Assembly: GCF_018918155.1 (NCBI RefSeq)
Contig: NZ_JAHLPY010000006.1
Coordinates: forward strand, 31,169 to 95,168
Source of the DNA: Anaerostipes sp. MSJ-23
GTDB lineage: Bacteria > Bacillota > Clostridia > Lachnospirales > Lachnospiraceae
Direction of reading: 5' to 3'
DNA: 64,000 nucleotides
Shown here: piece by piece, positions 1 through 64,000 of the stretch
How the letters are laid out: each line of letters begins with the position of its first letter
Position numbering within the stretch: position 1 is the stretch's first letter
The notes under the pieces: model-generated
Seen by the model: only the letters and a program-made list of their open reading frames with translations
Told to the model about the DNA's origin: nothing
Database searches by the model: none
Position numbers and translations under genes: made by a program

Positions 1-1104
1 TCCATCATAGGCCATAGAAAGAAGCAGAAAAATATAAACAAATGCAAAACGATTTGGAATTCCATACTGATTATGAAATCCATGCCATATATAACCAGGC
101 ACTGGCATATTAAAACTAAAGAATAAAATTGCCAATAGACATAATCTGCGAATTCTTATGCTTCGTTTGATCTCTTTCGATACAAGATAAAAAAGGGCCA
201 TTAATAACGTGAAAATCCCACAATATAAATTAATTTTTGAGTCATCTACCGACATTGTTAACGGTTTGGTCCCAAGAAATTGTCTAGTAAAAATATCACC
301 AAATGTTCCATACCATAATTCTTTCGGGAAATCCCATTTTGCCGAAGATGTCTGCATAATTCCAAGATAAGCTGGTAATAAAGCGGCAGCTGCCATTGCT
401 GCTGAAAGTAACGAATATACTGCAAACCGAAATCCATTTTTTATAAAATCTATGATATTTTTATGTTCATAAAAAATATACCATAAAACTAAAAACAAAC
501 AGGTCATAAACGACATATAAAAATTGCACCATAGAGAAAAAAACAATGCCGCACAATATAATTTTCCATTCCCGCATGTTACCATTTTATCAAAACCATA
601 TAAAATAATCGGTAATAAAATCATTACCTCAAGCCACATAATATTCCAGCTATATCCAACAATGTAACTTGAAAACCCATAAGCCATTCCAAAAGCGATG
701 ATCGAAAGATCATCTTTTTTCATCCGTTTATAAAAATAAAATGCTGCCGTGAAACAGCAAAGAGAAATCTTTACAATATACAGATGACTTAAAACCATAT
801 TTAACATCGTTTTTGGGAAGAAAACTATCATAAGATTTAATGGACTTGCTAAATAATAAGCCCATAAACCAAGGAAATTATAACCAAGCCCTGCATGAAA
901 AGAATAAAAAAAGCTATCTGCAGAGCGCAATTTTTCATGATAATCTGCAAAAAATGGCAAATATTGATGAAGTGCATCCACAATCAAAAACGATTGACTT
1001 CCAAAAGGCTCTACTTTCATAATAATTGCAATAAGTTCCATTAATAAAAATGGAAGAACAAATGCTCCAATTAAAAATTTATGTCTTTTTATTTTATCTG
1101 TCAT
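1..1104 (-). CDS. YfhO-family polytopic membrane protein (3' end outside window)
   Basis: An open frame of 368 codons reads leftward from an ATG at 1104 and runs off the window edge without a stop, so the C-terminal half is missing. The N-terminus has a hydrophobic helix, then a loop (FLIVDALHQYLPFF, then YYLASPLNL) typical of YfhO proteins, then many further hydrophobic segments. YfhO of Bacillus is a GT-C-fold enzyme implicated in glycosylating lipoteichoic acid; usual length is about 850 residues. Its start overlaps the end of the upstream glycosyltransferase by 11 bases, suggesting one transcript and a shared role in cell-envelope glycopolymer assembly. The family assignment rests on motif recognition only; the substrate is unknown. 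Confidence 0.8.
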   Translation of the reverse strand, partial: MTDKIKRHKFLIGAFVLPFLLMELIAIIMKVEPFGSQSFLIVDALHQYLPFFADYHEKLRSADSFFYSFHAGLGYNFLGLWAYYLASPLNLMIVFFPKTMLNMVLSHLYIVKISLCCFTAAFYFYKRMKKDDLSIIAFGMAYGFSSYIVGYSWNIMWLEVMILLPIILYGFDKMVTCGNGKLYCAALFFSLWCNFYMSFMTCLFLVLWYIFYEHKNIIDFIKNGFRFAVYSLLSAAMAAAALLPAYLGIMQTSSAKWDFPKELWYGTFGDIFTRQFLGTKPLTMSVDDSKINLYCGIFTLLMALFYLVSKEIKRSIRIRRLCLLAILFFSFNMPVPGYIWHGFHNQYGIPNRFAFVYIFLLLSMAYDG

Positions 1105-1810
1105 TTTTCCACTCCCTGACTCTTCGATTGATTTCTATCATCATATGATAACGTTTTCGTATCATAGAAATTATCGAACCATGGGTTAGATCCGTGACAT
1201 TTTCTCCATGTCTTCGATAATAAATCAATGGTTCTTCTAAAAAAACCACTGTTCCAAGCTGTTCCTCTAAAAGGCCAATCCACTGATCATGAATCCATAT
1301 CTTATCCGGAATTGGAAGAATCTTTTTTAATGTTTTTCTTCTTACTGCCATGCAACATCCAATATAAGAATTCTTTCTCATATTTTTCCAAAATCCAACG
1401 CCACTATCTCTCCATTGAAAAGTTGTCTGTCCTGTCAGATTTAACTGTTCATCCACAATTTCTCCATTATGAACAACTGCACTTACTCTTGGATTTCCAA
1501 ATGCCTGTTTTACTATTTCTACTTTATTTTTTTTCCATACATCATCCTGATCAGCAAGAAAGATCAGATCTCCTCTACAATTTCGAAATGCATTTTCAAA
1601 ATTTTTTACAACTCCTTTTCCCGGCCCAAGAACCAGTTTGATTCGAGAATCTTTATCACTCCATTGTCTCAGGAGTTCTTCAGAACCATCACTGGCATCA
1701 TCGATAGAAATAACAAGCTCATCCTGTTTTTCCAAATTATCCAGGATTGAGCTTATTTGTTCATCCATATATTTTTTCCCGTTATAAAAGGCCATTGCAA
1801 CTGATATCAT
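1094..1810 (-). CDS. Family 2 glycosyltransferase
   Basis: A 238-residue cytoplasmic GT-A enzyme. It begins directly with the nucleotide-binding strand (ISVAMAFYNG, residues 2-11). An early acidic pair is at SIDDASDG, and the metal-binding acidic motif is LADQDDVW at about residues 90-97. This layout resembles rhamnosyltransferase-like GT2 enzymes that add sugars to surface polysaccharide, but donor and acceptor cannot be read from sequence. No membrane helix is evident. The downstream YfhO-like gene overlaps its stop, so the pair is likely an envelope glycosylation unit. It diverges from gdhA. Confidence 0.85.
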   Translation of the reverse strand: MISVAMAFYNGKKYMDEQISSILDNLEKQDELVISIDDASDGSEELLRQWSDKDSRIKLVLGPGKGVVKNFENAFRNCRGDLIFLADQDDVWKKNKVEIVKQAFGNPRVSAVVHNGEIVDEQLNLTGQTTFQWRDSGVGFWKNMRKNSYIGCCMAVRRKTLKKILPIPDKIWIHDQWIGLLEEQLGTVVFLEEPLIYYRRHGENVTDLTHGSIISMIRKRYHMMIEINRRVREWKNDR

Positions 1811-1841
1811 ATCGATTTTCCTTTCCTTGTCGTTGATTTTC

Positions 1842-1870
1842 TTGAAATATTATAGCATATCTTATATAAT
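1842..1870 (+). promoter_or_regulatory. Sigma-A-type promoter upstream of gdhA
   Basis: TTGAAA at 1842-1847, a 17-base spacer and TATAAT at 1865-1870. The predicted transcript starts near 1877 and immediately enters the hairpin at 1893-1924. A second weaker candidate lies beyond that hairpin: CTTACA 1935-1940, 17 bases, TATACT 1958-1963. Confidence 0.7.
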
Positions 1871-1892
1871 AAGGCTAAGACAAAGGCGTCAT

Positions 1893-1931
1893 AAAGAAAA
1901 GGGCGTATTTGCGCCCTTTTCTTTTTGCTTT
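1893..1931 (+). terminator. Terminator-like hairpin inside the gdhA leader
   Basis: Two perfectly complementary 13-base arms (1893-1905 and 1912-1924, core AAAAGGGCG) enclose a 6-base loop and are followed by a broken T tract. The hairpin lies between a good promoter and gdhA, in a gap between divergent genes. It is therefore not a normal 3' terminator for either neighbour; attenuation of gdhA or termination of a short leader RNA is the likeliest reading. Confidence 0.7.
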
Positions 1932-1983
1932 TTTCTTACAGGGAGTAATGTCCACTGTATACTCACATAATTTATGACTTTAA

Positions 1984-3330
<1,347 letters not shown>

Positions 3331-3388
3331 TCCTCATTTGATCATTCATTTATGTCATATGTGTAGTATGTATAGAGTATAAGTATTA

Positions 3389-3433
3389 AGAAAAAGCGGA
3401 GATTTTGGATTCTATCCTATCTCCGCTTTTTCT
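3389..3433. terminator. Bidirectional terminator between gdhA and the MATE gene
   Basis: Fifteen-base complementary arms (3389-3403 and 3419-3433, core AAAGCGGAGAT) with A and T runs on opposite sides. It serves gdhA on plus and the MATE gene on minus, whose stop codon lies inside the right arm. Confidence 0.85.
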
Positions 3434-4775
3434 ACTGTTTAATTGCTTTTTGTGTCCTTATCACCGGTGACCTCAGAATCTGAATAATCAATGGAATTAC
3501 CATAATAAACCATACAATCGGCTCTGCCACGATAACACCTGTATAACCAAGCCATGGCACAAGTGTTGCAGCAATGACAATCTTTCCTACCATTTCCAAA
3601 GTACTCGATACAAGTGGTGTAATATGATCTCCAATTCCTTGCATCACATTTCGAATAATACAAATTAGTGCTGTTACATAATAAAAAATGGTATCAAACT
3701 TCAAATAATTCGAAGCATTGATAATGACTGACTGTCGATGACTTCCAGTTACCATATAAACAAGTGCCGGCCCGATTGTAAAACTTACGATCATCATACC
3801 GGTACTCCAAATACAAGTATAGAGAATCGATAATTTCATTCCTTTTTTAATTCGATCTATTTTCCCTGCTCCCATATTTTGTCCACAAAACGTTGCCATC
3901 GTCTGGCCAAATACACTAAACATAATCATAAACATCTCCGTGATCTTACGCGCAGCTGTGTGTGCCACAATAATATCCTGTCCAAGTCTATTGATCGCTG
4001 TTTGTAACGTCAGTGAACCAATATTTATGAGAGAACTCATAAATCCCATAGATAATCCGGAACTTAGCATATGTTTTATCATCTTTGCTTCTGGCTCTTT
4101 AAAGTCCTCTTTCTTTAATCGCAATAACTCATATTTATGTACCATATAAAAAGCACAGATGACCAGCGCAATCAATTGTGCAAGAACTGTTGCCGCTGCT
4201 GCTCCCCATGTCCCCGTTTTTAAAACTGCAACAAAAAACAAATCCCCCACAATATTCAAAAACACAGATAATGCCAGAATCAGCAATGGTGTAATCGTAT
4301 CTCCGATCGCACGCATAACTGCCGCCAAAATATCATAAAACATCGTCACCCATAATCCTGCAATAATAATCATGATATACTGTTTGGCCGTAGAAAATAA
4401 ATTTTGCGGAACATTCAGAAAATGGAGAATTGGATTGATAAAACCTACCCCTATCACAATTAAAATAACAGAAATTATAATTCCAAGAACAATTGATGCT
4501 GCAAAAGATTTTCTCAAACCTTTATAATCTCCAGCTCCAAAACGCTGTGCAGTAATAATCGCAAATCCATTGGCTAATCCAAGAAGAAATCCAACAATCA
4601 AATTACTAATTGTACTCGTTGCTCCAACCGCCGCCAATGATTCCTCTCCAAGGAAAGAACCAACAATTCTTGTATCCGCTAAACTGTATGTAAGCTGCAA
4701 AAGATTTCCAAAGAAAATTGGCAATGCAAAGGCAAGAATAATCTTCGATATATTTCCTTTTGTTAAATCTTTCAT
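3432..4775 (-). CDS. MATE family efflux transporter
   Basis: A 447-residue integral membrane protein with about twelve hydrophobic segments in two similar halves. The N-terminus (LTKGNISKIILAFALPIFFG) is the characteristic MATE opening, and family length is about 450. MATE proteins exchange Na+ or H+ for cationic drugs and metabolites across the cytoplasmic membrane; the substrate here is unknown. The start overlaps the stop of the preceding 77-residue gene by four bases (ATGA), so translation is probably coupled. The promoter ahead of the pair contains a perfect palindrome, and a LysR gene lies upstream. Confidence 0.9.
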   Translation of the reverse strand: MKDLTKGNISKIILAFALPIFFGNLLQLTYSLADTRIVGSFLGEESLAAVGATSTISNLIVGFLLGLANGFAIITAQRFGAGDYKGLRKSFAASIVLGIIISVILIVIGVGFINPILHFLNVPQNLFSTAKQYIMIIIAGLWVTMFYDILAAVMRAIGDTITPLLILALSVFLNIVGDLFFVAVLKTGTWGAAAATVLAQLIALVICAFYMVHKYELLRLKKEDFKEPEAKMIKHMLSSGLSMGFMSSLINIGSLTLQTAINRLGQDIIVAHTAARKITEMFMIMFSVFGQTMATFCGQNMGAGKIDRIKKGMKLSILYTCIWSTGMMIVSFTIGPALVYMVTGSHRQSVIINASNYLKFDTIFYYVTALICIIRNVMQGIGDHITPLVSSTLEMVGKIVIAATLVPWLGYTGVIVAEPIVWFIMVIPLIIQILRSPVIRTQKAIKQ

Positions 4776-5005
4776 TCTGAAAAATCCTCCAGCTTCCAGA
4801 GACTTCCACTTTCATCCATTCTTACAAAAGTACCCTCATCAATTTCTCTTTCATATAACAATGGATCTTCCATAAAAATGACCGTTTCTCCTTCTACTCC
4901 ATCTTCTCTTAAAAATACACGATCCATAACAGCCTGACCTTCTGAACGTCCCTCACATCCAAAATCTGGTTCCTCAATTCTTAATACACAATACTTTTTT
5001 TCCAC
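4772..5005 (-). CDS. Small acidic protein coupled to the MATE transporter, unknown function
   Basis: A 77-residue acidic protein (MEKKYCVLRIEEPDFGCEGR at the start) that I do not recognise. It has no signal peptide, membrane helix or known motif; a Cys is at position 6 and another at 17. It overlaps the MATE start by four bases and is read first from the shared promoter, which supports it being real. The run of short beta-like stretches and turns would suit a small cytoplasmic beta-rich protein, but that is a guess. Context suggests a role tied to the exporter or its substrate. Confidence 0.7.
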   Translation of the reverse strand: MEKKYCVLRIEEPDFGCEGRSEGQAVMDRVFLREDGVEGETVIFMEDPLLYEREIDEGTFVRMDESGSLWKLEDFSE

Positions 5006-5061
5006 AATAATCCCCTTTCTTCTATTATATATATGTTTTATTTAGCCAGTGAACGATTTTT

Positions 5062-5090
5062 ATTTTACCACTCGTTCGCTAGCGAATCAA
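5062..5090 (-). promoter_or_regulatory. Promoter and palindromic operator of the 77-aa/MATE operon
   Basis: On the minus strand: TTGATT at 5090-5085, a 17-base spacer and TAAAAT at 5067-5062. A perfect 12-base palindrome, TTCGCTAGCGAA (5075-5086), occupies the spacer next to the -35 box. That position fits a repressor operator. Confidence 0.6.
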
Positions 5091-5104
5091 TTTGAAATCT
5101 TATT

Positions 5105-5974
5105 TTAAACATCATCTAAATGTTGTTTTATAAATTTCAGAAATGCACGTGCCGCTGGTGAAATTGCTTGAAGGGATGGAACCGCAATTCCAATTTCCAC
5201 GTACTCCTTTGGTTCAATAGAACGAAAGACAACATCTCCTTTTAATGTCTGTGTGCTCACTCCATTTACAATTGTAATTCCAAGCCCTGCTTCCACCATT
5301 GCCATTGCAGAAATCATATCCCGACACATAAAATGATCTTGTACAATAATATGATTTTTTTCCAAACATCTAGAATTATCTGTTTCTTTCTGCGGGTAGA
5401 TTTCAATAAATGTTTCTTCATTAATACAGCTCAATGGAATGGTTTTTTCTTTTGCTAATTTATGGTTTTTTGCAATCATAAACTGTAATTCATCTTTCTT
5501 TAATGGTATCCAATCATGGTCTCCATCCCTCCAACTAATAATACAAAAATCACATTTATGCTGTCGGATAGCCTCTGTTAATTCTGAACTCGTTCCTTGT
5601 AAAGTAGCAAATTCAATTTCCGGATATTTGTTTTCAAAAAGTGCGATCAATTTTGCAATACGACGTAAATACATTCCATAAGAAACTCCTATTGTAATTG
5701 TTCCTTTTTTTAATCCATGAATGGACTCTACGGTCTGTTCATAACAGTCTGCATGATACACAAGTTCTCTCATAATTGGTAAAAGTTGTTCACAGTCTGT
5801 TGTTGGAATTACACCTTTTCTGCTTCTCTTGAGCATCGAAAATCCTGTCTCTGCTTCCAACGCTGCCAGCATTCGACTAATCCCAGAGGTTGTATACTCA
5901 AGGCGTTCCGCAGCCGCTGTAATCGATCCAAGTTCTATCGCACATAACAATGCCTTACATTTTTCTGTTTCCAT
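5105..5974 (-). CDS. LysR family transcriptional regulator
   Basis: A DNA-binding regulator with an N-terminal winged helix-turn-helix (about residues 3-60; SITAAAERLEYTTSGISRML is the recognition region) and a C-terminal periplasmic-binding-like effector domain. I chose the ATG at 5974 (289 residues) over the upstream ATG at 6004 because GGAAAGGAGAGG stands directly before it. The effector is unknown. Its promoter region lies between 14-base inverted repeats (5983-5996 and 6058-6071), which suits autoregulation. The co-oriented MATE operon downstream is a candidate target. Confidence 0.9.
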   Translation of the reverse strand: METEKCKALLCAIELGSITAAAERLEYTTSGISRMLAALEAETGFSMLKRSRKGVIPTTDCEQLLPIMRELVYHADCYEQTVESIHGLKKGTITIGVSYGMYLRRIAKLIALFENKYPEIEFATLQGTSSELTEAIRQHKCDFCIISWRDGDHDWIPLKKDELQFMIAKNHKLAKEKTIPLSCINEETFIEIYPQKETDNSRCLEKNHIIVQDHFMCRDMISAMAMVEAGLGITIVNGVSTQTLKGDVVFRSIEPKEYVEIGIAVPSLQAISPAARAFLKFIKQHLDDV

Positions 5975-5982
5975 TTTCCTCT

Positions 5983-6071
5983 CCTTTCCTTGACAAATCA
6001 TCAAGGTATCTTTGATATAATATCTCTTTTATCAATCATAAAAGGGACTTATAATACTTGTCAAGGAAAGG
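5983..6071 (-). promoter_or_regulatory. LysR gene promoter flanked by a 14-base inverted repeat
   Basis: On minus, TTGACA (6064-6059), an 18-base spacer and TATGAT (6040-6035) form a promoter for the LysR gene. The arms CCTTTCCTTGACAA (5983-5996) and its exact complement (6058-6071) bracket it, and the right arm overlaps the -35 box. TATAAT motifs also occur on plus at 6016-6021 and 6050-6055, so divergent transcription is possible. Confidence 0.55.
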
Positions 6072-6303
6072 ATAATGACAGAAGCCGAAACGGACAACTT
6101 GCAATATGATATTGTCATTATCTAATCCTTGCGACATTTCCAAAAAGAAATGTTTTTGGAAACCAGCAGTCTTGTGCAGTATACAGATTACTTCTGTCAG
6201 TGCTGATTTTTAATATATATATAAATTAAGAGATCCAATGCTCCTAAATATCCTTTCTTTCCTTAAGGATTTGGGGACTGCTCCCCACCCAATCGGATCT
6301 CTT
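6064..6303 (+). ncRNA. Candidate structured non-coding RNA (unassigned)
   Basis: This gene-free stretch is rich in nested inverted repeats. GATAATGACA (6071-6080) pairs exactly with 6113-6122, and the flanks extend that stem imperfectly. GACAGAAG (6077-6084) pairs exactly with 6191-6198, which competes with the first stem. TTTCCAAAAA (from about 6137) pairs with a perfect partner ending near 6162. Farther on, AAGAGATCC (6228-6236) closes with 6295-6303 around two internal hairpins, one of them GGGG-ACTGCT-CCCC (6273-6286). No long open frame exists. I could not match it to 6S, RNase P, tmRNA or a known riboswitch. Strand is inferred from the lack of a plus-strand gene and the plus TATAAT motifs. 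The rest (6304-6464) shows only a short ATAGGAAA/TTTCCTAT repeat. Confidence 0.4.
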
Positions 6304-6464
6304 TTACAACCACCTGAATATAGGAAAAACCTAACAGAAATAATCGCTCAATTTTAAACCCAAACATTGAAACTGACCTTTCCTATCATTTAGGATTTAC
6401 TAGAGATTAACTCTCTACTATATACTGATGCTGCACAGACAAGTTCTGGCCCTTCAAAAAAAAC

Positions 6465-6505
6465 AAAAAGACTTCAGAAATTATTTTTATTTCTGAAGTC
6501 TTTTT
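6465..6505. terminator. Bidirectional terminator at the end of the V-ATPase operon
   Basis: Sixteen-base perfect arms (6465-6480 and 6490-6505, core AGACTTCAGAAA) with terminal A and T runs. It ends the V-ATPase operon on minus and would also end any plus-strand RNA from 6030-6300. Confidence 0.9.
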
Positions 6506-6517
6506 ACAATTCTTTTC

Positions 6518-7144
6518 CTACCACTTATTTCCCTGTTTCATCCGTTTAATTACTTTCAGTCTTGTAAATTCTTCTCTTTCCTTTTCCTCCAATTCATTGG
6601 AAATCTTATATACAAGAGCTGTGTAAGTTGGAATTGTAATATTTTTAAGAGCATTGGCTCTTTTTTGTGTTTTCTTAATACTGGTCGCCAGACGATAAGC
6701 TGCATTCTCTACCATAGAAAGTTTGATGGTTAGATCTTTTACTTGGCGAAATGCTTCCCTTGCGATATCAATAGATTCATAAGTATCACTTAATGAATAT
6801 GTCAGGTTATTTTCCTTTGCATCGTATTTTACATGAGGAATTTCCGTCCCCATAATACTTCGTGTCTGTATCTGGATTGATTCTTCAATTGGCACCGTAT
6901 AAGCAAGCTGCTCTACTTTGCTGATTCCATGTTCAATATTTGCCCTCTGCAGACATGCATAAGCTCTTGTAAATGTTGTATCAATCTGTTCTTGTATATC
7001 TTTTGCTTCATCAATCAAGCTCATAAGCTCCCGGATTAAAATATTCCGTTTTTTATCCATCAGCTCATAGCCCTGTTTTGAAAGGGCCAGGGAGTTCTTA
7101 GCAAGAATTAGATTTCCTTTCGTTGGGAATTCTCGTGGATCCAT
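6518..7144 (-). CDS. ntpD: V/A-type ATPase subunit D (central rotor stalk)
   Basis: A 208-residue, largely helical coiled-coil protein that forms the central axle of V1, linking A3B3 catalysis to rotation of the K ring. The N-terminus (FPTKGNLILAKNSLALSKQG) is the typical D-subunit start and the length is normal. It is the last gene of the operon, 12 bases after subunit B, and is followed by a strong terminator. Confidence 0.93.
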   Translation of the reverse strand: MDPREFPTKGNLILAKNSLALSKQGYELMDKKRNILIRELMSLIDEAKDIQEQIDTTFTRAYACLQRANIEHGISKVEQLAYTVPIEESIQIQTRSIMGTEIPHVKYDAKENNLTYSLSDTYESIDIAREAFRQVKDLTIKLSMVENAAYRLATSIKKTQKRANALKNITIPTYTALVYKISNELEEKEREEFTRLKVIKRMKQGNKW

Positions 7145-7156
7145 ATAATTCCCCCT

Positions 7157-8542
7157 TTACTCATCCTTATCTTGTGGCAGATATTTTTCAATAATCTTCG
7201 TATCGATACGATCAAGTTCTTCTCTTGGGAGAATCTTTAAAAGCTCCCATCCAAGATCGAGTGTCTCTGTCATCGTTCGATTTTCATCATGCCCCTGTCC
7301 AATATAACGTTCTTCAAACTGCTTTCCAAATTCCAAATATTTTTTATCAATTGGAGAAAGTTCATCCTCTCCAATAACTGACGCTAGATTTCTTGCCTCT
7401 CCTACTTTTGCATATGCTGAAAATAATTGGTTGGCAAGGTCTTGATGATCCTCTCTTGTATACCCCTCTCCAATACCATCCTTCATCAGACGTGACAAAG
7501 ATGGCAATACGCTAATTGGCGGATAAATCGACTGACCATTTAAGTTGCGATCCAAAACAACCTGTCCTTCGGTAATGTACCCAGTTAAGTCAGGGATTGG
7601 ATGCGTGATATCATCATTTGGCATTGTAAGAATTGGAAGCTGTGTGACAGATCCCTCCGCTCCTTCGATGATTCCTGCACGTTCATATAAAGTTGCCAAT
7701 TCACTGTAGAGATATCCTGGATACCCTTTTCTTGATGGAATCTCTCCTTTAGAAGAAGAAACTTCTCGCATTGCTTCTGCAAAAGATGTCATATCCGTTA
7801 AAATAACAAGGATATGCATATCACAGTCAAATGCTAAATATTCTGCTGCAGTCAGGGCAACTTTTGGCGTAATCAGTCGTTCTACTACTGGATCATTTGC
7901 CAGATTTAAAAACATACATACATGATCTGCAACACCACTTTCTTCAAATGTTTTCTGGAAGAAATCCGCCACATCATGTTTAACACCCATTGCTCCAAAC
8001 ACAACTGCAAACGGCTCATCAGATCCATCACCCAAGGATGCCTGTTTTACAATCTGTGCAGCCAATTGATCATGCGGAAGTCCATTTCCTGAAAAAATCG
8101 GAAGCTTCTGTCCACGAATCAATGTTGTTAACCCATCAATTGCAGAAATTCCTGTTCGAATATAATTCCTTGGATATCGCCTTCTGACTGGATTTAACGG
8201 AAGTCCATTTACATCTCTTCGAAGATCAGAAATTAGAGGACCAAGTCCATCAATTGGCTTTCCAATTCCATTAAAGGTCCGTCCCAGCATATCTGGTGCC
8301 AAGGTTACTTCCATTGGATGTCCCGTCAATCTTGTACGAGTATTGCTCAAGGACATGTTTTCTGTTCCTTCAAATACCTGAATAATTGCTTTATCTTCAT
8401 AAAGCTCTATGATTCTTCCTATCTTTTTTGTATTACCTTCTACTGTAAATTCGACAATTTCATCGTAAAAGGCATCCTGTACGCCCTCCAGAACCACAAG
8501 AGGGCCATTGATACTGCTTAATCCTAAATATTCTATTGCCAT
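7157..8542 (-). CDS. ntpB: V/A-type ATPase subunit B (non-catalytic)
   Basis: A 461-residue RecA-fold subunit that alternates with A in the V1 hexamer. It starts with the expected N-terminal beta-barrel ([20 protein letters not shown]) and contains [18 protein letters not shown], the degenerate P-loop region of B subunits, which lacks the GKT of the catalytic chain. Arg in the SLSRLMKDG segment is in the family's interface region. It lies 11 bases from A and 12 from D. Confidence 0.95.
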
Positions 8543-8553
8543 ATCATTACCTC

Positions 8554-10320
8554 CTATGCGTTCTTTTCAAGTACCGCGTCATAAAAATCATCAATCTCTT
8601 GCCGATACAAGTCAAGCATCTGAAGATTATCATTTGGAACATCATATTTGATTGCAATGACACGTTCAAATATATGCTCCGCTTTTAAGACACTCATTGG
8701 CATTCCTCTTGCCACAAGTTCACGGCTTTTTTGATAAAGATACAAAATAATTTCCATCATTTTAAACTGTTTTTCCATCGAAACACATGTATCATCTTTA
8801 TGAAATGCATTTTGCTGTAAAAACCCAAGACGAATAACTTTTGCAATTTCAAGTGTTAGTTTCTGATCATCTGGAAGCACATCTCCCCCAATCAATTTTA
8901 CAATTTCCATCAAACTATTTTCTTGATTTAAAATTGCCATAAAACGATTTCGATCATCGACAAATTTTGGAGATACATGATCTCTATACCATCCTCCAAG
9001 GTCAATTAAATATTCACTATAACTGGTCAGCCAATGAATCGCTGGAAAATGCCTTGCATAGGCAAGGGATTTATCAAGTCCCCAAAAACATCGTACAAAA
9101 CGTTTGGTATTCTGTGTAACTGGTTCGGAGAAATCGCCTCCCTGTGGAGAAACAGCACCAATAATCGTAACAGATCCATCCGTTCCATTCAGATTATGCA
9201 TCATACCGGCTCTTTCATAAAAGCCAGATAATCTGGATGCTAAATAAGCTGGGAAACCTTCTTCTGCCGGCATCTCTTCCAGTCGTCCGGATAATTCTCT
9301 TAGGGCTTCTGCCCATCTAGATGTAGAATCCGCCATAATTGCAACATCATATCCCATATCCCGGTAATATTCCGCTAGTGTTAATCCTGTATAAATGGAT
9401 GCTTCTCTCGCTGCAACTGGCATGTTGGATGTATTAGCAATCAATGTTGTACGATCCATCAGCGGATTCCCACTTCTTGGATCAACCAACTGGGAAAATT
9501 CTTCCAAAACCTGTGTCATTTCATTTCCACGCTCTCCGCAACCGATATAAATAATGATATCCGCATCTGACCATTTTGCAATCTGGTGCTGTGTCATTGT
9601 CTTTCCGGTACCAAATCCCCCTGGAATTGCTGCTGTACCGCCTTTTGCAATTGGAAACATCGTATCAAGAATTCTCTGTCCAGTAATTAATGGAACACTT
9701 GCCGGAATACGACTCCTTGATGGACGCGCTACACGAATCGGCCAACGCTGCATCATTGTCAATTCTTTTTCTGTTCCATCTTCCAATTCCAATGTTACAA
9801 TATGGTCTTTGATCGTATATTTTCCATTCTGTGCTGCAAAGGTAACCGTTCCACTCAATTCTGGGGGAACCATACATCTGTGCACAATAGCTCTTGTCTC
9901 TTGGACTTCTGCAATTACATCTCCTCCATGAAGAACTTCTCCTGGCTTCACAGTTATGGTTGTATCCCAAAGTTTTTCCATATCCAAAGAATCAACACTG
10001 ATACCGCGTGTAATAAAAGCCCCCGCACTTTCTGCAATTCTCTCTAATGGGCGCTCAATTCCATCAAAAATATTATCAAGAATTCCTGGTGCCAATGTTA
10101 CAGATACTGCCTCTCCAGTTGCCTCAACAATTTCACCTGGTCGAAGTCCTGAAGTTTCTTCATAAACCTGTATCGTCGTACGGTCTTTATCTAGAGAAAT
10201 AACCTCTCCAACCAGTTTTTCCTTCCCTACATATACCATCTCGGACATTTTAAATCCAGTGTCTCCTTTCAGGTAAATGACAGGACCATTGATTCCATAA
10301 ATTTTTCCGGTCTTACTCAC
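8554..10320 (-). CDS. ntpA: V/A-type ATPase catalytic subunit A
   Basis: The ATP-hydrolysing or ATP-synthesising chain, 588 residues with the chosen start. The P-loop GGFGTGKT lies at about residues 234-241, and the V-type non-homologous insert precedes it. I chose a GTG at 10320 ([13 protein letters not shown]) because GGGAGGT stands six bases upstream and conserved sequence begins there. The longer ATG frame from 10389 adds 23 unconserved residues lying inside subunit E. The GTG overlaps the stop of subunit E (GTGAGTAA), indicating coupling. Confidence 0.95.
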
Positions 10321-10909
10321 CTGTGGCACCTCCCTTGAAAGTAAATTCCTGATATTCCTTTTCCAGAGCACCTTTAAATGAATGATCAATCAAAATATTT
10401 CGTCCTGGAATTACCGAACGGACCCCACCAATAAAATCTTCTTCACTGACTGTGATTGTCATTCCCGTATATTTTTCCAAATCATCTTTTTTATCCTGAT
10501 CGGATGAATTAATGTAAATTGTCAGTGGCTGACCATCCGCAAATCTAGCTGCTTTTGTAATATAAGATATCAGAAGTTTTTTATAGTCTTCCGTCTGCAT
10601 ATACTCTTTTATCAATTCAAGTACTTCTTGAAACAGTTCATTTTTTAAATTATTCTGTACCTGGCCAAGTTCTCTTCGGATTTTTATTTGACCTTTAGAA
10701 ACAACTGTATTAAGTTTTTGTCTTGCCGACGCAGTTTCTGTTTTAATTCTTGTATCTGCCTGCATGGAAGCTTCTTGCTTATGAGTTTCAAAAACATTTT
10801 CCAGTGCCTTCTGATGTCGTCTGATAATTTCATTTCCCTGACTTCTGGCCTCTTCCATCGCTGCTTCTTGTATATGTGTAATTTTTTCTTCGATTGTCAA
10901 CTGGGTCAC
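10313..10909 (-). CDS. ntpE: V/A-type ATPase subunit E (peripheral stalk)
   Basis: A 198-residue protein. An N-terminal long helix (TIEEKITHIQEAAMEEARSQ onward, to about residue 100) pairs with subunit G to form the outer stalk, and a globular C-terminal half caps V1 (IGGVRSVIPGRNILIDHSF is typical). It overlaps the start of subunit A by eight bases and follows subunit F by 20 bases. Confidence 0.9.
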   Translation of the reverse strand: MTQLTIEEKITHIQEAAMEEARSQGNEIIRRHQKALENVFETHKQEASMQADTRIKTETASARQKLNTVVSKGQIKIRRELGQVQNNLKNELFQEVLELIKEYMQTEDYKKLLISYITKAARFADGQPLTIYINSSDQDKKDDLEKYTGMTITVSEEDFIGGVRSVIPGRNILIDHSFKGALEKEYQEFTFKGGATGE

Positions 10910-10929
10910 CTTCTTTCTGCCTCCAGCTA

Positions 10930-11238
10930 TTATAATTTTAAGCCAATTGCTTCATTGACATAGGAAGTAATAAAGTTCTTCTTTCTTCCAGTACCATGCC
11001 GATCTGGGATTTCAATCAATAGCGGCATCTGCCGTTCTAGTTTGATCTCATCAATTAAATCCGGAAATTCTCTTCCGAATTTTTCCGTCAAAAGAACAAT
11101 TCCTATGGATGTATCATTCATTGCCTTCTCCAGTGCTTGCCGGAGCTCTTCTTTTTCATGAACAACAATGCCATCAACACCTGCCAGGCGCATTCCGGTC
11201 AGTGTATCTACATTATCACTGATTAAATACATTTTCAT
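10930..11238 (-). CDS. ntpG: V/A-type ATPase subunit F (central stalk, NtpG type)
   Basis: A 102-residue Rossmann-like protein that binds subunit D in the rotor and can stimulate or inhibit activity. It starts MKMYLISDNVDTLTGMRLAG, the usual F-subunit opening, with a central IGIVLLTEKF strand and a C-terminal helix. The symbol follows Enterococcus hirae naming, in which NtpG is subunit F. Confidence 0.9.
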   Translation of the reverse strand: MKMYLISDNVDTLTGMRLAGVDGIVVHEKEELRQALEKAMNDTSIGIVLLTEKFGREFPDLIDEIKLERQMPLLIEIPDRHGTGRKKNFITSYVNEAIGLKL

Positions 11239-11254
11239 AAAACCACTTCCCGAT

Positions 11255-11689
11255 CTAACCTAATTTACCGATGATCATGAAAGAGATGATCAGTCCGTAT
11301 AAACACACACCTTCTGCCAAACCTACGAAGATTAAAGATTTACCAAGAGCACTCGGATCCTCACTAATTGCACCAAGTGCTGCACTGGCTGCACTGGCAA
11401 CAGCGATACCACCACCAACACAAGAAAGTCCCGTTGATAATGCAGCTGCAAGATATCCAAGTCCTGTTGACATACCACTATCTGCACTTGCTTGTGCTGC
11501 CTGTACTGGATTGCTCACAAACAACATGACCCCTGCGACCACAAAAATTCCAAAGAAGAATAATACGTTGTATGCGAGACTTTTTTTATATCGTTTTTTT
11601 GTTCTATCTCCTCTTAAAAAATATCCAAATGGAATCAGAATACTTAAAATTAATGCTGCGATGATTGATAATTTGATTGCTAATGTCAT
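11255..11689 (-). CDS. ntpK: V/A-type ATPase proteolipid subunit K (membrane ring)
   Basis: A 144-residue membrane protein that forms the ion-carrying rotor ring. Four hydrophobic helices are visible. The last two (GLGYLAAALSTGLSCVGGGI onward) are glycine-rich and carry the ion-binding glutamate in VGLAEGVCLYGL at about residue 128. The first two (about residues 5-25 and 42-62) are not glycine-rich and lack a carboxylate, so only one hairpin looks functional. E. hirae NtpK also has one Glu per four helices, but there both hairpins are recognisably related. Whether the ion is Na+ or H+ cannot be decided. Confidence 0.9.
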   Translation of the reverse strand: MTLAIKLSIIAALILSILIPFGYFLRGDRTKKRYKKSLAYNVLFFFGIFVVAGVMLFVSNPVQAAQASADSGMSTGLGYLAAALSTGLSCVGGGIAVASAASAALGAISEDPSALGKSLIFVGLAEGVCLYGLIISFMIIGKLG

Positions 11690-11701
11690 ATTGATACCCT
11701 C

Positions 11702-13648
11702 CTAGTTTAATTTATTTGCATGATTGTTAAATGGATGGAATTCCCGTCCAGATCCTTGATAAAAACGACTGAACATTTCATAATATTCTAAACGCAATAC
11801 CTGAATACCTACGACTAATCCTTCCAGCGCACAAACAATGATGTTTCCTAATACAATGACGATCCAATTGGGAGTTCCTGCTCCATCTGTAATTCCTCCA
11901 AGCATCAAAACGACTTCCATCATTGCCGCATGACTAACAGCGAATGCTCCAATACGTACAAAAGAAATCGTATTAGAGAAAAAACTTAACATTGTTTCAA
12001 ATAATTCAAAAAATCCCTGAACAAAAAACATTCCAACTCCGCTTTCTGTTTTTGGTTTTTTACCTTCTACTAACTGTCCAAGAGGTTCTTTCAGAAAGAA
12101 TAAAATCACTGGGATTCCAAGGAAAATGGCCAACATAATATTTCCCGGAGTTTTATGTCCTGTCATATATAATACAATTGTCAGAACAAGGAATCCATAA
12201 AAGACAAGTCCTGCGACTCCATTTGGACCAAACAACATATTTTCTTTATCTCCGCGTTTTTTTGCATTAATAATCTGGAAAATCATGGCCAAAAGAATTA
12301 GGCCCATTCCAAAAGCTACCGCTACAATAAAGACAGTATTCAATTGACCGACAAATGGAAGATTTATCATAGCATGCATTGGTGAAAGCCATAAGGGTTT
12401 AATAATGGTTCCCTCAAACCCAAAAAAGCTTCCGAACATAAAGCCAAAGAAGGTGGAAAAAATGCCTGCAATTGATATAATGCCTGCAAGATTCATTTTC
12501 TTTGTTTTATATAAAATACCACCGCCAATAAACAAACATAATCCCTGTCCGACATCTCCAAACATCGCTCCAAAAATAAATGTGTACGTCAATGCAACAA
12601 AAATGGTAGGATCCATTTCGTTGTGAGATGGAAGACCATACATTCGTATAAACATTTCAAATGGTTTGAAGAATTTTGGATTTTTTAATTTGGTTGGTGG
12701 TTCCCCAAAAAATTTTTCTCTTCCTTCTTCTTCTACAATGGTAATACGATCATCATCTTTCGTCTCTTCTATAAAAGCTTTTACATCATCTTCGCTCATC
12801 CAACCACACAAAATGTAATAATCTTCTTGTTCATTTTCCAGACGCGCTGCCATCTTTCTTACATCAAAATTATTGGACATTTCTTCCAGAAGATATCTTG
12901 CTCCAAGAAGTTTTGCCGCATGTCCAGATAAAAATTCTCCAATTTGTTTCTGAAGATCTTCGCTTTGCTGGTCAAGCAGCTCCATTCTTCTTTTCAAACT
13001 CCTACAGATTTCTGCCGGCATTCCCTCATAGTCTTCTGGCACATCCATCTTTTCAAAATGAAGGGAACGGAATGCAGAATCAATCTTTCCCGTTTCCTTA
13101 TGTGCAGAAAAATAACATCCGTAGACATAGTTTTCATCTCTCGTTCCTTCTAAAAAAATTGCATTCAGATCATCAAATAAATACTTTTCGAGTTTCTGAT
13201 AATAATCAACAGCAATTCTTCCAAACCTTACTTTCATATAACGGTACTGAAAGACCTCTTTCAAATTTAGCTCCAGAGGTTGAAACGGTTCCAATTCATG
13301 ATATTTTTCCAGAAGCTCTTCTTTTTGTTTCTTTAATTTTTCCTCTTTACTTTTTAAATCTAAATAATCATGATTTAGATCTCGAATCATATTAATAATT
13401 TCATCCTCTGATAAAGATGTATCCATCGGTACCGAAGGATCTGGCAACATTGCCACATACTGTTCTGCTTTTGCCAATGGTTCTTTATATGGATTTAGAT
13501 CCATAAATGGCAAAAGATTATCGGTTGTTTTCAGTTCTGTGATCGCATTTTCCAGCTGCATTTCGTACTTTGATAAATACTTACTGCTTACCCGGTCAAT
13601 ATCTGTGCGGGGACCAGAAATGCTTAAAAATTTCATCTTTACAATCAT
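11702..13648 (-). CDS. ntpI: V/A-type ATPase subunit I (membrane stator)
   Basis: A 648-residue two-part protein. The N-terminal half, to about residue 330, is soluble and coiled-coil-rich and anchors the peripheral stalks. The C-terminal half has about eight membrane helices forming the ion half-channels next to the K ring. The conserved FGAMFGDVGQGL stretch and a basic residue in the late helix (SFVRIGAFAVSHAAM) are family hallmarks. The start overlaps the stop of subunit C by four bases (ATGA), behind AAGGAGG. Confidence 0.93.
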   Translation of the reverse strand: MIVKMKFLSISGPRTDIDRVSSKYLSKYEMQLENAITELKTTDNLLPFMDLNPYKEPLAKAEQYVAMLPDPSVPMDTSLSEDEIINMIRDLNHDYLDLKSKEEKLKKQKEELLEKYHELEPFQPLELNLKEVFQYRYMKVRFGRIAVDYYQKLEKYLFDDLNAIFLEGTRDENYVYGCYFSAHKETGKIDSAFRSLHFEKMDVPEDYEGMPAEICRSLKRRMELLDQQSEDLQKQIGEFLSGHAAKLLGARYLLEEMSNNFDVRKMAARLENEQEDYYILCGWMSEDDVKAFIEETKDDDRITIVEEEGREKFFGEPPTKLKNPKFFKPFEMFIRMYGLPSHNEMDPTIFVALTYTFIFGAMFGDVGQGLCLFIGGGILYKTKKMNLAGIISIAGIFSTFFGFMFGSFFGFEGTIIKPLWLSPMHAMINLPFVGQLNTVFIVAVAFGMGLILLAMIFQIINAKKRGDKENMLFGPNGVAGLVFYGFLVLTIVLYMTGHKTPGNIMLAIFLGIPVILFFLKEPLGQLVEGKKPKTESGVGMFFVQGFFELFETMLSFFSNTISFVRIGAFAVSHAAMMEVVLMLGGITDGAGTPNWIVIVLGNIIVCALEGLVVGIQVLRLEYYEMFSRFYQGSGREFHPFNNHANKLN

Positions 13649-14715
13649 CGGGCATTACCTCCTTGATGTCCGGAGTCCTCTATCAAATACTGAAGGGTCT
13701 CCCTTTCCGACAAACCATAACGAACGCATTCCAGCGCGGTGGTAATTTTATAAATTTCCTCCTCCTTTAAAAATAAATACTGGTGAATGCTGGCCAGTGA
13801 ATATGGATGATTCCGATAAGATACTGTTAAAATATGTCTCAAACACTCATTTACAATATCTTCCACATTATGCTGCTCATCCAGCTGATACTTCCGCCCA
13901 TAAAATGTTTCATTCAAACGACGGAAAAATTCTTCCACAGACGGTGCTTCTACCAAGTCTTTAAACTCCTGATTTCCAAGACGATACTGAATTGGAATAA
14001 GCAAATTATAAATATCTGGTGCAAGCATATGATAATATTTTTTTGCTCTATAAATCCATTGCAAATTCAACAAATCAATCTTAGTTCCAAGTTCTTTTGT
14101 CAGTGTTTCCTTATCACTTTTATTCCATGCACCTTTGCGTATTTTCCACATCATGGAAAAATAATACAAATCCAATGCTAAATCATAATCAAATAATGTT
14201 GAAGCTCCGGATTCCCGAATTCTTGCCAGCGGTGGATAATATTCTGTATTTTTCAAATGATCCACAAGATCATCAATATTTTTTGACATGATTAGCTGAT
14301 CAATCTTAATATCAGAATATCTATCAAAAAAAGGTTTTTTATAATTCAGATCAAATGGTGCATTATAATGATTAAAAACAATTCTCAAACAATATTTAAT
14401 TAAATCCACTTCATATCGTTTCATAAAAGATCTCAAAAACTCTTTCTGCTTCATATTAGCAAATCGATATAGCCTTGTATAATCGTCATAAAGAGACTGC
14501 ACTAGAATCTTTTCAATATTTCCTCTGTGGTAAAGCGATTCATCCATGTGATCGATCAAACTGCCATAGGACCTGGTCTCTCTCAAATATTGTATAATAT
14601 CCGTCACTGTTCTCATAGACGCCAGGCTTTTATAATCCTCTGGCTTTAGCAACTTGGCGCGCATCGCACAGACTTTGGTTACAATTCCGCTATATTCCAT
14701 TACGTTGTTCATCAT
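13645..14715 (-). CDS. ntpC: V/A-type ATPase subunit C (socket between stalk and ring)
   Basis: A 356-residue, mostly helical soluble protein of the C/AC39 family that couples the central stalk to the K ring. It begins MEYSGIVTKVCAMRAKLL after a short run containing three possible ATGs; the first two sit just behind GGAGG. Length is typical (about 330-355). It is the second gene of the operon and overlaps subunit I. Confidence 0.9.
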   Translation of the reverse strand: MMNNVMEYSGIVTKVCAMRAKLLKPEDYKSLASMRTVTDIIQYLRETRSYGSLIDHMDESLYHRGNIEKILVQSLYDDYTRLYRFANMKQKEFLRSFMKRYEVDLIKYCLRIVFNHYNAPFDLNYKKPFFDRYSDIKIDQLIMSKNIDDLVDHLKNTEYYPPLARIRESGASTLFDYDLALDLYYFSMMWKIRKGAWNKSDKETLTKELGTKIDLLNLQWIYRAKKYYHMLAPDIYNLLIPIQYRLGNQEFKDLVEAPSVEEFFRRLNETFYGRKYQLDEQHNVEDIVNECLRHILTVSYRNHPYSLASIHQYLFLKEEEIYKITTALECVRYGLSERETLQYLIEDSGHQGGNAR

Positions 14716-14755
14716 AACCTTGCCTCCTGATGTTCTAAAATTAAGAGTTCCTTTT

Positions 14756-15067
14756 TTATATTTCTATGATTCTGTGCAGGACTTCTTTTGCATAATCTGT
14801 ATGATGTTCCTTAAAATCTTTTTTTAAAAATTCTATTTCCTTTCGGTTTTGCTGTTCCTGACGATTCAGAAGTTGTTCCATATTTTCTTCCAGTTCTTTT
14901 TGTATAGACTGAAGTTTTTCTTCCGTTTTTTGCTCCATTTGAGTATCAAACTGATTTCTTTTCTCCTGCATTTCTTTTTCTAAAAGATGTTTCTGCTCTT
15001 CTGCATTTTCTACGATAGCTCTCGCAGTCATTTCAATTTCTGAAAGTTTATCCGCAATCCGCTCCAT
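14756..15067 (-). CDS. ntpF: V/A-type ATPase subunit G/H (peripheral stalk coiled coil, NtpF type)
   Basis: A 103-residue protein that is almost entirely one charged amphipathic helix (glutamate, lysine and glutamine rich, with heptad hydrophobics), as expected for the stalk partner of subunit E. Such chains evolve fast, so the call rests mainly on this composition and its place as first gene of the operon. GGAGG precedes the ATG. A -10-like TAAAAT on minus lies in the upstream gap, but I see no convincing -35. Confidence 0.8.
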   Translation of the reverse strand: MERIADKLSEIEMTARAIVENAEEQKHLLEKEMQEKRNQFDTQMEQKTEEKLQSIQKELEENMEQLLNRQEQQNRKEIEFLKKDFKEHHTDYAKEVLHRIIEI

Positions 15068-15235
15068 AAAAAAACCTCCTTTCTTTCCTGCATTTCTATA
15101 AACTTTATTTTACCCCTTTTTATCTATTTTTACTAGCTTTTTCCTTTATTTTTTCCTTATTTTTCGTCATTTTTCACAACACTTTTTTTAAATTTGTAGG
15201 TTTTCCATTAAAAATTGAAAAATTTTTTTAAAAAG

Positions 15236-15278
15236 AAAAAGAACATAAAGCATTTTTTCCTTTGCTTTACGTTCTTTT
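15236..15278 (-). terminator. Terminator of the sigma/anti-sigma/surface-protein operon
   Basis: Arms AAGAACGTAAAGCA and TGCTTTATGTTCTT (minus sense) pair through one G-U wobble and are followed by a T-rich tract. The wobble works only for minus-strand RNA, so this ends the operon at 15284-18865. Confidence 0.8.
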
Positions 15279-15283
15279 ATTCT

Positions 15284-17329
15284 TTACCATAACGCCCGTC
15301 CGGACACTTTATTACTATAAGATCCCTTTATTTTTTTTGACGAACTTGTAGACTTCACTCTATAATAATAACGTTTCCCTGCTTTTGCCTTTCTATCCTC
15401 AAAACATGTTCTTTTATTTCCTTTAACACTGGCAATTTGTTTATAACATCCCTTTGATGTAACGCTTCGATAAATTTTATATCCGCATGCACCGCCAACT
15501 CTTCCCCAAGTAAGAACGACTCTTCTTGTTCTACCTTTGGCTCTTAATTTAGACGGAGCCATTAATCTTGGAACGGTTCTGGAAAGCAGATAAGTTGAAT
15601 TATGAGTTACCTCGTATTCTACATAAGCATCTTCTGCAACTTCCGGTGTCTCTTGTAACAGCTGTGTTTCTCCATTATTATAGTAACTTAGCTTTAACTT
15701 ATCATCCTTTCGGATTCCATATTTACCACAAAGATACTTATAATTTACGCGCATCTCTGCTTTCCCTGGAAGCACCCCATTATTCGCATATCTCATATAT
15801 AAAATATAAGGTTCATCCGGATACCCATAATCTTTTCCTTTTACCTTTTTTACCGTTGATGTCAAATTAATATTTTTGCATCTGGATTTTTTTATTTTCT
15901 TTCCATTAAAAACCCATTGAACATTTTCATCTTCAAAAACAAGTGTCTTATCTTTTCCGGCAATTGCAAGAAAAAATTCTTTTTTAGCGATTTTGCTATA
16001 ACGGCAGTCTAATACCGCTGTTTTACCTTCTTTCATTGCACGTAGTTTTTTTACAACTGTTTTAGGATTTCCCACGCTTCCATAATATGCAGTCTTATAC
16101 TGGCTTGATACCGTAATTTTTTCCGTTTTTTCTCTTGTTATCTTCTGCAAAGGAAAATCTTTGTCATCCAGCTGATAAAATACACTTTTATTTTTTGCAC
16201 TATAAACACAAATTCCCTTTAGTTTCCACGTTCCAATTCCCCAAAATGGATTGACCGGAATCTCTATTTGATGTTTTCCTTTGCTCAATCCCTTTTGGCT
16301 ACTCCAATTAAGATTCTTCTCCTGTCCCTTATCATTAACAAAACATAAATCCAAATCTGTAATTTTTTCTTTTCCTGTCTCTAAATTTACTTCCAAGAGT
16401 CCCGGTGTTGAAATCTTTTTCTTTTTAATTTCAAGTCTTTTAATCTTTGGTGTCCCATAAGCTTTTTTTACAACAAAATTACGGTTGTGTTGCTTCATTT
16501 TTCCTACAATTAAATCATAGGAGATCTCCTTTTGATTCTTATCAGATAAGATAATATCTGTAGCCTCATATTTTCCCATATCCAAATCTTCGATTGGGTA
16601 ACAAATTTCAACAATCCTATTTCTTTTCACAGCACAAAATGGGATCGTAATAATTCCCTCTTCATCATCTTTACGCCGGTAACCGAAGCCTATTTGTCTT
16701 ATCTGTTTCCAGTTTCCTGCGAGTTTCATACGGACTTTCAAACCTTTCGATGCATCCACATGATTAGCATTAATAATAGAAAAACTTTCTAATTTAGGTG
16801 TCTTCGTTTTTTTATATCCTCTATAATCAGAACGGATGATCCTACAGTTTTTCCCGCTCTTTCTCCACATTTTTACATGTGCGTCTTCATCATAATAGGA
16901 AGTATTTCCATTTGCATCTGTTAGAGAAATACTCACGATTTTATAATTTCCTTTGACAACTCTGCAATTATTGTCAAAACTTAATTTTATTCTTTTCTTT
17001 CCTGTAAATAATGGTGCTTTTTTTAACTCTTTACAATCAAAATCTGCAGAAATACTTTCCGCACTGTTACGGTTAATCTTACGTTCCAGACACACAGAAA
17101 TCTCAACAATTCCCGTTCCTTCTTCCATGACTTCCAATTCCATATCCAGTTTATGTCCTTTTCTTGCATCGACATTCCTTGAATTTAAAATACGAAAGCT
17201 ACGTAAAACAGGTGCAGTATCATCATAATGCACATCCGCATAAACTTGTAAAGGCATATTGGCAAACAAAAAGATCAATGCTAGCAAGCAGATTATGATC
17301 TTTCTTATCCGGTCATTCGGATTTTTCAT
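15284..17329 (-). CDS. Secreted repeat protein with C-terminal fibronectin type III domain
   Basis: A 681-residue exported protein with an N-terminal signal peptide (IIICLLALIFLFANMPLQVY, cleavage likely after YADVHY or nearby). At least three divergent repeats follow, beginning near APVLRSFRILN, TPKLESFSIIN and TPKIKRLEIKK, each opening a beta-sandwich-like unit. A fibronectin III domain (about the last 95 residues, PSKLRAKGRTRRVVLTWGRV onward) ends the chain. No sortase signal or membrane anchor is seen. I start at 17329 because AAAGGAGAG precedes that ATG; the longer frame from 17395 overlaps the upstream gene. It is co-transcribed with an ECF sigma factor and its anti-sigma, so it is probably induced by envelope stress. 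Confidence 0.8.
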   Translation of the reverse strand: MKNPNDRIRKIIICLLALIFLFANMPLQVYADVHYDDTAPVLRSFRILNSRNVDARKGHKLDMELEVMEEGTGIVEISVCLERKINRNSAESISADFDCKELKKAPLFTGKKRIKLSFDNNCRVVKGNYKIVSISLTDANGNTSYYDEDAHVKMWRKSGKNCRIIRSDYRGYKKTKTPKLESFSIINANHVDASKGLKVRMKLAGNWKQIRQIGFGYRRKDDEEGIITIPFCAVKRNRIVEICYPIEDLDMGKYEATDIILSDKNQKEISYDLIVGKMKQHNRNFVVKKAYGTPKIKRLEIKKKKISTPGLLEVNLETGKEKITDLDLCFVNDKGQEKNLNWSSQKGLSKGKHQIEIPVNPFWGIGTWKLKGICVYSAKNKSVFYQLDDKDFPLQKITREKTEKITVSSQYKTAYYGSVGNPKTVVKKLRAMKEGKTAVLDCRYSKIAKKEFFLAIAGKDKTLVFEDENVQWVFNGKKIKKSRCKNINLTSTVKKVKGKDYGYPDEPYILYMRYANNGVLPGKAEMRVNYKYLCGKYGIRKDDKLKLSYYNNGETQLLQETPEVAEDAYVEYEVTHNSTYLLSRTVPRLMAPSKLRAKGRTRRVVLTWGRVGGACGYKIYRSVTSKGCYKQIASVKGNKRTCFEDRKAKAGKRYYYRVKSTSSSKKIKGSYSNKVSGRALW

Positions 17330-17333
17330 GGTT

Positions 17334-18377
17334 TCACTCTCCTTTAGTGGTCGTGATGCCCTGTCCGTCAATTTTCTTTTCCATCTGAGTGCCATTCTTT
17401 GATTCTTTTAGCCAAACTGGTTTGAAAATCATCTTCCTGGTATCATCATCTGTTCGTTCAAAGAAGACCGTTCCTATCTTGCGATTTTCTTTATTAATAT
17501 CTGCTGTCTCTCCGAGACTGAGGTATTGCTTTTTATATTCATCTGATAATTCAAATGAAAGAAAATCTTGATCTTCCTGTGACTTCCATTCATACTCTAC
17601 CTTCATATACCACACATTCAATGTAATATTTTTAATCCGGTAAGAAATATTTTCTTTCTTATTATACACCCAATCATCATTGGAAGCCACTGTTTTTACT
17701 TTATACATAGAACGCGGCATAAATTTGATTTTAATCTTTTCTTCCTGTACCTCCCCACCTTTTTCTCCCAGAAATACAAGTGTACACGAGGTTTCTTTTC
17801 CGATAAATTTTTGAATTTCTGCAGTATGTTTCTGAAAAGTTCCATAATATTTTGTATTATTTTTTTGATCAGATACTGGTATATAATTTTCCTGTTCCAG
17901 CACTTCGCGATCTCCATCTTCCGTCGCAATAATTACTTCTGATGGATAGACATCATCATAATTTCCTTTGTCTTTTACTTCATAGCGTATACTAATTCCT
18001 TCACTTGTCATTACTGCGTCGTTTAAATAAATCTTTCCTTTATTTCCAATATTTACTTGTTTATTAATTGGTATTTCATCCGCCTTAACATTCTTCTCAT
18101 ATGTCTGTGAAACACTTATGCAAAATCTTTCGTAAAATCCTCTAAATGTTGCCGCTGCCGGTGTTTTTATTCCAATAATCACAACGCACATACAAGCTGC
18201 CATTGCTGTAGCTGCTTGATGAATATGCCTTATAAAAAGCTTCCTTCCTACTTTTGTTTTTGGTTTCTTTTTTTGAATTTGTGCCTGTTTTAAAGTTTCC
18301 AAAAGCTCCTGTTCAAAGGATTCCTCTGGTTTGATCCGGGACAACATTTCTCGATATTCTTCTTCTATCCGATTCAT
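17334..18377 (-). CDS. Membrane anti-sigma factor, DUF4179-like
   Basis: A 347-residue protein with a short cytoplasmic N-terminal part (about 60 residues). One membrane helix follows (about 52-72, AATAMAACMCVVIIGIKTPA). The large extracytoplasmic part contains SVSQTYEKNVKADEIPINKQ, which resembles DUF4179 proteins paired with ECF sigma factors. It overlaps the sigma gene by four bases (ATGA), the standard arrangement for a cognate anti-sigma. It probably holds the sigma factor at the membrane until an outside signal releases it; the signal is unknown. Confidence 0.8.
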   Translation of the reverse strand: MNRIEEEYREMLSRIKPEESFEQELLETLKQAQIQKKKPKTKVGRKLFIRHIHQAATAMAACMCVVIIGIKTPAAATFRGFYERFCISVSQTYEKNVKADEIPINKQVNIGNKGKIYLNDAVMTSEGISIRYEVKDKGNYDDVYPSEVIIATEDGDREVLEQENYIPVSDQKNNTKYYGTFQKHTAEIQKFIGKETSCTLVFLGEKGGEVQEEKIKIKFMPRSMYKVKTVASNDDWVYNKKENISYRIKNITLNVWYMKVEYEWKSQEDQDFLSFELSDEYKKQYLSLGETADINKENRKIGTVFFERTDDDTRKMIFKPVWLKESKNGTQMEKKIDGQGITTTKGE

Positions 18378-18865
18378 AATTCTCCCTCCCTTTCCAATAA
18401 TAATCCTTTTAATTTTTTTCTTCCTCTAGCCATCCACGTTGTGATGGTAGATTCACTTTTTTTCATAATCTGCGCAATTTCCTTAATTGCATAACCTTCA
18501 AAATAATAAAGATATAATACTGTTCGATACTTTTCTGATAACTGATCTATCAATTCCACCAGATAATACTCTTCCTTTGGTATTTCTGGTATATCATAAT
18601 CTAGCGGTTCATTTTTATGTCTTTTTACTGCTTTTACATAGTTAATGGATGTATTAATTGTCACACGGACCATCCACGCTTTCTCATGTGTTTTATTTTC
18701 AAAGTATGGCTTTTTTGTAATCAAACGAACCATAACTTCCTGCACGATATCTTCTGCATCCGGTACACTTTTTGTGTAAGTGAAGGCCAGACGAACAAGA
18801 GAATGCGTATATTCACTGATAATCCGGCTTAACTCCTGATCCGAATATTCTTTTGTTTTTCTCAT
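18374..18865 (-). CDS. ECF-type RNA polymerase sigma factor
   Basis: A 163-residue sigma-70 family protein with only regions 2 and 4. Region 2 covers about residues 20-85 (YTKSVPDAEDIVQEVMVRLI includes the core-binding part). The region 4 helix-turn-helix is near the C-terminus (YYFEGYAIKEIAQIMKKSES). It belongs to the broad SigV/SigW-like group and is first in a three-gene operon with its anti-sigma and a secreted protein. ECF factors usually direct their own promoters, but the upstream sequence does not show a clear ECF-type AAC motif. Confidence 0.9.
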   Translation of the reverse strand: MRKTKEYSDQELSRIISEYTHSLVRLAFTYTKSVPDAEDIVQEVMVRLITKKPYFENKTHEKAWMVRVTINTSINYVKAVKRHKNEPLDYDIPEIPKEEYYLVELIDQLSEKYRTVLYLYYFEGYAIKEIAQIMKKSESTITTWMARGRKKLKGLLLEREGEL

Positions 18866-18988
18866 ACCTTCAGCAATTCCTTTAATGTTCTTCTCAATAT
18901 CTCTTCAATAAGAATACAATGTTTGCCTTATTTTTGTCTCATTTTTTTTAAATTTCCCATTTTTACAAAAAAATAAAACAAGAGATAA

Positions 18989-19018
18989 TTGACAAATCAA
19001 TACATACAAACTTATTAT
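18989..19018 (+). promoter_or_regulatory. Promoter of proA
   Basis: TTGACA at 18989-18994, an 18-base spacer and TATTAT at 19013-19018, followed by a CAGGAGG ribosome site before the ATG at 19047. Confidence 0.75.
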
Positions 19019-19046
19019 TATTAGATAAGATAACAGGAGGATTTTT

Positions 19047-20324
19047 ATGGGTTTACAAGAAAAAATCGCACAGGTAAAACAAGCTGCTCCTTTACTGGCT
19101 GCTACTAGTCTGGAACAGCGAAATAAAGCTCTTGCAGCTGCTGCAAAAGCTCTGGAAACAAAAAAAGAAACTATTTTTAAGGCAAATAAAGAAGATTTAA
19201 AAAATGCCAAAGAAAATCATATCCCGGAACCTATTTTAAACCGTCTTAAGTTTGACGAGGGAAAGCTTTCCGATATTATCTCTGGTATCCATGATCTAAT
19301 TCAAATGCCAGATCCATTATTTCAGACACAACTGGCACGTCAGCTTGATGAAGGATTAAACTTATATCGTGAAACATGTCCAATCGGAGTGATTGGCGTT
19401 ATTTTTGAATCTCGTCCAGATGCCCTTGTTCAAATTTCTGCTCTATGCATCAAAAGCGGAAACTGCGCCATTTTAAAAGGCGGCAGTGAAGCTATGGAAA
19501 GCAACCGTATATTATTTCAGACCATTCATGAAGCAGTTACAAATGCTGGTCTTCCCCAAAATTGTATGCTTCAGTTAGAAGCTCGCTCAGATATTGCTGA
19601 ACTTCTTGAATGCCATGAATCTGTTGATCTTTTGATTCCAAGAGGTTCCAATGCTTTTGTTCGTTATATTATGGACAACACAAAAATTCCAGTTATGGGA
19701 CACGCTGATGGAATCTGTCATATTTATGTTGATAAAGATGCTGATATTGAAAAATCGATTCCAATCATTATCGATTCCAAAACACAATATGTATCTGCCT
19801 GCAACGCTGCAGAAACATTACTTGTTCACAAAGAGATTGCTAAAAAACTTCTGCCTGCTCTACAAAAAGCGTTCCATGAAAAACATGTGGAACTTCGAGG
19901 AAGCAAAGAGGTTCAAGATATTATTGCATGTAATCCTTCTTCAGAAGAAGATGACCATACAGAATATCTTGATTATATTATTTCCATCAAGATTGTTAAT
20001 GATATGGATGAAGCGATTCGCCATATTAATCATTTTGGATCTCACCATACAGACTGTATCCTAACAGAAGATAATCAAGCAGCTCATAAATTTATGCAGC
20101 TGGTTGACTCTGCTGGAGTTTACCAAAATTGTTCTACACGATTTGCCGATGGCTATCGTTACGGATTTGGAGCTGAAGTTGGTATTAGTACCAGTAAGCT
20201 TCATGCTAGAGGACCTGTCGGTCTAGAAGGATTATTAAGTTACAAATACAAACTCTTTGGAAATGGTCAAATTGTTGGTGATTATGCAACTGGAAAGAAA
20301 TCTTTTCACTTTAAGAATCTATAA
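19047..20324 (+). CDS. proA: Gamma-glutamyl phosphate reductase
   Basis: Second step of proline synthesis: NADPH-dependent reduction of gamma-glutamyl phosphate to glutamate semialdehyde, in the cytoplasm. The 425 residues show the aldehyde-dehydrogenase fold. IGVIFESRPD (about 111-120) and KGGSEAMESNR (about 146-156) are in the nucleotide region, and the catalytic cysteine lies in QYVSACNAAETLL (about 250-262). Family length is about 415. proB is not adjacent, unlike many bacteria; the gene stands alone with its own promoter and terminator. Confidence 0.95.
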   Translation: MGLQEKIAQVKQAAPLLAATSLEQRNKALAAAAKALETKKETIFKANKEDLKNAKENHIPEPILNRLKFDEGKLSDIISGIHDLIQMPDPLFQTQLARQLDEGLNLYRETCPIGVIGVIFESRPDALVQISALCIKSGNCAILKGGSEAMESNRILFQTIHEAVTNAGLPQNCMLQLEARSDIAELLECHESVDLLIPRGSNAFVRYIMDNTKIPVMGHADGICHIYVDKDADIEKSIPIIIDSKTQYVSACNAAETLLVHKEIAKKLLPALQKAFHEKHVELRGSKEVQDIIACNPSSEEDDHTEYLDYIISIKIVNDMDEAIRHINHFGSHHTDCILTEDNQAAHKFMQLVDSAGVYQNCSTRFADGYRYGFGAEVGISTSKLHARGPVGLEGLLSYKYKLFGNGQIVGDYATGKKSFHFKNL

Positions 20325-20331
20325 AAGAAAA

Positions 20332-20369
20332 AAAGATGTGGCGATGCAAAAAAGCATCGCCACATCTTT
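20332..20369. terminator. Bidirectional terminator between proA and the ABC operon
   Basis: Perfect 16-base arms (20332-20347 and 20354-20369, core GATGTGGCGATGC) around a 6-base loop, with A and T runs outside. Confidence 0.9.
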
Positions 20370-20384
20370 TATGAAGTTTAAAGT

Positions 20385-21107
20385 TTATAATACTTTGCTT
20401 AGGAATTCTTTTGTTCTCTCTTCTTTTGGATGATCAAAGATTTCTTCTGGTGTTCCTTCTTCCAAAATCACACCACCATCCATAAATAAGACTCGATCTG
20501 CTACTTCTCTTGCAAATCCCATTTCATGAGTTACAACGATCATAGTCATGCCTTCTTCTGCCAACTGTTTCATAACTTCCAGAACTTCTCCAACCATTTC
20601 TGGGTCAAGTGCAGATGTAGGTTCGTCAAATAACATAACTTCCGGTGATAATGCAAGTGATCTTGCAATGGCCACACGCTGTTTCTGCCCTCCAGATAAT
20701 TGAACTGGGTAATTATCTGCTTTATCACCAACGCCAACACGATTTAAAAGTTCCATTGCTTTTTCTTTTGCCTGAGCTTCCGTCATCATTTTATGACGAA
20801 TTGGTGCTAATGTCACGTTATCAAGAATTGTTAAATGCGGAAATAAATTAAAATGCTGAAATACCATTCCAACTCTTTTTCTCATAGCATCGACATCAAA
20901 TCCTCTTTCCATCAGATGCATATCTCCAATAACAATCTCTCCTTTGGTCGGTGTTTCCAAAAGATTTAAACATCTTAAAAATGTACTTTTTCCTGATCCG
21001 GATGGTCCGATCACACAGACACATTCTCCCTTATTGATATGACAGTTAATGCCTTTTAAAACTTCCAGAGATCCGAAATATTTATGTAAATTTTTAACGT
21101 CTATCAC
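20385..21107 (-). CDS. Polar amino-acid ABC transporter ATPase
   Basis: A 240-residue ABC ATPase of the GlnQ/HisP type that powers amino-acid import. Walker A is GPSGSGKST (about residues 34-42), the signature LSGGQKQR is at about 135, and Walker B with catalytic Glu is VMLFDEPTS at about 158. The switch His is in [11 protein letters not shown]. It overlaps the permease stop by 14 bases and is last in the operon. Confidence 0.93.
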
Positions 21108-21771
21108 TTTGTCTCAGTCTCCTTTCTAACGCATTTAATCCAAGAGTCAAAACTTTCACTAATAAGTAATAAATAAGTGCTGTTCCGAGTAATGGGGCCA
21201 ATGCCTGAAAAATTCTTGAAATTACGAAGTCTGACACCTTCGTCAAATCAACGATTGATACATATCCTAAAATAGAAGTTTCTTTTATCAGTACGATAAA
21301 TTCATTTCCAAGAGCAGGAAGAATATTCTTAATCGCCTGAGGCAGGATAATATCTTTCATTGTCTGTGTATAGGATAATCCAAGGGAACGTCCACCTTCC
21401 ATCTGTCCCTGATCAACAGCCTGGATTCCTGCACGGATAATCTCCGCAACATAAGCTGCACTGTTCAAACCAAAGGTTAAGGAACCTACAAGCAATCCGC
21501 CTTGACCTTTTAATATAACGAAATACATGATCATCAACTGTGTAAGTGTTGGAGTTCCACGAATGATGTCAATATACACATATGCGATCTTGGATAAGAG
21601 TGTACTCTTTCCTTTCTGCTCTGCTGTCAAGCGCATTAACGCCAATATTGTACCAAGCGCCACACCAATAAGGATCGCAATGACTGATACAAGGATGGTC
21701 ATCTTTAATCCATCAAGATACAGCAGATACCTCTGTTCAGCGATAAACGCTTTGTAAAATGAATCTAACAT
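21094..21771 (-). CDS. Polar amino-acid ABC transporter permease
   Basis: A 225-residue inner-membrane protein with about five helices, of the HisM/GlnP family. The EAA loop that contacts the ATPase is seen as [20 protein letters not shown] (about residues 130-150). Only one permease gene is present, so the channel is probably a homodimer. It lies 24 bases after the family-3 binding protein. Confidence 0.92.
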
Positions 21772-21795
21772 TTTGAAACCTTACCTTCCCATGTT

Positions 21796-22584
21796 CTATT
21801 TTACGGAATCAATATATTTTGCTTTCAGCTTATCATATGTTCCGTCTTTTTTGATTGCTTTGATCTGTTTGTTGATCTCTTCTTTGTAAGCTGTGTTACC
21901 CTTTGTAAGTGCGATACAATAATACTCAGCTCCTGCAGAGTCAATAACTAATTTTAACTTTTTAGAATTATTTTTCACAAATTCCTGTGCTGGTTTTTCA
22001 TCGATAACAACCGCATCAATTGATCCGTTTTTCAGATCCATAACAGCATCAACACCTTTTTTAAAACGTTTTACTGTTGCTTTCTTTACAATGGTTTTAT
22101 TTTTTTCACCAAATTTTTCTCCAGAGGAAATGATATCACCAGTTGTTCCTTCCTGAACACCGATCTTCTTTCCGCTCAGCTGAGATAATTTTGTAATCTT
22201 GCTGTCTTTCTTTAAGATAATTGCCTGATTAGATGTATAATAGCTGTCTGAGAAATCTACAGATTGTTCACGTTCTTTTGTCTTTGTCATTCCAGCAATA
22301 ATCGAGTTGATGGAACCAGATTCCATAGCGCCGATCAGAGATTTAAATTCCATATTTTGAATTTCAACCTTTTTATTCATACGTTTTCCAATTTCTTTGA
22401 TCATTGCGATATCAAAACCATCTGGCTTTTTCTGATTATCCATGTACTCAAATGGAGGGAATTCCGCATTGGTTCCTACGATAATCTTATCTGGTACTTT
22501 ACTTTCTTCCTTTTTTCCACATCCCGTAAATAACATAGATGCAGCCATCACACCTGCTAACGCAGCTACTAAAAACTTTTTCAT
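21796..22584 (-). CDS. Amino-acid-binding lipoprotein, family 3 (GlnH/FliY-like)
   Basis: A 262-residue secreted lipoprotein. The signal peptide ends in a lipobox (SMLFTGCGK, lipidated Cys about residue 22). The mature protein has the two-lobed SBP_bac_3 fold (IIVGTNAEFPPFEYMDNQKK start, GFDIAMIKEIGKRM). It captures a polar amino acid outside the membrane and delivers it to the adjacent permease. The exact ligand cannot be read. It lies 18 bases after a MetQ-type lipoprotein. Confidence 0.93.
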   Translation of the reverse strand: MKKFLVAALAGVMAASMLFTGCGKKEESKVPDKIIVGTNAEFPPFEYMDNQKKPDGFDIAMIKEIGKRMNKKVEIQNMEFKSLIGAMESGSINSIIAGMTKTKEREQSVDFSDSYYTSNQAIILKKDSKITKLSQLSGKKIGVQEGTTGDIISSGEKFGEKNKTIVKKATVKRFKKGVDAVMDLKNGSIDAVVIDEKPAQEFVKNNSKKLKLVIDSAGAEYYCIALTKGNTAYKEEINKQIKAIKKDGTYDKLKAKYIDSVK

Positions 22585-22602
22585 GCTTTTCTCCTTCTTT
22601 CT

Positions 22603-23427
22603 TTAAAATAGCGGTACTACCGCACCATTATAATGTTCTTCTATATACTTTTTCACAGCATCACTTTTTACTGCTTTTACAAGAGCCTTGATAGAATCTT
22701 TGTTTTCATCACCCTTGCGGACTGCAATGACATTTCCATAATTTTTAGCTCCAACGGAACCCTTATCTTCTATAGCCAGTGCGTCTTTATCTACTTTTAA
22801 CCCAGCCTGAATGGCATAGTTGCCATTAATAACCGCAAAGTCTACATCTTTTAAAGATCTTGGAATCTGTGCTGCTTCAATTTCTTTAATTTCAAGATTC
22901 TTTGGATTTTTTACAATATCCTTCTTCGTAGCGGTAAGTCCTGCATTTTTCTTTAATGTAATCAGACCTTTTGCTTCCAGCAGAAGAAGTGCTCTTGCCT
23001 CGTTTGTTGTGTCATTTGGTACTGCAATCGATGCTCCATTTTTTAAATCTTCCAACTTCTTTGTCTTACCAGGAAAAATCCCAAATGGCTCATAATGTAC
23101 GATTGCTGCTGAAACAAGTTTTGTTCCTTTTTCTTTATTAAAGTTCTTCATGTAAGTAATATGCTGAAAATAATTGGCATTCAGATCTCCAGAATCCAAC
23201 GCTGTATTAGGCTGCACATAATCTGAATATTCCTTAATCTCCAATGTATAACCTTGTTTCTTTAATTCCTTTGCAGCTACTTTTAAAATATCTGCATGAG
23301 GAGATGGACTTGCTCCAATTACAATTTTTTTAGAATCTTCACTGCTACTCTTTTTTGAAGAACCACATGCAGTAAATACACTGAGACATAGCGCTGCACA
23401 AAGTGCAAGTACTAGTGCTTTTTTCAT
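22603..23427 (-). CDS. NlpA/MetQ-family binding lipoprotein without its own MetNI
   Basis: A 274-residue lipoprotein with lipobox SVFTACGSS and a MetQ-like mature part (VIGASPSPHADILKVAAKEL, LDSGDLNANYFQHITYMKNF). Family members bind methionine or related compounds for MetNI transporters. I start at the ATG at 23427, which opens a normal signal peptide; the frame is open to 23544, but that part lies inside mutY. GGAGAG stands about 12 bases upstream, rather far. No metN or metI is nearby; the gene leads an operon for a different transporter type. Confidence 0.85.
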   Translation of the reverse strand: MKKALVLALCAALCLSVFTACGSSKKSSSEDSKKIVIGASPSPHADILKVAAKELKKQGYTLEIKEYSDYVQPNTALDSGDLNANYFQHITYMKNFNKEKGTKLVSAAIVHYEPFGIFPGKTKKLEDLKNGASIAVPNDTTNEARALLLLEAKGLITLKKNAGLTATKKDIVKNPKNLEIKEIEAAQIPRSLKDVDFAVINGNYAIQAGLKVDKDALAIEDKGSVGAKNYGNVIAVRKGDENKDSIKALVKAVKSDAVKKYIEEHYNGAVVPLF

Positions 23428-23494
23428 TTTCTTTATACACTCTCCTTTTTCTTTCATTTCCATAGTTATGGATAAATTCATACAATTTATTATT

Positions 23495-24538
23495 TTACAA
23501 TACTTTTCGAAAGATTTCAAATGCCGAAGGCAATGCATATACATTTTCCAGTTCTTTTTTCTTCACCCAGCAAAAGTCCTCAATCGGTATATTTTTTTCT
23601 AAATGTACGCGGATCCCCTCCATATGCCATTCAATATGACTAAAAATGTGCTTTCCTTTCCCTGCTGGCTCTATGTTTATTTCCTGAATGTTCCATTTTT
23701 TCAATTGATCTTCGATGTCTTTTCGATCCATCTTTTGTGAAATATTAGGAAATTCCCACAATCCTGCAAGAAGTCCTTTCGAATTTCTTTTATGAAGTGC
23801 AATCATTGTATCGGTTTCTAATAAAAATACAGTTTTATATTCTTTTTTTCTTGCCTTTTTCGGCGTCTTCACAGGAAGTTCATCAATCATGTCTTCTCTA
23901 TAAGCTTTACAGACGGTATCCCACGGACAAAGATCACAGTTTGGATCTCCATTTGGAATACAAACAATCGCTCCAAGTTCAATTAATGCCTGGTTAAAAT
24001 CTCCCGGCCGGTCTTCTGGAATATATGGCTGTATTTTTCTTCCAATCTCCTTTTTTGTTTTCTCTTTTAAGATATCAGAATGATCTCCCCATAATCTTGT
24101 TAAAACTCTCAAAACATTGCCATCCACCGCTGGAACCTGTAAATCAAAAGCGATGGAACCAATGGCTCCTGCTGTATAAACACCGATTCCTTTTAAACCT
24201 AAGAGCTTTTCATAATCTGCAGGTACTTCTCCTGCATACTCTTCCATAATTGTCTGCGCCGCAGCCTTTAAATTTCTTGCCCGATTATAATATCCCAATC
24301 CTTCCCATAGCTTCATGAGACGATCTTCCTCCACTTCAGCCAAGTCTTTTACTGTTGGTAATTCTTCCATAAAACGATCAAAATACGGTTTTACAGCCTC
24401 CACTCTCGTTTGCTGAAGCATAATCTCCGAAATCCAGATCCTATATGGATCCTTATTTTCTCTCCACGGTAGTATTCTTTTATTGTAATCATACCAGTTT
24501 AACAAAGAACCAGTAAGATCATAACGTTGTTGTTCCAT
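23495..24538 (-). CDS. mutY: A/G-specific adenine DNA glycosylase
   Basis: Removes adenine mispaired with 8-oxoguanine, preventing G-to-T mutations. The 347 residues contain the helix-hairpin-helix (LKGIGVYTAGAIGS, about 115-128), catalytic Glu in ISEIMLQQT (E38) and Asp in PAVDGNVLR (D139). Four cysteines for a 4Fe-4S cluster are at 193, 201, 204 and 210; the first gap is one residue longer than in the E. coli enzyme. A C-terminal NUDIX-like domain recognises 8-oxoguanine. The stop lies 67 bases before the MetQ-like start. Confidence 0.93.
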   Translation of the reverse strand: MEQQRYDLTGSLLNWYDYNKRILPWRENKDPYRIWISEIMLQQTRVEAVKPYFDRFMEELPTVKDLAEVEEDRLMKLWEGLGYYNRARNLKAAAQTIMEEYAGEVPADYEKLLGLKGIGVYTAGAIGSIAFDLQVPAVDGNVLRVLTRLWGDHSDILKEKTKKEIGRKIQPYIPEDRPGDFNQALIELGAIVCIPNGDPNCDLCPWDTVCKAYREDMIDELPVKTPKKARKKEYKTVFLLETDTMIALHKRNSKGLLAGLWEFPNISQKMDRKDIEDQLKKWNIQEINIEPAGKGKHIFSHIEWHMEGIRVHLEKNIPIEDFCWVKKKELENVYALPSAFEIFRKVL

Positions 24539-24564
24539 TTTCTTCCTTTCTTAAAGTGATCTGC

Positions 24565-25275
24565 TTATGAATATCCTTGTCCAATTGCAATACAGAAAAT
24601 ATAAACCTTAGAAACACCAAGCTTCTTTAACGCTCTTGTCACTCCTTCTGATGTTGCTCCAGTCGTATAAATATCATCAATCACAAGAACGGTCTTTGGT
24701 CTTCCTGTTTTTTCATAAATTTCCTGATTTCCTTGAAAAGCTTTTGCCAATGTTCTTTTTCTCTGCAATGGATCCATTTTTTTTAGTGGCTTTGTATCCC
24801 TCTTTCTCAAAACAAGTTTCTTTTCCATTGGACATCCTATCATATCCGCAATTCCTTCTGCAAATATTTCTGCCTGATTAAAACCCCTTTTTCGTCGTTT
24901 CGATGCATGCAGCGGCACAGGAATCACTAAATCCGGCTGAATTTTTTTTAATTGTATCAGCTTTCTCTTCTGAATTTCTGAAAGATAATATTCCGCAAAT
25001 ACTCTTTTATTCTTATACTTTATTGCAGCCAACGATTGTATCACGGGTTCTCGATAAATGCAAAGTCCCATTCCTTTTGTAAAACTTTTTGGATGTTTTA
25101 TACAATCATTGCAATATTCTGCCTCATACGATTCTATCTGTTTTCCACACGAATAGCATACTGGTTCTTGAATAAAAATATTCTTTTTTTCGCATTTCGA
25201 GCAAAGTTTTGCGTGTTTTTTTAAAAGTGTTTTTCCACAGAGCGGACAAACCGGTGGAAATAGAAATGATAACAT
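24565..25275 (-). CDS. comF: ComF family protein (phosphoribosyltransferase-like)
   Basis: A 236-residue protein of the ComFC family, associated with DNA uptake in competent bacteria. Two N-terminal zinc-finger pairs are visible (CPLCGKTLL and CSKCE, then CYSCGK and CNDC), followed by a type I phosphoribosyltransferase fold with PRPP loop VLVIDDIYTTGAT near the C-terminus. I start at the ATG at 25275 behind GGGGAGGT; the frame from 25380 overlaps dnaB. No comFA helicase is adjacent, so function in DNA uptake is family inference. Confidence 0.9.
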   Translation of the reverse strand: MLSFLFPPVCPLCGKTLLKKHAKLCSKCEKKNIFIQEPVCYSCGKQIESYEAEYCNDCIKHPKSFTKGMGLCIYREPVIQSLAAIKYKNKRVFAEYYLSEIQKRKLIQLKKIQPDLVIPVPLHASKRRKRGFNQAEIFAEGIADMIGCPMEKKLVLRKRDTKPLKKMDPLQRKRTLAKAFQGNQEIYEKTGRPKTVLVIDDIYTTGATSEGVTRALKKLGVSKVYIFCIAIGQGYS

Positions 25276-25328
25276 AGAAATACCTCCCCTCAGAGATTGT
25301 TCTTTATAGAAGAAAAAGCACTTCACAT

Positions 25329-26669
25329 TTAATGAGGCGCTCTTTCTTTGTTTCCAAATTTTGTATATTGTCCAAGCCATACAAGTTCTACCGTTCCTGT
25401 AGAACCATTTCTTTGTTTGTCAACAATAATTTCTGCAATTCCTTTTTTCTCAGAATCTTCATTATAATATTCATCACGATAAATAAACATAACAACGTCG
25501 GCATCCTGTTCGATAGAACCAGATTCTCTTAAATCAGAAAGCATCGGTTTTGCCGGCTTTCTTTCCTCCACACGACGACTCAGCTGAGACAGCGCAATGA
25601 CTGGAGCTTCCATCTCTCTTGCAAGAGCTTTCAATGACCTAGAAATTTCCGAAATCTCCTGCTGTCTGGATTCCGAACGTTTTCCCCCAGACATTAATTG
25701 AAGATAATCAATAATAATTAAATCGAGACCATGTGTCTGTTTATATCTTCTACATTTTGATCGTAGTTCCGCAATTGTAATTCCAGGAGTATCGTCAATA
25801 ATTAATGGAGAACGCCCAATCGTTCCAGCACTTTCCATGATCTTTTCCCAATCAGATTCTTGAAGATCACCGGTACGAATTGACTGAGAATCAACCATCG
25901 CTTCCATTGCCATCATACGAGTAACAAGCTGTTCTCTTGACATTTCTAAGCTGAAAATAGCTGTCGGGATATGATCCCTCACCGCTGCTCTCTGCGCAAT
26001 ATTTAATACAAATGCTGTTTTCCCCATTGCTGGGCGAGCAGCGACAATGATCAGTTCCGATGGATGCAGTCCAGAAAGCTTGTAATCAAGATCAGTAAAT
26101 CCTGTCGCAATCCCAGTAACTCTGCCTGCAGAGCTTGCTGCTTCCTCAATCGCATCCAACGTATTTAGAACTACTTTATCAATAGGGACAAAATCTTCTC
26201 TTCCGCTGGCCTGCTGCAAAAGACCAAATACATTTTTCTCTGTATGATCTAAAATTTCAGAGATATCCTCTTTTCCAAGATAGCATTCTGCTGTAATTTC
26301 TTCACTAACTTTGATCAGCTTTCGAAGTGTTGCCTTCTCCTTCACAATCCGCGCATACTGTTTTGCATTAGCCGAGGTCGGAACGGTTTCTAGAAGATCA
26401 CGAATAAATTCCAAACTTTTCATAGAATCCGGAACATCTTTTCCCTTCAGCTTATCCTGCAAAGTTACCAAATCTACTGGTTTACCTTCCTTATAAAGCT
26501 CTACCATCGTCCCGAATAAAATTCCATTTTGTTTTTGATAAAAGTCTTCCTGATCTACAATATCAATGACATCTGCAATCGCATCTCGGTCCATGATCAT
26601 CGCACCAATCACAGACTGTTCCGCCTCCGCGCTGTTAGGCTGTATCTTTTTTACAAATGCCTCATCCAT
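25329..26669 (-). CDS. dnaB: Replicative DNA helicase
   Basis: The ring-shaped 5'-to-3' helicase of the replication fork (called DnaC in Bacillus). Its 446 residues comprise the N-terminal helical domain (1-150), a linker and a RecA-like motor with Walker A ARPAMGKTAF (211-220) and Walker B LIIIDYLQLM. It lies one base after rplI, the same rplI-dnaB pairing as in Bacillus. Its putative loader and DnaD-like partner are encoded 8 kb to the right. Confidence 0.96.
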   Translation of the reverse strand: MDEAFVKKIQPNSAEAEQSVIGAMIMDRDAIADVIDIVDQEDFYQKQNGILFGTMVELYKEGKPVDLVTLQDKLKGKDVPDSMKSLEFIRDLLETVPTSANAKQYARIVKEKATLRKLIKVSEEITAECYLGKEDISEILDHTEKNVFGLLQQASGREDFVPIDKVVLNTLDAIEEAASSAGRVTGIATGFTDLDYKLSGLHPSELIIVAARPAMGKTAFVLNIAQRAAVRDHIPTAIFSLEMSREQLVTRMMAMEAMVDSQSIRTGDLQESDWEKIMESAGTIGRSPLIIDDTPGITIAELRSKCRRYKQTHGLDLIIIDYLQLMSGGKRSESRQQEISEISRSLKALAREMEAPVIALSQLSRRVEERKPAKPMLSDLRESGSIEQDADVVMFIYRDEYYNEDSEKKGIAEIIVDKQRNGSTGTVELVWLGQYTKFGNKERAPH

Positions 26670-26670
26670 C

Positions 26671-27114
26671 TTATTTTTCTTCTACCTTTACTCTTAAAGT
26701 TGCTGTTACTTCTGGATGAACTTTCACTGCTACATCATGAAATCCAAGGTTTTTAATTGGTTCACAGTGCATTTTTTTCTTATCAAGATCAAATCCAAGC
26801 TGTTTTTTTGCTTCCTGAGCAATTTCTTTTGTTGAAATAGAACCGAAAGTTCTTCCACCTTCTCCTACTTTCATTTTTACAACAAGCTGTTTTCCTTCGA
26901 TTTCCTTTGCAAGAACTTTTGCTTCTGCAAGCTCTTCTGCAGCAACTTTTTTATCATTTGCCTGACGCAGTTTTAAATCATTTAAGGCTTTTTTTGTTGC
27001 TTCTACAGCAAGATTTTTACGAAATAGTACATTTCTTGCATATCCATTATTTACTTCTACCACATCATCTTTTTTTCCAACAGATTTTACGTCTTCTAAT
27101 AAAATAACTTTCAT
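26671..27114 (-). CDS. rplI: 50S ribosomal protein L9
   Basis: A 147-residue ribosomal protein that binds 23S rRNA near the L1 stalk. It starts [20 protein letters not shown] and has the N-terminal RNA-binding domain, a long lysine-rich connecting helix and a C-terminal domain. It lies between gdpP (2 bases away) and dnaB (1 base away), a gene order also seen in Bacillus. Confidence 0.96.
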
Positions 27115-27116
27115 CT

Positions 27117-29180
27117 TTATATATCTCCTTTTTCCTTCATAATTCTTAAGGTATCAATAATGATTTCCTTTGCTTCCTCGAGAGAGACATCCACGAGCTG
27201 TGCGCCTGCCACTGTCAAATGACCACCACCGCCAAACTCTTCCATGATTCTTTGCACGTTAATCTCATCAATCGATCTTGCGCTAACATAGACTCTTTCT
27301 TCCACTCCCGTTAATACAAACGAGGCTTCAATTCCATCAATATCCAGCAACTCATTTGCCACCTGAGCTCCTATAACCGTAGGGCTGTCCACACCGATAC
27401 CAATCAAAGTCGTAATTGCAAAATGCTGATACAAAATATCTGCCTGGCTGATTGCCTTAGAGCGAATACGGTAAGTATCCATACTTTCCCTAGACATTTT
27501 TCTTACAAGATTCAGATCTGCACCATTTCTCTTTAAATAAGCAGCAGCCTCAAACGTACGAACCCCTGTTTTATTTACAAAATTGTCCGTATCAACAAGA
27601 ATACCAAAGTACATGGCATTTGCTTCCATTGGGCGCAATTTTGGTTTCGTACTAACATACTGAAGAATCTCTGCCACTAATTCACAAGTTGAGGATGCAT
27701 AGGGCTCCACATAAGAAAGAACTGGATTTTTTATCATATCTTTACTCTTTCTATGATGATCCAAGATCACAATCGTATTCGTCTGATCTAATAGCTGTTC
27801 ACACTCCGTATAATTTGAATGATTAACATCAACAACAATTAGCAATGTGCTTTCATCTGTAATTTCAATTGCTTTTTCATTGTTAATAAACATATCATCA
27901 TCGTATTCTCCACTTTTTCTAAGTGCTTCCACAATCGGACGTACTGAAATCGTCATCTCATTCATGACAATATGCGCTTTTCTTCCAAGAGAAAGTCCAA
28001 GACGATAAAGACCTACTGCCGCACCCATGGCATCCGGATCTGGTATTTTATGCGCCATAATAACAACATTTTCTTTAGATTCCAATAATTCTTTTAATGC
28101 ATGAGCTTTCACTCGAGCCTTGACTCTTGTATTCTTTTCAACAACTTCACAGTTTCCTCCGTAATAAGAAATCTCTTCCCTATCCTTGATAACCGCCTGG
28201 TCTCCTCCACGCCCAAGGGCAAGATCCATTCCAGCACAAGCAAATTCATAGTTTTCTTGATACGTATTTCCATTGATACCAAAACTGATGCTCAATGTCA
28301 TATCCATGGAATTTCCAAGACTGATATTTTTAATTTCCTTTAAAATTGAAAACTTATTTGTCTTAATCTTATCCAGATATTTTTGTTCAAAGACGACAAA
28401 ATATTTATCTTTCTCTGTTTTCTTTACAATCCCGGATACATTCTGAATAAACTTATTAATCTTTCGGTCTGCCATTGCAACAAGCATGGAACGTTTCACT
28501 TCATCAACATCATCCATAACTTCATCATAATTATCAATATAAATCAGACCAATAACCATCCTCTGATTTTCATTCTGCTCCATATATTTCTTCAAAAGCG
28601 TCTGATCAAAGAAATATGCTGCAACGAGTGAATTATCTTTCATCATCTGCTTAGAATAACATTCTTCATCTTCCCCCGAGAAATCCTCAATCCGAATTCT
28701 TGTAAATTCTACTTTATAAAAAAATTTCTTTTCTTCTTCGCCTTCCTTTTTTACATAATTAATATGCGAGATCGTATGACTAACATCTGATGGAAGTAAA
28801 TTCTTATTCAGTTCATGAAAAATTTGGTTTAAATGCTTTCCCTTATTTGACCCTGCAATTTTCTGAAATGCTGCATTACTCCAAAGAATAATGCCGTCTC
28901 CATCCAGAAGTGCATACGGAATCGGAAGTTCATGAATCAAGTAATTCTGCACCTGTCCTTGTTCAAACACAAACCCCATACATTCTTTCATGATTTCATT
29001 TTTACTGTAATAATAACCAATCGTTTGAAACGTAAAACACAATACAATAAATACAGCTAAAATGATTCCGCACTGGACACTGAAAAAGAAAATGACAATA
29101 TCTACTGGTATAAGCAACAGCATTACCCGAAACGGTCCCTTCAGATATTGATCAATCTTTGAGTTGTTTCTAATATCCAT
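27117..29180 (-). CDS. gdpP: Cyclic-di-AMP phosphodiesterase GdpP
   Basis: Degrades cyclic di-AMP, controlling potassium and osmotic balance and cell-wall stress. The 687 residues contain two N-terminal membrane helices (about 15-60), a PAS-like domain (about 80-130), a degenerate GGDEF domain (about 170-300, no GGDEF motif visible) and a DHH/DHHA1 phosphodiesterase. In the last, [13 protein letters not shown] and VILDHHRKS hold metal ligands and [12 protein letters not shown] is the DHHA1 signature. It heads a gdpP-rplI-dnaB operon. Confidence 0.95.
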
Positions 29181-29227
29181 ATTCTGCTCCTAATTGAATG
29201 CCTCTTTCAAATATATTTTTACATTTT

Positions 29228-29264
29228 ATTATACCCCGACTGGCGATATTTGTACAGCACTGTA
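29228..29264 (-). promoter_or_regulatory. gdpP promoter with overlapping palindrome
   Basis: On minus, TGTACA (29256-29251), a 17-base spacer and TATAAT (29233-29228). GTACAG-CA-CTGTAC, a 14-base symmetrical site at about 29252-29265, overlaps the -35 box and could be an operator. Confidence 0.55.
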
Positions 29265-29303
29265 CTTGAACAATCTTTATCAACATTTTCTATTTTATTT
29301 ATA

Positions 29304-29353
29304 AACCTGAATTATTCATGAGCAACTTTAGTTGCTCATGAATAATTCAGGTT
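29304..29353. repeat. Perfect 24-base inverted repeat with 2-base spacer
   Basis: Arms 29304-29327 and 29330-29353 are exactly complementary around TT, so the 50 bases form a near-complete palindrome (arm begins AACCTGAATTATTCATGAGC). Neither side has a T run, so it is a poor intrinsic terminator. It may be a cruciform, a protein site or a miniature repeat. From 29354 to 29531 I see nothing else. Confidence 0.85.
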
Positions 29354-29531
29354 GTAAGTATGATTGCAATGACAAAACTTCCATTGCTTACTTTTAAGAT
29401 TCTAACTTTTTTCTTCATCTGTAAATTACCTCTTCTGCACGACTGGTATTCCTAATCAATACCTATTTAAATAAATTAATTTCTCTTATTTTACCATACA
29501 ATGCAAGAATTTGTTTAACAAAACATAACAC

Positions 29532-29675
29532 AAGAAGGAATCCTATTTTGCAGGATTCTCTGCCTGCGACAAGTCGCTTCAGTGACAAATTTCTCCTCTG
29601 TCGCAGTGCACCTGACCGGAGGGCTTTTTATTTCATAGAAGATTTCATTAAAATTTCCTATGAAATAAAAAAACC
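29532..29675. repeat. Dispersed structured repeat, copy A
   Basis: The 62 bases at 29532-29593 align without gaps to 43225-43286 with about 46 identities, and the tail (AAATTTCCTATGAAATAAAA) recurs in both copies. Copy A has an extra internal segment. It contains hairpins GAATCCT/AGGATTC and GCGAC/GTCGC, an outer CTGCGACA/TGTCGCAG pair and a TTATTTCATAG/CTATGAAATAA pair. It abuts the rpsR terminator. Confidence 0.6.
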
Positions 29676-29699
29676 AGGCACCAAAATGGTGACCTGGTT
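29665..29699 (-). terminator. Terminator of the rpsF-ssb-rpsR operon
   Basis: On minus, AACCAGG...CCTGGTT (29699-29693 with 29678-29672) with an inner CACC/GGTG pair, followed directly by a run of seven Ts. Confidence 0.85.
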
Positions 29700-29722
29700 G
29701 ATCTTTTCTTATTATCTTTATC

Positions 29723-29977
29723 TTATTCAGCTGTATATGGCATTAAAGATAAATGTCTAGCTCTCTTGATTGCTCCTGTGATCGCTCTCTGATGTTTTGC
29801 ACATGTTCCTGTGATACGTCTTGGAAGGATTTTTCCTCTTTCAGAAACGTATTTCTTTAATGTTGCAACATCTTTATAATCGATAACAGCATCAGCTTCT
29901 GTACAGAAAGTACATACTTTTCTTCTTCTACGTCCGCCTCTTCTTCTTGCTGGAGCATCGCCTTTTGTATAAGCCAT
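29723..29977 (-). CDS. rpsR: 30S ribosomal protein S18
   Basis: An 84-residue protein that binds S6 on the small-subunit platform. It has a basic N-terminus ([16 protein letters not shown]) and the typical core ([40 protein letters not shown]). The CTFC pair and a later Cys suggest a zinc-binding (C+) form. It is last in the rpsF-ssb-rpsR operon. Confidence 0.97.
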
Positions 29978-29993
29978 GATTTCTACCTCCTAT

Positions 29994-30443
29994 TTAACTA
30001 AACGGCAGTTCTTCTTCTAAACCGTCTGGAATGTTCATAAATCCATCACTTGCGGCACTTGGCTGTGGAGCAGGTGCACTCGGCTGAGCAACACTTGCTG
30101 CTGCAGAATTTTGTGCTGCAACTGCTTTGCTTTCTGCAAAATCTTGTTCTTCAATAACAACATCTGTTGTATAAACTTTCATTCCATCCTTGTTTGTATA
30201 GCTGCCTGTCTGGATTCTTCCAGAAACAACGATTTTCGTACCCTGTTTCAGATACTTTTCTGCAAATTCACCTGCACGTCCGAATGCCACACAGCTAATA
30301 AAATCTGCATCTGGTTCATTATCTCTTTTGAATCTACGATTTACTGCTAATGTATATCTGGCAACTGCCAGCGGTCTATCTCCCTGCGTATAACGCACAT
30401 CAGGGTCTCTGGTCAGTCTTCCCATTAATACTACTTTATTCAT
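29994..30443 (-). CDS. ssb: Single-stranded DNA-binding protein
   Basis: A 149-residue OB-fold protein that coats single-stranded DNA at forks and repair sites. It starts MNKVVLMGRLTRDPDVRYTQ and has a disordered Ala/Pro/Gln-rich linker. Its acidic C-terminal tip (EEELPFS) is a variant of the conserved peptide that recruits repair proteins. Placement between rpsF and rpsR is the conserved Firmicute order. Confidence 0.96.
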   Translation of the reverse strand: MNKVVLMGRLTRDPDVRYTQGDRPLAVARYTLAVNRRFKRDNEPDADFISCVAFGRAGEFAEKYLKQGTKIVVSGRIQTGSYTNKDGMKVYTTDVVIEEQDFAESKAVAAQNSAAASVAQPSAPAPQPSAASDGFMNIPDGLEEELPFS

Positions 30444-30461
30444 ATCGGACCCTCCTATCGA

Positions 30462-30749
30462 TTAGGCTTCCTGTTTTACGCATAAATAACGTAATACGGA
30501 TTCTTCGATACGAAGTTTTTCTTCCAGTTCAGCTGGAACTGTAGCTTCAGCATCAAACTGAATGAAATAGTAGTATGCTTCTTTCATTTTCTGAATTTCG
30601 TAAGCTAACTGCTTTTTACCCCATTCATCGACGTTTGTGATTGCAGCACCTGCTGTAGTAATCATTGCCTGAACTTTTTCCAGTAAAGCTGCACGCTGTT
30701 CGTCTTCGAGTTTTGCACTTAAAACTAATGCTAATTCGTATTTTTTCAT
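30462..30749 (-). CDS. rpsF: 30S ribosomal protein S6
   Basis: A 95-residue ferredoxin-like protein that pairs with S18. I start at the ATG at 30749 (MKKYELALVLSAKLEDEQRA) because AAGGAGGT stands seven bases before it. The longer frame (30758) starts inside the ribosome site. It leads the rpsF-ssb-rpsR operon behind a structured leader. Confidence 0.96.
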   Translation of the reverse strand: MKKYELALVLSAKLEDEQRAALLEKVQAMITTAGAAITNVDEWGKKQLAYEIQKMKEAYYYFIQFDAEATVPAELEEKLRIEESVLRYLCVKQEA

Positions 30750-30857
30750 TACTTGCACCTCCTTTTGGTCTAGTGGCTCTTTCCTGTACTGAAAAGAGCA
30801 AGGATATTTTCATATACCACGAGTTCACATTCTATCATACTTTTTTACTCTTCGCAA
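30750..30857 (-). promoter_or_regulatory. rpsF operon promoter and structured leader
   Basis: On minus, TTGCGA (30857-30852), 17 bases and TAGAAT (30834-30829); this overlaps the end of the DUF951 gene. The roughly 75-base leader has an outer GTGG/CCAC helix, a small ATAT-GAAA-ATAT hairpin and a GCTCTTT/AAAGAGC hairpin near the ribosome site. Bacterial S6:S18 leaders are autoregulatory, but I do not see the CCG bulge of the described motif. Confidence 0.5.
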
Positions 30858-31036
30858 GCTTTTTTTATAAAACCACGAAAATTTTTTTCTACTGATTTTC
30901 TTGGAACCATAACCTGTCTTCCACATCCCTGACATTTCAAACGAAAATCCATTCCAACACGTAAAATCTCCCATTGATTTTCTCCACATGGATGTTGTTT
31001 TTTCATTTTAATAATATCGCCAATTTGAAATTCCAT
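30845..31036 (-). CDS. DUF951 family small zinc-ribbon-like protein
   Basis: A 63-residue protein matching DUF951 (MKKQHPCGENQWEILRVGMD, then LKCQGCGRQVMVPRKSVEKN). Cysteines in CQGCGR plus the earlier PCG may form a metal site; the fold is probably SH3-like. The function is not known, although the family is common near ori-proximal housekeeping genes in Firmicutes. Its 3' end overlaps the promoter of rpsF, and there is no terminator between them. Confidence 0.85.
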   Translation of the reverse strand: MEFQIGDIIKMKKQHPCGENQWEILRVGMDFRLKCQGCGRQVMVPRKSVEKNFRGFIKKACEE

Positions 31037-31045
31037 TCTTGATCC

Positions 31046-31108
31046 GTTACTGAAACATTATAAAAAGCCATTTTTCTGTTTTTATAATATTGCTTGTTTT
31101 ACAGTAAC
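31046..31108. repeat. Imperfect 63-base inverted repeat upstream of DUF951
   Basis: Outer arms GTTACTG (31046-31052) and CAGTAAC (31102-31108), with inner perfect arms ATTATAAAAA (31057-31066) and TTTTTATAAT (31079-31088). It lies directly before the DUF951 ribosome region and could fold in its 5' leader. From 31109 to 31275 I see only AT-rich sequence with a weak promoter-like match on minus. Confidence 0.55.
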
Positions 31109-31275
31109 TTCCTCCTTCCTTGTTTTTTTCTATTTTCCCAAAATCAAACATTACAATCTATGTTTTTCTTTCCTATATAATTTCCTTATTGTTCCATCTT
31201 AACAAACTCCCCTCTTTTCGTCTATAAACACTTCCAAAAGATTTTTTATTTTAATTAACAAGTGATCTAATGGCA

Positions 31276-31307
31276 CAAAAAAAGAACCAGGTTTTATCCT
31301 GATTCTT
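31276..31307 (-). terminator. spoVG terminator
   Basis: On minus, AAGAATCAGG pairs with CCTGGTTCTT (31307-31298 with 31291-31282, one G-U wobble), followed by seven Ts. Confidence 0.85.
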
Positions 31308-31340
31308 ATTTTGTAAAAGAAGAAGCCCTTTTTTCCGTAC

Positions 31341-31628
31341 TTATACTTCTGGTGCTGTAGCGTCAATATCTCCTAACTTCATTGCCTCATACTGTTCCAG
31401 GATCAGTCTCTGGATCATATTTCTTGTATCGGAATTAATTGGATGCGCAATATCCCGATATTCTCCGTCCGCTGCCTTACGACTTGGCATTGCGATGAAT
31501 AGTCCTTTTTCCCCTTCAATTACCTTGATATCATGAACAACGAATTCATTATCAATTGTAATAGACACTACGGCCTTCATTTTACCTTCTTTTGCTACCT
31601 TTCGAATACGTACATCTGTAATTTGCAT
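31341..31628 (-). CDS. spoVG: Septation regulator SpoVG
   Basis: A 95-residue nucleic-acid-binding protein that affects septation, sporulation and, in pathogens, virulence gene expression. It starts [20 protein letters not shown] and contains [20 protein letters not shown], the family core; the basic C-terminal helix is short. It is monocistronic with its own promoter and terminator. In Bacillus it lies beside prs, which here is 4 kb away. Confidence 0.96.
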
Positions 31629-31719
31629 GTTGTCTTCCTCCTAGTTTTATAAAATATAGCTGAAATCACGATCATAGCCATTTATATGACTTCTTCTATG
31701 GCACTTGATTGTACAAAAT

Positions 31720-31748
31720 ATTATACCATTTTTATCGTAAAATGTGAA
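31720..31748 (-). promoter_or_regulatory. spoVG promoter
   Basis: On minus, TTCACA (31748-31743), a 17-base spacer and TATAAT (31725-31720). It resembles a sigma-A promoter; I see no sigma-H-type match like that of Bacillus spoVG. Confidence 0.7.
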
Positions 31749-31853
31749 CAAATATTTTACTTTTTTCAAAGTTTTCATTATTAATTTTTAACATATAGTC
31801 TCTATTTCTCCTTTTTTTCTCCGATTTTCCCTATTTTCCTTCTGGACTTCATC

Positions 31854-31882
31854 TTGCAAGATAAATTTTTGTGCCTTATAAT
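31854..31882 (+). promoter_or_regulatory. murC promoter
   Basis: TTGCAA (31854-31859), 17 bases and TATAAT (31877-31882), 45 bases before the murC ATG, with AAAGGAC as ribosome site. Confidence 0.7.
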
Positions 31883-31927
31883 TAAGGAAAAACATTATTC
31901 ATTATTTAAAGAAAGGACATATTTCGT

Positions 31928-33313
31928 ATGTATCAGATAGATTTTAACAAACCTATTCACGTTCACTTCATGGGAATTGGAGGTATCAGCATGAGCGGAC
32001 TTGCTGAAATCCTTCTAAAAGAAGGATTTACTGTTTCCGGCTCTGATATTCATCAATCTCCAATAACGGATCGTTTGGAACAAAAAGGAGCTCATATCTT
32101 TTTCCAACAGACAGCCGAAAATATTTCATCCGATATTGATCTTGTCGTTTACACCGCCGCAATTAATTTCGACACAAATGAAGAATATAAAGAAGCTGTT
32201 CATCAAGGAATCCCTGTGATGAAACGTGCAACTCTTCTTGGTCAGCTTATGCACAATTATAAAAATGCTATTGCTGTTTCCGGAACTCATGGAAAAACAA
32301 CAACAACTTCTATGCTTTCTGAAATTTTACTTGCTGCAGATACAGATCCTACGATCAGTGTCGGTGGAATTTTAGATGCAATTGGTGGAAATATTCGTGT
32401 TGGACATTCTGATACATTTATTACAGAAGCCTGTGAATATACAAATAGTTTCCTTGAATTTTTCCCAAAAATCAGTATTATTCTGAATATTGAAGAGGAT
32501 CATATGGATTTCTTCAAGGATATCGATGATATTCGTAAATCATTCCGTGCATTTGCACATAAACTTCCAGATTATGGATATCTTGTCTTAAATGGACAAA
32601 TCGATAATATTCCTTATATTGTAGACGGATTAAAAGCTGATTATGTAACATTTGGACTTAATAATCATGATTTTGATTTTAATGCTCAGAATATCAGCTA
32701 TGACGAACTTGGACATGCTTCTTTTGATTATTATAAAAAGGATGTTCTCATCGATCACATTCATTTAAATGTACCTGGAGAACATAATATCAAAAATGCA
32801 CTGGCTGCAATTGCTGTTGCTGACAAACTAAATCTTTCTATGGATTCTGTAAAGAAAGGACTTCTTGTATTCACTGGAGCAAAACGTCGTTTTGAGAAAA
32901 AAGGAACCTGTCATGGATTTACAATTATTGATGACTATGCACATCATCCAACAGAAATCAAAGCAACTTTAAAAGCATGTAAAAACTATCCACATCATGA
33001 AGTATGGTGTATTTTCCAGCCACATACTTACACAAGAACCTATGCTTTCCTTGATGATTTTGCAGAGGCCTTAAGTCACTGTGATCATGTTATTGTGACT
33101 GATATTTATGCAGCTCGTGAAAAAGACACTGGACTTGTCAGTGCAAAGGATATCGTAGATAAAATGGCTGCATATGATGTAGATGCCCGTTTTATCAAAG
33201 ATTTCGATGACATCGAAAAATTTATTTTGGAAAATTGTAAAGAAAATGATTTGTTGATAACTATGGGTGCCGGAAACGTCGATTCTATCGGTGATTCCCT
33301 ACTGAAAAAATAG
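31928..33313 (+). CDS. murC: UDP-N-acetylmuramate-L-alanine ligase
   Basis: Adds L-alanine to UDP-MurNAc, the first amino acid of the peptidoglycan stem peptide, using ATP in the cytoplasm. The 461 residues show the N-terminal UDP-binding loop (FMGIGGISMSGLA, 14-26), ATP loop GTHGKTTTT (119-127) and the C-terminal domain with DDYAHHPTEI. The stop is immediately followed by the DnaA-box cluster. Other mur genes are not in the window. Confidence 0.96.
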   Translation: MYQIDFNKPIHVHFMGIGGISMSGLAEILLKEGFTVSGSDIHQSPITDRLEQKGAHIFFQQTAENISSDIDLVVYTAAINFDTNEEYKEAVHQGIPVMKRATLLGQLMHNYKNAIAVSGTHGKTTTTSMLSEILLAADTDPTISVGGILDAIGGNIRVGHSDTFITEACEYTNSFLEFFPKISIILNIEEDHMDFFKDIDDIRKSFRAFAHKLPDYGYLVLNGQIDNIPYIVDGLKADYVTFGLNNHDFDFNAQNISYDELGHASFDYYKKDVLIDHIHLNVPGEHNIKNALAAIAVADKLNLSMDSVKKGLLVFTGAKRRFEKKGTCHGFTIIDDYAHHPTEIKATLKACKNYPHHEVWCIFQPHTYTRTYAFLDDFAEALSHCDHVIVTDIYAAREKDTGLVSAKDIVDKMAAYDVDARFIKDFDDIEKFILENCKENDLLITMGAGNVDSIGDSLLKK

Positions 33314-33461
33314 TTATCCACATTATCCACAGGCTTATACACATGCTTTGTATCCGCGGTCTGTGGATTTTTTTTTGTTTTTTCCACAATTGTAAAATCT
33401 TTGTAAACCGCATAAATTCGTCATTTTACAATAGTTATCCACATTATCCACATTATCCACA
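33314..33461 (+). promoter_or_regulatory. Dense DnaA-box cluster between murC and the DnaD-like gene
   Basis: Exact TTATCCACA 9-mers lie at 33314-33322, 33323-33331, 33435-33443, 33444-33452 and 33453-33461, with one-mismatch copies at 33335-33343 (TTATACACA) and 33380-33388 (TTTTCCACA). Weaker reverse copies (AAATCCACA) occur at 33363-33371 and about 33480-33488. The last three exact copies abut head to tail with no spacer. The cluster lies just upstream of the promoter for two replication-initiation-like genes. It is best explained as a DnaA-responsive regulatory or titration site. Confidence 0.85.
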
Positions 33462-33497
33462 TATTGTATGGTTTTTATGGTGTGGATTTCCCTGGTA

Positions 33498-33526
33498 TTT
33501 ACATTTTTTCTTATGTGGAGTATAGT
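33498..33526 (+). promoter_or_regulatory. Promoter of the DnaD-like/DnaI-like operon
   Basis: TTTACA (33498-33503), 17 bases and TATAGT (33521-33526), about 32 bases before the ATG at 33558. The proximal DnaA boxes end 36 bases upstream of the -35. Confidence 0.7.
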
Positions 33527-33557
33527 CAGAATTAGTTTAGAAAAAGAGGAACATTAT

Positions 33558-34652
33558 ATGAATTGTATAAAAGTCACAACTACATATCCAACTGGCGGCA
33601 CCTTGCTTCCAAATGCCTTTGTTGATAATTATATGATCCGTGCCAACGGAGAATACATTAAAGTTTACATTTTTCTTCTCCGTATGGTATCTGAAGGCGC
33701 AGATTTCAGTATTCCATGCCTGGCAGATGTACTGGAACTGACCGAAGGTGATGTTACCCGTGCATTAAAATACTGGGAAAAGGAGTCTCTGATCCGCATG
33801 GAACTTGTTCACGGGAATATTGAATCCATTGAACTTCTTCCAGTTCCCGGAAAAGTAAAAAAAGTACAGAAAATACAATCTGAACATGAGATTGAGATAC
33901 ATGCTTCTAGAGAAGAAATAGCTGTCTCAAAGACAGCCCATGAACCAATTACACTACCAAAAGGAACTGCCGCTGTTCCGGCAATGAAAACTCTCTCCCC
34001 TGACGATCTTCAAAAAAAGGGCGAAGATGAACGATTTTCTTACCTTCTTTATGTTTGTGAGATGTTTATTGGCAAACCTCTAACATGCAATGATATGAAT
34101 ACCTTATTATATATGTATGAAGATCTATCCATGTCATGTGACCTGATTGAATACCTTGTGGAATACTGTGTGTCTAACGATAAGAAAAGCTTTCGCTATA
34201 TGCAGCAAGTTGCCATTAACTGGTATGAAGACCATATCACTACCGTAGACGAAGCAAAAGCATATAATAAAAATTATAAAAAAGAATACTACTCCATTAT
34301 GCATGCTTTTGGTTTAAACCAAAATCCTGCACCTGCTCAGGAAAAATATATAAAACAATGGCTAGAAATCGACGGTATGGATCTTTCACTAGTAATTGAA
34401 GCCTGTAACCGTACAATCAATGCCATCAGCAAACCAAGTTTTCCTTACGCTGATTCTATTTTAAAACAATGGAAAAAACATAATATTACAACGGTTGAAC
34501 AGACCAAATCCTTCTATCAGAACCAAAAAGCACCAAAAACATTTACGAATACAAATACGAATCATAATCATCCAACACATAATTTTACGCAGCGTGATTA
34601 TGATTTTGATGCGCTTGAAGAACAACTTCTTCAAAAACAGTTTGCAGAATAA
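33558..34652 (+). CDS. DnaD domain-containing replication protein
   Basis: A 364-residue protein with a DnaD/DnaB-like winged helix at the N-terminus (about residues 15-100, IYFLL-like IKVYIFLLRMVSEGADFSIP, then LTEGDVTRALKYWEKESLIR). A charged linker follows, then two helical DnaD-type segments (about 165-235 and 250-320; DLIEYLVEYCVSNDKKSFRY). Such proteins remodel origin DNA and help load the helicase. I start at 33558 behind GAGGAAC; the frame from 33468 would include the promoter. It is followed 16 bases on by a helicase-loader gene. Confidence 0.85.
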   Translation: MNCIKVTTTYPTGGTLLPNAFVDNYMIRANGEYIKVYIFLLRMVSEGADFSIPCLADVLELTEGDVTRALKYWEKESLIRMELVHGNIESIELLPVPGKVKKVQKIQSEHEIEIHASREEIAVSKTAHEPITLPKGTAAVPAMKTLSPDDLQKKGEDERFSYLLYVCEMFIGKPLTCNDMNTLLYMYEDLSMSCDLIEYLVEYCVSNDKKSFRYMQQVAINWYEDHITTVDEAKAYNKNYKKEYYSIMHAFGLNQNPAPAQEKYIKQWLEIDGMDLSLVIEACNRTINAISKPSFPYADSILKQWKKHNITTVEQTKSFYQNQKAPKTFTNTNTNHNHPTHNFTQRDYDFDALEEQLLQKQFAE

Positions 34653-34668
34653 ATCAGGAGAGTTCATT

Positions 34669-35661
34669 ATGCCATTATCGAACCGTGATTATCAAAAAAT
34701 TATGCGTCTATATGAAAACCGCAGACTTTCAAATTATCATACTCATGAGGAGCGAAAAAAAGAAATTTACGAAAAACTTCCAGAGATTCAAAAAATCGAT
34801 CAGGAAATTGCCAAAAACTCCATTTCATTTGGACGTAAGCTAATTTTTCAGGATGACCAGAAGATCCGTGATCAATATAAACAAAAAAATCATCGGCTTC
34901 TTCTAGAAAAAAAAAGACTTCTGCATAAGGCTGGTTATGCAGATGATTATCTAGAACCAATCTATCATTGTAAAAAATGCAAAGATACCGGTTATATTGG
35001 CCAAGAAAAATGTACCTGTTTTCAACAGACAATCATTAATCTTCTTTATACAAGCTCCAATATGGATCGGATTCTTGCGCGTGAAAACTTCCAAACATTT
35101 CGCGAAGAATATTACTCGGATCAAATCACACCGAATGGACATCCAAGTCCCCGAACAAATATCAAAAAGATCCGAAAGCATTGTATCGATTTTATTTCTC
35201 ATTTTCCAGCTGGAGAAAATATTTTATTTCAAGGTTCTACCGGAGTTGGAAAAACTTTTTTAAGTCATTGTATTGCAAAAGAAATTATGGACAAAGGATA
35301 TACTTGCGTCTATGTTACTGCCTTTCAGTTGTTCGATCATCTTGCAAAACATACTTTTCAAAGAAACAAGACACCGGATGACGACAATATCTATTCTTTA
35401 GATATGATTTTAAAAGCAGATTTGCTAATTATTGATGATCTTGGAACTGAAATGACGAACAAGTTTGTTATTTCGCAATTATTTCAATGTCTGAATGAAC
35501 GATTGATCCAAGAAAAATCTACCATCATCTCAACCAATTTATCTGTAAAAGACTTTCGAGATGCTTACTCAGAACGGATTTTTTCACGGATCATTGAATG
35601 TTATTCGTGGCAAAAACTATACGGAGACGACATACGTTTTAAAAAATCGAACTTGACGTAA
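34669..35661 (+). CDS. DnaC/DnaI-like helicase loader ATPase
   Basis: A 330-residue AAA+ protein. An N-terminal helical region carries a cysteine cluster (CKKCKDTGYI and CTC, about residues 104-121), like the zinc-binding helicase-contact domain of DnaI. Walker A GSTGVGKT (about 187-194) and Walker B LLIIDDLGTE follow. I start at 34669 behind AGGAGAG; the longer frame from 34495 lies inside the preceding gene. IstB transposition helpers share the fold, but the pairing with a DnaD-like gene and the lack of a transposase favour a loader. Confidence 0.88.
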   Translation: MPLSNRDYQKIMRLYENRRLSNYHTHEERKKEIYEKLPEIQKIDQEIAKNSISFGRKLIFQDDQKIRDQYKQKNHRLLLEKKRLLHKAGYADDYLEPIYHCKKCKDTGYIGQEKCTCFQQTIINLLYTSSNMDRILARENFQTFREEYYSDQITPNGHPSPRTNIKKIRKHCIDFISHFPAGENILFQGSTGVGKTFLSHCIAKEIMDKGYTCVYVTAFQLFDHLAKHTFQRNKTPDDDNIYSLDMILKADLLIIDDLGTEMTNKFVISQLFQCLNERLIQEKSTIISTNLSVKDFRDAYSERIFSRIIECYSWQKLYGDDIRFKKSNLT

Positions 35662-35681
35662 CGTCTTTGTAATGTTATAAA
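35653..35681 (+). promoter_or_regulatory. prs promoter
   Basis: TTGACG (35653-35658, overlapping the end of the loader gene), 17 bases and TATAAA (35676-35681). GAAGGAG precedes the ATG at 35720. Confidence 0.6.
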
Positions 35682-35719
35682 CAACTATAGAATGAATAAT
35701 ATACGAAGGAGATAGTATC

Positions 35720-36889
35720 ATGAGACGATCTGACCGCAACTTTACTAAGATTCCTGGCGGAAAATTAGGAATCATCGCTCTTAAAAGCTGTGAAGCTCTT
35801 GGAGAAGAAATTGACAACTATATTGTAAAATGGAGAAAAGAAACAAATAGACAGTTTCAGGATTCCATTGCCTGTGACGGATATTTAAGAGATACTTACC
35901 TTATGGATGCCGTATGCCCTCGTTTTGGTTCCGGTGAAGCCAAAGGTCTTATCCGTGAATCTGTCCGCGATATGGACCTTTACATTTTAGTTGACGTATT
36001 AAACTACAGTCTGACTTACTCACTCTGCGGTTATACAAACCACATGTCACCAGATGATCATTATTCTGACCTGAAACGTATCATCAGTGCCGCTGCTGGT
36101 AAAGCAAAAAGTATCAATGTAATTATGCCTTTCCTTTACGAAAGCCGTCAGCATAAGAGAAGTACAAGAGAATCTCTGGATTGTGCTGTTATGCTTCAGG
36201 AACTGCAGAGCCTTGGCGTTGATAATATCATCACTTTTGATGCACATGATCCAAGAGTACAGAATGCAATTCCGATCAGCGGATTTGATAATGTTCAGCC
36301 AACTTACCAATTTGTAAAAGCTTTGGTAGAAGAATGTGATGATGTTGAATTTGATAAGGATAAATTAATGGTAATCAGTCCAGATGAAGGTGCTATGCAG
36401 CGTGCTGTTTATATGGCAAACGTTGTTGGTGTTGATGTTGGTATGTTTTACAAACGTCGTGATTATTCCACAGTTATCGATGGACGTAACCCGATCGTCG
36501 CACATGAATTTCTTGGTGATTCCCTGGATGGAAAAGACGTCCTGATCATCGATGATATGATTTCCTCTGGAGAAAGTATGATCGATGTTGCAAAACAGTT
36601 AAAGAACCGTCATGCAAAACGTGTCTTCTGTCTTTCAACTTTTGGTCTTTTCACTAATGGACTAGACGTCTTTGATAAAGCCATTGAAGATGGTGTTATT
36701 GAAAAAGTTATTACAACCAATCTTACTTACCAAACACCTGAATTATTAAGCCGTGATTGGTATATTTCTGCTGACGTAGGAAAATATGTTGCTCTCTTGA
36801 TCGATACATTAAATCATGATGCATCTATTAGTGAATTACTTGATCCTACAGAGAGAATCAGTGAATACCTAGAAAAACATACAAAATAA
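35720..36889 (+). CDS. prs: Ribose-phosphate pyrophosphokinase, long form
   Basis: Makes PRPP from ribose 5-phosphate and ATP for nucleotide, histidine and tryptophan synthesis. PRPP-binding loop VLIIDDMISSGES lies at about residue 273, and the flexible catalytic region is recognisable (YESRQHKRST, FDAHDPRVQNA). At 389 residues it is about 70 longer than the usual 315. An N-terminal extension (IPGGKLGIIALKSCEALGEE) and altered loops set it in a divergent clostridial branch. It has its own promoter and terminator. Confidence 0.9.
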   Translation: MRRSDRNFTKIPGGKLGIIALKSCEALGEEIDNYIVKWRKETNRQFQDSIACDGYLRDTYLMDAVCPRFGSGEAKGLIRESVRDMDLYILVDVLNYSLTYSLCGYTNHMSPDDHYSDLKRIISAAAGKAKSINVIMPFLYESRQHKRSTRESLDCAVMLQELQSLGVDNIITFDAHDPRVQNAIPISGFDNVQPTYQFVKALVEECDDVEFDKDKLMVISPDEGAMQRAVYMANVVGVDVGMFYKRRDYSTVIDGRNPIVAHEFLGDSLDGKDVLIIDDMISSGESMIDVAKQLKNRHAKRVFCLSTFGLFTNGLDVFDKAIEDGVIEKVITTNLTYQTPELLSRDWYISADVGKYVALLIDTLNHDASISELLDPTERISEYLEKHTK

Positions 36890-36900
36890 GAATAACAAGT

Positions 36901-36938
36901 AACAGGAGCGTTACAAAATGTAACGCTCCTGTTTTTTT
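36901..36938. terminator. Terminator of prs (also faces the PBP gene)
   Basis: Perfect 15-base arms (36901-36915 and 36919-36933, core CAGGAGCGTTACA) with a 3-base loop and a T run on plus. Confidence 0.92.
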
Positions 36939-36954
36939 GTTTCTATTTATTGAA

Positions 36955-39246
36955 TCATTCAGATTCTCTGCTGCTACTCTGTGCATTTTGCTGTGTATGC
37001 TCCTGCTGCGGTGCTGCTGTTGTCGGTGCTGCTGTCGTTGCATGTGTAGACTCTGTTGTTGCAGGTCTTTCTGTCGTCGCACTTGTAGATCTTGTAGAAG
37101 AAGTTGATGTTCCTGTTGAATGCGTTGATCTTCTTGTTGAGTAGTATGTTGATCTTCCCTGAGAAGCCGTTGTAGAATAATAACGTCTTCCACTGCTTGT
37201 AGTACCAACGCTTCCTGTTCCATCACTCTCCGTTGTCATCTTATCAGATCCAGGTGCTGCTGTTGCGGAATACTCTGAATGAACCGCATTCATATATGCA
37301 CTCCAAATACTCTTTGGATATGAGCTTCCTGTCAGATTATCTACAATCTTATTATCGTCCCTTCCGACCCATATTGCAGTTGTATAATATGGTGTATATC
37401 CACAAAACCATCCATCACGGTTATCATTTGTTGTACCAGTCTTACCAGCAGTATCAATATTTGGTACCTTAGCTCCACGACCAGTTCCAGAAATCATATT
37501 ACTCTTTAAAATATCTGTCATGGCTGCCGCTCCGGCTTTTGTATAAACCGTTCTCTTTGTCGGACTTGTTGAAATAATCTCTTCTCCATCAGAAGTTGTC
37601 ATTTTCTTAATACAAGTTGGCTCACGGTATACTCCCTTATTTTGTAATGCTGCATATCCAGCTGCCATTTCTTCAGTTGTAGCACCATACCGGAAACCAC
37701 CGATACATGTTGTATAATACTTATAATCCCATGATGTTAAATATTTAAAGTTCATCTTTTCGAGATATCTCAAAGCAGTCTTTGGACCTAGCTGTTCATA
37801 AAGTCTCATTGTAACAACATTACTTGACTTCTCAACAGCTCTTCTCAGACTAATCTGTCCAGAATAAGATCCAGCATAATTTCCTACCCTGTGCGGATCT
37901 TTTGCATTCATTGGCGTATCACTTACGATCGAACCTGCAGACCACCCATGTTCCAATGCAGGGGCAAATACAAGCAGCGGTTTAATACTACTACCTGGCT
38001 GTCTTGGACTCTGATAGGCACGATTTAACGAATATCCTATATTTTTCTGTTTTCTTCCGCCAACAATAGCAACAACTCTTCCTGTTTCATTATCGATACT
38101 TGTTGCAGCTGCCTGTGTTTTGTAGATTCCATTCTTATCTTTCTGAGTAAAATTCTTAAGTTGATTATCTACTTTCTGCTGCAGCTGTTTTTGTGCTTTT
38201 GGATCAATGGATGTATAAATACGATATCCTGCACTGTAAAGTGTTCTCTTACACTCTGCATACATCTTTTCATAATCATCATTATATTCCTGTTTTTCTT
38301 TGTTGGATTTAAATTTATATTTAAATTCAAATCCTTTCTGTTTCATAATTTCTTTTGTTGCACAATGAATGATATATGTTTCTACATAATCACGTTTTTC
38401 TCTCTTCTTTGTTTTTTTAACTTTGATGTCCTCTTTCAAAGCACTCTCATACTGTTCCTTCTGAATCAAATCTTCTTTATACATATCTCTCAGAATCTTA
38501 TTTCTTCTCTTGATTGTATTCTTCTTATTTGTAAGCGGATCGTATGTCGTTGGATTATTTGGAATTGCAGATAAGAACGCTGCCTCTGACATTGTCAAAT
38601 TTTTGGCATCCTTATGAAAATATCCTCTGCTAGCTGCCTCAATTCCATAATATCCATTTGCGTAATAAACATTATTCAGATAAAATTCAAGGATTTGATT
38701 TTTTGAATACTTTTTCTCAAGCTCTGTAGCAATAAAAATTTCCTTTACTTTTCTCTGCCATGTTTTTTTTCGGTTCAAAAATACCGTCTTTGCAAGCTGC
38801 TGCGTAATAGTACTTCCACCCTGGGTAATCTCACCTTTTTTCAATACATAGGTTACTGCTGCACGGGAAATTCCTTTATAATCTACACCGGAATGTTTAT
38901 AAAAGTTTCTGTCTTCTACCGAAATAACAGATGCAACAACATATACTGGAATATCTTTATATTTCAGATAATATGCATCCTTCTCTCCCCGCAATTTCAT
39001 ATACTGCTTCCCTTTTGTATCATATACGATACTGGTCTGAGATGCTTTAAATGTATTTTCTGTCGATTCAGAAACAATCTTCTTAGCCTCGCTGCGAAGT
39101 TTCATTACCTTGCTTCCGAACGCAAACCAGCAGATTAGAACAAGAAATAGAAAAACAACAGAAATTTTCAAAAGAATCTTTCTCTTTTTCTTCTTTTTCT
39201 TGCTTCCGGGAATAACCTCTTTTGTTTCCTTTGTTTCTTCAGTCAT
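36955..39246 (-). CDS. Class A penicillin-binding protein (transglycosylase/transpeptidase)
   Basis: A 763-residue bifunctional peptidoglycan synthase. A basic cytoplasmic tail and one anchor helix (about 30-50) lead to the glycosyltransferase domain (VEDRNFYKHSGVDYKGISRA, GGSTITQQLAKTVFL). The transpeptidase domain follows with active-site PGSSIKPLLVF, SSN and KTGTT motifs. The last roughly 110 residues are a Ser/Thr-rich, low-complexity extracellular tail without a known domain. I start at 39246, behind AAAGGTGAAAGG; the ATG at 39264 lacks a ribosome site. PBP1A-like. Confidence 0.93.
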   Translation of the reverse strand: MTEETKETKEVIPGSKKKKKKRKILLKISVVFLFLVLICWFAFGSKVMKLRSEAKKIVSESTENTFKASQTSIVYDTKGKQYMKLRGEKDAYYLKYKDIPVYVVASVISVEDRNFYKHSGVDYKGISRAAVTYVLKKGEITQGGSTITQQLAKTVFLNRKKTWQRKVKEIFIATELEKKYSKNQILEFYLNNVYYANGYYGIEAASRGYFHKDAKNLTMSEAAFLSAIPNNPTTYDPLTNKKNTIKRRNKILRDMYKEDLIQKEQYESALKEDIKVKKTKKREKRDYVETYIIHCATKEIMKQKGFEFKYKFKSNKEKQEYNDDYEKMYAECKRTLYSAGYRIYTSIDPKAQKQLQQKVDNQLKNFTQKDKNGIYKTQAAATSIDNETGRVVAIVGGRKQKNIGYSLNRAYQSPRQPGSSIKPLLVFAPALEHGWSAGSIVSDTPMNAKDPHRVGNYAGSYSGQISLRRAVEKSSNVVTMRLYEQLGPKTALRYLEKMNFKYLTSWDYKYYTTCIGGFRYGATTEEMAAGYAALQNKGVYREPTCIKKMTTSDGEEIISTSPTKRTVYTKAGAAAMTDILKSNMISGTGRGAKVPNIDTAGKTGTTNDNRDGWFCGYTPYYTTAIWVGRDDNKIVDNLTGSSYPKSIWSAYMNAVHSEYSATAAPGSDKMTTESDGTGSVGTTSSGRRYYSTTASQGRSTYYSTRRSTHSTGTSTSSTRSTSATTERPATTESTHATTAAPTTAAPQQEHTQQNAQSSSRESE

Positions 39247-39305
39247 ATTCCTTTCACCTTTCATTTGTTATTGATTCTGGAGTGATTTCCAGAATATATA
39301 TTTTT

Positions 39306-39335
39306 ATTGTAACATAAAAAACAAGTTTACCGCAA
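39306..39335 (-). promoter_or_regulatory. Promoter of the PBP gene
   Basis: On minus, TTGCGG (39335-39330), 18 bases and TACAAT (39311-39306), about 60 bases before the start. Confidence 0.5.
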
Positions 39336-39372
39336 TTTTTGCTTCGACATAGTTCGTACTCTGATGTTCCTC

Positions 39373-41862
39373 TTATTTTGCATAACTATAAAAAACATTT
39401 CCTGCTTTTTTAAATTCTGATTCTAGACTCTTCCTGTCTGCCTGAATTGATTTTCCTTTGATCGGATCAAAATATCGAAGTTTTTTCTGATTATAACTTA
39501 TGATCAATATATAGGTTCCATTGCCGCGTTTCGCCATAATAGCTCTTCCTTTTCCAATAGAATACAATACATCATCAAAACTACATTCACAATAATTAAC
39601 CGCCTGACGATCAAAGGTTTCAAAAAGTTTGTCAAAAGTATTTCCTTTCATCTTCTTAATGTCATCATAAGAATAATTTTTTCCTTCACTATCTGCCATC
39701 ATCTTGATGCATGCAATATCTGACTCATCTTTTGTTTTTGCTTTTTCTATAGGAATATTGGCAACTTTGCCATAAGTCTTCATAACTCCTTTTTCCCACA
39801 AATACATCTGGTTACAATTTACAACGATACCTCCGCCCTGTTTAGCTTCTTTTATCGCTTCCTTCATACTTGTATAAATACCAGATAATTGTCCTCCTGT
39901 ATATACATACGCTTTACGATATTTATAAATATTATCTGCGAAATGTACGTTAATTTGTTTTCCTTCTTCTTTCAAACCGATCATCTGATATCCAGGCCTT
40001 GTCTGAATATAGACATTACTTGGAAATGCCATATACAGCTGATTCAGTCTTGTTGATGAATACCCATATTCAAAAACAACCTTGTTCTCTGTTTTATCTT
40101 TATATCGAATATAGGTAGTGTCTTTCGTCTTATAACTCTTTCCTTTCTTCACAGCTCTTGTCATTGCAACCGTTGTGCCATCCACTTTTGCATCGGTAAT
40201 ATAACTTCCCTTTTGTCCATATTCTTTAATCATATGATCTTTATCCCGAATATAAACATTGCTAAGCGGATACATAATCGTTCCATCTTCCTGATGAACA
40301 ATCTCTGCTTTTTGTCCAATTCCATACACAAGATCTTGTTCAATAAATCCAATTGGCTTTATAATCTGTGCATCAGAACTAGAAATCGTCCAACTCTTTC
40401 CTGTAGACAAGTTCATAACTTTCAAACGATTTTGTGTTTCATTAATTGCTAACATTCCATTTTCTGTAATTACAGCCATATCATTTGTCGCATGTTTTGC
40501 AAGAATTTCACTCTTGTCATTGTCAATATCTACATGATAGATTGAGCCTGCCAGATAAAAGTAAAATTGATTATCAGAGCTTAAATAAGCCCCTTTTCCA
40601 ATATCATCCTTCATATTGTCATACTGCACCGGCGTTTCAATAAAAGTTAGCTCATTGATTTCTTTATTCTTTGCTGAGAATCGATAAACACCGATACCAT
40701 TTTTTCCTTCATCTTTTCCACGGTTCATATAGCCATACACAACAAATGTCATATCACCGCTCGGTTTCATACTCATAATCTGAATTCCATGTTTTGGATA
40801 GTTATTTCTGCTGTCACGATAATCCTCTCCCATAAATGAGAAAACTTTATACATTTCAGATTTCTGGTAATCATAATACCATAATTCACTTCCTGTAACA
40901 AATCCAACCTTTTTACCATTTTTAACGCTTAATAGTTGTTTATTATTTTTCCCAATTCCTACAAGAATTCGATTATTGTTACGGTCTATGGAATCATAGC
41001 GCATATAACTTTCCATGGAACGTTCATAATTTAATAGATACATACGACTTTCAGAAAATCTTACACGAAAATATTCATTCACCTGATAGTATTGCCGAAT
41101 TCCTTCTGTGTCAACAGATGACACAATGTATCGAATTTCAAGCGAAGTTACATCTTGCGTGATTTCCTTCACAGTAGGCGGATATACTTTTTCCACCTGA
41201 GGTTTCATATCTGCGTAACAAATGGCCTCATTTGTAGACTTTAGATCAACATAAGATAAATCATTTGATGTTGCTCCTTCTTTTGTCTCCAAATATTTGC
41301 TAACAAATTCTGTATTTCCTTCTTTTAATGCTGAATTATGGAATTTCTGGGCAAACTTCAGACATTCCTTTAAATGGAAACCTGTTCCATAAATAATTCT
41401 AGTATAATATTTAATATTTTCCTTATCTTTTTCCAATGATAATTCAAGAAGATAAGTCTTGCCGGAAGATAATCTAGCATCTAACTGTACTTGAGCCATA
41501 TTTTTCCCGCTTTTCTTCTGAAAAGAGACATCCCCTTTGTCTAAAACTGTTTTATTGTCTGAATCATAAAGTTTATAGGCAACTGCATCATTTGAGCTTC
41601 CTGTTGTAAATAGATTCAGAGAATTACTATCTATCGGTGTCACACTATCTCTGAGTTGAGAAGCATCGATGGTTCCTCTATATCCATGCAGCTGATTGAT
41701 TTCCTGTCCATCAGAAATCAGAGTAATCATTGGCAAAGTTGCCTGTGATGTTTCCTGAACTCCGTGACTGCTTTTCCCAACCAGTACATAATTCCATAAA
41801 ATTAATGAAATAATAAAAATGATTCCGAAAACCGAAATCTGAATTGCTTTTTTCTGATTCAT
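39373..41862 (-). CDS. Membrane-anchored surface protein with beta-propeller-like body and degenerate C39-like tail
   Basis: An 829-residue protein with a short basic tail and one N-terminal helix (about 5-25, ISVFGIIFIISLILWNYVLV), so it is anchored with the bulk outside. The middle (about 280-640) repeats WYYDYQKSEMYKVFSF-like strands typical of a beta-propeller. The last 115 residues resemble a C39-like peptidase fold: SDIACIKMMA holds a Cys and YFDPIKGKS the Asp. The position where His is expected (NGTYILIISYN) has none, so activity is doubtful. I start at 41862 behind GAAGGAG. I do not recognise a named family. It precedes the PBP gene on the same strand. Confidence 0.75.
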   Translation of the reverse strand: MNQKKAIQISVFGIIFIISLILWNYVLVGKSSHGVQETSQATLPMITLISDGQEINQLHGYRGTIDASQLRDSVTPIDSNSLNLFTTGSSNDAVAYKLYDSDNKTVLDKGDVSFQKKSGKNMAQVQLDARLSSGKTYLLELSLEKDKENIKYYTRIIYGTGFHLKECLKFAQKFHNSALKEGNTEFVSKYLETKEGATSNDLSYVDLKSTNEAICYADMKPQVEKVYPPTVKEITQDVTSLEIRYIVSSVDTEGIRQYYQVNEYFRVRFSESRMYLLNYERSMESYMRYDSIDRNNNRILVGIGKNNKQLLSVKNGKKVGFVTGSELWYYDYQKSEMYKVFSFMGEDYRDSRNNYPKHGIQIMSMKPSGDMTFVVYGYMNRGKDEGKNGIGVYRFSAKNKEINELTFIETPVQYDNMKDDIGKGAYLSSDNQFYFYLAGSIYHVDIDNDKSEILAKHATNDMAVITENGMLAINETQNRLKVMNLSTGKSWTISSSDAQIIKPIGFIEQDLVYGIGQKAEIVHQEDGTIMYPLSNVYIRDKDHMIKEYGQKGSYITDAKVDGTTVAMTRAVKKGKSYKTKDTTYIRYKDKTENKVVFEYGYSSTRLNQLYMAFPSNVYIQTRPGYQMIGLKEEGKQINVHFADNIYKYRKAYVYTGGQLSGIYTSMKEAIKEAKQGGGIVVNCNQMYLWEKGVMKTYGKVANIPIEKAKTKDESDIACIKMMADSEGKNYSYDDIKKMKGNTFDKLFETFDRQAVNYCECSFDDVLYSIGKGRAIMAKRGNGTYILIISYNQKKLRYFDPIKGKSIQADRKSLESEFKKAGNVFYSYAK

Positions 41863-41961
41863 TCTTTTCTCCTTCTTCACAGCCTTATATCGTTCATTTT
41901 ATCCGTTTTTTTATCTTTGTACAACCACTTTAAGTTATTCTTTAGAATTTCTTTTGTGAAC

Positions 41962-42005
41962 TAAAAAAAGAAAGCTGGATGATATTTACATTCCATCCAG
42001 CTTTC
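41962..42005 (-). terminator. Terminator after the 130-residue hypothetical gene
   Basis: On minus, GAAAGCTGGATG pairs with CATCCAGCTTTC (42005-41994 with 41981-41970), followed by seven Ts. Confidence 0.85.
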
Positions 42006-42015
42006 TCATAATTAT

Positions 42016-42408
42016 TTACGAAAACATTTTTCGTTTTCTCCGGTACCTGCATCTGCGATGACAGATCTCACCTCCAAGCAGAGCTAAGATCATCTGATAT
42101 AACATCCGATCTTTCTTATCGCCATCCTCTTTTTCATGATATTTTACTTTTTCATAAATTTGGTCTGCTAAAGAAAACATATTGGTCCGATCTATATACT
42201 GATCAAACATCATACTCCCTTCATACTCTAGACGATCACAAAAATCCTCGATAAATTCAAGAATTTCTCTTGCCAGTGCAGAATACATTTTAATGATATA
42301 CTGATAATCATCTTCTTCTCGCTCTTCCTGCCGGATTTCCTCTTGCCCCGGCAGACGTCGCTCCATATTAAAAATCGGTAGATTGCCGAGTCCTTCTCTA
42401 TCTGCCAT
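42016..42408 (-). CDS. Hypothetical helical protein following the alarmone synthetase
   Basis: A 130-residue protein I do not recognise. An acidic N-terminal stretch (GQEEIRQEEREEDD) is followed by amphipathic helices (YIIKMYSALAREILEFIEDF, FDQYIDRTNMFSLADQIYEK). The strongly basic tail (HRRCRYRRKRKMFS) could contact nucleic acid or membrane lipid. There is no signal peptide. It follows the synthetase by 66 bases on the same strand and ends at a strong terminator, so the two are probably co-transcribed. Confidence 0.75.
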   Translation of the reverse strand: MADREGLGNLPIFNMERRLPGQEEIRQEEREEDDYQYIIKMYSALAREILEFIEDFCDRLEYEGSMMFDQYIDRTNMFSLADQIYEKVKYHEKEDGDKKDRMLYQMILALLGGEICHRRCRYRRKRKMFS

Positions 42409-42474
42409 TCATATTCTCCTCTTTTTCTGTTGCTATATAGTATGAATGAAATAGAAAAATGTTTCTTATCAATT

Positions 42475-43119
42475 TTATTCTTCCTGCTGAATACTTTTGA
42501 CTTCTTCATTGATGGCCAACATCTTACTATCCAGAAAGGCTGCAAGATCCGCACACTCTTTTAATTCTTTCTTTATGTAATCCGGTGCATTTCCTTCATA
42601 TTTATAATAAATCTTATGCTCTAAAGACGCCCAGAAATCCATAGCTACTGTTCGTATTTGGATTTCAACCTTCGTCGGTACCACACGGTCTGAAAGAAAA
42701 ATTGGTACCTTTACAATCATATGATAACTTCGATATCCATTTGGTTTTGGATTTATCATATAATCTTTTGTTTTTAAAACTTCAATATCATCCTGTGCAG
42801 AAATCATATCTACAATCCGGTAAATATCCGGTGTAAAAGAACAGATCACACGGACACCCGCAATATCATCGATATACTTTTGGATATTTTCCATTGTAAC
42901 CCCAATGCCTTTTCGAAAAAGCTTTCTCGTAATACTTTCTTCTGTTTTCAGGCGAGATTCAATATGTTCAATCGGATTATATTTATGTACAAATTTAAAC
43001 TCATCATTCAAAATTTCAAGCTTTGTACGAATTTCTTTTAATGCCGATTTATAAAGAAGTTTCATTTGCTTATACTCAACTAATACATCTTTTACATCAG
43101 GTAATTCTAATTCTTTCAT
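42475..43119 (-). CDS. Small alarmone synthetase (RelA/SpoT synthetase domain only)
   Basis: Transfers pyrophosphate from ATP to GDP or GTP to make (p)ppGpp. The 214 residues contain just the synthetase fold, with no HD hydrolase or TGS domain: IAGVRVICSF, NPKPNGYRSYHM and VEIQIRTVAMDFWASLEHKI are the conserved motifs. It resembles the YjbM/YwaC group. I start at the ATG at 43119; AAGGAG lies eleven bases upstream, somewhat far. Activity is probably set by expression. Confidence 0.9.
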   Translation of the reverse strand: MKELELPDVKDVLVEYKQMKLLYKSALKEIRTKLEILNDEFKFVHKYNPIEHIESRLKTEESITRKLFRKGIGVTMENIQKYIDDIAGVRVICSFTPDIYRIVDMISAQDDIEVLKTKDYMINPKPNGYRSYHMIVKVPIFLSDRVVPTKVEIQIRTVAMDFWASLEHKIYYKYEGNAPDYIKKELKECADLAAFLDSKMLAINEEVKSIQQEE

Positions 43120-43224
43120 TACATGTCTCACTCCTTACCATTTTTCGTATAATCCTATTTTATCACGATTAAGGTTTGTATTCAATCAGATACAATTCAA
43201 GAAAAAAAGAGTTTTTTTGCAAAT

Positions 43225-43305
43225 AAGAAAGAATCCTGATTTACCGAGTTCTCCGCCTGCGGTGAGCCACTCCCGAGACAAATTTCCTATAAAATAAAAA
43301 AATCC
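43225..43305. repeat. Dispersed structured repeat, copy B
   Basis: The 62 bases 43225-43286 align without gaps to 29532-29593 (about 46 identities). The shared tail AAATTTCCTATAAAATAAAA follows directly, so B lacks the internal segment of copy A. It lies at the 3' end of the SRP RNA, whose T-rich terminating tract overlaps the tail. The GCGAC/GTCGC hairpin of copy A is partly kept here by paired changes. Confidence 0.6.
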
Positions 43306-43570
43306 GTGCGGTTTGCGTTGTGCAATGATCCACAGACGTTACCTCTACAGTTAACTCAACCCAGGCACCCTTACGGCACATAGGAGATTCCACTTAGTGC
43401 TGCTTCGTTCCCGACCTGACACGGTTCATGGAGTCCTATTGCGTAAGACCCAAATATCAACGCCACTTATAGAGGGCAGCTCTACAGAGCAAAGCCCGAA
43501 ACAAACCATGACCTCTGCTATAGCGGATTGCAGAAAAAGGGTGCCGCTACCTCCCCGGTTGCACGGAAGC
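43300..43570 (-). ncRNA. scr: Signal recognition particle RNA, large bacterial type
   Basis: The minus strand reads CCGGGGAGGTAGCGGCACCC near the 5' end and GTCAGGTCGGGAACGAAGCA in the helix-8 tip, the GGAA tetraloop region bound by Ffh. The ends close as CCGTGC/GCACGG (43566-43561 with 43309-43304). About 265 nt with the Alu-type 5' domain makes it the Bacillus-like form. It guides membrane-protein ribosomes to FtsY. A T tract follows the 3' end. In Bacillus scr lies next to tadA; here a protease gene intervenes. Confidence 0.95.
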
Positions 43571-43611
43571 TTTATGACTTGATTAAGTGCATCTTTTTTG
43601 ATGCAAATCTT

Positions 43612-43640
43612 ATTATACTAAATAGTTTTCTTCTGGTCAA
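43612..43640 (-). promoter_or_regulatory. Promoter of the SRP RNA
   Basis: On minus, TTGACC (43640-43635), 17 bases and TATAAT (43617-43612). A small GCATC/GATGC hairpin lies between the predicted start and the mature 5' end. Confidence 0.8.
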
Positions 43641-43649
43641 TAACCTTTT

Positions 43650-45611
43650 TCATTTTACTTTAATACTCTTCTCAGCACTGTATGCCCCATAATAATCTTT
43701 CCCATTGACGGTTTTCGCTGCACGTACCTTAAAGTAGTATTTTTTCTTACTAGAAAGTTTTTTTATCGTTTTCGAAGTTGATGTAACAGAAGCACTCTTA
43801 TAAGTCTTTGATCCATCTTTTCGATAATAGATTACATATTTTCCTGCCCCACTTACTTTTTTAACTTTGACTGCAACAGCTCCTTTATCGGAACTCTTTA
43901 AAGAAGAAATGGAACTCTTACCTGGAATAATATTGTAATATACAGTTTTACTTCCTCTGTAATCGCCCTGTCCTGTGAAAGTTACAGAATATTTGCCAAT
44001 ATCTTTCCCAGATTTCACGCTCACTTTGTAATCTTTATCTTTTTCTAAAGTCTTTCCATTATAAGACAAACTTGTATTTGGTGTGATTGTCTTTCCATTA
44101 TAAGTATACTCTTTCGAAATAGAATTTTTACAATATCCAATATGAATACTTGTCACATCTTCATTATTTGTGCAAGCTTTGATACGAATGCTGCCTTCTT
44201 TATACAAATCCACCCATTTTTTCGCTGCACTGTTATAAAAATAGCTTTGTCCTTTTGCTGTGTTATTTTTATAAGTGATTGTAACATGACCCAAATTTTC
44301 TTTGCTTAATTTAGTATCCGCTGCTATCATATTGGATGCCGTATTGCATGTAGCTACGATAGCAAATTTATCTCCTTTAAGCACCTCTATTTTCTTTGGT
44401 AATTTTACAGTATAAGCACCTGCATACTTCTTGCTGACTTTTAACGGAGTACTCAACATCTTCTGTCCGCTTTCTGGATTACCTGACGTTGGATTTTTAT
44501 AAACCTGAATACTATAGTTGGAATCTGGATCCCATGTTATAAAGTTTACTGCTTCTAAATATTCTGCCTTCGTATCACTTCCTGTTTTCGCAGTGAATAC
44601 GTTCGCTACTTTTTCTCTCTTTCCAAGCAACATAGAACTAATATCATTTGCCCCATCATAAAAATAATTATTGGCATAAGAAGAAGTCTTATCTACCTCA
44701 AATGCTGTAGGATCTGATAAAGATTTTTCTTCATAAGAAATATAAAGATACCCATGATCTCCGATTGATTTTCCATTATACTCTGTTCCCCAGCTATTTT
44801 TTACAATCCAGGCACCATTATTTTTTGGCTTATTTGCTTTAAAATTCTTTTTAGAATAATTATCATCCCATCCAACAATTGTAACTGCATGATCGATTAT
44901 ATTATCATTATCTACTTTTGATAAATAAGCAGAATCTGTAAGATCTTTTTTATCTCCTGAATAATAAGTAACTGCTACAGCTCCATAATCTTTAATTGCC
45001 TGTTTGATCGCATCTCGATTACTAAATGTTCCAAGAAAATAACTATTTTTCAAACGAAGAACACTTTTATAAGCGTCTGCAGCCTTTACTGTCCATGGAG
45101 ACTGAAAAGGTACTAAACTTTCATCTGCATATCCGCTCCATTGCGAAAGTGTCAATGCTGCCATATAAAAGTTTCCGCCAAAGTCCTGCCAGTTTTCTCC
45201 TGAAATTGATGTATTATCTCCATTTGTATTACCAAGTGGATCATTCACATGATGATAAGTAAAATATCCAAGATGCTTTTCAGAAAGATCCACATCTTGT
45301 GCTGTATATCCATTTTTAATTGCTGAAATTTCTCCAGCCGCAACTGCACTAAAGGCCCAGCAAAGTCCTGTATCTCCCTGATTTTTAATCGATGTCACAT
45401 AATTTTTCTTTACAGAACTATAAGATGACTCGTATGTTTTTTGCACCTTTCGACTTTTTTGGTTCTGATTTTCTTCTGGTGCTTTTACTTTAATTTTGGG
45501 AGGAATATATCCCGTTCCTCGTTTTGCCGATGCCTTTACTATTACGTTATTACTTCCAGCAATGCACAGAAGACTTAAACACACCGCAGCCATTTTTTTA
45601 ATTTTGATCAT
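43650..45611 (-). CDS. Secreted papain-like (C1) cysteine protease with C-terminal beta domains
   Basis: A 653-residue exported protease. The signal peptide spans about residues 1-28 (KKMAAVCLSLLCIAGSNNVI). The catalytic domain has Cys84 in GDTGLCWAFSA, His241 in DHAVTIVGW and Asn272 in VKNSWGTEY. A lectin-like beta domain (about 320-470) is typical of bacterial C1 proteases. It is followed by an MBG-like unit and a fibronectin III domain at the end. There is no wall-anchor motif. The start overlaps the tadA stop by 14 bases and has AGAGG before it; the next ATG in frame lacks a ribosome site. Confidence 0.9.
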   Translation of the reverse strand: MIKIKKMAAVCLSLLCIAGSNNVIVKASAKRGTGYIPPKIKVKAPEENQNQKSRKVQKTYESSYSSVKKNYVTSIKNQGDTGLCWAFSAVAAGEISAIKNGYTAQDVDLSEKHLGYFTYHHVNDPLGNTNGDNTSISGENWQDFGGNFYMAALTLSQWSGYADESLVPFQSPWTVKAADAYKSVLRLKNSYFLGTFSNRDAIKQAIKDYGAVAVTYYSGDKKDLTDSAYLSKVDNDNIIDHAVTIVGWDDNYSKKNFKANKPKNNGAWIVKNSWGTEYNGKSIGDHGYLYISYEEKSLSDPTAFEVDKTSSYANNYFYDGANDISSMLLGKREKVANVFTAKTGSDTKAEYLEAVNFITWDPDSNYSIQVYKNPTSGNPESGQKMLSTPLKVSKKYAGAYTVKLPKKIEVLKGDKFAIVATCNTASNMIAADTKLSKENLGHVTITYKNNTAKGQSYFYNSAAKKWVDLYKEGSIRIKACTNNEDVTSIHIGYCKNSISKEYTYNGKTITPNTSLSYNGKTLEKDKDYKVSVKSGKDIGKYSVTFTGQGDYRGSKTVYYNIIPGKSSISSLKSSDKGAVAVKVKKVSGAGKYVIYYRKDGSKTYKSASVTSTSKTIKKLSSKKKYYFKVRAAKTVNGKDYYGAYSAEKSIKVK

Positions 45612-46080
45612 TTTTTTCCTCTTTCTTTTTTTTTCTAAGATTTTTAAAAAACTCCGACATCATCCTGCTGCATTCTTCCTTCAATACCCCCCGTTCTACT
45701 TCAACCTGATGATTAAATGAATCAACCTGCAAAATATTAAGGACGGATCCTGCACATCCTGCTTTCGGATTCATTGCACCTATGACTACTTTTGGAATTC
45801 TTGCCTGAACAATTGCTCCTGCACACATCTGACACGGCTCCAATGTAATATACATCGTACATTCTTCTAGACGCCAATCCCCAAGTTTTTTACTTGCTTT
45901 TTGAATTGCCAGTAGTTCTGCATGAGCCAATGTCGTTTTTCTTTTGTTTCTTTGATTATACCCTCTGGCAATAATTTTGTCACCAAAAACTATGACACAT
46001 CCAATCGGAACATCACCTATCGCGGATGCCTTTTTCGCCTGTTTGATTGCTTCTTTCATATATTTTTCATCTTGTGTCAT
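45598..46080 (-). CDS. tadA: tRNA-specific adenosine deaminase
   Basis: Converts A34 to inosine in tRNA-Arg(ACG), an essential wobble modification. The 160 residues contain the zinc site HAELLA (His53, Glu55) and EPCQMCAGAI (Cys83, Cys86). The lysine-rich C-terminal tail overlaps the following protease gene. It diverges from the DUF6128 gene. Confidence 0.95.
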   Translation of the reverse strand: MTQDEKYMKEAIKQAKKASAIGDVPIGCVIVFGDKIIARGYNQRNKRKTTLAHAELLAIQKASKKLGDWRLEECTMYITLEPCQMCAGAIVQARIPKVVIGAMNPKAGCAGSVLNILQVDSFNHQVEVERGVLKEECSRMMSEFFKNLRKKKKEEKNDQN

Positions 46081-46163
46081 TTTCTATCTCCTCCTGGATT
46101 TTTACATATGTCATATTTTTACTTTCTCTTTCATACAATAAATCAAAAAGAGAGTACCTGATT

Positions 46164-47144
46164 TTGTCTGATTATCGAAGAATTGTATCTTATCTTTATG
46201 AATATAGCCATGGAATGAAAGGAGCCAATGTCGGATTTGCAAAAATAGAGCAACGGCAAAAGCAACTACGCCTTTATTTTCATGTGAAAACAAATGAGAA
46301 CTCCTTACAATATAAACTTTATTTTTATCGCTTTCATCATGGTACAATGGAAGGAATTCTGATCGATACGATAAAAAAGTCAGATTCTGTTCTGGAGTTC
46401 CGTCATATTTATCCATTACCCGATGATCTTGATCGCATAGATGGATTTCTTATCTATCACTCAAAAGATCATTTCTTTGGCTCTCAGTGGAAAGACCACC
46501 CAATTACCATCCGCAGCTTTACACCTCTTGAAAAGCAAAAACCAAATGTTCCAGATCCAGTTCCTGAAATAAAAAAAGAAGAAACCATTCAAGAATCAGA
46601 ATCCATACAACAATTGGAGAATAAAGAAGAATTGAAAACAGAGCCCCTTCCTGAAGTAACAAAGACAACGGAAGCAAAAAAAATAGAAGTTGAAGAACTT
46701 TCTCAAACAACTTCTCAAAAAAAGGATATTTCCAGCCTTGCAGAATACATCGAAGCCCTTCAATTAGAAAAAGATGCAAAAGAGCAGAGTTCTCCGAAAC
46801 AAAAGGCATCCTTTGACTGGAAGGAGTACCCCTCCCTGCCCATGCCTTCCATTTATCATTTATCTCCTTGTATTAAAATTAGTCTGGAAGACCTTTCCTT
46901 AATTCCAGATCTTCCAGAAAATTTAAAAACAAATGGATTTCTTCTTTTAAACTACGGAAATTTCGGTCATCTTTTTCTTGCATGGAATTCTGAAAAGCAA
47001 TGCCGATACCTCGGTGTTCCTGGAATTTTCGATAATGAAAAGCGCTTCATCTCCAGTTTGTTTGGTTTTCAAGAATTTCTTACTGTTCCTATGCAAGCTC
47101 ATAAGACTGGAAACTTTGGCTATTTTATTTTACCGATCCAATAA
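46164..47144 (+). CDS. DUF6128 domain-containing protein
   Basis: A 326-residue cytoplasmic protein of unknown function. The N-terminal 125 residues (DYRRIVSYLYEYSHGMKGAN) form a beta-rich domain. A disordered Glu/Lys-rich linker (about 130-215) follows, then a C-terminal DUF6128-type domain (YPSLPMPSIYHLSPCIKISL to the end). The conserved part begins at a TTG (46164) with AAAGAGAG nine bases before it; the only earlier ATG adds a hydrophobic, unconserved 39-residue extension that crosses tadA. Its stop overlaps the 3' end of rsmA by 15 bases tail to tail. Confidence 0.7.
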   Translation: MSDYRRIVSYLYEYSHGMKGANVGFAKIEQRQKQLRLYFHVKTNENSLQYKLYFYRFHHGTMEGILIDTIKKSDSVLEFRHIYPLPDDLDRIDGFLIYHSKDHFFGSQWKDHPITIRSFTPLEKQKPNVPDPVPEIKKEETIQESESIQQLENKEELKTEPLPEVTKTTEAKKIEVEELSQTTSQKKDISSLAEYIEALQLEKDAKEQSSPKQKASFDWKEYPSLPMPSIYHLSPCIKISLEDLSLIPDLPENLKTNGFLLLNYGNFGHLFLAWNSEKQCRYLGVPGIFDNEKRFISSLFGFQEFLTVPMQAHKTGNFGYFILPIQ

Positions 47145-47990
47145 ATTACTTAATTGCGCAAACTGCTCTAGTGTTAATGCTTCTCCACGGATCGTTGGCG
47201 ATACTCCCATTTCTTCCAGAGCCTTTGCCACTTCTTCCCTGGAGAAGTTAAATCCACTATAATTTTTAATTCCGTTCTGAAGTGTTTTTCTTCTCTGATT
47301 AAAAGAGGCACGAATCAACTGAAATAATAATTTTTCATTCGTTACCTTAATTGGACTTTCTTTATATTTTGTCAGCCTGATGACTGCAGATCCAACCCTT
47401 GGACGAGGCATAAAACAGTTTGGGGGAACATTCGCTACTACATAAGGTTGTGCATAATACTGCACAGCCAATGATAATGCCCCATAATCCTTTGTTCCAG
47501 GACCTGCCTGCATTCTATCTGCTACCTCTTTTTGCACCATAACTGTAATACTGTCAATCGGAACATGACTTTCAAACAATCCCATAATGATCGGTGTTGT
47601 AATATAATATGGAAGATTGGCCACAACCTTAATCGGTTTCCCATTATTTCTTTCCTTTGCAATTTTTCCAATATCCACTTTTAAAATATCTTCATTTAAA
47701 ATACTTACATTATCATATGCAGACAATGTATCCGCAAGGATCGGCAATAAATTTTTATCAATTTCAACCGCCATAACTTCTCTTGCATTTTCTGCAAGAT
47801 ATTGCGTCATAGTACCAATTCCTGGACCGATTTCCAGAACAAAATCATCTTTTGTCACATTCGCTGCCTCTATGATTTTGTCAAGAACTCTTCCATCAAT
47901 CAAAAAATTTTGACCAAACTTTTTCTGAAAATCAAACTGATATTTCTGAATTACTTCGATTGTTTTTTGTGGATTGCTTAATTTTTCCAT
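47130..47990 (-). CDS. rsmA: 16S rRNA dimethyladenosine transferase
   Basis: Dimethylates two adjacent adenines near the 3' end of 16S rRNA (E. coli A1518/A1519), a late step in small-subunit assembly; loss gives kasugamycin resistance. The 286 residues show SAM-binding VLEIGPGIGTMT (about 51-62) and catalytic NLPYYI (about 124-129). Its ATG follows the tatD stop with no gap (TAAATG). It is last in the NYN/LOTUS-tatD-rsmA operon. Confidence 0.96.
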   Translation of the reverse strand: MEKLSNPQKTIEVIQKYQFDFQKKFGQNFLIDGRVLDKIIEAANVTKDDFVLEIGPGIGTMTQYLAENAREVMAVEIDKNLLPILADTLSAYDNVSILNEDILKVDIGKIAKERNNGKPIKVVANLPYYITTPIIMGLFESHVPIDSITVMVQKEVADRMQAGPGTKDYGALSLAVQYYAQPYVVANVPPNCFMPRPRVGSAVIRLTKYKESPIKVTNEKLLFQLIRASFNQRRKTLQNGIKNYSGFNFSREEVAKALEEMGVSPTIRGEALTLEQFAQLSNLLDR

Positions 47991-48764
47991 TTAAACCTCT
48001 CTTATTCGATATAGTTTTCTTGCATTTTCTTCTGTAACCTTTATTACTTCTTCTGTAGAAATTCCCTTTAATTGTGCAATCATCTGTGCCACATAAATCA
48101 GATTAAGGGAAGAATTTCTTTTCCCACGATTTGGCTCCGGAGATAAATATGGACTATCTGTCTCTAAAACAATGCGGTCCATTGGTGCATATACCACTGT
48201 TTCTTTTAATGTTCTTCCATTTTTAAATGTAACAACACCTCCGACCCCAATATAAAATCCAATATTAAGGAAATCCCTAGCCATCTCTTTTGAATAAGAA
48301 TAACAATGAACAACGCCTCCAATATCCTGTGCACCGGCTTCTTTCATCATATCCCATGTATCCTTTGCTGCATCCCTGCTGTGTATAATCATTGGAAGTT
48401 TTACTTCAGCTGCCAAATTCATCTGTGCTTCAAACCATTTTTTTTGAATATCACGCTCCGGCTCATCCCAGTAATAGTCAAGACCAATTTCTCCGATAGC
48501 CACAATTTTTTCCTGTTGGCTGTAAAATTTCAATGTCTCGATATCTTTATATGTCATATCCCCCGTATCACTTGGATGAACACCAACAGCTCCATATATC
48601 ATTGGATATTTTTTTACCGCTTCTACTGTCCATGCAGATGTTTCCATATTCGATCCTACATTTACAATTGTTCCAATTCCATGATCTTTCATGGAAGCAA
48701 GCAGTTCTTCTCTATCTGCATCAAATTTCCTATCATCATAATGCGCATGTGTTTCAAATATCAT
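47991..48764 (-). CDS. tatD: TatD family metal-dependent deoxyribonuclease
   Basis: A 257-residue TIM-barrel hydrolase of the TatD/YabD group, implicated in DNA repair and degradation. Metal ligands are in ETHAHYDD (residues 3-10), GEIGLDYYW, IHSRDA, HCYSYS and ETDSPYL. I start at 48764, where conserved sequence begins and ATGA overlaps the preceding stop; the 48830 frame lies inside the NYN gene. The tatD-rsmA order is conserved in Firmicutes. Confidence 0.94.
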   Translation of the reverse strand: MIFETHAHYDDRKFDADREELLASMKDHGIGTIVNVGSNMETSAWTVEAVKKYPMIYGAVGVHPSDTGDMTYKDIETLKFYSQQEKIVAIGEIGLDYYWDEPERDIQKKWFEAQMNLAAEVKLPMIIHSRDAAKDTWDMMKEAGAQDIGGVVHCYSYSKEMARDFLNIGFYIGVGGVVTFKNGRTLKETVVYAPMDRIVLETDSPYLSPEPNRGKRNSSLNLIYVAQMIAQLKGISTEEVIKVTEENARKLYRIREV

Positions 48765-49717
48765 AATATCTGATCCCTTCTTCTGCCTTTCTCTTTTCCT
48801 TTTAATTTTACTGTATTGCCATTCACACAAAGACAGCGAATACTTCTTAAAAATCCTGACATACGGCTATACCCGTAATCTTTTGGATGAAAAACGCCAT
48901 GGCGACTTTGCAGTTCCAATGTAATCGCTGAAAGATTATCCAGAGATCCTCCATTTCGTTTTACAAAATCAATTACTTCTTTTTCAATAATATCTCTCCC
49001 TGGAAGTTCTTTAAACGCAACATAGTAATTGTTATCTTCCTGTTTCAAAACAAGGTTATCCATTTCTTCATCAATAAAAACGCTTAATTTTGTATAACCA
49101 TAATTTCGTACATCAAAATCAGAAAACTTCTCATTTAGACGATTCCCAATCATTGCAAGATCTACCCGATCGTTTCCATTTTCATTAATTAAGGAAGATA
49201 TTGTACTGCCAATTTCCTCTAACGATGTAACATTGTCAATCTCTGTATGTTCTATGACTTCTTTATCTTCCTCTTTTTCCTGCTCAAAAATCAAGTTCAA
49301 ATGGATGAATCGATTACATGCCCTTGTCAAAGCTACCGGTGTCTTAGATTCCCCCATACCAATAATATACTTATGTTCTTCACGAAGACGCATCGCCAGT
49401 CTTGTAAAATCACTGTCACTTGTTACAAGACAAAAACCATCTACTTTGTTACCATACAGCAAGTCCATTGCATCAATGACCATTGCCATATCCGTTGCAT
49501 TTTTTCCAGAAGTATAAGAAAACTGCTGTACTGGAATAATCGAATATTCAAGAAGAATATCCTGCGTCCACCCATTTGCCCGAGACCAGTTTCCATAAAT
49601 TCTTCGACATGATGCAAAGCCATAAGCATCTAACTCGTTAAAAATAATCGAAGCATACTTAGGACTAATATTATCTGCATCAATCAAAACTGCAAATTGT
49701 TTTTTCTCCTCTTCCAC
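48761..49717 (-). CDS. NYN-domain ribonuclease-like protein with two LOTUS (OST-HTH) domains
   Basis: A 318-residue protein. The PIN-like NYN domain has its acidic site in VLIDADN (residues 10-16), TDMAMVIDA (about 75-83) and TSDSDF (99-104). Two OST-HTH/LOTUS domains follow (about 165-235 and 240-310; DFDVRNYGYTKLSVFIDE and HPKDYGYSRMSGFLRSIR). These likely bind RNA. The architecture is like LabA/MARF1-type nucleases. It overlaps tatD by four bases, suggesting a link with rRNA or DNA turnover. Substrate unknown. Confidence 0.9.
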   Translation of the reverse strand: MEEEKKQFAVLIDADNISPKYASIIFNELDAYGFASCRRIYGNWSRANGWTQDILLEYSIIPVQQFSYTSGKNATDMAMVIDAMDLLYGNKVDGFCLVTSDSDFTRLAMRLREEHKYIIGMGESKTPVALTRACNRFIHLNLIFEQEKEEDKEVIEHTEIDNVTSLEEIGSTISSLINENGNDRVDLAMIGNRLNEKFSDFDVRNYGYTKLSVFIDEEMDNLVLKQEDNNYYVAFKELPGRDIIEKEVIDFVKRNGGSLDNLSAITLELQSRHGVFHPKDYGYSRMSGFLRSIRCLCVNGNTVKLKGKEKGRRRDQIL

Positions 49718-49744
49718 TTTCTCACCTTCTTTCTTTTTTATATA

Positions 49745-49782
49745 AAGAAAAAAAGGATATATTCTTCATGAATATATCCTTT
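49745..49782 (-). terminator. Terminator after tRNA-Gly
   Basis: On minus, GAAAGGATATATTC pairs with GAATATATCCTTT (49782-49770 with 49764-49752), followed by a T run. Confidence 0.85.
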
Positions 49783-49791
49783 CGTAATCCA

Positions 49792-49862
49792 AGCGGGTGA
49801 TGGGAATCGAACCCACGTGATCAGCTTGGAAGGCTGGAGTTCTACCATTGAACTACACCCGC
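49792..49862 (-). tRNA. tRNA-Gly (anticodon TCC)
   Basis: A 71-nt cloverleaf: acceptor GCGGGTG/CACCCGC, anticodon loop CTTCCAA giving TCC, T arm GTGGGTTCGATTCCCAT. CCA is not encoded. It has its own promoter and terminator. Confidence 0.97.
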
Positions 49863-49894
49863 ATATCTTTGTGTCGTACCCGACAACAATATTG

Positions 49895-49923
49895 ATTCTA
49901 CTACAACATCTTTATAATGTCAA
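49895..49923 (-). promoter_or_regulatory. Promoter of tRNA-Gly
   Basis: On minus, TTGACA (49923-49918), 17 bases and TAGAAT (49900-49895), about 33 bases before the tRNA. Confidence 0.85.
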
Positions 49924-50001
49924 CACTTTTTTAAAATTTTTTTATTTTTTTGTAATAACAAAAAATAAAACCGAATAAACTGTATCAAAAAGGATTTTCT
50001 C

Positions 50002-50574
50002 ATGCTGAATTATCTATGGAGTTTTCTTATTTTAACTGGTTTAATCGTCGGCAGTTTGAATGGTCATATCGTTTCCATGTCTGATCAGATTCTGTCATCA
50101 TCCAAAGAAGCAATTGAACTTTGTATTTTAATGTTCGGTATCGTTGGACTTTGGTCTGGCATTATGAATATTGCAGTCAGCCTTGGACTAACTGATAAAT
50201 TGCAAAAATTTCTCTTTCCATTCCTTTCATTTTTATTTCCAAATCTAAAAAATCAAAAAGCAATGGAATATATCAGCACAAATGTCGTGGCAAATATCCT
50301 TGGACTTGGCTGGGCTTCTACTCCATCTGGTCTTAAAGCAATGGAAGAACTCCAAAAAGATAACCCACAAAAAGAAATCGCAACAAACGAAATGTGCTCT
50401 TTTCTAATTCTTAACATTTCATCACTTCAGCTAATTCCAATCAATATCATTGCTTATCGAAGCCAGTATGGAGCTATACAACCTTCTGCGATTATTATTC
50501 CAGGTATCATTGCAACCTGTTGTTCCACACTTGCCGGTATTATCTATATCAAATGGAAGGATCGTAAATTATGA
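50002..50574 (+). CDS. spmA: Spore maturation protein A
   Basis: A 190-residue membrane protein of the nucleoside-recognition (Gate) family, with about five helices and the ANILGLGWASTPSGLKAM core (about 94-113). In Bacillus SpmA and SpmB are needed for spore core dehydration and heat resistance; the transported molecule is not known. AAAGGA precedes the ATG. It overlaps spmB by four bases. I see no clear sigma-E or sigma-G promoter, so regulation is unresolved. Confidence 0.93.
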   Translation: MLNYLWSFLILTGLIVGSLNGHIVSMSDQILSSSKEAIELCILMFGIVGLWSGIMNIAVSLGLTDKLQKFLFPFLSFLFPNLKNQKAMEYISTNVVANILGLGWASTPSGLKAMEELQKDNPQKEIATNEMCSFLILNISSLQLIPINIIAYRSQYGAIQPSAIIIPGIIATCCSTLAGIIYIKWKDRKL

Positions 50575-51089
50575 TTTCCATGATTGCCAGTTTTATTTTA
50601 CCGTTTATCATCTTCTTTATTATTCTTTATGGTGCCATTACCCGTCAAGAAATGTATGAACCTTTTCTGTCTGGTGTGAAAGACGGGTTTCGCATCGTTT
50701 TAGATATTGCTCCAACTTTAATTGCTTTATTCTTTGCAATTCAAATTTTCCGCTCCTCTGGCGCCATGGATCTTTTTGTGCGTTTTCTTTCTCCTGCTGC
50801 CTCCATCCTCCATATTCCAAAAGAAGTTCTTCCCGTTATTTTTGCAAAATTATTTTCTTCTTCTGCTGCAACAGGTTTTTTACTTGATATCTTTAAAACC
50901 TCCGGCCCAGATTCTACTCCCGGCTTTCTTGCATCGGTTATTTTAAGCTCTACAGAAACATGCTTTTATATTCTTTCCGTTTATTATTCTTCCATTCATA
51001 TCAAAAAGACCCGTTATACCCTCAAAGGGGCTTTATTTGCCACCTTTGTTGGTATCGGGGTCTCTGTTTTTATTTGCTGTTATTTTTAA
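50571..51089 (+). CDS. spmB: Spore maturation protein B
   Basis: A 172-residue Gate-family membrane protein, partner of SpmA. FSSSAATGFLLDIFKTSGPD (about 100-119) is the conserved loop and SSTETCFYILSVYYSSI the last conserved part. It starts by ATGA overlap with spmA and its stop overlaps the 3' end of the convergent MarR gene by four bases. Confidence 0.93.
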   Translation: MISMIASFILPFIIFFIILYGAITRQEMYEPFLSGVKDGFRIVLDIAPTLIALFFAIQIFRSSGAMDLFVRFLSPAASILHIPKEVLPVIFAKLFSSSAATGFLLDIFKTSGPDSTPGFLASVILSSTETCFYILSVYYSSIHIKKTRYTLKGALFATFVGIGVSVFICCYF

Positions 51090-51520
51090 TTCTTCGATTT
51101 GTAATAGTCGTGGAAATATTGCATAACGCGAATCAACATTTTTTCTTCTTCATCATTCAATGGAAGAAGAAGGCCTTCTATCATCTTATGATGGAAGGCC
51201 CGGTGATGTTCGTACGCCTTCTTTCCCTTTTCTGAAAGGGAAATATAGACAACTCTCCGGTCTCTTTCTCCACGCTTTCTTTTTACATATCCTTTTTTTA
51301 AAAGATTGTTGATTGCAATGGTCAGTGTACCCACAGTAATATTCAGATCTTTTGCAATCGAAGACATATTTCTTGGTTCTTTCATTCCAATCGTGTCAAT
51401 GATATGAAGATCTTTATTAGATATATCTTTAAATTCTTCCGTAATGACAGCTTTTTCTTCTTCATATGAGATCCCATGAAACAAATCTACGACTAAATCA
51501 TTTAATTCATCTTTATCCAT
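51086..51520 (-). CDS. MarR family regulator, FabT-like
   Basis: A 144-residue winged helix-turn-helix repressor. The recognition region is SIAKDLNITVGTLTIAINNL (about residues 53-72) and the wing KRKRGERDRRVVYISLSEKG (about 79-98). The sequence resembles FabT, which represses fatty-acid synthesis in Gram-positives. No fab genes are nearby, so the target is inferred from family only. It follows pckA in the leftward direction but is separated by 23 bases, with GGAGG before the ATG. Confidence 0.85.
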   Translation of the reverse strand: MDKDELNDLVVDLFHGISYEEEKAVITEEFKDISNKDLHIIDTIGMKEPRNMSSIAKDLNITVGTLTIAINNLLKKGYVKRKRGERDRRVVYISLSEKGKKAYEHHRAFHHKMIEGLLLPLNDEEEKMLIRVMQYFHDYYKSKN

Positions 51521-51543
51521 GTATACACCTCCATATCTTTCCT

Positions 51544-53223
51544 TTATTTTACCACAAGATTATGCGCTTCACTAATAACTTTTGCCAAAGCTTCTTTTGC
51601 CTGTGTTGGAAGTGCATTATATCCCCCGTTTTCTGTATCTTTATCAAATACAAAGTTCAAACGATCGGTCATTCTTGCTTTTAATTTATCTACATAGGTT
51701 TCATCATCAAAATCAGCAATATATCCTTCTACTTCCAAGGTTTCCATATTACTGAATGGTCCCCATGGTTTAAATTGAGCTGTTCCTTCTACTACCTGTT
51801 CAATACAAGATAATGTTACCGAAGGTTTGATGTCTTTCCCCATGAAATCTCCAGTATTTAAAATATAGCATTCCACATTACGCTCTTTTACAAGATCTCT
51901 GAATTTCTTATAATCATTCACAAGAGGGTATGTACGGAATGGATTTGCATAAGGTTCTACAACCAGACGATCCGGATCAACTCCAGGCGCAAGACGTTCG
52001 GCACTGCTTCGTTTCGTTGCAAGGGTAGCTCCCATAACAGAAGCAAGCGCTGCTCCATTTACTTTTACAATTGGTGGAATTGTAGGATCTTTCATAATCC
52101 AGAAAATTGCATTGACTGGATAATCAATTTTATCTACACGATTTGGAGACCATAATTTTGATTTAATCGCACGGCCATTTCCATTTCGAATATCTTCTGT
52201 TACAAGAACAACTTTTCCTTCATTATCCAGTGTTGCTGAGCAGTTCTGTGCTGTTAGAAGATATTTATTATCCTCACATCCTGTAGGATAATCCGCTGTT
52301 TTATCAAAATACGTAGGTTCCATTGCAATAGAGGCGCCAGTCTGTGTATTAATAATAAATGCATCATCATGAAGAACGGTAATATTATCATATTTATTAT
52401 TGTGAGTTGCATGTGTCAGTGTGGATTTACCAGAACCTGATAAACCAAAGAATGATGCTACATAATGACGATCTTCCGATCCGGAAATCTTAAATTCTTT
52501 CTGTCCTCCATGGCAGGATGCATATCCGTTTCGATTTGCAATTGCCCATGCAATTGTCAGAGTTCCTTTTTTATGCTCTCCAAAATATCTCATTCCAAGC
52601 AATGCGGCACAGTTTGTTTCTGTGTTGAAATAAGTTAATCCAAGAGGATGATCTACATGTTCCCACTGTGGATCTGAGAAAATATAAATATCTGTTTCAT
52701 CTGCGATTGGTTTTGATTTTTTGTACATTTCATTATATTCATCTGAACAATACTGGAAATTTAACATCCAAGAATAGAGGATATTTTCTTCTCCTTCTGG
52801 AATAAGAAGATGTGCTTTTACCATAAATTCTGGATCTAATCCGATATAAACCTGTGCATGATACATCGTAGACCATCTAGTATCATAAACAGCATCCATC
52901 ACCTTCAAATCAAGATCATTTGTATCTACTCCTGGTTCACTGGCAATTCTTCTGGCTGCTGCGCATCGACCTGTAACAGAACCATCGTTGAATAAAAGAA
53001 CTTTGCTTCCTTCTTCCAGACCGATTTCTTCCGGTTTATATACCGGCATATCTGTCACAATTGTTCCTGGTGAATTTTTTGCCAGTTCATATGCCTGTTT
53101 CAAATCTTTTACTTCCACAACATTGTTTCCGTAAAAAGCTGCTTCTATAATGGATCTGGTTTTTGAAAAACCTGGTTTTCCTTTTCCAATTTCATCATGT
53201 GTGTAATACGCTTTTGTTGACAT
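51544..53223 (-). CDS. pckA: Phosphoenolpyruvate carboxykinase (ATP)
   Basis: Interconverts oxaloacetate and PEP with ATP/ADP; in gut anaerobes it often runs toward oxaloacetate, saving energy. The 559 residues show the P-loop GLSGSGKST (about 258-266) and the metal site VLHDDAFIIN. A late RLAPGVDPDRL segment is family-typical. GGAGGAG precedes the ATG. It starts three bases after a DUF885 lipoprotein gene on the same strand and is probably co-transcribed with it. Confidence 0.95.
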   Translation of the reverse strand: MSTKAYYTHDEIGKGKPGFSKTRSIIEAAFYGNNVVEVKDLKQAYELAKNSPGTIVTDMPVYKPEEIGLEEGSKVLLFNDGSVTGRCAAARRIASEPGVDTNDLDLKVMDAVYDTRWSTMYHAQVYIGLDPEFMVKAHLLIPEGEENILYSWMLNFQYCSDEYNEMYKKSKPIADETDIYIFSDPQWEHVDHPLGLTYFNTETNCAALLGMRYFGEHKKGTLTIAWAIANRNGYASCHGGQKEFKISGSEDRHYVASFFGLSGSGKSTLTHATHNNKYDNITVLHDDAFIINTQTGASIAMEPTYFDKTADYPTGCEDNKYLLTAQNCSATLDNEGKVVLVTEDIRNGNGRAIKSKLWSPNRVDKIDYPVNAIFWIMKDPTIPPIVKVNGAALASVMGATLATKRSSAERLAPGVDPDRLVVEPYANPFRTYPLVNDYKKFRDLVKERNVECYILNTGDFMGKDIKPSVTLSCIEQVVEGTAQFKPWGPFSNMETLEVEGYIADFDDETYVDKLKARMTDRLNFVFDKDTENGGYNALPTQAKEALAKVISEAHNLVVK

Positions 53224-53226
53224 AAG

Positions 53227-55023
53227 TTACTCCTCCATTCGTAAGGTTTCGTCGATGCGTCTCTTCAAGATGTCAAAGCTGCACGGTCCTGCATCTAAGA
53301 TGATTTTGTGGTATGTTTTTAAGTTATATTGTTTACCAGCTTTCTCTTTATAATAATCTTTTAAGTTTTCAAACTCTCTATAACCGACATAATACGAAAG
53401 ATAATTTGCTGGTTCACGAACGACCATATGAAACAGTTTTTCTGCTTTCATTTCGGAAACTCCAAATTGTCTTAGATATGTTTTTACCTTCTCTAAATTC
53501 CATCCTTCATAATGGACAGCGAGATCAATTCTTGAACAAAGAGCAAGATTAAATTTCATTCCAAGGATATTCAATTTTGAAAGCGTCTCCGTATATTTTC
53601 CCGCTTCTACTGTTTTATAACTCCATGCTTCTACATAAGTTGCCCACCCTTCCGAATATCCGGGATATTCAAGAATATAACGAATGGGTATTTCCCTTCG
53701 AGCCGCATAGTAAATATTTTGATACAGATGCCCCGGATACCCTTCATGTGCAAGTGTTGCATAAAGCTGATTAAAATTTTCCATCTGGCTTTTATTGATG
53801 TAAATGGTATTTTGTTCATATGAATCAATAGCCGGTATCATATAAAATGCCGGACTCGCATTCTTTTCCATGGAAGAATGCACATACTTTATGTCACACG
53901 CCGCCTGTGGCCCTTCCGGATAATCTTTTTTCATTTTTTTCTGTAATTTTAAAAGAATTTGTTGTGGATTATTCCCCGTATACGGTTTGATATTTAAATT
54001 TGCATATTCTTCATATGCTTCTGGGTCTTTTTTACTAAGTTTTGCCGTCTCATAAAGACAGCTCAAAAGATCCTTTTGTGCCATTGCAATAATTTCAGAA
54101 ACAGACTTTGATGAACCTGTTTTTTGCTGTATCAATGCTTTATAGTATGACTTTCCTTTTGGAAATCCTGCAAGTCCTGCAGAATTTGTTCCATTCCCCT
54201 TTAGTACTTTCAAGTCATCTGCAAGTTTTGCATATGCTGGAAGTACCTTTTCCATAACAATCTTCTGGTTTTCTTTTAAAAAAACTTCCCGTCTTTCTTT
54301 TTTCAGATTTTTTATTCCAAGAAGTCTTTCCCCAAACGTCTCAATGAGAATATTATTTTCTTTTGCCCCTATATATTGATGAATTTGCGAAACTACTGCA
54401 TCTACATCATCATCTGACATAAATAATCCTCTCTTAATCTGTTCTTTCTCATAAACCATAACCGATTGAAAATATTGTGCTGTCTGTTCAAGCAAATGAA
54501 GATATGTAATAACATCTTCTTCTGTATTCAGACGGTATTCACAAAAAATAACAGGAAGCTGGGCCTGTATGCCTGTAGTTGGACTTAAAACCGTTTTATA
54601 GTATGGATATTTTTCACATTGTTCTTTATATTTCAAATAATCATAAAGAGCATCATATGCAAATCTTTGTCTTCTGCAAAGTTTTTTATAAGAAAACTTC
54701 TGAAGTTCTTCCATTTCTTTGTGTGTTTCTTTTTTCATGTCCTGATCTTGAACCATTCCTGGAAGTTTTTCTTTACCTTTGATACCATACCGTTCTGGAT
54801 TTTTGAGTGTATAATGAAGCTGAATGCTGTCATCTTCTATACTTTCTTTAAAAAGTTTTTCAAGATAACGATCAAACTTCTTTTGTAGCGATGTTTCTTT
54901 TGCCGTCGATACCGTTGATGAAGACGTCTTATCAGAAACATCCTGTTCCATCCGGCAGCCACAAACTGCCAAAGTCAAAGCCATACAAAGGGCAAATATC
55001 CTGATTGGTATTTGTCTTTTCAT
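53227..55023 (-). CDS. DUF885 family metallopeptidase-like lipoprotein
   Basis: A 598-residue exported lipoprotein with lipobox LAVCGC (about residues 16-21). The long helical mature part has a zinc-peptidase motif, LAHEGYPGHLYQ (HExxxH, about residue 430), and a downstream EGWATYVEAW Glu. DUF885 proteins are gluzincin-like and some have carboxypeptidase activity; the substrate is unknown here. I start at 55023 behind AAGGGAG; the ATG at 55044 lacks a ribosome site. A TATAAT (minus 55060-55055) precedes it. It leads an operon with pckA. Confidence 0.87.
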   Translation of the reverse strand: MKRQIPIRIFALCMALTLAVCGCRMEQDVSDKTSSSTVSTAKETSLQKKFDRYLEKLFKESIEDDSIQLHYTLKNPERYGIKGKEKLPGMVQDQDMKKETHKEMEELQKFSYKKLCRRQRFAYDALYDYLKYKEQCEKYPYYKTVLSPTTGIQAQLPVIFCEYRLNTEEDVITYLHLLEQTAQYFQSVMVYEKEQIKRGLFMSDDDVDAVVSQIHQYIGAKENNILIETFGERLLGIKNLKKERREVFLKENQKIVMEKVLPAYAKLADDLKVLKGNGTNSAGLAGFPKGKSYYKALIQQKTGSSKSVSEIIAMAQKDLLSCLYETAKLSKKDPEAYEEYANLNIKPYTGNNPQQILLKLQKKMKKDYPEGPQAACDIKYVHSSMEKNASPAFYMIPAIDSYEQNTIYINKSQMENFNQLYATLAHEGYPGHLYQNIYYAARREIPIRYILEYPGYSEGWATYVEAWSYKTVEAGKYTETLSKLNILGMKFNLALCSRIDLAVHYEGWNLEKVKTYLRQFGVSEMKAEKLFHMVVREPANYLSYYVGYREFENLKDYYKEKAGKQYNLKTYHKIILDAGPCSFDILKRRIDETLRMEE

Positions 55024-55081
55024 GAGGGCTCCCTTCTTTTTCATGAATACTACTATTATACTATTTTTTAAAGAAAAAAAA

Positions 55082-55110
55082 TAGACTATCCTAAAAAGAT
55101 GTACTATAAT
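55082..55110 (+). promoter_or_regulatory. metG promoter
   Basis: TAGACT (55082-55087), 17 bases and TATAAT (55105-55110), with CGGAGG before the ATG at 55146. It is back to back with a minus TATAAT at 55060-55055. Confidence 0.6.
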
Positions 55111-55145
55111 TAATAGGAATAGAAACCAAAAATCGGAGGATTACT

Positions 55146-57095
55146 ATGAGTAAAAAACCATATTATATTACGACGGCTATTGCTTACACTTCCGGAAAAC
55201 CTCATATTGGTAATACTTATGAGATTGTTCTGGCAGACAGTATTGCAAGATATAAACGTATGGAAGGATATGATGTATTTTTCCAGACTGGTACTGACGA
55301 GCATGGTCAAAAAGTCGAATTAAAAGCAGAAGAACAGGGCGTTACACCAAAAGAATTTGTTGATGGTGTATCTGGAGAAATTAAACGTATCTGGGATCTT
55401 ATGAATACTTCTTATGACAGATTTATCCGTACAACAGATGAAGATCATGAAAAACAGGTACAGAAAATTTTCAAAAAGCTTTATGATCAGGGTGATATTT
55501 ATAAGGGTGAATATGAAGGTTTATACTGTACACCATGTGAATCTTTCTTTACAGAAAGTCAATTGGTAGATGGAAAATGTCCGGACTGTGGACGTGAAGT
55601 CCAGCCTGCAAAAGAAGAAGCATATTTCCTGAAGCTGAGCAAATATGCAGATCGTCTGATTGAATATATCAATACCCATCCAGATTTTATTCAGCCAGAA
55701 TCTCGTAAAAATGAAATGATGAATAACTTCCTTCTTCCAGGACTTCAGGATCTTTGTGTATCTAGAACATCTTTCACATGGGGAATTCCTGTTGATTTTG
55801 ATGAAGGACATATTGTTTATGTATGGCTGGATGCCCTTACAAACTACATTACTGGAATCGGTTATGACTGTGATGGCAATAGCAGCGACCAGTTCAAAAA
55901 ATTCTGGCCTGCAGATCTCCATCTGATCGGAAAAGATATTATTCGATTCCATACAATTTACTGGCCAATTATTTTGATGGCACTGGATCTTCCTCTTCCA
56001 AAGCAGGTATTTGGACATCCATGGTTGCTTCAGGGTGATGGAAAAATGAGTAAATCTAAAGGAAATGTTTTATATGCGGATGATCTTGTTGATTTCTTCG
56101 GCGTAGATGCTGTTCGCTATTTTGTTCTTCATGAAATGCCATTTGAACGTGATGGTATGATTTCATGGGAATTAATGATTGAACGTATGAACTCCGACCT
56201 TGCAAATATTCTTGGAAATCTGGTAAACAGAACAATTTCCATGTCTAACAAATATTTTGGTGGAATCGTAGAAAACCGCGAGTGTAATGGTGACTATGAC
56301 GATGATCTTAAAGCTGTTGTTTCTGGAACAAAAGCAAAAGTTCAGGAAAAAATGAAAGACCTTCGTGTTGCTGATGCAATTACTGAAATCTTTAATCTAT
56401 TCCGTAGATGCAATCGTTATATCGATGAAACAATGCCTTGGGTACTGGCAAAAGATGAGTCTCAGAAGGATCGTCTTGCAACTGTCCTTTACAACTTGGT
56501 AGAGGGAATCGTAACTGGTGCAACACTTCTGGAGCCTTATATGCCGGAAACTTCTGAAAAGATTTTTGCACAGCTAAATGCACAGGCAATTCCATTTGAA
56601 AAACTTGATACTTTTGGAAATTATGTAAGTGGAACACAGGTAACAGAAAAACCTGAAATTCTTTTTGCTCGTTTAGATGAAGCAGAGGTTATGGAAAAAG
56701 CTCATGAATTAATGGAAGCTCAAAAACAGGCTGCTGCTGGAGAACCAGTCATTGATATTGAACCAAAAGATGAAATCAAGTTTGATGATTTCACAAAAAT
56801 GCAGTTCCAAGTTGGAGAAATCATTGCATGTGAAGAAGTAAAGAAATCAAAAAAATTATTATGTTCTCAGGTTCGAATTGGAAGTCAAGTAAAACAGATC
56901 GTATCAGGAATCAAAGCTTACTATAAACCAGAAGAAATGGTTGGTAAAAAAGTTATGGTTCTTGTAAATCTAAAACCAGCAAAACTTGCAGGTGTTCTTT
57001 CTGAAGGAATGCTTCTTTGCGCTGAAAATGAAAAAGGAGAACTTTCTCTGGTTGTGCCAGAAAAAGATATGCCCGCAGGTGCAGAAATCCGCTAA
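55146..57095 (+). CDS. metG: Methionine-tRNA ligase
   Basis: Charges tRNA-Met with methionine in the cytoplasm. The 649 residues contain the HIGH-like PHIGN (19-23), KMSKS (300-304), a zinc knuckle (Cys128, 131, 145, 148), the anticodon domain, and a C-terminal EMAP/Trbp111 tRNA-binding domain (about 540-649; FTKMQFQVGEIIACEEVKKS). The leader is too short for a T-box and I see none. Confidence 0.96.
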   Translation: MSKKPYYITTAIAYTSGKPHIGNTYEIVLADSIARYKRMEGYDVFFQTGTDEHGQKVELKAEEQGVTPKEFVDGVSGEIKRIWDLMNTSYDRFIRTTDEDHEKQVQKIFKKLYDQGDIYKGEYEGLYCTPCESFFTESQLVDGKCPDCGREVQPAKEEAYFLKLSKYADRLIEYINTHPDFIQPESRKNEMMNNFLLPGLQDLCVSRTSFTWGIPVDFDEGHIVYVWLDALTNYITGIGYDCDGNSSDQFKKFWPADLHLIGKDIIRFHTIYWPIILMALDLPLPKQVFGHPWLLQGDGKMSKSKGNVLYADDLVDFFGVDAVRYFVLHEMPFERDGMISWELMIERMNSDLANILGNLVNRTISMSNKYFGGIVENRECNGDYDDDLKAVVSGTKAKVQEKMKDLRVADAITEIFNLFRRCNRYIDETMPWVLAKDESQKDRLATVLYNLVEGIVTGATLLEPYMPETSEKIFAQLNAQAIPFEKLDTFGNYVSGTQVTEKPEILFARLDEAEVMEKAHELMEAQKQAAAGEPVIDIEPKDEIKFDDFTKMQFQVGEIIACEEVKKSKKLLCSQVRIGSQVKQIVSGIKAYYKPEEMVGKKVMVLVNLKPAKLAGVLSEGMLLCAENEKGELSLVVPEKDMPAGAEIR

Positions 57096-57129
57096 CCAGA
57101 AACATTTATCAGTAAGAAAAGTAAATTGT

Positions 57130-57158
57130 TTGACAAGCATAACCTCGTATGCTATGGT
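57130..57158 (+). promoter_or_regulatory. Promoter of the AbrB-like gene
   Basis: TTGACA (57130-57135), 17 bases and TATGGT (57153-57158), between metG and the regulator. Confidence 0.75.
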
Positions 57159-57204
57159 TAATTCATATATAAAATTGATGATGTTGGAATGAAGGAGGTT
57201 GCAG

Positions 57205-57468
57205 ATGAAAAGCACTGGCATTGTTAGAAAGCTTGATGAACTTGGACGTATCACTTTGCCTATTGAGTTACGCCGTAACTTTGATGTAAATGAAAGGGAT
57301 CCACTTGAAATATTTGTAGACGATGATAAAATCATTCTTAAAAAATACAACCCTACAGATATCTTCACAGGAGAAATGGATGATCTGATCGAATATAAAG
57401 GAAAAAAAGTATCAAAGAAATCCATTCTAGAACTGGCACGAATTGCCGGACTCAAGATTTCTGAATAA
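57205..57468 (+). CDS. AbrB/MazE/SpoVT-family transition-state regulator
   Basis: An 87-residue dimeric DNA-binding protein. The N-terminal swapped-hairpin barrel (MKSTGIVRKLDELGRITLPI, residues 1-20, then LEIFVDDDKIILKKYNP) matches AbrB. The C-terminal part (about 50-87) is the multimerisation region. AGGAGG stands six bases before the ATG at 57205; a TTG two codons earlier is less likely. In Bacillus abrB lies between rsmI and metS, as here. Probably a global growth-phase regulator. Confidence 0.9.
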   Translation: MKSTGIVRKLDELGRITLPIELRRNFDVNERDPLEIFVDDDKIILKKYNPTDIFTGEMDDLIEYKGKKVSKKSILELARIAGLKISE

Positions 57469-57473
57469 AAATC

Positions 57474-57512
57474 AAAAGGAAATTCTGATCGTAACCAGAA
57501 TTTCCTTTTTTA
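57474..57512. terminator. Bidirectional terminator between the AbrB-like gene and rsmI
   Basis: Perfect 14-base arms (57474-57487 and 57496-57509, core AAAGGAAATTCTG) with an A run and a T run. The rsmI stop lies just beyond. Confidence 0.88.
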
Positions 57513-58367
57513 TTATATTTCTTTTTTCAATTCCAATAGTTGCTGATAGACCTCTCTCTTACTAATACCTCTATCTTTCGCTGTTTTTTTCATCGCATCT
57601 TTTTGTGTATATCCTTGTTTTAAATAAAGGTCCATATGTTCAGAAAGCGGCATTTTTAAATATTCTTCCTGACTTTCTTCTTTAATTTCTTTCATAGACT
57701 TTCCCTCAATAATCATCACACATTCTCCTTTAGGAGGATTTTCCTGATGATACTGAAGAAGATCTTCGATGGTCGATAAAACAACGGATTCGTGTTTTTT
57801 GGTCAATTCTCTACATAACGTCATTTTACGATTTCCAAGAACTTCATAAAGTTCGCCAAGGGTTCGAAGCAAACGATGTGGTGCTTCGTATAAAATAATT
57901 GTTCTTGTTTCGTTCTTCAGCTGATTTAAAATTTCTTTGCGTTCTTTTTTATCTGCCGGTAAAAAGGCTTCAAAACAAAATCTCCTTGTTGGCTGCCCAG
58001 ATACGATCAATGCATTAATCAAAGCACAGGCTCCAGGAAGAGAAGTTACTACAATTCCAGCTTCATGGCATTGTCTTACAAGCTCTTCTCCCGGATCTGA
58101 AATTCCCGGAGTTCCCGCATCTGTAACAAGTGCAATATTCTTTCCTTCTAATAATTGTTTTACAAGAACTTTGGCTTTTTCCACCTTATTATATTCGTGA
58201 TAACTAGTCATTTTCGTTTTAATTTGAAAATGATTTAAAAGCTTGATGCTGTGACGTGTATCCTCCGCTGCAATGAGATCTACATTTTTCAATGTATCAA
58301 GAACACGAAATGTAATATCTTCCAGATTCCCGATCGGAGTTGCACATAAATATAAAATTCCTGCCAT
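57513..58367 (-). CDS. rsmI: 16S rRNA 2'-O-methyltransferase RsmI
   Basis: SAM-dependent methylation of C1402 ribose in 16S rRNA. The 284 residues start LYLCATPIGNLEDITFRVLD and have AAEDTRHSIKLLNHF (about 33-47) and VTDAGTPGISDPG (about 80-92), the tetrapyrrole-methylase-fold motifs. It is last in the decarboxylase-tmk-holB-ricT-trmN6-rsmI operon. Confidence 0.95.
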   Translation of the reverse strand: MAGILYLCATPIGNLEDITFRVLDTLKNVDLIAAEDTRHSIKLLNHFQIKTKMTSYHEYNKVEKAKVLVKQLLEGKNIALVTDAGTPGISDPGEELVRQCHEAGIVVTSLPGACALINALIVSGQPTRRFCFEAFLPADKKERKEILNQLKNETRTIILYEAPHRLLRTLGELYEVLGNRKMTLCRELTKKHESVVLSTIEDLLQYHQENPPKGECVMIIEGKSMKEIKEESQEEYLKMPLSEHMDLYLKQGYTQKDAMKKTAKDRGISKREVYQQLLELKKEI

Positions 58368-58383
58368 TTTTCTTCCTCCGAAT

Positions 58384-59142
58384 TTATTCCTTTAAGTACG
58401 CTTCAGCGTGTTTACTATTTCCAAAATAAATCTTATAAATTTCATCCGTATATTGATTCGGTCGATCATATACAATCAGCGGTGATTCCACTATCATTCT
58501 TGATTTTCCACCCTTAACCGCCTCCAAAAGAAAGATATTTGATTCTTTATCCCTGTAGGGATGTACAAACCGAATTCTTTTGGGCTCTAAACCATCCTTC
58601 GAAAGCTGATTTAATATTTCAGCAAGCCTGAAACTTCGATGAACAATATATAAAACTCCTTTATTTTTCAGCAATTTCTTCGCCGCCATAGAAATATCCT
58701 TAAAAGAACACAAAATTTCATGACGAGCAATTGCCTTTGCCTCTTTTGGATTTTTCAATCCATGATTTCCTATCATATACGGAGGATTGGATGTTATTAC
58801 ATCCATACTATCATGAGAAAAAATCGTAGAAGCCTCTCGAATATCACCTTCTACGATTCTGACTCTTTGTTCTAAATGATTCAACTTCACACTTCGCGAA
58901 GCCATCTCAGCCATCTCTGACTGAATTTCAAGTCCCGTAAATGACGCTGCTTGTGGATTTTTTGCTTCCATAAGAATTGGAAGGATTCCTGTTCCTGTTC
59001 CAAGGTCGAGTACATTTCCTCCTCGCTTTACCTTTGCAAAATCAGACAAAAGTACTGCATCCATTCCGAAGCAAAATCCATCTTCTTTCTGAATGATCTG
59101 ATAGCCTTTAATACCAAGATCATCAATTCTTTCTTTTGCCAT
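58384..59142 (-). CDS. trmN6: tRNA1(Val) adenine-37 N6-methyltransferase-like protein
   Basis: A 252-residue Rossmann methyltransferase with SAM loop VLDLGTGTGILPILM (about 40-54) and the N6-adenine catalytic motif TSNPPYMIG (about 116-124). It corresponds to YabB of Bacillus, next to rsmI as here. The specific tRNA target is taken from E. coli YfiC and not proven for Firmicutes. Its start lies 20 bases inside the end of ricT. Confidence 0.88.
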   Translation of the reverse strand: MAKERIDDLGIKGYQIIQKEDGFCFGMDAVLLSDFAKVKRGGNVLDLGTGTGILPILMEAKNPQAASFTGLEIQSEMAEMASRSVKLNHLEQRVRIVEGDIREASTIFSHDSMDVITSNPPYMIGNHGLKNPKEAKAIARHEILCSFKDISMAAKKLLKNKGVLYIVHRSFRLAEILNQLSKDGLEPKRIRFVHPYRDKESNIFLLEAVKGGKSRMIVESPLIVYDRPNQYTDEIYKIYFGNSKHAEAYLKE

Positions 59143-59998
59143 TTCCTTTACATCCTTGTTTACATCCAGGACAACCTGTTTTCTTTCTTTTCATAATCAA
59201 GTCATCAATCTTGTATTCCTGAATTTCCTTATCTCCATTTTCATCTTCTACAATAAGCTTTACTTTCTGTCTTAAAACGTCTACACGCTGTACTTCCCCA
59301 ACTACACCTGTATTTGTTTTCAGTACATCTCCAATCTTTGGAAGCTTACTATTTAAATATTCATAAGTTTCCTGTTCATTTTTTAGGCAGCACATTAATC
59401 TGCCGCACACCCCAGAAATCTTTGTTGGATTTAAGGAAAGATTCTGTTCTTTTGCCATTTTAATGGAAACTGGTGCAAACTCTGAAAGAAATGTATTGCA
59501 GCAAAGTTCTCTTCCACAGATTCCAATTCCTCCAAGCATTTTTGCTTCATCACGAACACCGATCTGACGTAATTCAATTCTTGTACGAAAAACAGAAGCA
59601 AGATCTTTTACCAATTCTCTGAAATCAACTCTGCCATCTGCAGTAAAATAAAATAAAACTTTATTATTATCAAAAGTATATTCTGTTGCTACAAGTTTCA
59701 TTTCCAATTTATGATCTTTAATTTTCTGAAGACAAATTTTATATGCTTCCTTTTCTTTCTGGCGATTTTTTGCAGCTTTCTCATCGTCCTCTTCTGTTGC
59801 AATCCTAATGACAGGTTTCAACTCATCACTCAAATACTTCTCTTTGATATTTCTTCGCTCTGATACAACCTTTCCATATTCAATTCCTCTGGAAGTTTCC
59901 ACGATAACATGTTGTCCCATTTTTACCTGAAAATCTTTTGGATCAAAAAAATATATTTTCCCTGCAGTACGGAAACGCACTCCAATCACTTCTACCAT
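59123..59998 (-). CDS. ricT: RicT/PSP1 family RNA-maturation factor
   Basis: A 291-residue protein, YaaT of Bacillus, which with RicA and RicF forms an iron-sulfur complex that directs RNase Y processing and affects sporulation and competence. The PSP1 domain spans about 55-200. Conserved cysteines are in ICGRELCCNTF (about 172-182) and VCGRLMCCLK (about 205-214). A further cysteine-rich tail, CPGCKQGC, ends the chain. It overlaps the holB end by seven bases. Confidence 0.93.
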   Translation of the reverse strand: MVEVIGVRFRTAGKIYFFDPKDFQVKMGQHVIVETSRGIEYGKVVSERRNIKEKYLSDELKPVIRIATEEDDEKAAKNRQKEKEAYKICLQKIKDHKLEMKLVATEYTFDNNKVLFYFTADGRVDFRELVKDLASVFRTRIELRQIGVRDEAKMLGGIGICGRELCCNTFLSEFAPVSIKMAKEQNLSLNPTKISGVCGRLMCCLKNEQETYEYLNSKLPKIGDVLKTNTGVVGEVQRVDVLRQKVKLIVEDENGDKEIQEYKIDDLIMKRKKTGCPGCKQGCKGNGKRKN

Positions 59999-60984
59999 AC
60001 TTTACCGTTCTCCTTCATTGTCAGAAGCAGCATTTCCATTGCCACCTCAAAATTAACATTAGCCATCAATCTTCTTCTGGCTTTTTTAATTTCATCGAGA
60101 ATATGACTGATCCCCTCAAAAGAAATATAAATTTCTTGTTCTTTGATTTGACGGTATTTATCTTTATAAATCAAATGATTCAGAGAACCTGTTGTTTTAA
60201 GCATTAACATATCTCGGTACCATACCGTTAAAATATCAAGGAAATCATAGATTTCATCTTTATATGCCGTCAATGTTTTCAGATAAGAAATAACTTCATA
60301 TGTTTCCATTGTTTTTATATGAGTTAAAATATTAATTGCTTCCTGGAACATATCTTTAAATTCCTGTGTTGTTGTAACATGCAGTGCTCTTCCAATATTT
60401 CCAAGAGAAAATGAGGCAGCAAATGCAATGTCTGCATCACTGGCATCGGTATGATCTTTCAGATACTGCACGATTTTTTCTTCCTTTACAGATCCCAGAG
60501 TCATTGTCACACATCTTGACAAAATTGTGTCCAGAAGACGGTCTTTGTTATTTGTTAAGAGAAGAATCACTGCATAAGCTGGCGGTTCCTCTAATGTTTT
60601 TAATAAAGCATTCTGCGCTCCTTGATTCATTCGATCTGCATCATCAATAATGTAGATTTTATATTTACCACTATATGGTTTTATATCGATCGTTTCATTG
60701 ATTCCTTTTCGAATTTCATCAACTCTGATCTCATACTTTTCATGTGTAATATAAATCAAATCTGGATGATTCCCAGATTCTACCTGTCTGCATGCAGTAC
60801 ATTCGCCGCAGCCCTGGTGATTTTCACATAAAAGAGCCTCTGCAAAAGCTTTTGCTAGTGTCATTTTACCACTGCCATCTTCACCACTCAGCAGATATGC
60901 ATGAGATACCTTTCCCATTTTTATTACTTCTTCAAAATGAGCTATTATTTTTTCATGTCCTACTACTGTTTTAAAACTATTCAT
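59992..60984 (-). CDS. holB: DNA polymerase III subunit delta-prime
   Basis: Part of the clamp loader. The 330 residues have an AAA+ fold with P-loop-like LLSGEDGSGKMTLAKAF (about 31-47). A zinc module follows (CENHQGCGECTACR, about 53-66), then an SRC motif (DTILSRCVTMT). A six-protein clamp loader is expected; the other parts are elsewhere. It lies between tmk and ricT, as in Bacillus. Confidence 0.93.
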   Translation of the reverse strand: MNSFKTVVGHEKIIAHFEEVIKMGKVSHAYLLSGEDGSGKMTLAKAFAEALLCENHQGCGECTACRQVESGNHPDLIYITHEKYEIRVDEIRKGINETIDIKPYSGKYKIYIIDDADRMNQGAQNALLKTLEEPPAYAVILLLTNNKDRLLDTILSRCVTMTLGSVKEEKIVQYLKDHTDASDADIAFAASFSLGNIGRALHVTTTQEFKDMFQEAINILTHIKTMETYEVISYLKTLTAYKDEIYDFLDILTVWYRDMLMLKTTGSLNHLIYKDKYRQIKEQEIYISFEGISHILDEIKKARRRLMANVNFEVAMEMLLLTMKENGKVW

Positions 60985-60997
60985 ATCGTCACCTTCA

Positions 60998-61615
60998 TTA
61001 CGAAATTATTTTATCAACTGCTGCAGCAATTTTTTTATGGATTTCTTCTATTGTTTGATGTCCATCTACTTTATAAATCCTCTCTGGATGTAAGGCTGCA
61101 ATCTCTCGATATCCCTTTACAACCTTCTCATGAAAATCAAGGGCTTCCCGCTCCATACGGTCAAGTTCTGCCTGCTCTTTTTTCCTTGAAATACCAGTTT
61201 TTGCATCTAAATCAATCATGATCGTCAGATCTGGCAGCGTATCGCCAATTGCATATTGATTGATTTCATAGACAAGTTCAATTCCCATTCCTCGGGCAAT
61301 CCCCTGATAAACTGCAGAAGACTCTACAAAACGGTCACAAATTACAACTTTTCCCTCTTTTAATGCAGGACGGATTACCTCTTCCATCAGCTGAGCTCTG
61401 GCTGCTGTATATAAAAGAAGTTCTGTCATATGACTCATTTCTGTAAAATCTTTATTCAGTATCACCTGGCGGATTGCTTCACTGATTTTTGTTCCGCCTG
61501 GTTCTCTACATACTATTATATCATAACCTTTTCTGGATAAATAGTCTCTTAATAATTCAATTTGCGTTGACTTACCAGCACCATCCGGGCCTTCCATTGT
61601 AAGAAATACTCCCAT
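60998..61615 (-). CDS. tmk: Thymidylate kinase
   Basis: Phosphorylates dTMP to dTDP. The 205 residues have P-loop GPDGAGKST (9-17), the DR(Y/F) motif in CDRFVESSAVYQG (about 94-106) and a lid with Arg and Lys (GISRKKEQAELDRM). It lies 14 bases from holB and 13 bases from the decarboxylase. Confidence 0.96.
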   Translation of the reverse strand: MGVFLTMEGPDGAGKSTQIELLRDYLSRKGYDIIVCREPGGTKISEAIRQVILNKDFTEMSHMTELLLYTAARAQLMEEVIRPALKEGKVVICDRFVESSAVYQGIARGMGIELVYEINQYAIGDTLPDLTIMIDLDAKTGISRKKEQAELDRMEREALDFHEKVVKGYREIAALHPERIYKVDGHQTIEEIHKKIAAAVDKIIS

Positions 61616-61627
61616 TTTTCCATCCTT

Positions 61628-63007
61628 TCATTTCACTATATTTATTTTTCCATCAAAACATCCTACAATCTTCATTTTATTTTTCTCATATTGTTGAATT
61701 TTTTGAACAATATCTCTACTAATTTTCTCACCCGGAACGATCAATGGAATTCCAGGTGGATATAAATAAACAAAGTCTGCACCTATGTTTCCGACTGATT
61801 CCTCAAGTAACACCTGTTTTTTCTTTTTCCGAGATATTTCTTCCGGCAGAAAAATTTTCTCATTTTGTATCATATGAAAATTTTCTATCTGATCATTTTT
61901 CTTTTCTGAAATATTCTGATCAATTTCTAAAAGTGCATCCACCAACTTTTGCAAACCTTCTCTTGTATCACAGACACTTGTCATTGCAATAACATAAGAA
62001 AGTTCAGACATCTCCAATTCCATCTGATACTTATCCCTTAAAATACAAAATAACTGCTCTCCTGAGATTGTTGTATTCTTTGTTGAAATTACAATCTTAC
62101 TAATATCATCTGTAGTTATCAACTTCAGGTGCTTCATTTTCGAAAGTTGTCCACAAATTTCCTTCATTTGATCCATATATTGTTGAAAACTTTCTCTTTT
62201 TTCATTACATTTGTTGATACAACATTCTATTGAAGCCATAAGAATATAAGAAGGACTACTACTTTGAAATACCGATAATTTTTTTTGCATCCAACTTTTA
62301 CTAATCCTATCTGTACATAAATGTAAGATTCCTGTCTGCGTAAGCGATGGCAATGTCTTGTGAAGACTTTGTATAACAATGTCTGCTCCCTGAGAAATGG
62401 CACTCTCCGGAAAATCTCTATGAAAAATAAAATGAGCTCCATGTGCTTCATCTACAATCAATGGTATGTCATTTTCATGTAATGTTTCAGAAATACCTCG
62501 AATTTCTGAAATTCTACCTTCATACGTTGGTGAAACAATAACCGCTGCTTTGATATTTTTTTCTTCCTTTAAAATTTTTCTCACTTGATCTGTTGTAATT
62601 CCACGGCAAATTCCCATGTCATCCACCTCTGGATAAAGATAAATGGGGTCAAGTCCTAAAAGTTCTATTCCATGATAAACCGACTTATGACAATTCCTAG
62701 CCACCAAAATTTTATCTCCTATATGACAAGTCGCTGCAATCGCTGATAAATTTCCAGCTGTTGTACTATTAATAAGGAAATAACTTTCTTTTGTCCCATA
62801 AATTTTTTTTGCTTCATCCATAGCTTTTCGGATCATTCCCTCTGGTTGATGAAGATCATCATATCCTGTAATTTCCGTAATATCCATAGAAAATAAAGTA
62901 TTTCCAAGGAAAACATCTTCGCAGTTTCTTTTATGTCCAGGCATATGAAAAGGATAAGCTCCCTTTTCTTTTAATTCTTTTAATTTCTCATAAATAAACT
63001 CTGACAT
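61628..63007 (-). CDS. Orn/Lys/Arg decarboxylase family PLP enzyme (YaaO-like)
   Basis: A 459-residue fold-type I PLP enzyme. It starts KEKGAYPFHMPGHKRN, the family's N-terminal motif. The PLP lysine lies in DIVIQSLHKTLPSLTQTG (about residue 220) and the conserved Asp in IVDEAHGAHF. A small C-terminal domain follows, with YPPGIPLIVPGE. It probably decarboxylates a basic amino acid to a polyamine or its precursor; the substrate cannot be told. Placement before tmk matches yaaO in Bacillus. GGAAGGA precedes the ATG. Confidence 0.9.
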   Translation of the reverse strand: MSEFIYEKLKELKEKGAYPFHMPGHKRNCEDVFLGNTLFSMDITEITGYDDLHQPEGMIRKAMDEAKKIYGTKESYFLINSTTAGNLSAIAATCHIGDKILVARNCHKSVYHGIELLGLDPIYLYPEVDDMGICRGITTDQVRKILKEEKNIKAAVIVSPTYEGRISEIRGISETLHENDIPLIVDEAHGAHFIFHRDFPESAISQGADIVIQSLHKTLPSLTQTGILHLCTDRISKSWMQKKLSVFQSSSPSYILMASIECCINKCNEKRESFQQYMDQMKEICGQLSKMKHLKLITTDDISKIVISTKNTTISGEQLFCILRDKYQMELEMSELSYVIAMTSVCDTREGLQKLVDALLEIDQNISEKKNDQIENFHMIQNEKIFLPEEISRKKKKQVLLEESVGNIGADFVYLYPPGIPLIVPGEKISRDIVQKIQQYEKNKMKIVGCFDGKINIVK

Positions 63008-63041
63008 TTAAGAATTTCCTTCCATATTTATTATACTTTTT

Positions 63042-63069
63042 ATTCTATCACAACCATGTTCCCTTGCAA
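63042..63069 (-). promoter_or_regulatory. Promoter of the decarboxylase-tmk-holB operon
   Basis: On minus, TTGCAA (63069-63064), 16 bases and TAGAAT (63047-63042). A TATAAT lies closer to the gene without a -35. Confidence 0.55.
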
Positions 63070-63072
63070 ATA

Positions 63073-63108
63073 AAAAAGAAGTTCAGCGCAAACTCCACAC
63101 CAAACTTC
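63073..63108 (-). terminator. Terminator of the tRNA cluster
   Basis: On minus, GAAGTT pairs with AACTTC (63108-63103 with 63083-63078) and is extended inward by G-C and G-U pairs to about 12 pairs, followed by six Ts. The wobbles make it minus-specific. Confidence 0.65.
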
Positions 63109-63117
63109 AAAAAAAGA

Positions 63118-63190
<73 letters not shown>

Positions 63191-63221
63191 ATGATATTTA
63201 TGAACTTTTTATATAGAAAAA

Positions 63222-63295
<74 letters not shown>

Positions 63296-63306
63296 ATAAT
63301 GGTAAG

Positions 63307-63388
63307 TGGTGGGAGAAGGATTCGAACCTTCGAAGGCGTTGCCAACAGATTTACAGTCTGCCCCCTTTGGCCACTCGGGAATCCCACC
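63307..63388 (-). tRNA. tRNA-Tyr (anticodon GTA)
   Basis: An 82-nt class II tRNA with a long variable arm, acceptor GGTGGGA/TCTCCCACC region and anticodon loop CTGTAAA. No encoded CCA. Confidence 0.97.
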
Positions 63389-63441
63389 ATATATATCTAA
63401 AACACCTTTATGACTGAATCTCTTCAGTCATCAGGTGTGTA

Positions 63442-63514
63442 AGCCGTTGACCGGACTTGAACCGGTAACCTGCTGATTACAAATCAGCTGCTCTGCCAAT
63501 TGAGCCACAACGGC
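63442..63514 (-). tRNA. tRNA-Thr (anticodon TGT)
   Basis: A 73-nt cloverleaf with acceptor GCCGTTG/CAACGGC, anticodon loop TTTGTAA and T arm ACCGGTTCAAGTCCGGT. Confidence 0.97.
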
Positions 63515-63537
63515 ATGTCTTTTCTTTTCAATAAAAA

Positions 63538-63610
63538 TGGGACCAACAGGGCTCGAACCTGTGACCCTCTGCTTGTAAGGCAGATGCTCTCCCAGCTGAG
63601 CTATGATCCC
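63538..63610 (-). tRNA. tRNA-Val (anticodon TAC)
   Basis: A 73-nt cloverleaf with acceptor GGGATCA/TGGTCCC, anticodon loop CTTACAA and T arm ACAGGTTCGAGCCCTGT. Confidence 0.97.
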
Positions 63611-63621
63611 ACAATAAAAAG

Positions 63622-63695
63622 CGACCCGGATGGGAATCGAACCCACGACCTCCGCCGTGACAGGGCGGCGCTCTAACCAGCTGAGCCACCGGGCC
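63622..63695 (-). tRNA. tRNA-Asp (anticodon GTC)
   Basis: A 74-nt cloverleaf with acceptor GGCCCGG/CCGGGTC, anticodon loop CTGTCAC and T arm GTGGGTTCGATTCCCAT. It is the first tRNA after the 23S gene; the 142 bases between them hold no 5S. Confidence 0.97.
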
Positions 63696-63837
63696 AGAAT
63701 CAAATAGCTAAAAACTAAGGATCCTCCACTTTCTCTATAGCTTACATCTCTTAGTCTCTACTTCTTATCAAGATATTACATACCTTCAAAACATCATACA
63801 AGATCTATCAACATCTTTCTTTCACACAACCTTCCTT

Positions 63838-64000
63838 GGTTAAAGCCTCGACCGATTAGTAACAGTCAGCTCCATGCGTTGCCGCACTTCCACCTCTGCC
63901 CTATCTACCTCGTCGTCTTCAAGGGGTCTTACTACCTTACGGTATGGGAAATCTTATCTTTAGGGGGGCTTCACGCTTAGATGCCTTCAGCGTTTATCCC
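63838..64000 (-). rRNA. rrl: 23S ribosomal RNA, 3' end (partial)
   Basis: The minus strand begins GGGATAAACGCTGAAGGCAT and ends CTAATCGGTCGAGGCTTTAA, the conserved last 163 or so bases of bacterial 23S rRNA (domain VI). The rest lies beyond the right edge. It is followed by six tRNA genes on the same strand, so they probably share the rRNA transcript. Confidence 0.97.

Follow-up and report, generated by a model that had tools for sequence, protein, structure and literature searches.

Phased arrays of abutting DnaA boxes upstream of the dnaD-dnaI gene pair suggest a DnaA-dependent loop in Anaerostipes and other Lachnospirales

The best-known sites of DnaA are oriC and its own promoter. In a member of the genus Anaerostipes (family Lachnospiraceae, order Lachnospirales), a dense group of DnaA boxes lies between murC and two genes of the helicase-loading type, and the question it raises is what DnaA boxes do at such a place. 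An initial annotation of the window (the whole stretch of 64,000 nucleotides that was analysed) had offered two answers: (i) DnaA controls the downstream operon; or (ii) the site titrates DnaA. Both have precedents. DnaA is an established transcriptional regulator of replication genes (PMC8203912), and in Bacillus subtilis DnaA-box clusters outside oriC affect initiation (PMC13220808).

The features of the locus are collected in Table 1. The stop codon of murC (TAG, 33311-33313) adjoins the first array of boxes, termed array A, with no gap. As the initial annotation had supposed, the two genes behind the boxes are of the helicase-loading type by family profiles, i.e., a DnaD-domain gene, whose product has the DnaB_2/DnaD domain as two stretches, and a DnaI/DnaC-like gene, whose match to NF005304 exceeds the cut-off and whose matches to the DnaI and DnaC models fall below it. 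Gene order through the ribose-phosphate diphosphokinase gene is kept in many relatives. The replicative helicase gene, rplI, a gdpP-like gene and ssb are located within about 9 kb of the loader pair (window 25329-36889). The block from murC through dnaD and dnaI to the ribose-phosphate diphosphokinase gene (prs) opposes mostly - strand surroundings, and GC skew drops to about zero at the block.

Table 1. Coordinates of the features of the murC-dnaD-dnaI locus, in positions of the window
Feature	Position	Strand	Basis
murC (UDP-N-acetylmuramate--L-alanine ligase)	31928..33313	+	TIGR01082, 482.8 bits; open reading frame
Array A, two exact abutting boxes	33314..33331	+	Box search; at or near the murC end in many relatives
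Predicted intrinsic murC terminator	33325..33376	+	Fold -17.1 kcal/mol, z -3.5
Third box of array A, TTATACACA	33335..33343	+	Box search; 3 bp past box 2
One-mismatch box TTTTCCACA	33380..33388	+	Box search
Array B, three exact abutting boxes	33435..33461	+	Box search
Predicted dnaD promoter, -35 (TTTACA)	33498..33503	+	Promoter scan; relatives
Predicted dnaD promoter, -10 (TATAGT)	33521..33526	+	Promoter scan; relatives
Shine-Dalgarno-like AGAGG	33545..33549	+	Reading of the sequence
dnaD-like gene, 364 aa	33558..34652	+	PF07261, 135.8 bits, two stretches; TIGR01446, 102.4 bits
dnaI/dnaC-like AAA+ gene, 330 aa, predicted helicase loader	34669..35661	+	NF005304, 367.1 bits; PF01695, 60.4 bits
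Ribose-phosphate diphosphokinase-like gene, next after dnaI	35720..36889	+	NF005299, 583.4 bits

Five exact copies of the box TTATCCACA were found (33314-33322, 33323-33331, 33435-33443, 33444-33452 and 33453-33461), together with two copies that carry one mismatch (TTATACACA and TTTTCCACA). All seven are on the + strand and span 148 bp between murC and the dnaD-dnaI pair, which agrees with the count first given for this site (five exact and two one-mismatch copies within 150 bases). The zero-spacer triple described at the same time is present as array B; it is not the sole array, since the first two exact boxes (array A) abut as well. Array B starts 121 bp past the start of array A and 86 bp ahead of the -10, and the two arrays have a 23-bp exact repeat in common. 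In some Anaerostipes (L010-L014), the two arrays show concerted variation, base nine of their first box being G in both or T in both according to lineage; a further doublet elsewhere in such genomes (upstream of hpf in L072) remains consensus.

The five exact boxes are the only ones in the 64-kb window, where 100 dinucleotide shuffles yielded a mean of 0.74 and a maximum of 3. When one mismatch is allowed, 41 matches appear in the window versus a shuffled mean of 22 and, in consequence, single one-mismatch boxes mean little by themselves. The TTTTCCACA box was aligned and unchanged in all 11 Anaerostipes loci of the alignment. The genome (2.52 Mb in 47 contigs) contains 52 exact boxes, and the dnaD cluster is the densest among the matches listed; the Poisson expectation at the genome density is approximately 2e-10 clusters of five per 148 bp. 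The other main exact-box clusters are located at the flanks of dnaA (contig C17) and upstream of hpf (contig C21). Exact abutting doublets occur at two places only, i.e., dnaD (three overlapping matches) and hpf (one), and the dnaA region has one abutting doublet with one mismatch.

The arrangement is widespread among relatives. For 61 genomes (that of the window plus 60 others), of which 59 gave a dnaD match, an abutting pair was defined as two boxes with at most one mismatch each within 700 bp upstream of dnaD. A forward pair is present in 30 of the 36 loci of the family (own locus included) and in 12 of the 23 loci from other families of the order, and none of these 59 loci has a reversed pair upstream of dnaD. 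Among 80 named loci, mostly from Lachnospiraceae, 47 have two forward arrays, 18 have one and 15 have none, and reversed arrays number zero. The search for the same array in related genomes, which had been set as a check on the initial annotation, therefore comes out in its favour, with boxes kept upstream of dnaD in 65 of the 80 named relatives (at least one array) and in 30 of the 36 family loci. Some lineages have no abutting pair (15/80 named loci, 6/36 family loci and 11/23 loci of other families). In a class-level sample, made up of the best 30 of 114 genomes with a match and with gene starts estimated for L252, L253 and L255, the pair is found in 3/3 same-family relatives and in 0/1 other family of the order; the 25 dnaD loci from other orders of the class (12 families) have none.

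Searches of whole genomes point the same way. A doublet with at most one mismatch per box occurs in 48 of the 61 genomes (reversed control, 0), and one with at most two mismatches in 381 of 397 family genomes, a level at which a minority of genomes match the reversed control too. The exact two-array pattern was found in 38 of the 397 genomes at 86-146 bp and in 53 at 146-206 bp, the reversed control giving none. The two-array loci fetched among the matches listed, with up to 30 matches per scan, number 59 (44 at dnaD, 12 at hpf and 3 at dnaA), a figure that includes the window itself and one duplicated place.

The distance between the starts of the two arrays follows a comb. In 102 non-redundant two-array murC-dnaD regions (119 before removal of near-identical ones; 69 in the discovery set), A-to-B distances cluster near 88, 98, 110, 121, 133, 143, 155, 166, 177 and 187 bp, with stray values such as 127, 129, 151 and 193 bp. 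The best period is 11.25 bp (nR2 45), and 84 of the 102 regions lie at most 2 bp from the fitted comb, about 36 being expected, with the phase fitted on the same data. Two sets of 2000 jitter nulls (up to 8 bp, independent or grouped by value), which only approximate shared ancestry, never reached this nR2. Counting each distinct distance once leaves an nR2 of 10.3 at 11.2 bp, again attained by 0/2000 nulls. The 33 regions added after discovery, which were chosen by the exact two-array pattern and are phylogenetically not independent of the rest, peak at 11.25 bp with a phase of 8.6 versus 8.5 bp.

Gain or loss of 9-bp boxes was rejected as the source of the A-to-B periodicity (nR2 6.7 at 9 bp versus 45.0 at 11.3 bp). 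Among the 45 closest disjoint sister pairs, 12 are unchanged, 11 have shifted by 1-4 bp and 22 by at least 5 bp; 18 of these 22 larger changes come to a multiple of 11.25 bp, give or take 2.8 bp, half being expected. Five sister pairs have shifted by 8-9 bp, possibly because a box was gained or lost. Shared ancestry inflates the comb and register tests, whose effective sample is smaller; for example, the 155- and 166-bp classes seem to be linked through one insertion past the terminator.

Spacing between sites that follows the helical repeat, as found here with a period of 11.25 bp, is one feature expected of a looping element. Loops of LacR in living Escherichia coli were fitted with 11.08-11.60 bp per turn (PMC1762422). 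Since the comb period falls within this in vivo range, a loop is suggested, in which the proteins on A and B would face each other across the DNA between them.

A second register relates array B to the dnaD promoter. The good promoter that had been noticed ahead of the two genes is indeed found as TTTACA-17-TATAGT (33498-33526), with 10 of 12 consensus matches; promoter-like sites in 33200-33700 number 5, versus a shuffled mean of 2.5. Across the nine Anaerostipes loci tested, the -35 is TTTACA in eight and TTTACT in one, and the -10 is TATAGT in all nine, 85-86 bp from array B. Among the 102 two-array regions, a -10 was called in 86 (21.6 after shuffling), and in 73 of these 86 array B starts 75-78, 85-89 or 96-98 bp ahead of it, the main distances being about 76, 86-87 and 96-97 bp. 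The best period is 10.35 bp (nR2 56.8) in 79 regions, the fit having omitted the 7 of 86 outside 60-125 bp, and 3 of 2000 grouped nulls reach this periodicity. A 9-bp box step is only partly excluded as the source of the 10.4-bp register (nR2 33.1 at 9 bp versus 56.8). From array A to the -10 the comb is weaker (nR2 19.6), which argues that the arrays and the promoter are not one rigid unit.

The register also holds in a set of loci taken with or without arrays, i.e., the 80 named loci, reduced to 77 non-redundant ones. A -10 could be called in 69 of them (the register tests omitted 16/102 regions and 8/77 loci without a callable -10), and 61 of the 69 have a forward box at 75-78, 84-89 or 95-98 bp, against a mean of 17.4 and a maximum of 30 in 2000 shifted nulls; the other 8 have no box at these positions. 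Boxes in the named loci are forward in 283 cases and reverse in 45. Fewer than two arrays are present in 33 named loci, 31 of which have a -10, and 28 of these 31 keep a box at the register positions; in four Mediterraneibacter loci with fewer than two arrays, boxes are found at 85 and 62 bp. The boxes therefore go with the dnaD promoter and not with murC. In short, the dnaD promoter region contains consensus DnaA boxes whose position relative to the core promoter is conserved, as would be expected of a promoter in the DnaA regulon. Between the two initial answers, the register fits control of the operon, and pure titration does not predict it.

The -10 of the dnaD promoter is of the extended type in relatives, TGTGCTATAAT, by a consensus from 75 regions with 60-100 bp in which TG and TATAAT were partly imposed by the search rule. 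Its -35 is weak and T-rich, with two T's conserved in 97% of the 75 regions and 3-4 of 6 matches in 69/75, yet it is better than shuffled sequence. The Anaerostipes -10 (TATAGT) has no extended TG and was found under a different rule from that used for the relatives.

The DnaA encoded by the genome (TIGR00362, 525 bits) can be aligned over its length with the solved DnaA of B. subtilis, and also with the DNA-binding domain of the E. coli protein (1j1v, the complex of this domain with a box). A structure of the DnaA DNA-binding domain with a box is mentioned in PMC5835720. From consensus boxes and a canonical encoded DnaA, we infer that DnaA occupies both arrays. With moderate confidence, based on sequence comparison, we propose that DnaA binds arrays A and B, loops the DNA and activates the phased dnaD promoter, so that the supply of helicase loader follows active DnaA. 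The steps would be as follows: (i) DnaA occupies both arrays; (ii) a DnaA assembly pairs A with B across a short DNA loop; (iii) array B, which a start site about 7 nt past the -10 (near 33533) would place at about -98 to -72, contacts RNA polymerase, as its phased register with the -10 predicts; (iv) DnaA, with the DNA looped, acts on the dnaD-dnaI promoter, more likely as an activator; and (v) the supply of the predicted loader follows active DnaA, the murC terminator keeping murC transcripts out of the loop. A positive sign of control is a weak inference, favoured by the upstream position of the site and by the weak -35 of relatives. Weak -35 elements are more typical of activated promoters. 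DnaD interacts with DnaA in B. subtilis (PMC13220808, PMC10201431) and, by analogy, a feedback of DnaD on its own promoter is possible.

The same geometry could serve the opposite sign. A loop made by DnaA at both arrays might instead trap RNA polymerase at the dnaD promoter, so that abundant DnaA would curb loader synthesis by negative feedback; DnaD, a DnaA binder in B. subtilis, could then relieve the repression. The comb and the register phasing are expected equally under such repression, and DnaA acts on its own synthesis, by repression of its promoters in E. coli and by autoregulation in B. subtilis (PMC8203912). Nevertheless, array B lies ahead of the -35, clear of the core promoter, and the -35 of relatives is weak (although better than shuffled), so that we consider a repressing loop possible but the less probable of the two signs.

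Storage or conversion of DnaA by the cluster, with no promoter role, as in the B. subtilis clusters or E. coli datA/DARS, is improbable. A cluster of consensus boxes outside oriC is present, as in titration clusters (DBC/datA), and it has five exact boxes. Furthermore, dnaA and dnaD are about 44-137 kb apart in the 5 of 8 searched relatives that have both genes on one contig, and deletion of six B. subtilis clusters leads to early initiation (PMC13220808). But a store of DnaA needs neither a single orientation nor a fixed register with the dnaD -10, and a box is kept at the register positions in 28 of the 31 loci with fewer than two arrays and a -10. In those five relatives with both genes on one contig, dnaD is transcribed towards dnaA.

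Array A has a further feature, since the predicted terminator of murC makes use of its second box. The hairpin (33325-33368, followed by a T run) has its 5' arm within box 2. In relatives, the TGTGGA partner of box 2 is present in 96 of the 102 two-array regions and the T run in 93. The inner stem pairs covary: positions one to three are each paired in 87 of 96 regions, counting G-T, and all four Watson-Crick types are seen. The arm within the box is invariant. Box 2 is thus predicted to be one sequence with a dual role, as a DNA site and as an RNA arm. The boxes as a by-product of the terminator were rejected as the sole cause: array B and the promoter register lie outside the terminator, and in four named loci (L104, L127, L131 and L151) the first array starts only 175-404 bp past murC and yet has a second array 176-193 bp later. 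Of 102 A-B spacers of relatives, 57 contain a TTNACAT motif, often TTTACATAA, about 62 or 73 bp past the array A start, most copies occupying either of two sites separated by 11-12 bp.

The terminator lends itself to another explanation, by which DnaA bound to box 2, as DNA or RNA, modulates termination and so read-through into dnaD. The partner of box 2 in 96/102 regions and the fold z of -3.5 are in keeping with it, and a DnaA-dependent attenuator was proposed for the E. coli his leader (PMC10989985). It is, however, very improbable, as it leaves array B, the A-B comb and the -10 register unexplained, and several short-spacer loci keep boxes only at the promoter register.

Even less probable is that the boxes are read by another protein or represent a non-functional spreading repeat, as the 23-bp repeat and the concerted variation of the arrays in some Anaerostipes might suggest. 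The box sequence is the DnaA consensus, the same doublets are found at dnaA in two genera of the fetched sample, and no match came from the reversed controls of the two-array patterns, nor from those run at up to one mismatch (at two mismatches, the reversed-pattern control matches in a minority of genomes). Finally, a second replication origin or unwinding site was rejected: tandem consensus boxes do adjoin A+T-rich DNA here and replication genes are nearby, but both strands of 33301-33560 lack a DnaA-trio (a TAN run of at least two), GC skew is negative to either side of the site (-0.195 and -0.157), and the oriC boxes flank dnaA on another contig (C17), where dnaA and dnaN have a TACTACTAC run between them and, in that gap (L001 6275-6300), a trio-like run follows the boxes, CTACTACTACGAAGACTACGG.

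The arrays are not confined to dnaD. In the same genome, tandem DnaA boxes are located upstream of hpf, which encodes a ribosome hibernation factor (TIGR00741; L002 3791-3860, contig C21), and they recur there in relatives (L071-L076, L078, L080, L081, L087 and hpf loci among L171-L196). Half of the fetched non-dnaD doublet places (10/20) are hpf, and where the pattern scans find two arrays, 11 of the 12 hpf loci fetched show a spacing of exactly 97 bp and the remaining one 86 bp, a difference of 11 bp. The hpf promoter is a likely second DnaA target with the tandem-box design. Together with the second array, the 11-bp comb and the terminator that uses box 2, it had been overlooked by the initial annotation. 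Abutting doublets were also seen upstream of trmB (tRNA guanosine(46)-N7-methyltransferase) in two genera (L077 1411, L083 1377), and the flanks of dnaA carry tandem abutting doublets in two genera (L079, L189, L190 and L224), partly in both orientations.

A wider form of the activating loop may be put forward tentatively. The Lachnospirales might have evolved a DnaA loop switch in which two phased zero-spacer arrays, through a loop of 8-17 turns, set loader transcription, with DnaD feeding back on the DnaA that drives dnaD and the hpf module coupling ribosome hibernation to initiation. If true, a large bacterial order would match helicase loading to DnaA activity by transcription, DnaA would be able to act as a looping regulator, and the hpf promoter would link replication control with ribosome hibernation. 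In the titles, abstract openings and passages searched in the open-licence literature, no report was found of DnaA controlling a dnaD/dnaI promoter in Clostridia, or hpf. The B. subtilis dnaB-dnaI operon may be among the DnaA-responsive ones.

Several known systems resemble the locus in part. Clostridioides difficile CD3653-CD3654 are likewise adjacent DnaD-like and loader genes, the biochemistry of the loader being known (PMC5204125); upstream of dnaD, abutting arrays were found in 0/25 examined loci from other orders of the class. The DnaA-box clusters (DBCs) of B. subtilis are, as here, away from oriC, but they are described through their effect on initiation, whereas Anaerostipes has two one-orientation zero-spacer arrays phased with each other and with a promoter (PMC13220808). 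Double DnaA boxes of E. coli are also one-strand pairs: in ChIP-seq, DnaA prefers boxes 2-3 bp apart, and binding is disrupted when the spacing is altered (PMC11317965). The second and third boxes of array A, 3 bp apart, resemble them; the conserved pairs upstream of dnaD, in contrast, are spaced 0 bp, and the remark in the initial annotation that a zero-spacer array is unusual agrees with the E. coli preference (PMC11317965).

LacR repression loops share with the locus two sites that follow the helical repeat (PMC1762422); the looping protein would here be DnaA, an AAA+ initiator, and the loop is one predicted from comparative spacing. DnaA boxes upstream of replication genes are known from dnaA-dnaN in E. 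coli and B. subtilis and from dnaB and dnaQ in Caulobacter crescentus (PMC8203912), whereas the putative Anaerostipes target is a predicted loader pair with a phased two-array layout. As far as our searches show, what is new with respect to these systems is (i) the one-orientation zero-spacer arrays, the two-array comb, the promoter register and the box shared with a terminator; and (ii) a loader operon as the target across much of a bacterial order.
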